Origin: Anaerolinea thermophila
Lineage (GTDB): Bacteria > Chloroflexota > Anaerolineae > Anaerolineales > UBA4823
Assembly (NCBI GenBank): GCA_020724505.1
Contig: DYGV01000027.1
Coordinates: forward strand, 1-32,907
Direction: 5' to 3'
DNA: 32,907 bases
The translations under genes were made by a program, and so were the position numbers. The notes under the pieces are model-generated. The model did no database searches, had not been told where the DNA came from, and saw only the letters and a program-made list of their open reading frames with translations. This document shows, one piece after another, positions 1-32,907 of the stretch (position 1 is the stretch's first letter; the number at the start of each line of letters is the position of its first letter).

Positions 1-140
1 GCGAAATTCATGGGAAGGCGCGTGTTGGCGATCCCCTCGCTGGGGGTCAGCTCGGTCAATATATAGATCAATTGAGGCTGCTCCAGAACAGGCGCAGCAA
101 ACCGATTGCACATGCTCCTGATCTTTAAGGCTTGCGACAT
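1..140 (-). CDS. VWA-domain protein, N-terminal fragment truncated by window start
   Basis: Reverse-strand frame reads MSQALKIRSMCNRFAAPVLEQPQLIYILTELTPSEGIANTRLPMNFA..., resembling the N-terminus of the neighbouring VWA protein (PLQKGPRLVYLLAEISGGDGAETLPGNLAFVIDASESM). Not in the ORF track because it is truncated. Confidence 0.6.
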   Translation of the reverse strand, partial: MSQALKIRSMCNRFAAPVLEQPQLIYILTELTPSEGIANTRLPMNF

Positions 141-188
141 GCGTGGCTCCTCACCTCACACTTCCTGCTCAGCTCGCCAGACGCTTTT

Positions 189-1577
189 TCATACGCGCCG
201 AGTCAGGCGACGGGTTTCATAACGGAATTTTTTCGTAGCCTCTGCATCCAGATGACCGCTCAGTTCCAGCGCCTGGGCCTGCTGGAGCATTGTGTCTGCC
301 AGGGTTTTCTCGCCCATATCCAACAAGCGCGTGGCTGCCTGCCGCAATCGCAGCGTCGCCATATCCTTGCGTTCAGGGTCTGCGCTGCGAGAGGCGTCTT
401 GAGCGGTCTCTAATGCTTGAGAGCCCATTTTGTACGCTCCAACCTTTTCCACAATGTTCATCACGCGGTCATCTAACCGCGCTGTGGCCAACCGCGCCAT
501 TTGCACCACAATATCCATACGCGTATTTTGGCGGGGAGCTTCTTCCGCTGGGTCTTCCCAGGTCAACATGGCTTGTGCCAGGCGATACGCTCCTTCTTGC
601 CATGTTGGCAGAACCAACTCCATCAGCAACGCCACAGGAGCGCCGGGATCGTAATCGCCGATGAGTAGCGCATAACTGCCATCCATGTTGGGTCCGGGTT
701 CAAACTCATTCAACTCCGGCAAAACGCGATACACCCGCCGTAGTTCCACGCCGCGCGTCAGGCGCAGCTTAAGCTCCACGTTGCGATAGCTGATGCGCCT
801 GACTGCGCCCAATTCCTGGTGAAAGGCTTGCGGAATTTGATCGGGCGTTTCGATGTAATAGGCGTTCCCGCCGGTCAGGTCAGCCAAGGGGATCAGAAGA
901 TCCTCGTTGAATTCCGCCCCGATGCCCATGGTAGTCAGTTTGTAGCCTTGCTGACGCGCTCGATCCGCCCATTCGTAACACTCCTTTACTTTCAGAGTGT
1001 GACCATCGGTGAGCAGGATCATTCGCGCGGCATGGCGTTGATTGCCTCGCTTTTGAAGCTCGGCGAACCCCAACTCCAGACCTTCTGCCATGTGCGTTTC
1101 GTCTCCCAGGCGCAAATGTTCCAGCTCACGAGCCGCTTGGCGCAGGCGCTCGCGCTCCCGACCGGAGATGGAAGGGATCATTGTATGTGCCCAGCCTGCA
1201 AACGCCACCAACGAGAAATAGTCCGCCGGCTGTAAATATTCGCTGGCTTCTTCTAAAGCGGCGGCTACATAATCAATGCGCCGCGGAAGGTTCGCCATCC
1301 ACTCACCTGTCGGAGAATCGATCTGGTACGCCGGCACACCGTCCGTTAGCACTTCGCGAACCCGCCCATTCTTCGCTAGATCGGCAAACTGCTGATCGGT
1401 AACCAGACGGATGCGCATGGATTCGCTGGCGTCTATCACGAAAGCCAGGTTGCCGGGCAACGTCTCCGCCCCATCGCCGCCGCTGATTTCTGCCAATAAA
1501 TACACCAGGCGCGGTCCTTTCTGAAGCGGCACCACGCTGGAAGAGAGAGAACAATTCAAAGCCAAAGGCATTGCCAT
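189..1577 (-). CDS. VWA domain-containing protein
   Basis: 462 aa ORF; MIDAS motif FVIDASESM, downstream GDETHMAEGL and ILLTDGHT; C-terminus paralogous to the 10136-11404 product. Confidence 0.9.
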   Translation of the reverse strand: MAMPLALNCSLSSSVVPLQKGPRLVYLLAEISGGDGAETLPGNLAFVIDASESMRIRLVTDQQFADLAKNGRVREVLTDGVPAYQIDSPTGEWMANLPRRIDYVAAALEEASEYLQPADYFSLVAFAGWAHTMIPSISGRERERLRQAARELEHLRLGDETHMAEGLELGFAELQKRGNQRHAARMILLTDGHTLKVKECYEWADRARQQGYKLTTMGIGAEFNEDLLIPLADLTGGNAYYIETPDQIPQAFHQELGAVRRISYRNVELKLRLTRGVELRRVYRVLPELNEFEPGPNMDGSYALLIGDYDPGAPVALLMELVLPTWQEGAYRLAQAMLTWEDPAEEAPRQNTRMDIVVQMARLATARLDDRVMNIVEKVGAYKMGSQALETAQDASRSADPERKDMATLRLRQAATRLLDMGEKTLADTMLQQAQALELSGHLDAEATKKFRYETRRLTRRV

Positions 1578-1638
1578 ACAATACTGACCTTTTCTACTAC
1601 CATTAATTTAATAAGACGCCCGCGCCACGCGCGGGGTT

Positions 1639-2559
1639 TCAGCCGCTCTCTGTGCTCAGGGCGTTGATGACGCCTTGAACGCCCGATTGGGCTTCCAATT
1701 CCAATGCCCAGCGCAACCCCTGACCGTAAATATCCTGACGGGAGAGCATCCGCTCTTGCCCGCGGGTATAACCATAGTTGCCAATCACCCGATAGGCAAC
1801 CCATTCGGCAAATCCTTCGTGGATGCGCTCGTCGCGTAGCAAGGGATAGTTTTCAGCCTGCCAGGCGTGCGCATATTCGTGCGCCGCAATCTGTAAAAAG
1901 AGCAAACGCGGCAAGCCAGTTTGGATATAGATCCCCCGACGTATTCCACGGCGGGCGTAAAGCCCCAGCGTGTTTTCCGCCTCCAATGGCAAAGCCGACG
2001 CAGGAGAGGGATGCCCTTGCATCACGGCGCTGGTCTGTCGGCGGATCACCTCTCGCAACTGATTTCGATCCACCAGCGCCACGCCGGTGGGGATGTTGAG
2101 GCGTAGCCCCAAGAGTTGATCCACGACCTGCTGCATCTCAGAATACAACGCCGCAGCCGCAGCCGGGTCATAAATGGCAGTGGAATGACAGTGGGCGCAG
2201 ATCACCCTACCATCCGAAAGCTGCCAGTATTCATGCGTCAGCGGGGCGTTGCACACATCGCAGCGGGGGCGCGTCTGGTAACACTCCTGGCAATATGGCC
2301 CGAGGTCATCAAACTGGTAGTACTTGTTTTTAACGGGGCGGCCGCACGCCAGACAAAAACGCAGGGATTGGCTGCAGGTGGAACAAACGCCGTGCGGTAG
2401 GGCGCTTGCCATTGGAATGCCACACTGACTGCAACGCGGTTTATTCTGTGAACAATCCAGGCAGAGGCGCATAGATAATCCCGGCGGCCACGCTTTATGG
2501 TGGAACGATCGGCCTCGCCCTACAATTTGCTGACCGCATAACTGACAATAAGCAGTCAA
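1639..2559 (-). CDS. DA1-like LIM/zinc-finger metallopeptidase (HExxH)
   Basis: Cys-rich CxxC repeats, then PRCDVCNAPLTHEYWQLSDGRVICAHCHSTAIYD...; IYIQTGLPRLLFLQIAAHEYAHAW...HEGFAEWVAYRV matches the DA1 C-terminal peptidase signature as I recall it. Start revised to TTG at 2559 preceded by AAGGAG; the ORF-track start at 2706 overlaps the upstream gene. Confidence 0.8.
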   Translation of the reverse strand: MTAYCQLCGQQIVGRGRSFHHKAWPPGLSMRLCLDCSQNKPRCSQCGIPMASALPHGVCSTCSQSLRFCLACGRPVKNKYYQFDDLGPYCQECYQTRPRCDVCNAPLTHEYWQLSDGRVICAHCHSTAIYDPAAAAALYSEMQQVVDQLLGLRLNIPTGVALVDRNQLREVIRRQTSAVMQGHPSPASALPLEAENTLGLYARRGIRRGIYIQTGLPRLLFLQIAAHEYAHAWQAENYPLLRDERIHEGFAEWVAYRVIGNYGYTRGQERMLSRQDIYGQGLRWALELEAQSGVQGVINALSTESG

Positions 2560-2627
2560 TTGAACTCCTTGGACATTCTTTCGGTCTTCGCTGCCAAAGC
2601 GACCAAAAACCAGGGCATCCACCGCGC

Positions 2628-5501
2628 TTACTCTGCCTTCTTGCGCGCCTGGACAATGACCGTGGCGACAAACCACAACATGCCGTGGATGATCAACGCC
2701 CGCCACATGGCCAGGATATGCTCAGGGGTGTGTTGATAATCCAGGGAAAGATCTGTGTCGGCTTTTGAACACATGGGTTTATTCACCACCGCGCCGGTGT
2801 TCTCGTCGAACGTTTCCACGCCAACGCAAGACCAGCTTTCGTTGTTCAATTGTTTCATGTCAACCGTTGATCCTAAGGCATCGGTCGTCCAATACGAGAT
2901 GGTTGTGGCGGAAGCCACTTTGCTATCAATGGGGAAGAGCGTGCCGCCCAGGATGATCTGTACAAAGAGCTGCACCAGGATCGCATATAGCACTACATCG
3001 GTGTTTGGCACAATCGCCGACACGAACAGGCCGAAGGTGATACTTGCCAGGACAGCCAGATACAGCGTGATAAACATCTCAAACACCCCGGCATCCTTGA
3101 AGATGGCGCCGGGCAGGTCTGTGTCCACTCGTAAGCTGATGATAAATAACACGCTGGCAACCTGAATGAAGGCGAATATGCCCAGGACGATGACTTTTGA
3201 GAGGACATAGGCGATCGCGCTCAGGTTCACCGCTCGTTCACGGCGATAAATTGCTCGCTCCTTGACGATTTCATAAGCGGCGATAAATGTGCCGCCTTGG
3301 GTGAGCGCCAAAGCCAACATGGTCACCAGGGTTTGGGCGTTCTCCACCGGAGTGTAATTTTTCTCGGTGTAATCCTCTAATTTGCCGCGCGAGCTGACAG
3401 GTTTTTTCTCCCATTCCTTGATCAAGACGTCCACTTCTTTTTCCAGCTCCACGCGGATTTGATCGGCGGTACCCGGTCGTCCGGTAAGGTCTTGCTTTTC
3501 GCTCACCGACATGAACAGAAAGCCGATCAGCGGCATCATCAGCAGCAAGATGAACAACGTGCGCCAGTCGAAACGGATCAGGTCGAACTGACGCCGAGCC
3601 AGAATGAAGGTCTGTCGCAGAAATGAATCGCGCGAGCGACGCAGCGGTGGGGGAGCAGCGGCTGCCAGAGCTGCCTGTCCTTTGCCGGCCAAGCGGCTTT
3701 GCCGGTCGGCGACGAACTTTTTGAATTGCTGCGAGCGTTTATAATGCTCCGCCCATAACACGCCAGCCGTTGTTTTGGTCGGCGTGCCAGGTTTGGGGTT
3801 GTAATAAGGCTGCAACTCCGGCGGAGGCGGTTTTCCCTTTGCACCATCCACTTCTTGAGAAAGCTTCAGGTAGATGTCTGAAAAATCACGCACATTAAAG
3901 AATTGCAGCGCCTCGCTTGGCGGCCCATAATAGGCGAGGTGTCCTTGAGATAGAAACGCCACATGATCGCATTGTTCGATGTTCGCCGTGGCGTGGGTCA
4001 CCAATACTACGGTACGACCCTCATCCGCCAAGCGGTTCAGGTCATACATCATCTTCTTTTCCAAACCGGGGTCCAGACCGGAGGTCGGCTCATCCAGGAA
4101 AAACAGCGTGGGTCTGGCAAGCAATTCAACAGCGATGCTCACCCGCTTGCGCTGACCGCCGCTGAGCACGCGCACAGGTTTATCGGCGTGTTCGGTCATA
4201 TCCACTGCCCGCAGCGCCTCCTGAATGCGTGCCTCGATTTCCTTCGGGCGCGCGTCCGGCAGGCGCAATTTGGCAGCATACCACAGCGCAACCCTCACCG
4301 GCAACGTGCGGTGGATGATGTCATCCTGCGGCACGTAACCCATCTGGGTGCGATATAACTCCAGCTTAGAATACAACGGCTCGGCGTCTAACAACATCTG
4401 ACCATGGTTGGCGGGTTCATAACCATTCATCGCTTTCATCAGGGTGCTTTTGCCTGCACCGCTGCCGCCCACCAGGGCGACAAACTCGCCTGGGTTGATG
4501 GTCAATGAAACATCGCGCAGGATCATTTTATGGTTAGCCACTTCCCGCCCCAGCTTAATGGCATCTATGCGATGACCCAGGCGCATAGACTGCGCCAGGC
4601 TTTGATTCTGCGCATCGTACACCAGCTTAAACGGCCCAATCTGAATTTCATCGCCGCTGTTCAATGGGGATTGGCGGATGCGTTGGCCGTTGACAAACGT
4701 CCCGTTGGTGCTATCTAAATCCTTTATAAACAGACTGGAATTGTGTTTAAAGATTTGAGCATGGTGGAAAGAGACCGTCGGATGATTCAAAGGCAAATAT
4801 GCGTTGGGGTCTCGGCCAATGGTGATGGAGGTCAGGTTGGAGAGATCCAGCTTACCCAGAGAAAGCGTGCGCAAGGCTTCGCCGGCGGCGCTTTCCAAGC
4901 TGAGCGTCACCCAGTTGCCGGTCAGGTCTCCAATGCGGATAACATCGCCAAAGTTGATCGGCTGCGGCGAGTTAGGCGGGATGCGGTGACCATTGAGTTG
5001 CGTCCCATTGGTGCTTTTTAAGTCCGTTACGGTCATCGCTCCGCTGGAGACGAAGAGACTGAGATGATGGCTGGAGACTGCCGGATGATTAATCACCACA
5101 TCATTATCTGGCGCGCGCCCGACGCGCAGCGTGGGTTCGGTGATCGGGTAACGTTGGGAATTGCCGCCCATCCAGCGCACGATGAGTGTATTCGTGCCAG
5201 GCATATCGCTGAGCAAAGTCGTTGCGGGGGGTGCCCCCGGTGCGCTGACCGCCCCGGCAAACGCAGCCTGCTGCGCCGGCGCGGCGGCAACCGGCGTCGG
5301 GGCTGCGGCAAGCTGCTGGCCGATGTCATATCCGCAATGGGGGCAAAAACGGGCTGTGGAGCGAATGGGCGTCTGGCAGCGTGGGCATACATTGCCCGCA
5401 TCTGGTTTGGCGGCTGACGCCAGCGGCTTGCCGCAATTGGCGCAAAAGCGCGCTTGGGCGGCGTTTTGCGATCCGCAGTAAGGACATTGGGTCGAATTCA
5501 T
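2628..5501 (-). CDS. Zinc-ribbon / tandem FHA / ABC transporter fusion (ATPase + ABC2-type permease)
   Basis: 957 aa; two N-terminal zinc ribbons (CPYCGSQNAAQARFCANCGKPL, CPRCQTPIRSTARFCPHCG); two FHA domains (RVGRAPDNDVVINHPAVSSHH, STNGT; IGRDPNAYLPLNHPTVSFHH, STNGT); Walker A GGSGAGKST, signature LSGGQRKR, Walker B LFFLDEP; C-terminal hydrophobic TM segments. Confidence 0.93.
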   Translation of the reverse strand: MNSTQCPYCGSQNAAQARFCANCGKPLASAAKPDAGNVCPRCQTPIRSTARFCPHCGYDIGQQLAAAPTPVAAAPAQQAAFAGAVSAPGAPPATTLLSDMPGTNTLIVRWMGGNSQRYPITEPTLRVGRAPDNDVVINHPAVSSHHLSLFVSSGAMTVTDLKSTNGTQLNGHRIPPNSPQPINFGDVIRIGDLTGNWVTLSLESAAGEALRTLSLGKLDLSNLTSITIGRDPNAYLPLNHPTVSFHHAQIFKHNSSLFIKDLDSTNGTFVNGQRIRQSPLNSGDEIQIGPFKLVYDAQNQSLAQSMRLGHRIDAIKLGREVANHKMILRDVSLTINPGEFVALVGGSGAGKSTLMKAMNGYEPANHGQMLLDAEPLYSKLELYRTQMGYVPQDDIIHRTLPVRVALWYAAKLRLPDARPKEIEARIQEALRAVDMTEHADKPVRVLSGGQRKRVSIAVELLARPTLFFLDEPTSGLDPGLEKKMMYDLNRLADEGRTVVLVTHATANIEQCDHVAFLSQGHLAYYGPPSEALQFFNVRDFSDIYLKLSQEVDGAKGKPPPPELQPYYNPKPGTPTKTTAGVLWAEHYKRSQQFKKFVADRQSRLAGKGQAALAAAAPPPLRRSRDSFLRQTFILARRQFDLIRFDWRTLFILLLMMPLIGFLFMSVSEKQDLTGRPGTADQIRVELEKEVDVLIKEWEKKPVSSRGKLEDYTEKNYTPVENAQTLVTMLALALTQGGTFIAAYEIVKERAIYRRERAVNLSAIAYVLSKVIVLGIFAFIQVASVLFIISLRVDTDLPGAIFKDAGVFEMFITLYLAVLASITFGLFVSAIVPNTDVVLYAILVQLFVQIILGGTLFPIDSKVASATTISYWTTDALGSTVDMKQLNNESWSCVGVETFDENTGAVVNKPMCSKADTDLSLDYQHTPEHILAMWRALIIHGMLWFVATVIVQARKKAE

Positions 5502-5590
5502 TGGATTCTCCTTCGGCGACTATGAAGCCATGCTAAGAAGCCCGCATCAATATTCTACACCAAACCTTGCTGAAGCGGCGCTAATCGAAC

Positions 5591-5604
5591 GCGGAAATTT
5601 CCGC
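5591..5604. promoter_or_regulatory. Perfect 14-bp palindrome GCGGAAATTTCCGC between kinase and FHA-ABC genes
   Basis: Direct reading; lies in the largest intergenic gap (~150 bp) within the signalling island. Confidence 0.3.
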
Positions 5605-5650
5605 AACGGTTGATCCTATTTCATCTACCTGCGATCGTTAGCTAATACCG

Positions 5651-7672
5651 CTAATACGCGCAACGAAAACCGACTGTATCTGAGCGCAAGTCGGGGTAGT
5701 TCCATAAGCGAAACGCAGCGCGCATCGCCGGCGCCAGGTTATACCAGGAGCCGCCGCGCAACACCCGAAATTCTCCTTCCGTTGGCCCAAGCGGATTAAT
5801 AGAGGGAGACAGGGTGTAGTAGTTTTCACGATACCAGTCTTGCACCCATTCGGCCACATTGCCAGCCATATCCAGCACCCCGAATGGGCTGGATCCGGCC
5901 GGGTAGCTGCCCACGCGGCTGGTATCTCCAACTTGACGGTTGAAATTCGCCAGGCGCGCCGTAGGCGCGGCTTCGCCCCAGGGGTAGGCGCGCCCGTCCG
6001 TCCCGCGGGCGGCTTTTTCCCATTCGGCTTCGCTGGGCAGCCGCCGATTTGCCCATCTACAATAATCATTGGCGTCGTTCCACGACACGTAAACAACCGG
6101 ATAATCGGCAAATGCCGGATTGTCATAATATGACGGGCGGGAGCTGGATTGAACCTTCTCCGGCCGACCGCAAGCGCCTGCGGCGACGCAACGGGCATAC
6201 ATGGCGTTGGTTACCTCGACGCGGTCTATCCAATAAGCGCGCAGATACACCGCGTGGAGCGGTTTCTCCTCCTTGCCCGCCGCGGCATCTGCATCGGGCG
6301 AGCCCATCCAAAATTCTCCTTCGGGGACCAAGACCAGTTCCATGCCATCTTCGGCGGCGATCTGGATGGCAACGGGCGTAGGAGGCGTAGCCAAAACTTC
6401 AGCAGCAGGCGTTCTCGTCGTAACGCCGGAGGCTTGAGGGATCAGCAACTTTTGCCCGGCGTAGATCACCCCACAATTCGGCGGCAGGTCATTCAAAGCG
6501 GCGATTTCTGCAAGAGAGACAGAGAAGGCTTGCGCGATCTCCGAGCAGGTATCTCCGCTTTGCACAGTATATTCCAGCAGGTCGAGAGTCGGAATGGGCG
6601 ACGCGGCGACCTCGACGGTGGGCGAGCTGCTATTCGTCGCGGTCCAGGTGGGAAGGGAGGTTTCTTCAACCATCGCTGGGGGAAAGATCGGTCGCGCGGA
6701 TCGTTCGCGCCCGCCGCGCAGCAATGCAATCAATAAGATGACAACGAAGAAAGCCAGACCCACCACGAGAGCAATCACCGCCCAAGACGCGCCGGGCGTT
6801 TGCTGCGTCGCAAGCGCCGGCGCAGCCGGCATTGAGGTTGAGGCGTGCAATGACGGGGCTTGCGGCTGACGCACCACCGGTTGCAGCGCAGCTTTGAAAT
6901 CCGCCGCGCTTTGGAAGCGCTGTGAGGGGTCCATTTGCAAAGCACGCATCAATGCCGAAGAGGCGCGTAAGCTCAGCGACGGGTTGAGTTGCCGCGGCGG
7001 GATAAGCGGGTCGCGCGTCACGCGCTGAATGCTTTCCGGCGGTTCTATGCCGGTGAGGATGGTGTAGAGGGTAGCGCCTAACGCATAAATATCTGTACGG
7101 GCGTCGGTAGCACCCTTGCCATACTGTTCATAAGGCGAAAATCCTGGGGTCACTGCCTGAGCGCCCTGGGTCGTCTTCAAATGGGGGTCGTAAACCTTGG
7201 CGATGCCAAAATCCACCAGAACGGCGGTCCCGTCGGGAGTGATTTTGATGTTGGCAGGCTTGATGTCGCGGTGGATGATGGGCGGCTTTTGAGAATGCAA
7301 ATGGGTCAACGCGTCGCAGATCTGGCAGATCCAGAACACGGCTTTATCTTCTGGCAGCGGAGCGCCGCGATCTTCGAGCATTTCTTGCAAATCCTGCCCC
7401 TCGATAAAATCCATCACCAAATACTGCTTCACGCCGTCAATGAAATAATCTGTCACGCGGGGCAAATTAGGGTGTGAAAGATTTGCCAAAATTTTTGCCT
7501 CGCGCAAGAACTGACGCTGCGCCTCTGGAGCAGCGTCCAGGTTTTCCTTGAGGGCGCAGGGGCGACCCAGCGCGGTATCCCAAACGCGGTATAACGCACC
7601 AAAGCCGCCCTGGCCGAGCAGCTTAACGATGCGATAGCGATTATGTAAAATCGCTCCAGGCTGATAAGTCAT
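5651..7672 (-). CDS. Ser/Thr protein kinase with TM segment, LysM and C-terminal FGE-sulfatase (SUMF1-like) domain
   Basis: 673 aa; kinase motifs LGQGGFGALY, HRDIKPANIKI, DFGIAK; TM AVIALVVGLAFFVVILLIALL; LysM YTVQSGDTCSEIAQAFSVSLAEIAALN; FGE-like MVLVPEGEFWMGS-type start, DRVEVTNAMYARC, RLPSEAEWEKAARG, RVLRGGSWYN, GFRCAY. Confidence 0.93.
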   Translation of the reverse strand: MTYQPGAILHNRYRIVKLLGQGGFGALYRVWDTALGRPCALKENLDAAPEAQRQFLREAKILANLSHPNLPRVTDYFIDGVKQYLVMDFIEGQDLQEMLEDRGAPLPEDKAVFWICQICDALTHLHSQKPPIIHRDIKPANIKITPDGTAVLVDFGIAKVYDPHLKTTQGAQAVTPGFSPYEQYGKGATDARTDIYALGATLYTILTGIEPPESIQRVTRDPLIPPRQLNPSLSLRASSALMRALQMDPSQRFQSAADFKAALQPVVRQPQAPSLHASTSMPAAPALATQQTPGASWAVIALVVGLAFFVVILLIALLRGGRERSARPIFPPAMVEETSLPTWTATNSSSPTVEVAASPIPTLDLLEYTVQSGDTCSEIAQAFSVSLAEIAALNDLPPNCGVIYAGQKLLIPQASGVTTRTPAAEVLATPPTPVAIQIAAEDGMELVLVPEGEFWMGSPDADAAAGKEEKPLHAVYLRAYWIDRVEVTNAMYARCVAAGACGRPEKVQSSSRPSYYDNPAFADYPVVYVSWNDANDYCRWANRRLPSEAEWEKAARGTDGRAYPWGEAAPTARLANFNRQVGDTSRVGSYPAGSSPFGVLDMAGNVAEWVQDWYRENYYTLSPSINPLGPTEGEFRVLRGGSWYNLAPAMRAAFRLWNYPDLRSDTVGFRCAY

Positions 7673-7693
7673 GCTATTCGGAAAACAGTAGAT

Positions 7694-8542
7694 TTATGTT
7701 ATTCTAACGACAATCACGCCAATGTTGTCTTCCCCGCCGGCGGCGTTGGCTGCATCCACCAGATCGCGGCAAGCCTGCGCAGCCGATTTCGCCTCCAGCG
7801 TTAAACGGGCGATCTTATGATCGTCCTGCACCATTTCCCATAACCCATCTGAACAGAAAATTAATGTATCACCCTGATTAACCATTTGCACAAAGGTATC
7901 CACCTGCACATCCCGTTTATGCCCCAGAGAACGGTAGATCAAGTTTCGCTGCGGGTGGGTGAAGACCTCGCCAGGTTGAATTTGACCGGCTGCCACCAGT
8001 GTCGCCACCAATGAATGATCCTGTGTAATCTGTTGCAGTTGTCCATTGCGCAACAAATACGTCCGGCTGTCGCCAACATTGGCGATCACCGCCCGGTCGC
8101 CCAAAACCAACCCCATGGTGATGGTCGTGCCGGCGTCGCCGGCTTTATCAGGCTTTTGTTTTGTATATTGATACACCACCAGGTTCGCCTTTTGCACCGC
8201 CTGGCGCACTCGGTTTTCCAATTTACGTAAGCCGGATAAACGGGTGGATTCGCTGCCACGCAACGCCGCGTCCAGTTCGGTTTTCGAAAGCTGCACCGTT
8301 GCACGCGGATCCGGCGGACAGAACAGGTCGTTTAACTCTCGTTTCACGGTTTCGACTGCCCAATGGCTGGCAACCTCCCCGCCCAAATAGCCGCCGATGC
8401 CGTCGCAAACGATAAACAAGCCTACCGCCTCGCCTTCCGAGGCTGCATAAATTTGCGACCATACGCGATCTTCATTCATTGATCTCTGGCGTCCGGCGTC
8501 CGTCAGCGCAGCAGCCTCGAGTTTGAGCATAGCGGCCTCCAT
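7694..8542 (-). CDS. PP2C-family protein phosphatase
   Basis: 282 aa; CDGIGGYLGGEVAS, ANVGDSRTYLLRNG, IFCSDGLWEMV, GGEDNIGVIVV. Start may be the internal Met at 8530. Confidence 0.93.
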   Translation of the reverse strand: MEAAMLKLEAAALTDAGRQRSMNEDRVWSQIYAASEGEAVGLFIVCDGIGGYLGGEVASHWAVETVKRELNDLFCPPDPRATVQLSKTELDAALRGSESTRLSGLRKLENRVRQAVQKANLVVYQYTKQKPDKAGDAGTTITMGLVLGDRAVIANVGDSRTYLLRNGQLQQITQDHSLVATLVAAGQIQPGEVFTHPQRNLIYRSLGHKRDVQVDTFVQMVNQGDTLIFCSDGLWEMVQDDHKIARLTLEAKSAAQACRDLVDAANAAGGEDNIGVIVVRIT

Positions 8543-8559
8543 GAAAGGGTATGGAATGG

Positions 8560-9438
8560 TTAAGTTTCACGATATTCCAGGGCTAAAAGTCCCAGGCGGA
8601 TTTCATCTCCATTTCGGAGTGGGTAACGTTGCCCGGGTTCTAAGCGCCGTCGGTTGAGAAAAGTGAAATTTGTGCTGTTGAGATCTTCCAGATAAACGCC
8701 ATCTGCCTCAACAATCAGGCGAGCATGTCGTCGCGACACGCCATGCGCATCGCCGCCGTGGGGAGCCAGGTCTATGTCTGGGTAGATGCTGCGCGCGGCG
8801 TCGGAGCGGCCAATAATGAGGTCGGTTTTACCTTTTGGCAACGGGAGTAGGACTCCCGATTCGCGCAACAACAAGATGGCTTCAACCTGCGGCGCGGCGA
8901 CCGGAAACGGAGGCGTAGAAGGGATAGGTGGCGTCGGCGGTTCAGGAATGTCCTGCGAGGGCTTCATTAGAGGAGGCATCTGCGCGGCAGGAACAGGAGG
9001 AGGGTCCTCTATTATGGAGGCGCTATTCGGCGATATCTGGGCTGCCCCGCTAAGTTTGATACCGCAATTCTGGCAAAAAATGTCCGTCGGCGAGGCAGGG
9101 AAGCCGCATTCCGGGCAAACTCCGCTTGGCGCTGGAGGTGCAACTGGTGGCGGCTGAGGCGCCGGATCGCCTGTGATTGGGCGGGGCGCGGGCGGCGGGG
9201 CGCTCGCCACCGGCGCAAGTTGCACCCCGCAGTTCTGGCAAAACATTTCCCCAGGGATGTTCTGAAAGCCGCAAGCCGAACAGACGCTTGCTTGCGCGCC
9301 CGCCGTTGCGGGAGCGGAAGGCGGTCTGCGCCGGACGGCAGATGAGGCGGGCGGCTGGTTTTGAAGCACTTGCCCGCAATTATCGCAAAAGTTTGCCATG
9401 TCGCTGACAAACGCATGGCATTTAGGACAGGTTCGCAT
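8560..9438 (-). CDS. FHA-domain protein with three zinc ribbons
   Basis: 292 aa; three CxxC...FCxNCG ribbons; FHA motif IIGRSDAARSIYPDIDL...GVSRRHARLIV...LNSTNFTFLN. Confidence 0.88.
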   Translation of the reverse strand: MRTCPKCHAFVSDMANFCDNCGQVLQNQPPASSAVRRRPPSAPATAGAQASVCSACGFQNIPGEMFCQNCGVQLAPVASAPPPAPRPITGDPAPQPPPVAPPAPSGVCPECGFPASPTDIFCQNCGIKLSGAAQISPNSASIIEDPPPVPAAQMPPLMKPSQDIPEPPTPPIPSTPPFPVAAPQVEAILLLRESGVLLPLPKGKTDLIIGRSDAARSIYPDIDLAPHGGDAHGVSRRHARLIVEADGVYLEDLNSTNFTFLNRRRLEPGQRYPLRNGDEIRLGLLALEYRET

Positions 9439-9441
9439 AGG

Positions 9442-10092
9442 TCAATTCGAGTAATAAATAAGCGCCATTTTGCCCAGTCGAAGCTCATCGCCCGATTTTA
9501 ACGGCTGCGGTTGGCGGGCGGCGATGCGCTGGCGGTTCACTGCTGTACCGTTCACGCTGTCCAGATCTTCAATATACACCTGCCCTTCTTTGACCATCAA
9601 CTGGGCGTGTCTGCGTCCCACGCCAGCCTCATGTCCGCCGTGAGGATCCAGATCAATATCCGGGAACACACCGCTCACCGGGTCTTCCCGCCCGATGATA
9701 ATCACTTGCTTGCCGGGCGGAATAGGCAAAGTCACCTGACTATCCAGGATCACAAGCCGTCCAACGACTGTGCTCTCCACGGGCGCTGCAGGGGCAGAGG
9801 GTTGCGGCGTCGGGACCGCTGGTTTCACCCCCGATGGCGCGGGGGCAGGCGGCGCGGCTGCCTGCGCCAATTGCGAGCCACAGTTTTCACAAAATGCAGA
9901 GCCGGCGATGTTGGCGTGCTGGCAATTAGGGCAGATAATTTCATTGGCTTCAGCAGATGGGATCATGTAGGTAGGGGGGATCTGCTGTCCGGCGGTCGGC
10001 GCTACTGTGCGCAGGTCATAACCGCAATGATCGCAAAACACCGCTCCTGGCGGCGCGGGGGTGTTACAACTGGGACAAGTAATTACAGACAT
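9442..10092 (-). CDS. FHA-domain protein with two zinc ribbons
   Basis: 216 aa; CPSCNTPAPPGAVFCDHCG and CPNCQHANIAGSAFCENCG; FHA IIGREDPVSGVFPDIDL...GVGRRHAQLMV...DSVNGTAVN. Confidence 0.88.
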   Translation of the reverse strand: MSVITCPSCNTPAPPGAVFCDHCGYDLRTVAPTAGQQIPPTYMIPSAEANEIICPNCQHANIAGSAFCENCGSQLAQAAAPPAPAPSGVKPAVPTPQPSAPAAPVESTVVGRLVILDSQVTLPIPPGKQVIIIGREDPVSGVFPDIDLDPHGGHEAGVGRRHAQLMVKEGQVYIEDLDSVNGTAVNRQRIAARQPQPLKSGDELRLGKMALIYYSN

Positions 10093-10135
10093 ATAATCCT
10101 CCTCAGGAGTATCAGATGGTGATCCAGAGAAACCC

Positions 10136-11404
10136 TCACTCGATCTCGGTCAACCGTTTGGTGGCATAACGCATCTTTTGCGCCGCAGCCGGGTCCAGGT
10201 GACCTTCTTGTTCGATCAGATTTGCCTGTTGACGCGCCTGGCGCGCCAATTCCACTTCGCCGAGTTCCAACAGGCGCGTGGCGGCTGCCCGCAGACGCTG
10301 TGTCGCACGAGAAGCATTGCCCGCTGCGGCGTCGTCCAATGCCTGGGTTTGTAACCGATGGGCGACCACGCGCTCGATTAGATTCATGATCCGCTCATCC
10401 ACCTGACCGGTCTGCGTCGCGTCATGGGTGAAATCCAGCGTTACATCTATAGCAACACGCTGATCTTTTAAGCCAGAGCCGGGAACATCATAAGTGACAT
10501 CCGCCTGGAGCAGACGGAAAGTCCCTGCCGATCGCGGCGGAAAGAGCAGATCGGCAAGCAGCGCCTGCCCCACCCCTTGACGAATTTCGCCGAGGAAGAT
10601 TTGAATATCATTCGTCCCCACCGCATGATGATCCAGCCGGCTGATCAGGGGCGATGTTCGCCAGACAGAGCGCGGCGTTACTCCCGAAACCATACGTATG
10701 GTGAGGTTTGCGTTGGCAACCGCAGCGCCTTGGATTGCGCAAAGCGTCTTTTGAAACGCGGCGCTGACCTGATGCGGCGATTCAACCGGCATCCATTCGC
10801 CGCCAGAACGCTGGGCTAACTCCTCTAAAAGTCGCGGATCCCAATTGCTATCTGCACCCACCCCCAACCCAAACGCCTGGATGGAGATACCCGCCATGCG
10901 GCATTGATCTGCAAGGTCGCGGCATTCTTGTTGATCTTCCCAGGTCTGCCCATCTGTGAGCAGTATCATGCTGCTCACTCGCTCCGGGCTGCGGCCGCGC
11001 AGTATTTCTTGCAACCCCAGGCGCATACCGGTGGACATGTGTGTGCCGCCGCGCTCTTCGATGGCGTTAATTTTGCGCTGAATGGCCTCTCGATCTATAA
11101 CCGGCGCGCAAGGTACAACCAGTTCCGCCGGTTGGGCATCGTCGAAGATCACCACGGAGAGCAGATCTTGCGCCCCCAGTTGATCTACCACCAACCGGGC
11201 GGCCTGTTTCATGGCGTTCAGTTTTTCGCCGCTCATGGATCCGCTGCGATCTAAAACCAGACAAACGTTCACTGGCTGGTTTTGCCCCGCCGGCGCGTCG
11301 CCAGTCGGCATGATCTCCAGCAGGATGTAGGCTTGCTGGGCTACATCCATTGCAGGATATACCCTGCGGTGCGGCGTGGCAGTAAGCATCAACTCGCCAG
11401 ACAT
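10136..11404 (-). CDS. VWA domain-containing protein
   Basis: 422 aa; MIDAS LVLDRSGSMSGEK, GGTHMSTGM, ILLTDGQT. Confidence 0.93.
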   Translation of the reverse strand: MSGELMLTATPHRRVYPAMDVAQQAYILLEIMPTGDAPAGQNQPVNVCLVLDRSGSMSGEKLNAMKQAARLVVDQLGAQDLLSVVIFDDAQPAELVVPCAPVIDREAIQRKINAIEERGGTHMSTGMRLGLQEILRGRSPERVSSMILLTDGQTWEDQQECRDLADQCRMAGISIQAFGLGVGADSNWDPRLLEELAQRSGGEWMPVESPHQVSAAFQKTLCAIQGAAVANANLTIRMVSGVTPRSVWRTSPLISRLDHHAVGTNDIQIFLGEIRQGVGQALLADLLFPPRSAGTFRLLQADVTYDVPGSGLKDQRVAIDVTLDFTHDATQTGQVDERIMNLIERVVAHRLQTQALDDAAAGNASRATQRLRAAATRLLELGEVELARQARQQANLIEQEGHLDPAAAQKMRYATKRLTEIE

Positions 11405-11405
11405 A

Positions 11406-13196
11406 TTAGGCTTCTACTATCTTCACGACCACTACGGAGATATTATCATCGCCGCCGGCGGCGTTGGCCGCCTCAATCAACGCGTCGCAGGCGGCTTGAG
11501 GCGAAGGGGTATTCATGACAATCTGATAAATCGCCTCGTCTTCCACCATGCCGCTCAAGCCATCGGAGCATAGCAGGAGAGAATCACCCACCTTGAGAGT
11601 GTGCGTCGTCACTTCGACATCAATCTTGGGTTTATCGCCGATAGTGCGATAGATCACATTGCGTTGAGGGTGATGACGGGCTTCTTCACGGGTGATCTGG
11701 TTGGTGGCAATCAATCGTTCCACAAGAGAATGATCGGTGGTCAGGCGTTGAATGCCTTGCGCATTGATCAGATAGGCGCGGCTATCTCCAACATGAGCAA
11801 TGTACGCTTTATTGCCTTCCAAAAGCGCCGATACCAAAGTGGAGCCCATATCGGTGCCGGCTGAGCGGCGTAATTTAAACACTTCAGCGTTGGCTTCCTC
11901 GACCGCTTCTCGCAGCCATTTTTGCCGATCCAATGCTGCGTTTTTCGTGAACTGGGCCGGCATGAGTTCTTTGAATGTTTTTTGGGATATGGTATTAATA
12001 ATCGCGCCGCTGGCGATTTCTCCCGCGGCGTGCCCCCCCATGCCGTCGGCGACGACATAAACCCCCACAGGCTGGCTGACGGACTGGTGAATGCGGTTGA
12101 TCTCCACGGTCAACAGGCTATCTTCGTTGAGGTTACGCACCATTCCCACGTGGGTTCGCCGACCCATGTAATAATCCAGTGTTTTGGCAGAGGTCATTTC
12201 CTCCAGGGCTTGGCTGAGCAATTCCGCCAGTGCGCCGGCGGATGCAACGCCAGGGGAGGTGTAAACGCGTTCGAACGCCTGGCTGATCGCCGGCGCCAGA
12301 TTCGGGTCGTGTTCCAGGCGCTCTTTGCCGGTGAGCCAATAGAAGATCAACCGCGCTAGCGCTTCGGCGTCCGGTTTGCGTTCGGTCACATAGCCTTCCG
12401 GGTGATGAGTGCATGTAGTGAAATTTGCCCAAACTGCGCGTCCGTTAACCACGCCCAGTGCGTTGACGTCCACATGGCCGTTAAAACTCACGCCATTATC
12501 GTGCAAATAATCCAGCCCACGCGCCAGGCCAATGCCCCAGTTAAGCGCCTGCATAGAATCGGGGACGCCTTCCAGCGCTCCCACCCTGGGAACGACTACG
12601 CAATGGCGGGGTTGCCCTGCCAGCCGCTCGACAAATGCAGCCAGTGGAGCGCGCACCGCGCCGTGTGAAAGACCCTTTGCCGCCAGGCGAACAATGTTAT
12701 CCGGGATGGGGGTACGCGCCTCGATCAGCGCCAAGTCTTTGCCGCCCTTTTCTAGAACTGTACCACAATCGGTGCAAAATTTTTCCGGCGCGGCGTTGCG
12801 CGGTAAAAAAATCGCGCCGCAAGAGGTATTGGGACAGACGCGAATCTGCAAATCTTCGGGGACGTCAATTTGGTGGACAAGATAACGATGCTGGCGATCA
12901 TCGCTGAAGATCACATTCTCGTAGAGAAAATTATCCCCGAAAACTGCCCCTGGCGGGCGGCGGTCAAAAGCGTTGGTGGGCGTCAGAGGCCGCGTGTCTG
13001 TTCTGGGGTTTTGCGCCAAGCGGCGCGTGGTTTGGGAGTTTTGCGCAGATGCTGATAAATTTGCTTTATCGAGTCGCATAGTTTCTAAATCCAGGGGTCG
13101 AGTGACCGCCGACGAGGTGGGCAGTCGGGTGGCGCAATTCTTGCAAAATTTTGCCCCCGAACGATTTTCAGCCCGGCAGTTTGGGCAAATGACCAT
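11406..13196 (-). CDS. Zinc-ribbon / pseudokinase-like / PP2C phosphatase fusion
   Basis: 596 aa; N-terminal CPNCRAENRSGAKFCKNCATRL; second ribbon CPNTSCGAIFLPRNAAPEKFCTDCGTVL; middle GIGLARGLDYLHDNGVSFNGHVDVNALGVVNGRAVWANF resembles a kinase C-lobe lacking HRD and DFG; C-terminal PP2C motifs ADGMGGHAAGEIAS, HVGDSRAYLIN, CSDGLSGMV, GGDDNISVVVV. Confidence 0.9.
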   Translation of the reverse strand: MVICPNCRAENRSGAKFCKNCATRLPTSSAVTRPLDLETMRLDKANLSASAQNSQTTRRLAQNPRTDTRPLTPTNAFDRRPPGAVFGDNFLYENVIFSDDRQHRYLVHQIDVPEDLQIRVCPNTSCGAIFLPRNAAPEKFCTDCGTVLEKGGKDLALIEARTPIPDNIVRLAAKGLSHGAVRAPLAAFVERLAGQPRHCVVVPRVGALEGVPDSMQALNWGIGLARGLDYLHDNGVSFNGHVDVNALGVVNGRAVWANFTTCTHHPEGYVTERKPDAEALARLIFYWLTGKERLEHDPNLAPAISQAFERVYTSPGVASAGALAELLSQALEEMTSAKTLDYYMGRRTHVGMVRNLNEDSLLTVEINRIHQSVSQPVGVYVVADGMGGHAAGEIASGAIINTISQKTFKELMPAQFTKNAALDRQKWLREAVEEANAEVFKLRRSAGTDMGSTLVSALLEGNKAYIAHVGDSRAYLINAQGIQRLTTDHSLVERLIATNQITREEARHHPQRNVIYRTIGDKPKIDVEVTTHTLKVGDSLLLCSDGLSGMVEDEAIYQIVMNTPSPQAACDALIEAANAAGGDDNISVVVVKIVEA

Positions 13197-13221
13197 GAAC
13201 TGGCTCCTTTGTTGAGCAATA

Positions 13222-13638
13222 TCATCCGGGATGGATGTATCCAGTATCGCGAAAGATCAGGTTAGATTTGCCCAGGCCAATCCGAACCCCGTCGCGTAGA
13301 ACATTTTTCCGTGTGAGCTGGTCTTCAACTGTAACGCCGTTTAACGAATCCAGATCCACGATGCAAATTTCCTTCACGTTCTCATCGTAATAGATCAACG
13401 CATGGTTCGCGGATACGGTATCGTCGGCGAGGACCAAATCGTTTGGTTCAGCGCGGCCAATTGAGATTGGCAGCGAAGCGAAAGTTCTGGTCTCACCGTT
13501 TTCGAGGATCAATTTGAGTCCAAACTCCGAGTTGTTCACAGCGCGCCTCGCAGAATCCCCAGTTTGCTTACTTGTTTGCGATTTATCCCCAGATGGTTCC
13601 CCCGGTTTTCGACCGAAGAGCTTGCCCAATCGAGCCAT
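13222..13638 (-). CDS. Small FHA-domain protein
   Basis: 138 aa; ISIGRAEPNDLVLADDTVSANHALIYY...DLDSLNGVTVE. Confidence 0.85.
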   Translation of the reverse strand: MARLGKLFGRKPGEPSGDKSQTSKQTGDSARRAVNNSEFGLKLILENGETRTFASLPISIGRAEPNDLVLADDTVSANHALIYYDENVKEICIVDLDSLNGVTVEDQLTRKNVLRDGVRIGLGKSNLIFRDTGYIHPG

Positions 13639-13738
13639 CGTCGGCTCCCTCCGCCTACACTAAGCCCCGATACCGTTTATAAATTATACTGCGAATCACT
13701 CAGGCTATACTGTTCGAGTGCATTATTCCTTGCAATTC

Positions 13739-13767
13739 ATTATAATCTTGTGAGACTGGCCTAACAA
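13739..13767 (-). promoter_or_regulatory. Predicted sigma70-type promoter for the signalling island
   Basis: Minus strand reads TTGTTA-(17 nt GGCCAGTCTCACAAGAT)-TATAAT, about 100 bp upstream of the first island gene. Confidence 0.5.
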
Positions 13768-13804
13768 GACATAGATGGGCGGAATTTAAAAACGCGCTGC
13801 CGGC

Positions 13805-14572
13805 TCAGGAGCGGAGCAGTAAGACGCCGGAGATCAATAGCAGGGCGATAATGGTCCATTCAAACACGGCGCGGTTCACATGTTTCACCAGGATTCTGCC
13901 AGACCACACCCCCAGAGGAGCCAACGGCGCCATCCAGATCAACGAGAGCAGCAACTGAAAATCAAACAAGCCGGCAAAATAATAATACGGCACTTTGATC
14001 CAATTCAACAACGCGAAGAATAGGGCTGACGAAGCAATGAATGCATCGGGCGGCAGCCCCTGCATTAACAAATAGATTGTAATCGGCGGGCCGCCTGCGT
14101 GCGCCAGGGTGGAGGTAAAGCCGGCCAGCGACCCTGCCAGGGTGGCGTGCCAGCGGCGCGTTTGGTAACGCAGGTTGCCAAGAATACGCCTCTCGAACAG
14201 GCGATAGACCACAAAGAGCAAAATGAGAATAGCCAGACCCTTTTTCAGCACCTGAGGCGGGAAATTTGCCAGGACGAACGTCGCCAATGTAACTCCGATC
14301 AGCGCGCCGGCCATCAGGACGCGGACATGATGATTATCCCAACGTCGCCAGTACGCCGCGATGGCAAAGATATCCGCCAGGATCAAAATGGGCAGCAGCA
14401 AACCCACAGCCTGGTTGACAGGCATAACCAGGGCTACTAAGGGGGTTAGTAAAAAGCCCATGGTACCGCCCAGCCCGCCTTTCGAGAGGCCAGCCAGGTA
14501 ACACGCCAGACCAACCGTTATGTAGAATACAATCGGACGAGTGGGGATGAAAAAATCTATGGTGGCGTTCAG
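13805..14572 (-). CDS. Sulfite exporter TauE/SafE family permease
   Basis: ORF-track start (14461) is inside the TauE motif; the frame extends upstream as NATIDFFIPTRPIVFYITVGLACYLAGLSKGGLGGTMGFLLTPL. No ATG/GTG/TTG there; a candidate CTG at 14572 overlaps the upstream stop. 5' end uncertain. Confidence 0.75.
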   Translation of the reverse strand: MNATIDFFIPTRPIVFYITVGLACYLAGLSKGGLGGTMGFLLTPLVALVMPVNQAVGLLLPILILADIFAIAAYWRRWDNHHVRVLMAGALIGVTLATFVLANFPPQVLKKGLAILILLFVVYRLFERRILGNLRYQTRRWHATLAGSLAGFTSTLAHAGGPPITIYLLMQGLPPDAFIASSALFFALLNWIKVPYYYFAGLFDFQLLLSLIWMAPLAPLGVWSGRILVKHVNRAVFEWTIIALLLISGVLLLRS

Positions 14573-15063
14573 CTTTGAATCCTCTGGATCGTTTCTTCCC
14601 AGGTGTGGCGATGACGCAGATCAAATAAGCGCCGGATTGCAAACTCAATCTGAGCCATACAGCGCGTGCGCCAAATGCCGCTTTCCAGGAAGCGTTGGTG
14701 TTGTTCCTCCTGGCGAAAATCCAGTCCAACCAGGGCGCGGCAATCAACGTCTAAATATGTAGCTTTGAATTCATCCATATACTCAGCAATAATCAATCGA
14801 GCTATCCGTTTGGCGTCTTTGTGATCCGACAAGCGACGTTCGGCCAGCATCCCCACCGCCAGTGCAGCGCCTGTGATTGCGCCGCACAGCCCACCGGAAT
14901 AGGCAATCCCGCCGTTCAAAGCCATGGCGACGGAAGAATCCCTCGCATCGGGCAAATCATAAGCCTCCTTCAGCACCATAAAGGTTGTCTCGGCGCATCC
15001 ATAAAGATTGTCTTGGCGCAGAAAGTACTCTTGGGCCTTGCGAATGATGTCCGTCTGATTCAT
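14569..15063 (-). CDS. C_GCAxxG_C_C family protein
   Basis: 164 aa; YGCAETTFMVLKEAYDLP...GGIAYSGGLCGAITGAALAVG, Cys-rich motif of this family. Confidence 0.85.
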   Translation of the reverse strand: MNQTDIIRKAQEYFLRQDNLYGCAETTFMVLKEAYDLPDARDSSVAMALNGGIAYSGGLCGAITGAALAVGMLAERRLSDHKDAKRIARLIIAEYMDEFKATYLDVDCRALVGLDFRQEEQHQRFLESGIWRTRCMAQIEFAIRRLFDLRHRHTWEETIQRIQS

Positions 15064-15231
15064 TGCCCGTCTTCCTCGAAGAGCTTCGTTTTTTATCTGT
15101 TTGAGATTGCAAGTTTAATGGGGAACACATAAGCAGCCTCATCCCGCCCATTTTCGCGGTGTATCTTCGCGCTCAAGTTATGAGAACCAGAGAAAGGCGC
15201 TCATCAGCAGCTTCCGACAATGTACGCGCTA

Positions 15232-15960
15232 TTATCTTTTGACAGACGATGGGTCTAATGGGGCGGCCTCTTCCTCCTGACGTTCGCCGAGCAAGGTTAC
15301 CAATTCCATAATATGGTCATGCATTGCCTGGGCAGATAACTCCGGATCGCGCCGGCGCAATGCGTCCAGGACAATATAATGGCGGCGCGCAAGATACACC
15401 AGATCGCTGTATAACCGAACCGTCGAGACGGTCGTCCAGTAAGAAAATTGGAACATGCTCCAATTGCGAATCAAGACCGAATTGCCGGAGGCGCGAATGA
15501 TCATTTGATGGAAAGCGAAATTGATCGCCGACATGCTGCGGGCATCGCCGGCCTCGCTGACCTGAATCATATCCTGCACCAACTTTTCTAAATACGCTAA
15601 TTGATCGTCGGTGAGGTTGGTTGCCGCCAGTTTTGCGCCTAATGCTTCCAGCGCGGCGCGCACCGGGTAGATCTCCAGCAAATCTTTCAGGGAAAGATCT
15701 TTCACGTAAGTGCCGCTGTAGGGATAAGTTTGTAAGAAGCCCATCCATTCCAGCTCGCGCAACGCTTCGCGCACCGCCCCCTGGCTCACGCCCAATTGCT
15801 GTGCCACCCGCGTCTCAACAATTCGGTCGCCGGCGTTATATTCGCCGTTCAGAATCGCCTCCACCAGATAATCTCGGATCTGGTCGCGCAGTACTGTGCG
15901 ATCTAACGAGGTTTTGGGCTTCCGCCCGAATACGCTGCCTGCCCAATCATCCGAGTTCAT
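15232..15960 (-). CDS. GntR-family (FadR/FCD subfamily) transcriptional regulator
   Basis: wHTH LRDQIRDYLVEAILNGEYNAGDRIVETRVAQQLGVSQGAVREALRELEWMGFL; helical FCD-like C-terminus. Start at 15960 preceded by GGAGGTAAC. Confidence 0.92.
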   Translation of the reverse strand: MNSDDWAGSVFGRKPKTSLDRTVLRDQIRDYLVEAILNGEYNAGDRIVETRVAQQLGVSQGAVREALRELEWMGFLQTYPYSGTYVKDLSLKDLLEIYPVRAALEALGAKLAATNLTDDQLAYLEKLVQDMIQVSEAGDARSMSAINFAFHQMIIRASGNSVLIRNWSMFQFSYWTTVSTVRLYSDLVYLARRHYIVLDALRRRDPELSAQAMHDHIMELVTLLGERQEEEAAPLDPSSVKR

Positions 15961-16099
15961 GTTACCTCCAACTCCATTCACGTTAACCAGGCGCCGGATC
16001 TTCACCCAGGGGCGCTCCCTAAATTACGCCTGTTTAAGGGTTTTGGCCGTCCAAAAAGATTATCTCGAGTCAGTCGCATCCTTGCATCTTTCCCGATGG

Positions 16100-16114
16100 C
16101 TTATCCCGGATAAG
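16100..16114. promoter_or_regulatory. Inverted repeat CTTATCC-C-GGATAAG upstream of the GntR gene
   Basis: Perfect 7-bp arms in the 16005-16178 intergenic region; candidate operator. Confidence 0.35.
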
Positions 16115-16177
16115 TTTAAGCGATCAGTTGCGATTTAAACCTTCCTGGACGGCCCCGTTCGATCAAACAGATCCTTC

Positions 16178-17854
16178 TTATCCGATGATCTCGACCACGC
16201 CGGTGTTGCCGTTGACGCGAATGCGCATGCCGGTTTTGATCTTTTCCGTAGCCACAGAGGTGCCAACCACCGCCGGGATGCCAAACTCACGCGAAACCAC
16301 CGCCGGGTGCGCCAGCACGCCGCCGGCGTCTGTAACCAGACCCTTAATCTTGGTAAAGACCACCACCCAGGCAGGGTTGGTCATCTTGCACACCATAATC
16401 TCGCCTTTCTTGACCTCGTCAAACTGTGCTGGCGATTGCACGAAGCGCGCCACGCCTTCCACCACACCTGGTGAGGCCGCCAATCCTGTGATCACATCTG
16501 CCGGCTCTGCAGAGCGCTCAGCGGTCTTGGTGAATTTCTCCGGGAAACCCCACAGACCTTTATAAGGTTCATCGTATAGCGACCATTTGGTCACAGTGCC
16601 AACCCAATCTCTTGGGCGGATACCGCTGGCCGCCAGATTTTCGTCGCGCCGCTTTTGCACCAACGCCTTGGCGTCAAACGCATTCGGCACTGCCGCGATG
16701 TGGCGCAGCTCGTCATAGGTCAGGTAGAAGATATCCTCGGCGTCGAAAAGCACGCCGCCCTCGACCAGCTTGCGGCCAATCGCCAGCAGAACCAGGCGCA
16801 TGCGTGCATAGGTGCCCTGGTCAAAATAGAAGTGATGATCCGGTGTCAGCGGTGCCATCTTGAGCGCCATGTCCAGCGCTTCCTGGAGACGTTTCTTGTC
16901 TTCCTCTTTCTTGACGCGCGAGAACATCTCCTGAATGGCTGCATTTTGGTTATCCTTCACCTTTTGGATGTCGGCGTACACATCATAGCCCGATTCAAGA
17001 TAACCCTTCACCGCCTCGATGATCGGGGCGTTGTTCTCCACCCACAACGGGAAGATATATTCGTGGGTGTACATGGCTTTGTAACCGAATTCCTTCGCCC
17101 ACTCTTTCACTTTGCTCAGGAATTCTTTGCCCTGCTCGCTCTTCCCCAGGGCAGCCATGATTTCGGAGGCTGTCTCGCCTTTGAACGCCTGGCTTAACAG
17201 GGCGTCTGCCTTCACCATGTCGCGCAACATGCACAGCCCTTTGATCGAGTCCCAGTTGCGATCATCTACGGAGACTTCAATCTTACCGGTGAGCACCGGA
17301 TCCGCCTCGCCAGTGACTTCTTTGAAGATGGTTTCAAAGTTGAGGAACGAAGCAAATTGCGCCATGTTCAACAGCCAGTGGATGCGGAAGTGGCGCTCCT
17401 GAATATCCAGGGCATCCTCGAAAAGCACCATCAGTTCCGGCAGCGACGCGGTTTCGTAAGGGAAAGTATCCAGGAATTCAAAGTTGCGCAGCACCTCTGG
17501 CACCAGCCGCTCTTTCCACCAGGTCAGGAAATTGTTTGCATAAACAGGGAGAACCATGCCAAAGTATGGTCCCAGTCGGGCGATCTCCTCGTCGGTCTGG
17601 GGTACGATGGCGCTATACACGTACTGATTGATTTTTTTGGCAATCCAATCATTGCCAAACGGCAAGCCGAAACGTCTGTACATATATCGGCAGGTCAGCC
17701 ACCAACCGCCAATATCGAAATACATGGGCGAAATGGGTTGTGGGCAATGCAGATCATCGTAAAACCAGTGCAGGCTTTTTTCTTGCTCATCTTTCCATTC
17801 GATGGGGAAAGATTCATCGCCAAAGAAAGTACCTAAAACGGTCATATCAGGCAT
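16178..17854 (-). CDS. PEP-utilizing enzyme, mobile (swivelling phospho-His) domain protein; C-terminal half of a split PEP-synthase-like dikinase
   Basis: C-terminal GLVTDAGGVLAHPAVVSREFGIPAVVGTSVATEKIKTGMRIRVNGNTGVVEI. Start at 17854 preceded by GAGGAG. Confidence 0.87.
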   Translation of the reverse strand: MPDMTVLGTFFGDESFPIEWKDEQEKSLHWFYDDLHCPQPISPMYFDIGGWWLTCRYMYRRFGLPFGNDWIAKKINQYVYSAIVPQTDEEIARLGPYFGMVLPVYANNFLTWWKERLVPEVLRNFEFLDTFPYETASLPELMVLFEDALDIQERHFRIHWLLNMAQFASFLNFETIFKEVTGEADPVLTGKIEVSVDDRNWDSIKGLCMLRDMVKADALLSQAFKGETASEIMAALGKSEQGKEFLSKVKEWAKEFGYKAMYTHEYIFPLWVENNAPIIEAVKGYLESGYDVYADIQKVKDNQNAAIQEMFSRVKKEEDKKRLQEALDMALKMAPLTPDHHFYFDQGTYARMRLVLLAIGRKLVEGGVLFDAEDIFYLTYDELRHIAAVPNAFDAKALVQKRRDENLAASGIRPRDWVGTVTKWSLYDEPYKGLWGFPEKFTKTAERSAEPADVITGLAASPGVVEGVARFVQSPAQFDEVKKGEIMVCKMTNPAWVVVFTKIKGLVTDAGGVLAHPAVVSREFGIPAVVGTSVATEKIKTGMRIRVNGNTGVVEIIG

Positions 17855-17985
17855 GGCAGTTTTCTCCTCTCTGGAATTTAATTTCATGACGGTATCTAGA
17901 TGCGAGGGTGGTCATCGCTCCCAATCAGTAATTAGTCAGGTCCTAATGCTTTGCCAGAGGTGCGCCTCCTTTCGTTACTTCTTTG

Positions 17986-18876
17986 CTAATCCAGCAATTT
18001 TTCAACTTCATCTAGCAAGAGCTGAGGTGTGCGCGCCCGGATCAGGTGGTAAGGTTTCTGGATGAACTCCTGAATGAAAGCGGCGCGTTTGTAACGTAAC
18101 TCTTCGCTGTCTAATATAGGCATGGGTAGTCCCGGCGCTAACAGGGTGTTCAGTCCCATATAGTTGATCAGGCAGTGGAAGGTTTGGTAAGCCTTCTCAA
18201 ACTCACCCAGGGCTGTCACGCTCACATCGAAATGACCGTCAATGTCCGGCACAATCACCCGATCAATCTTTGTGGGTTGCGTATGGAACACCTGCAGATC
18301 TGGCAGAACGCCGCCGAACAATTTTTGCACGCCGATGTTTTGCGATGGCTTGTCGGCGCGCTCGGTGCCTTTGGCGCGTTTCACCAGGAATACGTCCCGG
18401 CTGCCGGCGATCACCAGGCCTGTGGCGCGTTCGATCACCGTCGTCTCGGTGGCAATAAACGCCCCGCCGCGGGCGCGGGCTTCGATTTGCGCCATCGTTT
18501 TTCCGTTGTTGCTCTCTCCGCCCATGAAGAGGATGCTGACGCCGCGATAATGAACCGCAGAAGAGTGGAACAGATAAACATCTTTTTCTTCCATGCGGCG
18601 GGCAAGCAGAGTCACCAGGATTTTTTGCAGTTCACCTTCAGCCCAATCGCCCGTCAGGCGCAACTGGTCATCCTGAAAACGGATTGTCTTCTGCGCCGCG
18701 TCGCGATCCCAATATAGATCCACCTTCTCGGTGGTAATCTGGTGCGTGCGTTGCACTTTGCCCAGACGATAATCCAGGAAGGTGGTATCTTCCAGGATCC
18801 ACTCCATCGGTTCAGCGGTCTTGACATCTATACGGATCAGGGCTGGCCCTGAAGTAATTTGTTCCCTATATTCCAC
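17986..18876 (-). CDS. HPr kinase/phosphorylase-like P-loop protein
   Basis: 296 aa; LFHSSAVHYRGVSILFMGGESNNGKTMAQIEARARGGAFIATETTVI resembles an HPrK-type P-loop and surroundings. Confidence 0.55.
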   Translation of the reverse strand: MEYREQITSGPALIRIDVKTAEPMEWILEDTTFLDYRLGKVQRTHQITTEKVDLYWDRDAAQKTIRFQDDQLRLTGDWAEGELQKILVTLLARRMEEKDVYLFHSSAVHYRGVSILFMGGESNNGKTMAQIEARARGGAFIATETTVIERATGLVIAGSRDVFLVKRAKGTERADKPSQNIGVQKLFGGVLPDLQVFHTQPTKIDRVIVPDIDGHFDVSVTALGEFEKAYQTFHCLINYMGLNTLLAPGLPMPILDSEELRYKRAAFIQEFIQKPYHLIRARTPQLLLDEVEKLLD

Positions 18877-18953
18877 AATCGAACTCCTGTCATCAAGGGT
18901 TTATAACCAGCGTTTTCCAAAGCATGTACTCCAAGTGGTGAAATTCTAGCGGC

Positions 18954-19928
18954 TCACAGAGTCGTCACTGGGCGGCTCTGTAAGACATAGAGCGAATTCC
19001 CTTCAATAGCCCATTCGACATCTTGCGGGCAGCCGAAATGTCTCTCAATCGAATTGCCCAGCTCGGCCAACTGAGCAATTTCTTCCGAGGTAAGCACTTG
19101 CGCTTGAGCTTTTTCGGGCGGCAGCTCCACCTCTCGCACGCCAATGCCGTTATCCTCGCGGACAATCATCACCGTCTTGCGAGAGATGAACTTGGACACC
19201 AAACTGCCATCGGTCTTGTTGACCACATAATTATCCGGGGTCACCAGGCCAGAAACCACCGCTTCGCCCAATCCCCAGGCGGCTTCGATCATCACCCGAT
19301 CTCGCCGGCGCTGCACCGGATCTGCGGTGAACATCACCCCCGATTTGTCCGGGTTCACCATGCGCTGCACCACCACTGCCATACTGGTGTCTTTTAAACT
19401 GCCTTTTTGACCGCGGTAAAAGATCGCCCGCGGATTAAAAAACGAACTCCAGCAGGCGCGCACCTGGTTCATCACGCAATCATCGCCATAAATGTTCAAA
19501 AAAGTCTCCTGCTGACCGGCGAAGCTGGCGGCTTGAGAATCCTCGGCCGCAGCGCTGGAACGCACCGCGACGATAGCCAGGTCGCCATAATCGGCACATA
19601 GCTTCTGATAAGCGCCAACAATCATGCTGCGTAGACCGTTAGAAGGCTGCTGAGCTTCGATTTTTTGCGTGATCTCCTGCGCCACGCGTTCAAGCGCGAG
19701 GTTATCTTCGACGTTTAAACCTTGCATCATGCGCTCGATTTCGCTTCCCAATTGGCTTTCGCGCAAGAATTGCTCAAATGCGCCCGTGCAGATAACGAAG
19801 CCCGGCGGGACCGGCAGGCCGGCGCGCGCCATATCGCTCAGGCTGGCGCCTTTGCCGCCAGCGATGGAAACATCTCCACGATCAATCTCGCCAAACCAGG
19901 CGATAAAAGAACCTTCAGGACATGTCAT
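18954..19928 (-). CDS. PEP/pyruvate-binding (PPDK_N, ATP-grasp) domain protein; N-terminal half of a split PEP-synthase-like dikinase
   Basis: GKGASLSDMARAGLPVPPGFVICTGAFEQFL; VAVRSSAAAEDSQAASFAGQQETFLNI; GVMFTADPV; AAWGLGEAVVSGLVTPDNYVV; CPQDVEWAIEGNSLYVLQSRPVT. Ends after this domain. Start revised to 19928 with GGAGAGG upstream. Confidence 0.92.
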   Translation of the reverse strand: MTCPEGSFIAWFGEIDRGDVSIAGGKGASLSDMARAGLPVPPGFVICTGAFEQFLRESQLGSEIERMMQGLNVEDNLALERVAQEITQKIEAQQPSNGLRSMIVGAYQKLCADYGDLAIVAVRSSAAAEDSQAASFAGQQETFLNIYGDDCVMNQVRACWSSFFNPRAIFYRGQKGSLKDTSMAVVVQRMVNPDKSGVMFTADPVQRRRDRVMIEAAWGLGEAVVSGLVTPDNYVVNKTDGSLVSKFISRKTVMIVREDNGIGVREVELPPEKAQAQVLTSEEIAQLAELGNSIERHFGCPQDVEWAIEGNSLYVLQSRPVTTL

Positions 19929-19989
19929 TGATACAGACCTCTCCAGGGGCAAACCCTCTTGGGTCTGCCCCGTAGCAACGAAATAAACA

Positions 19990-20715
19990 CTAATCTTCGT
20001 AAATAGCGATAGCGCGAATGGGGGAAGCAGTGGTGCCCACCCATTTAATCGGCAGCGCAGAGACCTTGAAACCGAAGGGGCGCTGCAACAGCTTTTCCAG
20101 GTTCATCATGTTCTCGATGTGATAGTATTCGTGGTCAATCATCACACGGTGCGATTCCCAAAACATCTTATTCTCGAACATAGACCAAACCGGGCGATCC
20201 CAAGTAATGGCGTCTATGCCCATGACTTTGATCCCCTTTTCAATCAGATACAGCGTGGCGTCCGCGTCTACGCCGCAATGATTGCGTACATAGTCGTCGC
20301 TTTCGTTGATACGCCCGGCGCCGGTATAGATCAAGACAATATCCAACGGCTTTAGGGTGTAACCGATTTTCTTCAGCGCTTCCTCAATCTCCCCAGCGGA
20401 AATACCCGAACCAAATTCCTTGTGCGAGAAATCCAACACCACGCCGTCGCCATAGCAATACTCCAGCGGAATGCCCTCGGGACCGGGCGCTTCTTTCCGC
20501 ATGTGTTTCAGCGCATCAATGTGGGTGCCAACATGATCGCTTAGGGTGATCATGTAGCTGGCGGTCAACCAGTTTACGCCATACTTGGCCGCCCCGATGC
20601 GCTCGGCGAATTCCTCCCAACTTTCGTACATCAAAAGCGCCGGGCGCACAATGCGTGGGAAAGTCACCATATTGTTATGCACCGGCATACTGAGATCAAT
20701 AATGGTTCTGCTCAT
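19990..20715 (-). CDS. Cyclase-family (kynurenine formamidase-like) hydrolase
   Basis: 241 aa; IDLSMPVHNNMVTFP and HxGTHxDxxxH-type motif DHVGTHIDALKH. Confidence 0.88.
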   Translation of the reverse strand: MSRTIIDLSMPVHNNMVTFPRIVRPALLMYESWEEFAERIGAAKYGVNWLTASYMITLSDHVGTHIDALKHMRKEAPGPEGIPLEYCYGDGVVLDFSHKEFGSGISAGEIEEALKKIGYTLKPLDIVLIYTGAGRINESDDYVRNHCGVDADATLYLIEKGIKVMGIDAITWDRPVWSMFENKMFWESHRVMIDHEYYHIENMMNLEKLLQRPFGFKVSALPIKWVGTTASPIRAIAIYED

Positions 20716-20785
20716 AGGTTCATATCCTCCAAAAATGTATGCTTCTCGTTTTCTGTAATCTGAATACCAGCCTGTTGGCTGTTTG

Positions 20786-21604
20786 TTACTGCGATGCTGT
20801 TACGCCGCCGTCCACCATTAAGATGTGGCCGGTGATGAAGTCCGCTGCGGGAGAGGCCAGGAAGAGCGTTGCGCCTGCCACATCCACCGTTTCGCCTACC
20901 CGACCCAAGGGGATGCGCCCCACCAATCCGTTATAGAATTCGCGATCTTCCAGGTAATGCTTCACCAGTTCGGTGCGGATAAAGGTGGGCGCCACCGCGT
21001 TCACGGTGATGTTGTATTTCGCCCACTCGGTCGCCAGTTGTTTGACCAGCATGTTCATGCCGCCTTTGGTGACGCAATAGGAGATATAGCCGCGGCGCAA
21101 ACCCAACACGCTGCGCACGGACGAAATGTGAATGTGCTTGCCGCCCGTCCCCTGTTGGATCATCTGACGACCAACTGCTTGGGATAGTAAAAATGCGCCG
21201 CGCAGATTTACATTATTGACCAGATCCCAGTCCTCTAACAGATAGTCCTCCGCCGGCCTTTCGATATGCATCCCCACGCAGTTGACCAGGATATCCACAT
21301 GACCGGTCAGTTCCACCGACTCTTTGACCATGGCGGAAATGCTTTCTGGTTGGGTGATCTCGAAGCCAATGGCGTGGGCCGAGCGACCCAGATTAACGAT
21401 GCTCTCTGCGCACTCGCAAGCCTGTTCTTCACGATGATCGGCGATAATCACTGTTGCCCCCATATGCGCCAGACCGTGCGAAATAGCTGAGCCAATGCCG
21501 CCGCATCCACCGGCGACAATGGCTACCTTACCGTCGAAACGAAACAGTTTATCGAATACATCTCCGAAAGGAGAGCTTGTCTTTGTCTGCATGATCTTCT
21601 CCAC
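20786..21604 (-). CDS. SDR-family oxidoreductase
   Basis: GGCGGIGSAIS Rossmann motif, NVNLRGAFLLSQ, ISYCVTKGGMNML catalytic YxxxK, DGGVT at C-terminus. Confidence 0.93.
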   Translation of the reverse strand: MEKIMQTKTSSPFGDVFDKLFRFDGKVAIVAGGCGGIGSAISHGLAHMGATVIIADHREEQACECAESIVNLGRSAHAIGFEITQPESISAMVKESVELTGHVDILVNCVGMHIERPAEDYLLEDWDLVNNVNLRGAFLLSQAVGRQMIQQGTGGKHIHISSVRSVLGLRRGYISYCVTKGGMNMLVKQLATEWAKYNITVNAVAPTFIRTELVKHYLEDREFYNGLVGRIPLGRVGETVDVAGATLFLASPAADFITGHILMVDGGVTASQ

Positions 21605-21617
21605 GATTGATATCGGA

Positions 21618-22646
21618 TCAGCGCTCGGTGCGCCTTCCGTAAATAGCCAATAGAATAATCAACACCAGACCAAACACAACCTGCTTGCCGCCTTCTCCCA
21701 TGCGCATGGTGACTAAAAGCGCGGTCAATGTGGTCAGTAAGATAGAGCCGCCCACTGCGCCTAAATAGTTGCCAGCGCCGCCCGCCAGAGAGATTCCGCC
21801 AATCACCGCTGCCGCCACGCTCGGCAACACGTAGGGCGATCCCATTTCCATGAAGGGTAAGCCGTTATAACCCAACAAAAATACGCCTGCCAGAGCCGAG
21901 ATAGCCCCGCTAAACGCATAAGCCAGCGCCCGCACGCGTTTGGCGTGGACGCCGTTGAGTTCGGCGGTTAGCTCATTCGCACCAACCCCATATAAAGTGA
22001 TGCCCGACTTGGTGCGGCCCAATACAAAAAGGGCAATGACAATAATGACCAGCCAGACAAAAAGCATGTTGGGTATGCCGAAAAGTGACTGGCCGCTGCC
22101 GATGGTTTGCAACAGCTTGGAGGCGCTGCCTCGAATAATGAACCCTTTGCTGTATATAATCACTAAGCCATTAATCACGCTGGACATGCCCAGGGTCATA
22201 ATAAGCGGCGGGACGCTGAAGACAGCAATGCCAACACCGTTGATTAACCCCAGGAAAAAACCGACCGCAATTACTAAAGGAATAGCTATCAACAGTTTCG
22301 CATCCTCGCCTTGCATCACCACCGCCGCCATGACAGCGCAGATGCTGGCAATCGCTCCTACTGAAAGATCAATACCTTCGCCGCCAGCGATAATCACAAT
22401 GGATTGCGCCAGCACCAACACCCCCAGCAGCGAAGCGGTTTTCAGCAAGATCAATACATGATTCGGACTGGCAAAGCCGGATGATACAAACTCGCCGGCG
22501 ATAATCAGGATGATGGCGATCAAAAAAGGAACTAGCGCCCCGCGATAATAAGCGTACATCTTCTTCAAACGCGCTGTGCCGCGGGGTTCGCTGACGGTCA
22601 TAGCTCCGTTCACCGTTTTTCTCTCCTCGAAACAATGTAACTGCAA
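21618..22646 (-). CDS. Ribose-type ABC transporter permease
   Basis: Multi-TM; GGEGIDLSVGAIASICAV motif typical of RbsC-type permeases. Confidence 0.92.
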   Translation of the reverse strand: MQLHCFEERKTVNGAMTVSEPRGTARLKKMYAYYRGALVPFLIAIILIIAGEFVSSGFASPNHVLILLKTASLLGVLVLAQSIVIIAGGEGIDLSVGAIASICAVMAAVVMQGEDAKLLIAIPLVIAVGFFLGLINGVGIAVFSVPPLIMTLGMSSVINGLVIIYSKGFIIRGSASKLLQTIGSGQSLFGIPNMLFVWLVIIVIALFVLGRTKSGITLYGVGANELTAELNGVHAKRVRALAYAFSGAISALAGVFLLGYNGLPFMEMGSPYVLPSVAAAVIGGISLAGGAGNYLGAVGGSILLTTLTALLVTMRMGEGGKQVVFGLVLIILLAIYGRRTER

Positions 22647-22659
22647 TTCATCTCGGCGC

Positions 22660-23637
22660 TCATGAAATCGCTAAACTCTTGCTTTCTCTGCGCCGATATA
22701 CAACCGCCAGAGCAAGAGCCAGGATGATGATGGCGCCTTTGGTAAATTCCTGGTATTCGCTGGGAATGTTGGCGAAGTAAATCAGGTTGATCACCATATT
22801 CAAGATAATGGCGCCAAACACCGCGCCGATGACGTTGCCGCTGCCGCCCTTCAGGGCAATGCCGCCCACCACCACGGCGGCGATGGAGGTCAGGGTGTAG
22901 GAAAGCCCCAAACGGGCATCCCCTGAAGCCGCCTGAAAGGTGATGGCAAACCCACCCAACATGACGAAGAAGCTCCCCAGGATATACGAATAGAGTTTCA
23001 CCCGTCGAGTGTTGACGCCATTGGCGTATGCCGCCGCCTCATTGCTGCCTACGGCGTAGATATAGCGCCCTAATGGCCTGCGCCGAACAAAAACCCACAA
23101 TAAGTAAGCCAATACGATGACGATCAGTGGCATCGAAATCAAAGAGTATTTCCAGCTAAACCCTTTCACCAACCAGGTGGGGATCGCCCCGCCAGGCGAG
23201 GGCAGGATCAGCAGCGCCAATCCGTACCATATGGCTGAGGTGGCAAAAGTGGCGATCATCGGCGGCAGGTTCAGGTAGCCGGCAGTAAATCCGTTCACAA
23301 AACCCATACCCAGGGCGGCAATCATGGCCGCCAGAAATCCGGGGATTACTGCGGCGTGATTATCCCCTGCATCTTTCATTAACACCGCCATGATCACGTT
23401 AATCAAAGATACCTGTGTGCCAACGGACAAATCCAGCCCCCCACCCAAGATGATCACCGCCTGGCCGATGCTGATCAGGATCAATGGCGTAAAGGTCAAC
23501 AAATTGACGTTGATCACGTTGACGGCGAAGAAATTTTTCTGCAAAGCGGCGTTCAGCGCAATCACCGTGATCAAAATAATCACGCTTGGAAATTCAGGTT
23601 TGCGGCTGATATTTTTCAACTGATTTACAATATTCAT
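22660..23637 (-). CDS. Ribose-type ABC transporter permease (second)
   Basis: Multi-TM; GGGLDLSVGTQVSLINV; AVGSNEAAAYANGVNTRRVKLYSYILGS. Confidence 0.92.
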   Translation of the reverse strand: MNIVNQLKNISRKPEFPSVIILITVIALNAALQKNFFAVNVINVNLLTFTPLILISIGQAVIILGGGLDLSVGTQVSLINVIMAVLMKDAGDNHAAVIPGFLAAMIAALGMGFVNGFTAGYLNLPPMIATFATSAIWYGLALLILPSPGGAIPTWLVKGFSWKYSLISMPLIVIVLAYLLWVFVRRRPLGRYIYAVGSNEAAAYANGVNTRRVKLYSYILGSFFVMLGGFAITFQAASGDARLGLSYTLTSIAAVVVGGIALKGGSGNVIGAVFGAIILNMVINLIYFANIPSEYQEFTKGAIIILALALAVVYRRRESKSLAIS

Positions 23638-23662
23638 GGATCCTCTTTTGACTGGCGCGTGC

Positions 23663-25183
23663 TTAGGCGGATTGTTTCACCGTGGCGCGCAGCGAGGCTG
23701 CCACCAGGTTGTCTTCGGTGATCTCAGCGCCCGCCAGCTCTTCAACAATCTGGCCCTCGTAAAGCACAAAAATCCGGTCGCAATGCGAAACCAATTCTTC
23801 GTTATCGCTGGCGTAGAGAATGACCGACGTGCCGCGGCGGGCTAAGTCGCGGATCAAGTCATATAGCTCACGCTTCGCCTGCACATCCACCCCTTTGGCT
23901 GGGTCGCTCAGCAACAGTACCTGCGGCTTGAGCGGCAGCCACTTACCTACCACCACCTTCTGTTGGTTGCCTCCGCTCAGGTTTTGCATCTCGGTTTCGA
24001 GGCTCTCCGTGCGGATCGAGAGCGTGGACACCACCTGTTTGACCTCCTCTCGCAGCCTCTTGAAAGGGATCAACCAGTCGCCCCGCAAACCGAAACGGGC
24101 GTAAATCACGTTCATGAACAGGCTATGGTTGAGGAACAACCCTTCTTTTTGTCGGTCGCCAGGCACCAGTACAACGCCATGGCGGATGGCGTCGGCGGGG
24201 TGGTGAAACTTTACCGGCTTGCCATTGACGCGCAGTTCGCCTTTCTCTAGGTGGATCATGCCAGCCAACATCAGCAATAAATCTTCCTGCCCCTGACCTT
24301 GCAGCCCGCCGATGCCGATAATTTCTCCGCGATGCGCAGTAAAGCTGATTTCCTTCAGCATCCCCGCGGAAAGATGCCGGGCTTCTAGACGCGCCTCTTC
24401 CGAGCGGATGCGATCTTTCGCCCCGTTTTGCTGTCCGCTTTCTTCCTTTCCGGTAATCAGGGAAACAATGCGGTTTTCATCCCGTCCATCTTTTTCAAAG
24501 CGCACCGTGCCCACATTGGCGCCGTTGCGAAAGACGACTACATAGTCGCAGATTTCCAACACTTCCCCCAAGCGATGGGAGATGAAGATGATCGTGGTCC
24601 CCTGGCTTTTCAATTCACGCATGATCTCGAATAGCCGGTTTACTTGGGTTTGCTCCAAAGCAGCAGTCGGCTCGTCCAGGATCAGCAACTTCCCGCCCTT
24701 CGAAAGCGCTTTTGCAATCTCAACCAGTTGTTGTTCTGAAGGCAACAGGGTTTTCACCACCCGATCCAGCGAAAGCCCCGGCGCCAAGCGATTGATCACC
24801 TCCGCGGCTTTCCTGCGGGCGGTCTCATCGTCCAGCGCGCCAATTTTTGTTCTGGGCTCATGCCCAAGGTTGATGTTTTCCCAAACAGTCAGGTCGGGAA
24901 TCAGGCTTAGCTGCTGATGAACCATGACAATCCCCTGGCGCATGGCATCCATAGGCGAGCGGAAGTGGACCGGCTGCCCCTCGATATAGATCTCTCCCGC
25001 GTCGCTGTGCAGCAAGCCCATTATGATTTTAGAGAAAGTTGTCTTCCCGGAACCATTCGCTCCGAGCAGCCCGACGATTTCTCCTTGTCTGCAAGAGAAA
25101 GAACCATCCACCAGGGCTTTTACACCGCCAAAAGACTTTTTGATGGATTTCGTCTCCAGGATCACAGAGCCGTTGTTTTCCAA
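23663..25183 (-). CDS. Sugar ABC transporter ATP-binding protein (two ATPase domains)
   Basis: 506 aa; GANGSGKTTFSK, LLPSEQQLVEIAKALSKGGKLLILDEPTAAL, second half LSGGNQQKVVVGKWL. Confidence 0.94.
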   Translation of the reverse strand: MENNGSVILETKSIKKSFGGVKALVDGSFSCRQGEIVGLLGANGSGKTTFSKIIMGLLHSDAGEIYIEGQPVHFRSPMDAMRQGIVMVHQQLSLIPDLTVWENINLGHEPRTKIGALDDETARRKAAEVINRLAPGLSLDRVVKTLLPSEQQLVEIAKALSKGGKLLILDEPTAALEQTQVNRLFEIMRELKSQGTTIIFISHRLGEVLEICDYVVVFRNGANVGTVRFEKDGRDENRIVSLITGKEESGQQNGAKDRIRSEEARLEARHLSAGMLKEISFTAHRGEIIGIGGLQGQGQEDLLLMLAGMIHLEKGELRVNGKPVKFHHPADAIRHGVVLVPGDRQKEGLFLNHSLFMNVIYARFGLRGDWLIPFKRLREEVKQVVSTLSIRTESLETEMQNLSGGNQQKVVVGKWLPLKPQVLLLSDPAKGVDVQAKRELYDLIRDLARRGTSVILYASDNEELVSHCDRIFVLYEGQIVEELAGAEITEDNLVAASLRATVKQSA

Positions 25184-25206
25184 AGTTCGTCTCCTGTCCA
25201 GTTGGG

Positions 25207-25242
25207 GATGGTGTAGGGGAATGTTCGCTCCCCTACACCATC
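25207..25242. repeat. Perfect 14-bp stem-loop between SBP and ATPase genes
   Basis: GATGGTGTAGGGGA-ATGTTCGC-TCCCCTACACCATC, read directly. Confidence 0.85.
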
Positions 25243-25291
25243 CTCCGATTTAGCAAAAGCCAATCAATACAAAGCCGATCAGACGCAGGTA

Positions 25292-26485
25292 TTACTCAAA
25301 CAAGGCAAGCGCCTGCTCGTCGGTGAGCCACTCGTCGAGGAAGTAGGTTTCCGGCTTGCCTTCCATCTCCTTCAGGAACTCGTCCAGCTTCTCGTTGCCG
25401 CCGAACTTCGAGATGGGGTAGAAGAAGGTGTTGTTCTCCAGCGGCTTGAGCTGGCAGCCGATGGCCGTCAACACCGCCACCTTGATCGCCGAGCCGCTGA
25501 TCCCAGGCGGGTTCGCCTGTGCGAAGCTCTGGAAGTCGGGCTGCTTGGCAAGCTGCTCCTTCCACATCTTCAGATAGCCCGGCGTGGCTTCCCCGGTCAT
25601 CGCCTTCACTGTGCGGTTGGCCGCCTGCAGGGCGCGCATCACACCCATCGCCATCGAGTCTTCGACGAAGATGCCGTCAATCTCCGGCTGAGCGGCCAGC
25701 AGGTCGGCGGTCGCCGCCTGCGCCTTAGCCTGATCCCACATGCCGTAGATCTCCTGCACGATCTGGATGTCCGGGTAGTTGGCGAAGACATCCTTCGCCG
25801 CCTGCTTGCGGGCTTCCGCCGCCGGATGCCCGGGCAAGCCGTCAATCAAGACCACTTTGCCCTTGCCACCCAACGCTTCCGCCAGCCACTCGGCGTAACG
25901 CTTGCCCCACTGGTAGTGATCCACCGTCACGTTCACCGCATAGGGGTTGGTTACCGCCTGATCGAAGGAGATCACCGGAATGCCAGCGTCCTTTGCCTCG
26001 TCAATCACCGCATTCAGCGCCGTGGCGGAGTTGGCGTTGATCATCAGCACGTCCACCTTTTCGTTGATCATGTTGCGGAACTGCTGGATCTGCTGGTTGG
26101 TGTCCGCCCCAGCGTTCTGGATCTTCAACTCGCTGTCGGCGGCGATCCAGCCCTTTTCCTTCAGCTCGTTGAATACCTGCTCGGCCACGTTCAGGTCCTG
26201 CGTGCGCCAGTCGGTGCCGAAGTAACCGTTGCTCAGTCCCACGACGATCTTCTTCCCCGGTGTCCCACAGGTCGGCACACCCGCCGCCATCGGAGCCTCG
26301 GTCACCACGGGGGCTTCGGTAGCTACCGGGGCTTCTGTCGCGACTGGGGCTTCTTCGGTTACGGCCGGCGCCTGGGTGGCAGCCGGCGGCGCCTGAGTCG
26401 GTTGTGCGGCCGGCGTACACGCCGCGACCATGCTAACCAGGATGGTCAAGAGCATAAAGAGTGACAGGGTTCTCAATTTATTCAT
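25292..26485 (-). CDS. Sugar ABC transporter substrate-binding lipoprotein
   Basis: Signal/lipobox LSLFMLLTILVSMVAACTP, TEAPVATEAPV-type linker, periplasmic-binding fold KIVVGLSNGYFGTDWRTQDL...VDVLMINANSATALNAVIDEAKDAGIPVISFD. Start revised to 26485 (MNKLRTLS) with AAGGAGAAGG upstream. Confidence 0.93.
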   Translation of the reverse strand: MNKLRTLSLFMLLTILVSMVAACTPAAQPTQAPPAATQAPAVTEEAPVATEAPVATEAPVVTEAPMAAGVPTCGTPGKKIVVGLSNGYFGTDWRTQDLNVAEQVFNELKEKGWIAADSELKIQNAGADTNQQIQQFRNMINEKVDVLMINANSATALNAVIDEAKDAGIPVISFDQAVTNPYAVNVTVDHYQWGKRYAEWLAEALGGKGKVVLIDGLPGHPAAEARKQAAKDVFANYPDIQIVQEIYGMWDQAKAQAATADLLAAQPEIDGIFVEDSMAMGVMRALQAANRTVKAMTGEATPGYLKMWKEQLAKQPDFQSFAQANPPGISGSAIKVAVLTAIGCQLKPLENNTFFYPISKFGGNEKLDEFLKEMEGKPETYFLDEWLTDEQALALFE

Positions 26486-26746
26486 TTCCTTCTCCTTGAC
26501 TAAAATGATTGGTCCTAAGATACTTCCCAGAGCATCTGATCTACGGACATTCGCTCTTACGCTGTTTCGAGCGCCTGGCTGAGGGGTTCGAATTCCCATC
26601 CAGGTTGCGCTCACACATCTCTCTTCTTCTCGGCGATCCTTCGATATGCACCTCCGACAATCAGGATATTGGGTGGTTGCTTTTTAGCGGAAGATCGGAT
26701 GCAGATCAGCAAGGGCGTTGAATGACATCTTTGCGCCGTCCACGAT

Positions 26747-27733
26747 CTAACCGCCCGGGTTGCACTCCTTAGCCCACATGGCTGCTCCCACCAAGCCAGC
26801 GTGCGTGCCTAACTCCGCCAGGGTGATCTCCACTTGCGAAAGGGAGGTAATGCGCACCCGTTCCAACACGGTGCGGCGAATGGGCGAAAGCAGCAGCTCC
26901 CCAGCCTGGGCGACGCCGCCGCCAATGACGATCTTGCGTGGCCCGACCGAGACGATCACATTGGAAGCGGCAATGCCAATACATTCTCCCGCATGACGAT
27001 AAATATCCTGGGCAATCGCGTCTCCCGCCAGGGCAGCCTGATAGATCACTTCGGGAGTGATTTTGTTGAGATCGTAGCCCACCATCTCGCCGATGCGGGT
27101 GGTCAATCCCTGCACCACCGCTTTCAACCCCATGGCAGCGATCGCTGGCCCGGAAGCGTACACTTCCAGGCAGCCTTTGTTGCCGCAACCGCAAGTGGGA
27201 CCGTTCAGATCAATCGTCTGGTGACCCAGCTCTCCGGCGGTGCCGCCTAAATTCAGATTCAACTTGCCGTTGATGACCAGCCCGCCGCCGACGCCGGTGC
27301 CCAGGGTAAAACAGGCTATGGTGTCCACGCCCCGCCCTGCGCCGAATTTCCATTCGCCGAAGGTCATAGCGCGTGCGTCGTTGATCAAATAGGTTGAGAG
27401 GCCAACGCGTTCCTCGATCTGGCTGCGCAGAGGCACATTCGGCCAGTTTCCCGGCAGATTAGGCAAGAAAAGCACCAACCCACGCTCGAGATCCAATTTT
27501 CCCGGCACGCCGATACCAATCCCGCCCACCTGCGTTTTGGATATTCCACTGGATTGGATCACCTGCTCGATCAGACCTGCCATGCGGGCAATCACCGCTT
27601 CGTGACCTTCCCGCGCCAATGTGGGTACCTGAAGCAGGGATGTTAATTCACCGCTCTCACCGTGAACAAGCGCAGCTCGCAGATGCGTTCCCCCCAGATC
27701 CACGCCGATGTATTGCTTCTCCGAACTCATCAT
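26747..27733 (-). CDS. ROK-family sugar kinase
   Basis: IGVDLGGTHLRAALV; LGTGVGGGLVING; ROK zinc motif GHQTIDLNGPTCGCGNKGCLEVYAS. Start uncertain (27745, 27733 or 27730). Confidence 0.93.
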   Translation of the reverse strand: MMSSEKQYIGVDLGGTHLRAALVHGESGELTSLLQVPTLAREGHEAVIARMAGLIEQVIQSSGISKTQVGGIGIGVPGKLDLERGLVLFLPNLPGNWPNVPLRSQIEERVGLSTYLINDARAMTFGEWKFGAGRGVDTIACFTLGTGVGGGLVINGKLNLNLGGTAGELGHQTIDLNGPTCGCGNKGCLEVYASGPAIAAMGLKAVVQGLTTRIGEMVGYDLNKITPEVIYQAALAGDAIAQDIYRHAGECIGIAASNVIVSVGPRKIVIGGGVAQAGELLLSPIRRTVLERVRITSLSQVEITLAELGTHAGLVGAAMWAKECNPGG

Positions 27734-27770
27734 AGCTTCATCCATCTCGGTAAAAGATCTCGCAGGCCAT

Positions 27771-28685
27771 TTAGTGAATGTAGGGGCGCAGCACATCTCG
27801 CGCCAGCAAAAAGCCGCGGATCACCAATTCCTCGGTCTTTTCAAAAGCGCGGTCCTCGTGTTCAATGCTCACCACATAGTCATATCCTACGCCGTATAGC
27901 GCGCTGATGAACTTGCCCCAATTGACATCTCCCAAGCCTGGCAGGCGTGGAATTTGCCAGCCCATCCCCAGGGAGAGCACGCCGCGTTGATAAAGCTGCT
28001 CGTAATCAATGCGCAGGTCTTTGGCGTGCACATGGAACAGGCGATCTTTGAACTCATAAACCACACGCACATAGTCAATGAATTGCCAGATCAGATGCGA
28101 GGGGTCGAGATTCAATCCAAAGTTTTTGTCCGGGATGATCTCGAACATCTTGCGCCATACGGCGGGCGAAATGGCCAGGTTGTTTCCTCCCGGCCATTCG
28201 TCGTTGGAGAAGATCATTGGGCAATTTTCGATGGCAATCTTGACGTTATGTTCGGCGGCAAAGCGTACCAATGGCGGCCAGACTTTCTCGAACTCGACCC
28301 AGTTCTCTTCGATCGTTTTGTTCTTGTCCCGCCCCACAAAAGTACCCACAACGGGGATTTCCAGCATCCCAGCAGCTACGATGACTTTCTTCAGGTGATT
28401 GATCACTGTTTCACGATGTTCCAGGTCTGGGTGCAACGGGTTCGGGTAATAGCCCAGCGACGAGATTTCGAGGTTGTATTTCTTGAGGATAGCTTTGGTT
28501 TCTTTTACCTTCGCGGCGTTAAAATCTGCCACATCCAGGGTGGTCACTCCGGCGTAACGCCGTTCGGCTTTGCCCACTGGCCAACAGGCTAGCTCCAGCA
28601 TTTCGAAGCCGTTCTCCGCCGCCCAGGCGGCTAATTTTTCCAGCGACCAGCCCGGAAAGGCGGCGCTCATCAATCCGAGTTTCAT
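27771..28685 (-). CDS. Sugar phosphate isomerase/epimerase (xylose-isomerase-like TIM barrel)
   Basis: MKLGLMSAAFPGWSLEKLAAWAAENGFEMLELACWP; AIENCPM; NLDPSHLIW; HVHAKDL. Start revised to 28685 with GGAGGA upstream. Confidence 0.88.
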   Translation of the reverse strand: MKLGLMSAAFPGWSLEKLAAWAAENGFEMLELACWPVGKAERRYAGVTTLDVADFNAAKVKETKAILKKYNLEISSLGYYPNPLHPDLEHRETVINHLKKVIVAAGMLEIPVVGTFVGRDKNKTIEENWVEFEKVWPPLVRFAAEHNVKIAIENCPMIFSNDEWPGGNNLAISPAVWRKMFEIIPDKNFGLNLDPSHLIWQFIDYVRVVYEFKDRLFHVHAKDLRIDYEQLYQRGVLSLGMGWQIPRLPGLGDVNWGKFISALYGVGYDYVVSIEHEDRAFEKTEELVIRGFLLARDVLRPYIH

Positions 28686-28696
28686 AGTTGTCCTCC

Positions 28697-29857
28697 TTAT
28701 CCTTTCACATCCACCCAACGGCCTTCTTTTGAGCTGCGCAAGATGGCTTCGCCCAAAACCAGCTCTTTATGGCCGTCCTCAAAGGTAGCGAAATCTGCCT
28801 TGGCGGTCAGGTCGCCCTGGGCAATATAGTCGTAAATTGCTTTATAAAGCTGCTTGAACGTATCCGGGAAGCCTTCATTGTGCCCACCGGGGTAGGAAGT
28901 ATATTGCCGCGCCTGTGGGACGAGCAGTGAAGGGTCTTTCATGAGCAACTCATTTGGGCGTTCGCGGTGTCCAATCCACAGTTCGTTCGGGCGCTCCGAA
29001 TCCCAGGCCAAAGCCGCTTTTGAACCGTCAATTTCGTAGTACAGGCGATTCTTGCGCCCCGCGCTGACCTGCGAGACGGTGAGCACGCCGCGTGCGCCGT
29101 TGCTGAAACGCAGCAGAATGCTGGCGTAATCCTCGGTGTGGATCGGCTGCTCGACATATTCGGCGGCGGTCTGCAACTTGCCGCCAAAGGTGTCTATCTG
29201 GGTGGTGGGTTTGCGACGCACCGGCAGGAAGGTCTTGAAGTCCGCCAACACTGCTTCCACCTCCTCGCCGGTGATAAAAGTCAGCAAATCTAGCCAATGT
29301 GAGCCAATATCGGCCACGGCGCGCATCTCGCCGCCCAGTTCGGGCTCCAATCGCCAGTTCCAGTCGGTGGGCAGTAACAACCAGTCTTGCAGATAGGATC
29401 CCTGCACAATGAACACCTCGCCGATCTCGCCGCTCTGCACCATGGCGCGGGCTTGCAACGCCAGCGGGTAGAAGCGGATGTTGAAGTTGACGGCGGCAAC
29501 TTTGCCAGAAGCTTTGGCGATTTGCACCAACTCAGCCGATTCGGCAGAGTTCATTGCCAGAGGCTTCTCGCACACCACGTGTTTGCCAGCCTGCAAGACG
29601 GCTTTGGCTTGCGGGGCGTGTAAATAATTGGGCGAGGTGATGTGGATCACATCCAACTCCGCATCCACAAGCATATCCTCGAATTCGGGGTAGGCTTTTT
29701 CCAGGCGCATTTCCGCAGCTTTTTGGCGCGCTCGCTCGGAGCCACACTCGCACAAACCAAGCACTTGGATGCCCAGACGGCGCAACGCCTCGACATGCGC
29801 CGGGCCAATAAAGCCCGCCCCAACGACGCCAACCTTCAAAGGCTTATCTGCGATCAT
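28697..29857 (-). CDS. Gfo/Idh/MocA-family oxidoreductase
   Basis: [42 protein letters not shown]. Start revised to 29857 ([10 protein letters not shown]) with GGAG upstream. Confidence 0.94.
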
Positions 29858-29858
29858 C

Positions 29859-30572
29859 TCATTCCTCCAAATGATGACGCTTGCGAAACTCATCCAGGAT
29901 GGCAGCGGTGGCTGTCGCCCCACAACGCGTGACACCAGCGTCAATCACCTCCAGGAGCGCGTCCAGGGTACGCACACCGCCTGCGGCTTTGACCTGCACC
30001 CGTGGGCTAACCGCGGCGCGCATCAGCCGCAGGTCTTTCAGGGTCGCCCCGCCAGGCGCAAAGCCGGTGGAGGTCTTGACGAAGTCCGCACCAGCCTGCT
30101 CAGCAAGCTGACAACCAAGAACTTTTTCTTCGTCGGTCAGATAGGCGTTTTCCAGGATGACTTTTACCAGGATGTGTTTGCCGCTTTCACGCGCAGCCTG
30201 AACCACGGCGCGGATATCCTCGCGCACGTAGTCGGCGTGGCCGGAACGCAACTCGCCAATATTCAGCACCATATCCAGCTCTTCTGCGCCGTTGGCGATT
30301 GCTTCACGCGCCTCAAAGGCTTTGACGGCGGTAGTCTGACTGCCATGAGGAAAGCCCACCACGGTGCCAACCGCGACATCCGAATCGCGCAGCAGCTCCG
30401 CGGCCAGCTTCACATGGCAGGGCTTGACGCACACTGAAGCCACATGATAGTGCTGCGCCAGTTCACAACCGGCGATCACCTCGGCTTCGGTTAGTTCAGG
30501 TCTGAGCAGAGAATGGTCAATGGTTTTTGCCAGTTGTTCGTAAGTGATGGTTTTGCTGTCTAAAAGGGTCAT
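29859..30572 (-). CDS. deoC: Deoxyribose-phosphate aldolase
   Basis: [94 protein letters not shown]. Start revised to 30572 with AAGGAG upstream. Confidence 0.94.
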
Positions 30573-30595
30573 CAGGTTTCTCCTTGTAGAAATAA

Positions 30596-30633
30596 AAAAC
30601 ACCGCTCAGGCGAAAACGCCCGGGCAGTGTTTT
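30596..30633 (-). terminator. Intrinsic-terminator-like hairpin in the deoC 5' leader (candidate attenuator)
   Basis: Minus strand AAAACACTGCCCGGGCG-TTTT-CGCCTGAGCGGTGTTTT followed by a TTATTT run: ~17-bp stem with one mismatch and wobbles, 4-nt loop, ~24 nt before the start codon. Confidence 0.7.
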
Positions 30634-30821
30634 CTTTCGGAGGCGGCCAACTCCAACCAGTGGGCGGGCCGAATCGTCTCTGCCAGCTTCAGAGCAGCAA
30701 ACCCTTGATGGAACTGCATCCACCGGATATGCATCCGATCGTATCCCTCGACCTCGGTGATATTCAATCTAAAAAATCATTCCACATAGAGTGGGAAAAC
30801 CAGCATCAAAACGCTTTTGCT

Positions 30822-30850
30822 ATTATAATCGATAATATATTATCGATGAA
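30822..30850 (-). promoter_or_regulatory. Predicted deoC-operon promoter with a perfect 20-bp palindrome filling the spacer
   Basis: Minus -10 TATAAT at 30822-30827, weak -35 17 nt upstream; palindrome ATCGATAATATATTATCGAT at 30828-30847. Confidence 0.6.
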
Positions 30851-30852
30851 AG

Positions 30853-30864
30853 TGACATATGTCA
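30853..30864. promoter_or_regulatory. Perfect 12-bp palindrome TGACATATGTCA
   Basis: Direct reading; adjacent to the 20-bp palindrome in the divergent intergenic region. Confidence 0.45.
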
Positions 30865-31025
30865 TCAAACTCCAAGTTCTATGCTGATCTACCTCCTGCT
30901 TTCAAAAAGTTGGGCTTGCTGTTGAGGACGCTGGCTGATGTTCAATACCGTTTTCCAATATACAACAACTCATTGCAACTGTCAAGTTATTATTTGTCAT
31001 AAATACAGAAATAAATGAAATAATC

Positions 31026-31045
31026 TGTTATAATATGTTATAATT
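31026..31045 (+). promoter_or_regulatory. Tandem direct repeat TGTTATAATA/TGTTATAATT upstream of the DeoR gene
   Basis: Two 10-bp repeats, each containing a TATAAT -10-like hexamer, ~30 bp before the DeoR start. Confidence 0.5.
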
Positions 31046-31075
31046 AAACGAAATATTCTCAAGGGGAGCGCCGGA

Positions 31076-31852
31076 ATGCTCAAAGAACAACGTCATCAAA
31101 TTCTCCTCGCTCAGCTTCAAAAAGAGCGCATGTTGACTATCGCCCAGGCCAGCCTGGAATTGAATGTTTCCTATATGACCATCTGGCGCGACCTGGTGGA
31201 ATTGGAAAATCGGGGATTGTTGCGTCGGGTGCGAGGGGGCGCAGTTTTCGCATCCCCAGAAGCCCCCAAAGCGCCTTATTTTCCCAATTTTGATCCCCGC
31301 AACGACCCCAATTACGAGCGTAAGCAGGCGATCGGACGTTATGCCGCCAACCACTTGATCGAGGACGGCGACAGCCTCATCCTTGAGGCTGGCACCACCG
31401 CCACGGCTATCGTCCCTGCGTTGCATCATAGCAACCTGACTTTGCTAACCAATGGGCTGGTGACGACGTACCTGGCTTCGCGGCTCTTGCCGGAAAATTC
31501 TGTGTTGTGCAGCGGGGGTATCTTGATCAATACTGGCGCTTTCATTGGACCTCAGGCAGAAGCCTTCTTCGCCCATCTAAGGGTCAAAAAGGCTTTTTTG
31601 GGCGCGGCTGGGGTCACGCCTCAGGATGGTTTTACTGACCCGATCCCTCTGTATAGCAACTTGAAACACGCCATGAAAGCCAACGCCGAACAGGTCATCA
31701 TGCTGGTCGACTCCAGCAAACTGGGAGTTCGTTCGTTGGTGCAGGTGATGCCGCTGAACGAGGTGCATGTGTTGGTGACAGACGCCGCAGCCGATCCGGT
31801 CATTGTGGACGAATTGCGCCGCTGTGGCCTGGATGTGAGGCTGGCGGAATAA
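31076..31852 (+). CDS. DeoR/GlpR-family transcriptional regulator
   Basis: HTH MLKEQRHQILLAQLQKERMLTIAQASLELNVSYMTIWRDLVELENRGLLRRVRGGAV; sugar-isomerase-like sensor domain with LEAGTTATAIV. Confidence 0.93.
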   Translation: MLKEQRHQILLAQLQKERMLTIAQASLELNVSYMTIWRDLVELENRGLLRRVRGGAVFASPEAPKAPYFPNFDPRNDPNYERKQAIGRYAANHLIEDGDSLILEAGTTATAIVPALHHSNLTLLTNGLVTTYLASRLLPENSVLCSGGILINTGAFIGPQAEAFFAHLRVKKAFLGAAGVTPQDGFTDPIPLYSNLKHAMKANAEQVIMLVDSSKLGVRSLVQVMPLNEVHVLVTDAAADPVIVDELRRCGLDVRLAE

Positions 31853-31904
31853 TCCCCTGTATGGTAAAATCGCAACGCCGTAAAAGCGGCGCAATCATGT
31901 TCAA

Positions 31905-31995
31905 GGGAAGGTGCCAGAGAGGCCGATTGGGCTCGCCTGCTAAGTGAGTGCTGGGGCTTTAACCTCAGCCGTGGGTTCGAATCCCACCCTTCCCG
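31905..31995 (+). tRNA. tRNA-Ser (anticodon GCT)
   Basis: Acceptor GGGAAGG/CCTTCCC, anticodon arm CTCGC-CTGCTAA-GTGAG (anticodon 31939-31941), long variable arm, T-arm GTGGG-TTCGAAT-CCCAC, discriminator G; CCA not encoded. Confidence 0.95.
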
Positions 31996-32013
31996 CCTCT
32001 ATTGCTCAAGCCA

Positions 32014-32047
32014 ACGCCCGCCAAAACGGCGGGCGTGGTTGTTTTCT
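32014..32047 (+). terminator. Intrinsic terminator downstream of tRNA-Ser
   Basis: CGCCCGCC-AAAA-CGGCGGGCG hairpin followed by TGGTTGTTTTC. Confidence 0.65.
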
Positions 32048-32113
32048 CAATAGCAGCAATTGGGGAGAGGCGCAGAAGCTGCGGCAGGCCCTCTGCCCTG
32101 GCGGGGTGGTTAT

Positions 32114-32907
32114 TTAGCCACGGTAGGCGCGCACCACCAACACCGCGTTATGTCCACCGAAGCCAAAGGCGTTGTTCAACGCAACGGAGACCTTTGTCTC
32201 TCGCGCTTGGTTGGGGACGTAGTCCAGGTCGCAGCGCGGGTCGGGGGTCTGATAATGGATGGTGGGGGGCAGACAGCCCTCCCGCACCGCTTGCACACAG
32301 AAAATAGTTTCCAACGCGCCAGTGGCGCCCATCATGTGCCCGGTCATGGACTTTGTGGACGAAACCGGGATATGATACGCCTGTTCGCCCAAGGCGGCTT
32401 TGATAGCTTTGGTCTCGGAGATGTCGTTGAGTTCGGTGGCGGTGCCGTGGGCGTTGATGTAACCCACATCTTCGGGGTTCAAGCGGGCGGAAGCCAGCGC
32501 ATTGCGGATCGCCGCCGCGCCGCCGGAGCCATCCTCCGCCGGGGCAGTGATGTGATAGGCGTCGGCGGTGGCGGCGTAACCTGCCAGCTCAGCCAGGATC
32601 TCTGCCCCGCGTTGGCGGGCAAAGCTTTCTCGTTCCAGCACCAGCACCGCAGATCCTTCGCCCATCACCAAGCCGTCGCGGTTCAGATCGAAGGGCGCGG
32701 GGGTCGTCGAATAATCCTCGTTGCGCCGCGACATTGCCCCCACCCGATCGAAAGTAGCGACGCCGATCTCGGTGATTGTGGCTTCGCTGGCGCCGGCGAT
32801 GGCAACGTCAATCACTCCCATCTTGAGCAACATCCAGGCGATGCCAATGCCATCCACGCCCGAGGCGCAGGCGGAGGCAACCGAAAGGCTGGGCCCTTGA
32901 AAGCCAG
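32114..32907 (-). CDS. fabF: Beta-ketoacyl-ACP synthase II (FabF-type), N-terminus beyond window end
   Basis: Open reading through the window end: GFQGPSLSVASACASGVDGIGIAWM... (active-site Cys), YINAHGTATELNDISETKAIKAA, STKSMTGHMMGATGALE, NNAFGFGGHNAVLVV. Confidence 0.92.
   Translation of the reverse strand, partial: GFQGPSLSVASACASGVDGIGIAWMLLKMGVIDVAIAGASEATITEIGVATFDRVGAMSRRNEDYSTTPAPFDLNRDGLVMGEGSAVLVLERESFARQRGAEILAELAGYAATADAYHITAPAEDGSGGAAAIRNALASARLNPEDVGYINAHGTATELNDISETKAIKAALGEQAYHIPVSSTKSMTGHMMGATGALETIFCVQAVREGCLPPTIHYQTPDPRCDLDYVPNQARETKVSVALNNAFGFGGHNAVLVVRAYRG

Follow-up and report, generated by a model that had tools for sequence, protein, structure and literature searches.

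A DA1-type zinc metallopeptidase co-inherited with an insert-bearing VWA protein in a kinase/FHA/PP2C/VWA island of Anaerolineae

RESULTS AND DISCUSSION

A gene at 1639..2559 on the minus strand of the window (the entire 32,907-nucleotide stretch analyzed here, from an Anaerolinea thermophila assembly) encodes a DA1-type zinc metallopeptidase of 306 aa, an assignment based on Pfam, residue alignment, AlphaFold2, and profile comparison. Its metal-site motif, its predicted fold, its conserved neighborhood in Anaerolineae, and its co-inheritance with an insert-bearing VWA protein are observed. This VWA protein, termed VWA1 (189..1577, minus strand; proposed as the partner from sequence, model, and co-occurrence), is the sharpest partner of DA1, beyond gene order. 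The explanation that we favor, with slightly more confidence than doubt, joins the DA1 peptidase, the insert VWA, and phosphorylation control similar to that of archaeal ArnAB into a single system.

The DA1 gene and its product

The DA1 gene starts with TTG at 2559, with an AAGGAG ribosome site five bases upstream, and translation of the plus strand of 1639-2559 is interrupted by stops. Peptides quoted in the initial annotation were recovered in the minus-strand translation of 2559..1639. As was also described there, the gene sits between an FHA-ABC gene and a VWA gene. These lie upstream (2628-5501; 68-bp gap) and downstream (189-1577; 61-bp gap), respectively, with all three genes on the minus strand. 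Zinc fingers occupy residues ~5 to 126 of the product and the peptidase domain residues ~132 to 305. Eight CxxC pairs lie N-terminal to the HEYAH motif (227-231), E248 is found 17 residues past H231, and Y278 follows further on; HEYAH and E248 make up the clan MA zinc site (HExxH plus a downstream Glu). Neither a signal peptide nor a membrane segment was apparent in the sequence, and the AlphaFold2 model had a mean pLDDT of 94.9. In our best explanation, the product is a DA1-family zinc metallopeptidase that resides in the cytosol and carries a LIM-like zinc-finger module at its N terminus, and it would be expected to have peptidase activity.

Taken singly, the window protein has a marginal Pfam DA1-like (PF12315) score of 26.5 to 27.1 bits, just over the cut-off of 25 and covering positions 80 to 130 of 213; some close homologues (L053 and L033) miss that cut-off. 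NCBIfam and a single-sequence PDB search returned no match and no significant match, respectively, and a Foldseek search of the model against the PDB gave nothing under E = 1e-3 (best, 3cmn at 4e-3), with zincins and LIM domains as the top entries. Despite this thin stand-alone Pfam case, DA1 homology is firm by sequence comparison through bridging bacterial LIM-DA1 proteins of the same class (L007 to L011), which score 47 to 119 bits for LIM and 51 to 80 bits for DA1-like (three members scanned singly). A profile-profile alignment between these proteins and the window branch extends over 274 columns (E = 5.5e-30), which settles homology to LIM-DA1 proteins and, together with the Pfam score, bears out the DA1-like identity given in the initial annotation. 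The match is full-length and the catalytic residues are identical, but unlike the window protein, most of the bridging proteins have canonical LIM domains, and they lie outside islands of Ser/Thr kinase (STK), FHA, PP2C, and VWA genes. The LIM assignment of the same annotation stands in part: the window protein falls below the LIM cut-off of 22.9 (20.7 to 21.9 bits), while its close homologue L033 exceeds it (23.4 bits) and the bridging proteins match strongly. A profile termed A1, which includes the window protein, also matches PDB LIM proteins (E = 5e-4).

Homologues were drawn from class genomes and from 84,980 species genomes, the latter yielding 80 loci, mostly in Chloroflexota, with some in Omnitrophota, Acidobacteriota, Eremiobacterota, and others. 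A DA1-like match at E ≤ 0.01 was found for 41 of 48 homologues, and C90, C100, C103, D116, C121, H227, E228, H231, E248, and Y278 are invariant in all 48. Relatives from other phyla include DA1 domains in proteins of ~420 to 670 aa (L089, L090, L095, and L098), one of them with 12 CxxC/H pairs. The number of zinc fingers is variable, most homologues having from 4 to 12 CxxC/H pairs, as might be expected if the peptidase domain were idle or structural and DA1 served as a zinc-finger scaffold of island complexes. That HExxH, E248, and Y278 are unchanged in 48 proteins whose remainder has diverged to ~30% identity makes such a role improbable.

DA1-like sequences in Roseiflexus have been noted earlier, with reference to Burroughs 2011 (PMC5322733), so the family itself is not new. 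The context of DA1 within a kinase/FHA/PP2C/VWA island appears to be new relative to the open papers checked. In plant DA1/DAR proteins (PF12315), as in the window protein, zinc fingers are followed by a C-terminal HExxH peptidase with a metal-binding Glu 17 residues on. The plant metal site is HEMMHX15EE (PMC5322733); the Glu of the window protein aligns with the second Glu of this motif, and the first Glu of the EE pair is absent. The window protein further differs from plant DA1/DAR in its lack of ubiquitin-interacting motifs (UIMs), its fingers below the LIM cut-off, and its link to a phospho-signaling island.

Ubiquitin and DA1

Plant DA1 is activated by ubiquitylation (PMC5322733), and the initial annotation drew a parallel to this mode of activation. 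One cluster in the window's genome would fit a bacterial ubiquitin-activated peptidase of the Arabidopsis kind: on another contig (L187; G000:C23, 632-5746), genes for a prokaryotic RING protein, a Ubl-E2 fusion (UQ_con, 40 bits; YukD-like N terminus), a second Ubl-like frame, a JAB peptidase, and FHA and VWA membrane proteins stand in a row. However, the window DA1 has no UIM repeats, its N terminus being 4 residues ahead of the first finger Cys, and an E2 was detected in only one of 10 DA1 genomes searched (the window's own) and in none of the nine others. When the Ubl-E2 protein was used as a query, relatives that lack DA1 (G027 and G089) gave the strong matches, and the other genomes carrying window-type DA1 together with the insert VWA did not. 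Ubiquitin control as a general mode of bacterial DA1 is not supported, and we regard ubiquitin activation of this protein as very improbable. The cluster on C23, with near relatives in G027 and G089, is an observation in its own right, being a bacterial ubiquitin-like cluster with phospho-reader neighbors.

Organization of the island

Ten codirectional minus-strand genes, separated by gaps of 1 to 149 bp, span positions 189 to 13638, with transcription running from high to low coordinate. The run begins with a small FHA protein (13222..13638), followed by a protein with a zinc ribbon, a degenerate kinase-like region, and PP2C (11406..13196), both identified by domain scan and motifs. Domain scans then place VWA2, a VWA1 homologue without the insert (10136..11404), and two proteins with an ArnA-like arrangement, one with two zinc ribbons and FHA (9442..10092) and one with three zinc ribbons and FHA (8560..9438). 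A PP2C phosphatase (7694..8542) and a Ser/Thr kinase with LysM and an FGE-sulfatase-like domain (5651..7672; HRDIKPAN and DFG intact) come next, both by domain scan and motifs. Between these and the DA1 and VWA1 genes, a domain scan identified a protein comprising a double zinc ribbon, two FHA domains, an ABC ATPase, and an ABC-2 membrane domain (2628..5501). Core motifs are intact in the island kinase, PP2C, and several FHA domains.

Several other features of the region were noted. The kinase-like region of 11406-13196 is without recognizable catalytic motifs, and its counterpart in L034 is a 906-aa STK-PP2C fusion. Outside the island, two halves of a PPDK/PEP-synthase-like enzyme flank an HPr-kinase-like P-loop gene (17986-18876) at 16178-19952, all recognized by eye, and a tRNA-Ser (GCT) lies at 31905-31997, past a region with a sugar ABC transporter and a DeoR-type regulator.

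The island was also compared with other known systems. In PADLOC, matches were limited to generic models for kinase, ABC, and PP2C proteins, and assignment to a known defense system was dropped for this reason. The TerY-P triad consists of vWA, PP2C, and kinase proteins, the same three domain types as are found in the island; the TerY-P component models in PADLOC gave no match. A MoxR-type AAA+ protein, which vWA-MoxR/VMAP ternary systems require along with a VMAP partner, was not found among the 10 island proteins scanned. The island FHA-ABC protein presumably resembles the Rv1747-type transporter, in which two FHA domains are fused to an ABC transporter, but it has additional N-terminal zinc ribbons and DA1 as a neighbor.

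Conservation of the neighborhood

Among 20 Anaerolineae-type DA1 loci, all four of STK, FHA, PP2C, and VWA were present in 9, three in 5, two in 3, and one in 3, several of the low-count loci being short contigs. Thus, at least three were present in 14 of 20 loci, and every locus had at least one; more than one was found at none of the 60 other DA1 loci. DA1 keeps its place in the island in six families of the class, among which the genes have been rearranged into several different orders. In the phylogenetic tree, the Chloroflexota sequences of the window DA1 branch form one clade, the island label needs four changes, and the window DA1 falls within an all-island clade of 10 (support, 100/98). 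In Chloroflexia, DA1 is short, has two fingers, and is not located in such islands; the DA1 proteins of Ktedonobacteria and other phyla are also outside them. The link to the island, which had been proposed from gene order, thus extends to Anaerolineae neighborhoods and to co-occurrence across genomes (see below), but not to Chloroflexia, Ktedonobacteria, or other phyla.

Kinase and FHA genes are abundant in Chloroflexota, and two genomes with DA1 (G071 and G129) contain several islands, which could suggest an artefact of kinase- and FHA-rich genomes. Such an artefact is already counter to the data, and we give it almost no credence: STK, FHA, PP2C, and VWA genes were carried by none of 20 other stretches (274 kb) of the window's genome, and such islands do not include the five representatives of the multi-LIM DA1 branch in the class. 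Finger number was considered as a marker of island membership and rejected because short forms (L053, L070, L076, and L094) also occur in islands. Genes flanking the Chloroflexia DA1 (a UvrD/AddA-like helicase and a glycosyltransferase) were recurrent but offered no functional theme. At one further locus (L012/L185; G071:C51), Ser/Thr kinase genes in an extended tandem array surround DA1, and several of these kinases are fused to FGE-sulfatase-like domains.

Co-inheritance of DA1 and the insert VWA

Profile searches of 199 class genomes recovered window-type DA1 in six and the insert VWA in seven, with an overlap of six. The insert VWA was therefore present in 6/6 genomes with window-type DA1, compared to 1/193 others (Fisher P = 9e-11, before correction for kinship; the six genomes represent six families). 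In the exception, G169, the insert VWA is at a contig end, exactly where DA1 would begin. The pairing holds at a distance as well, as the two genes are ~25 kb apart in G071 and on different contigs in G129. The FHA-ABC protein was found in 16 of the 199 genomes, including all six with window-type DA1, and the insert VWA was absent from the five class genomes with multi-LIM DA1.

In a phylum survey of 301 genomes, the insert VWA was found in 27, all of which have DA1; the search cut-off was strict (1e-95), and diverged copies may therefore have been missed. Both genome surveys are species samples that include many incomplete genomes. The Chloroflexia DA1 genomes tested have one insert VWA each, mostly at a different place, and co-occurrence inside Chloroflexia may reflect no more than common descent. 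The argument for pairing rests on the six scattered Anaerolineae-type families. DA1 is found in Ktedonobacteria and other phyla in the absence of the insert VWA and is therefore able to work without it.

A proposed ArnB-like partner and a possible phospho-switch

In 16/16 insert-type VWA sequences, exactly 24 residues separate the MIDAS DxSxSM from a conserved DG(V/I); none of the remaining VWAs in these islands has this insert. The C-terminal tail of VWA1 is RYETRRLT, and tails of the form (R/T)Y-x-(T/S)-R, with Thr or Ser within a basic motif, occur in 16/16. The AlphaFold2 model of VWA1 (pLDDT, 89.8) comprises vWA, a beta-sandwich, and a C-terminal four-helix bundle; the best Foldseek matches were 4fx5, archaeal ArnAB 8s05 (TMt, 0.78), and the ArnB paralogue 5a8j. 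VWA1 is thus predicted to have the architecture of archaeal ArnB.

In the ArnAB system, ArnB is bound loosely by the zinc finger of a zinc-finger-FHA protein; binding by FHA becomes tight once a kinase has acted on the ArnB helical bundle, and a phosphatase counteracts this (PMC6509490, PMC12852372). The island likewise has a zinc-finger-FHA protein (ArnA-like by domain order), a vWA/beta-sandwich/helical-bundle protein, a kinase, and a phosphatase. It differs in that PP2C replaces PP2A, VWA and FHA proteins are present in several copies, and an FHA-ABC transporter, the MIDAS-loop insert, and a peptidase are added; no motility link is known. Since the island has all ArnAB part types with intact motifs, as well as the Thr/Ser tail of VWA1, we infer that phosphorylation sets VWA-FHA assembly and that the insert VWA is the target of DA1 or the route by which DA1 acts.

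In the proposed mechanism, the insert VWA would be an ArnB-like scaffold and either the adaptor or the substrate of DA1. The island Ser/Thr kinase would phosphorylate the VWA1 helical bundle and Thr-containing tail, PP2C would remove the phosphate, and the ArnA-like zinc-ribbon-FHA proteins would read the phosphorylation of VWA1. The phosphorylation state could then set the timing of a limited cut by DA1, through which the complex would be altered or reset. Co-inheritance with the insert VWA suggests that the DA1 protease may be the output of a phospho-switch, in line with the protease output proposed in the initial annotation; DA1 would be in physical contact with VWA1 and would come under phosphorylation control. 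A narrower version is possible but doubtful: a bacterial ArnAB-like (Sec23/24-like vWA) switch would have DA1 as its dedicated proteolytic output, with DA1 docking on the invariant-length MIDAS-loop insert of the VWA partner.

It is also conceivable, if somewhat unlikely, that DA1 and the insert VWA are a peptidase-adaptor pair with a housekeeping task of their own, without phospho-control and only incidentally placed in the island in Anaerolineae. Chloroflexia retain both proteins without the FHA island, and in L056 and L063 a single contig carries both of them but no STK, FHA, or PP2C, as such a pair would predict. However, the retention of the island placement across six families and several gene orders, together with the Thr or Ser kept in all 16 VWA1 tails, argues against this reading.

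Significance

Plant DA1 restrains cell proliferation and organ size via a latent peptidase that is turned on by ubiquitylation. With a single co-inherited partner, bacterial DA1 allows activation and substrate choice to be tested in a small system of two proteins. DA1 is also a concrete candidate effector for bacterial kinase/PP2C/FHA/VWA islands, and the finding connects such islands to the structurally solved ArnAB switch. If the narrower version above, with docking on the MIDAS-loop insert, is true, DA1-type regulated proteolysis under kinase control would have existed in bacteria, separate from ubiquitin.
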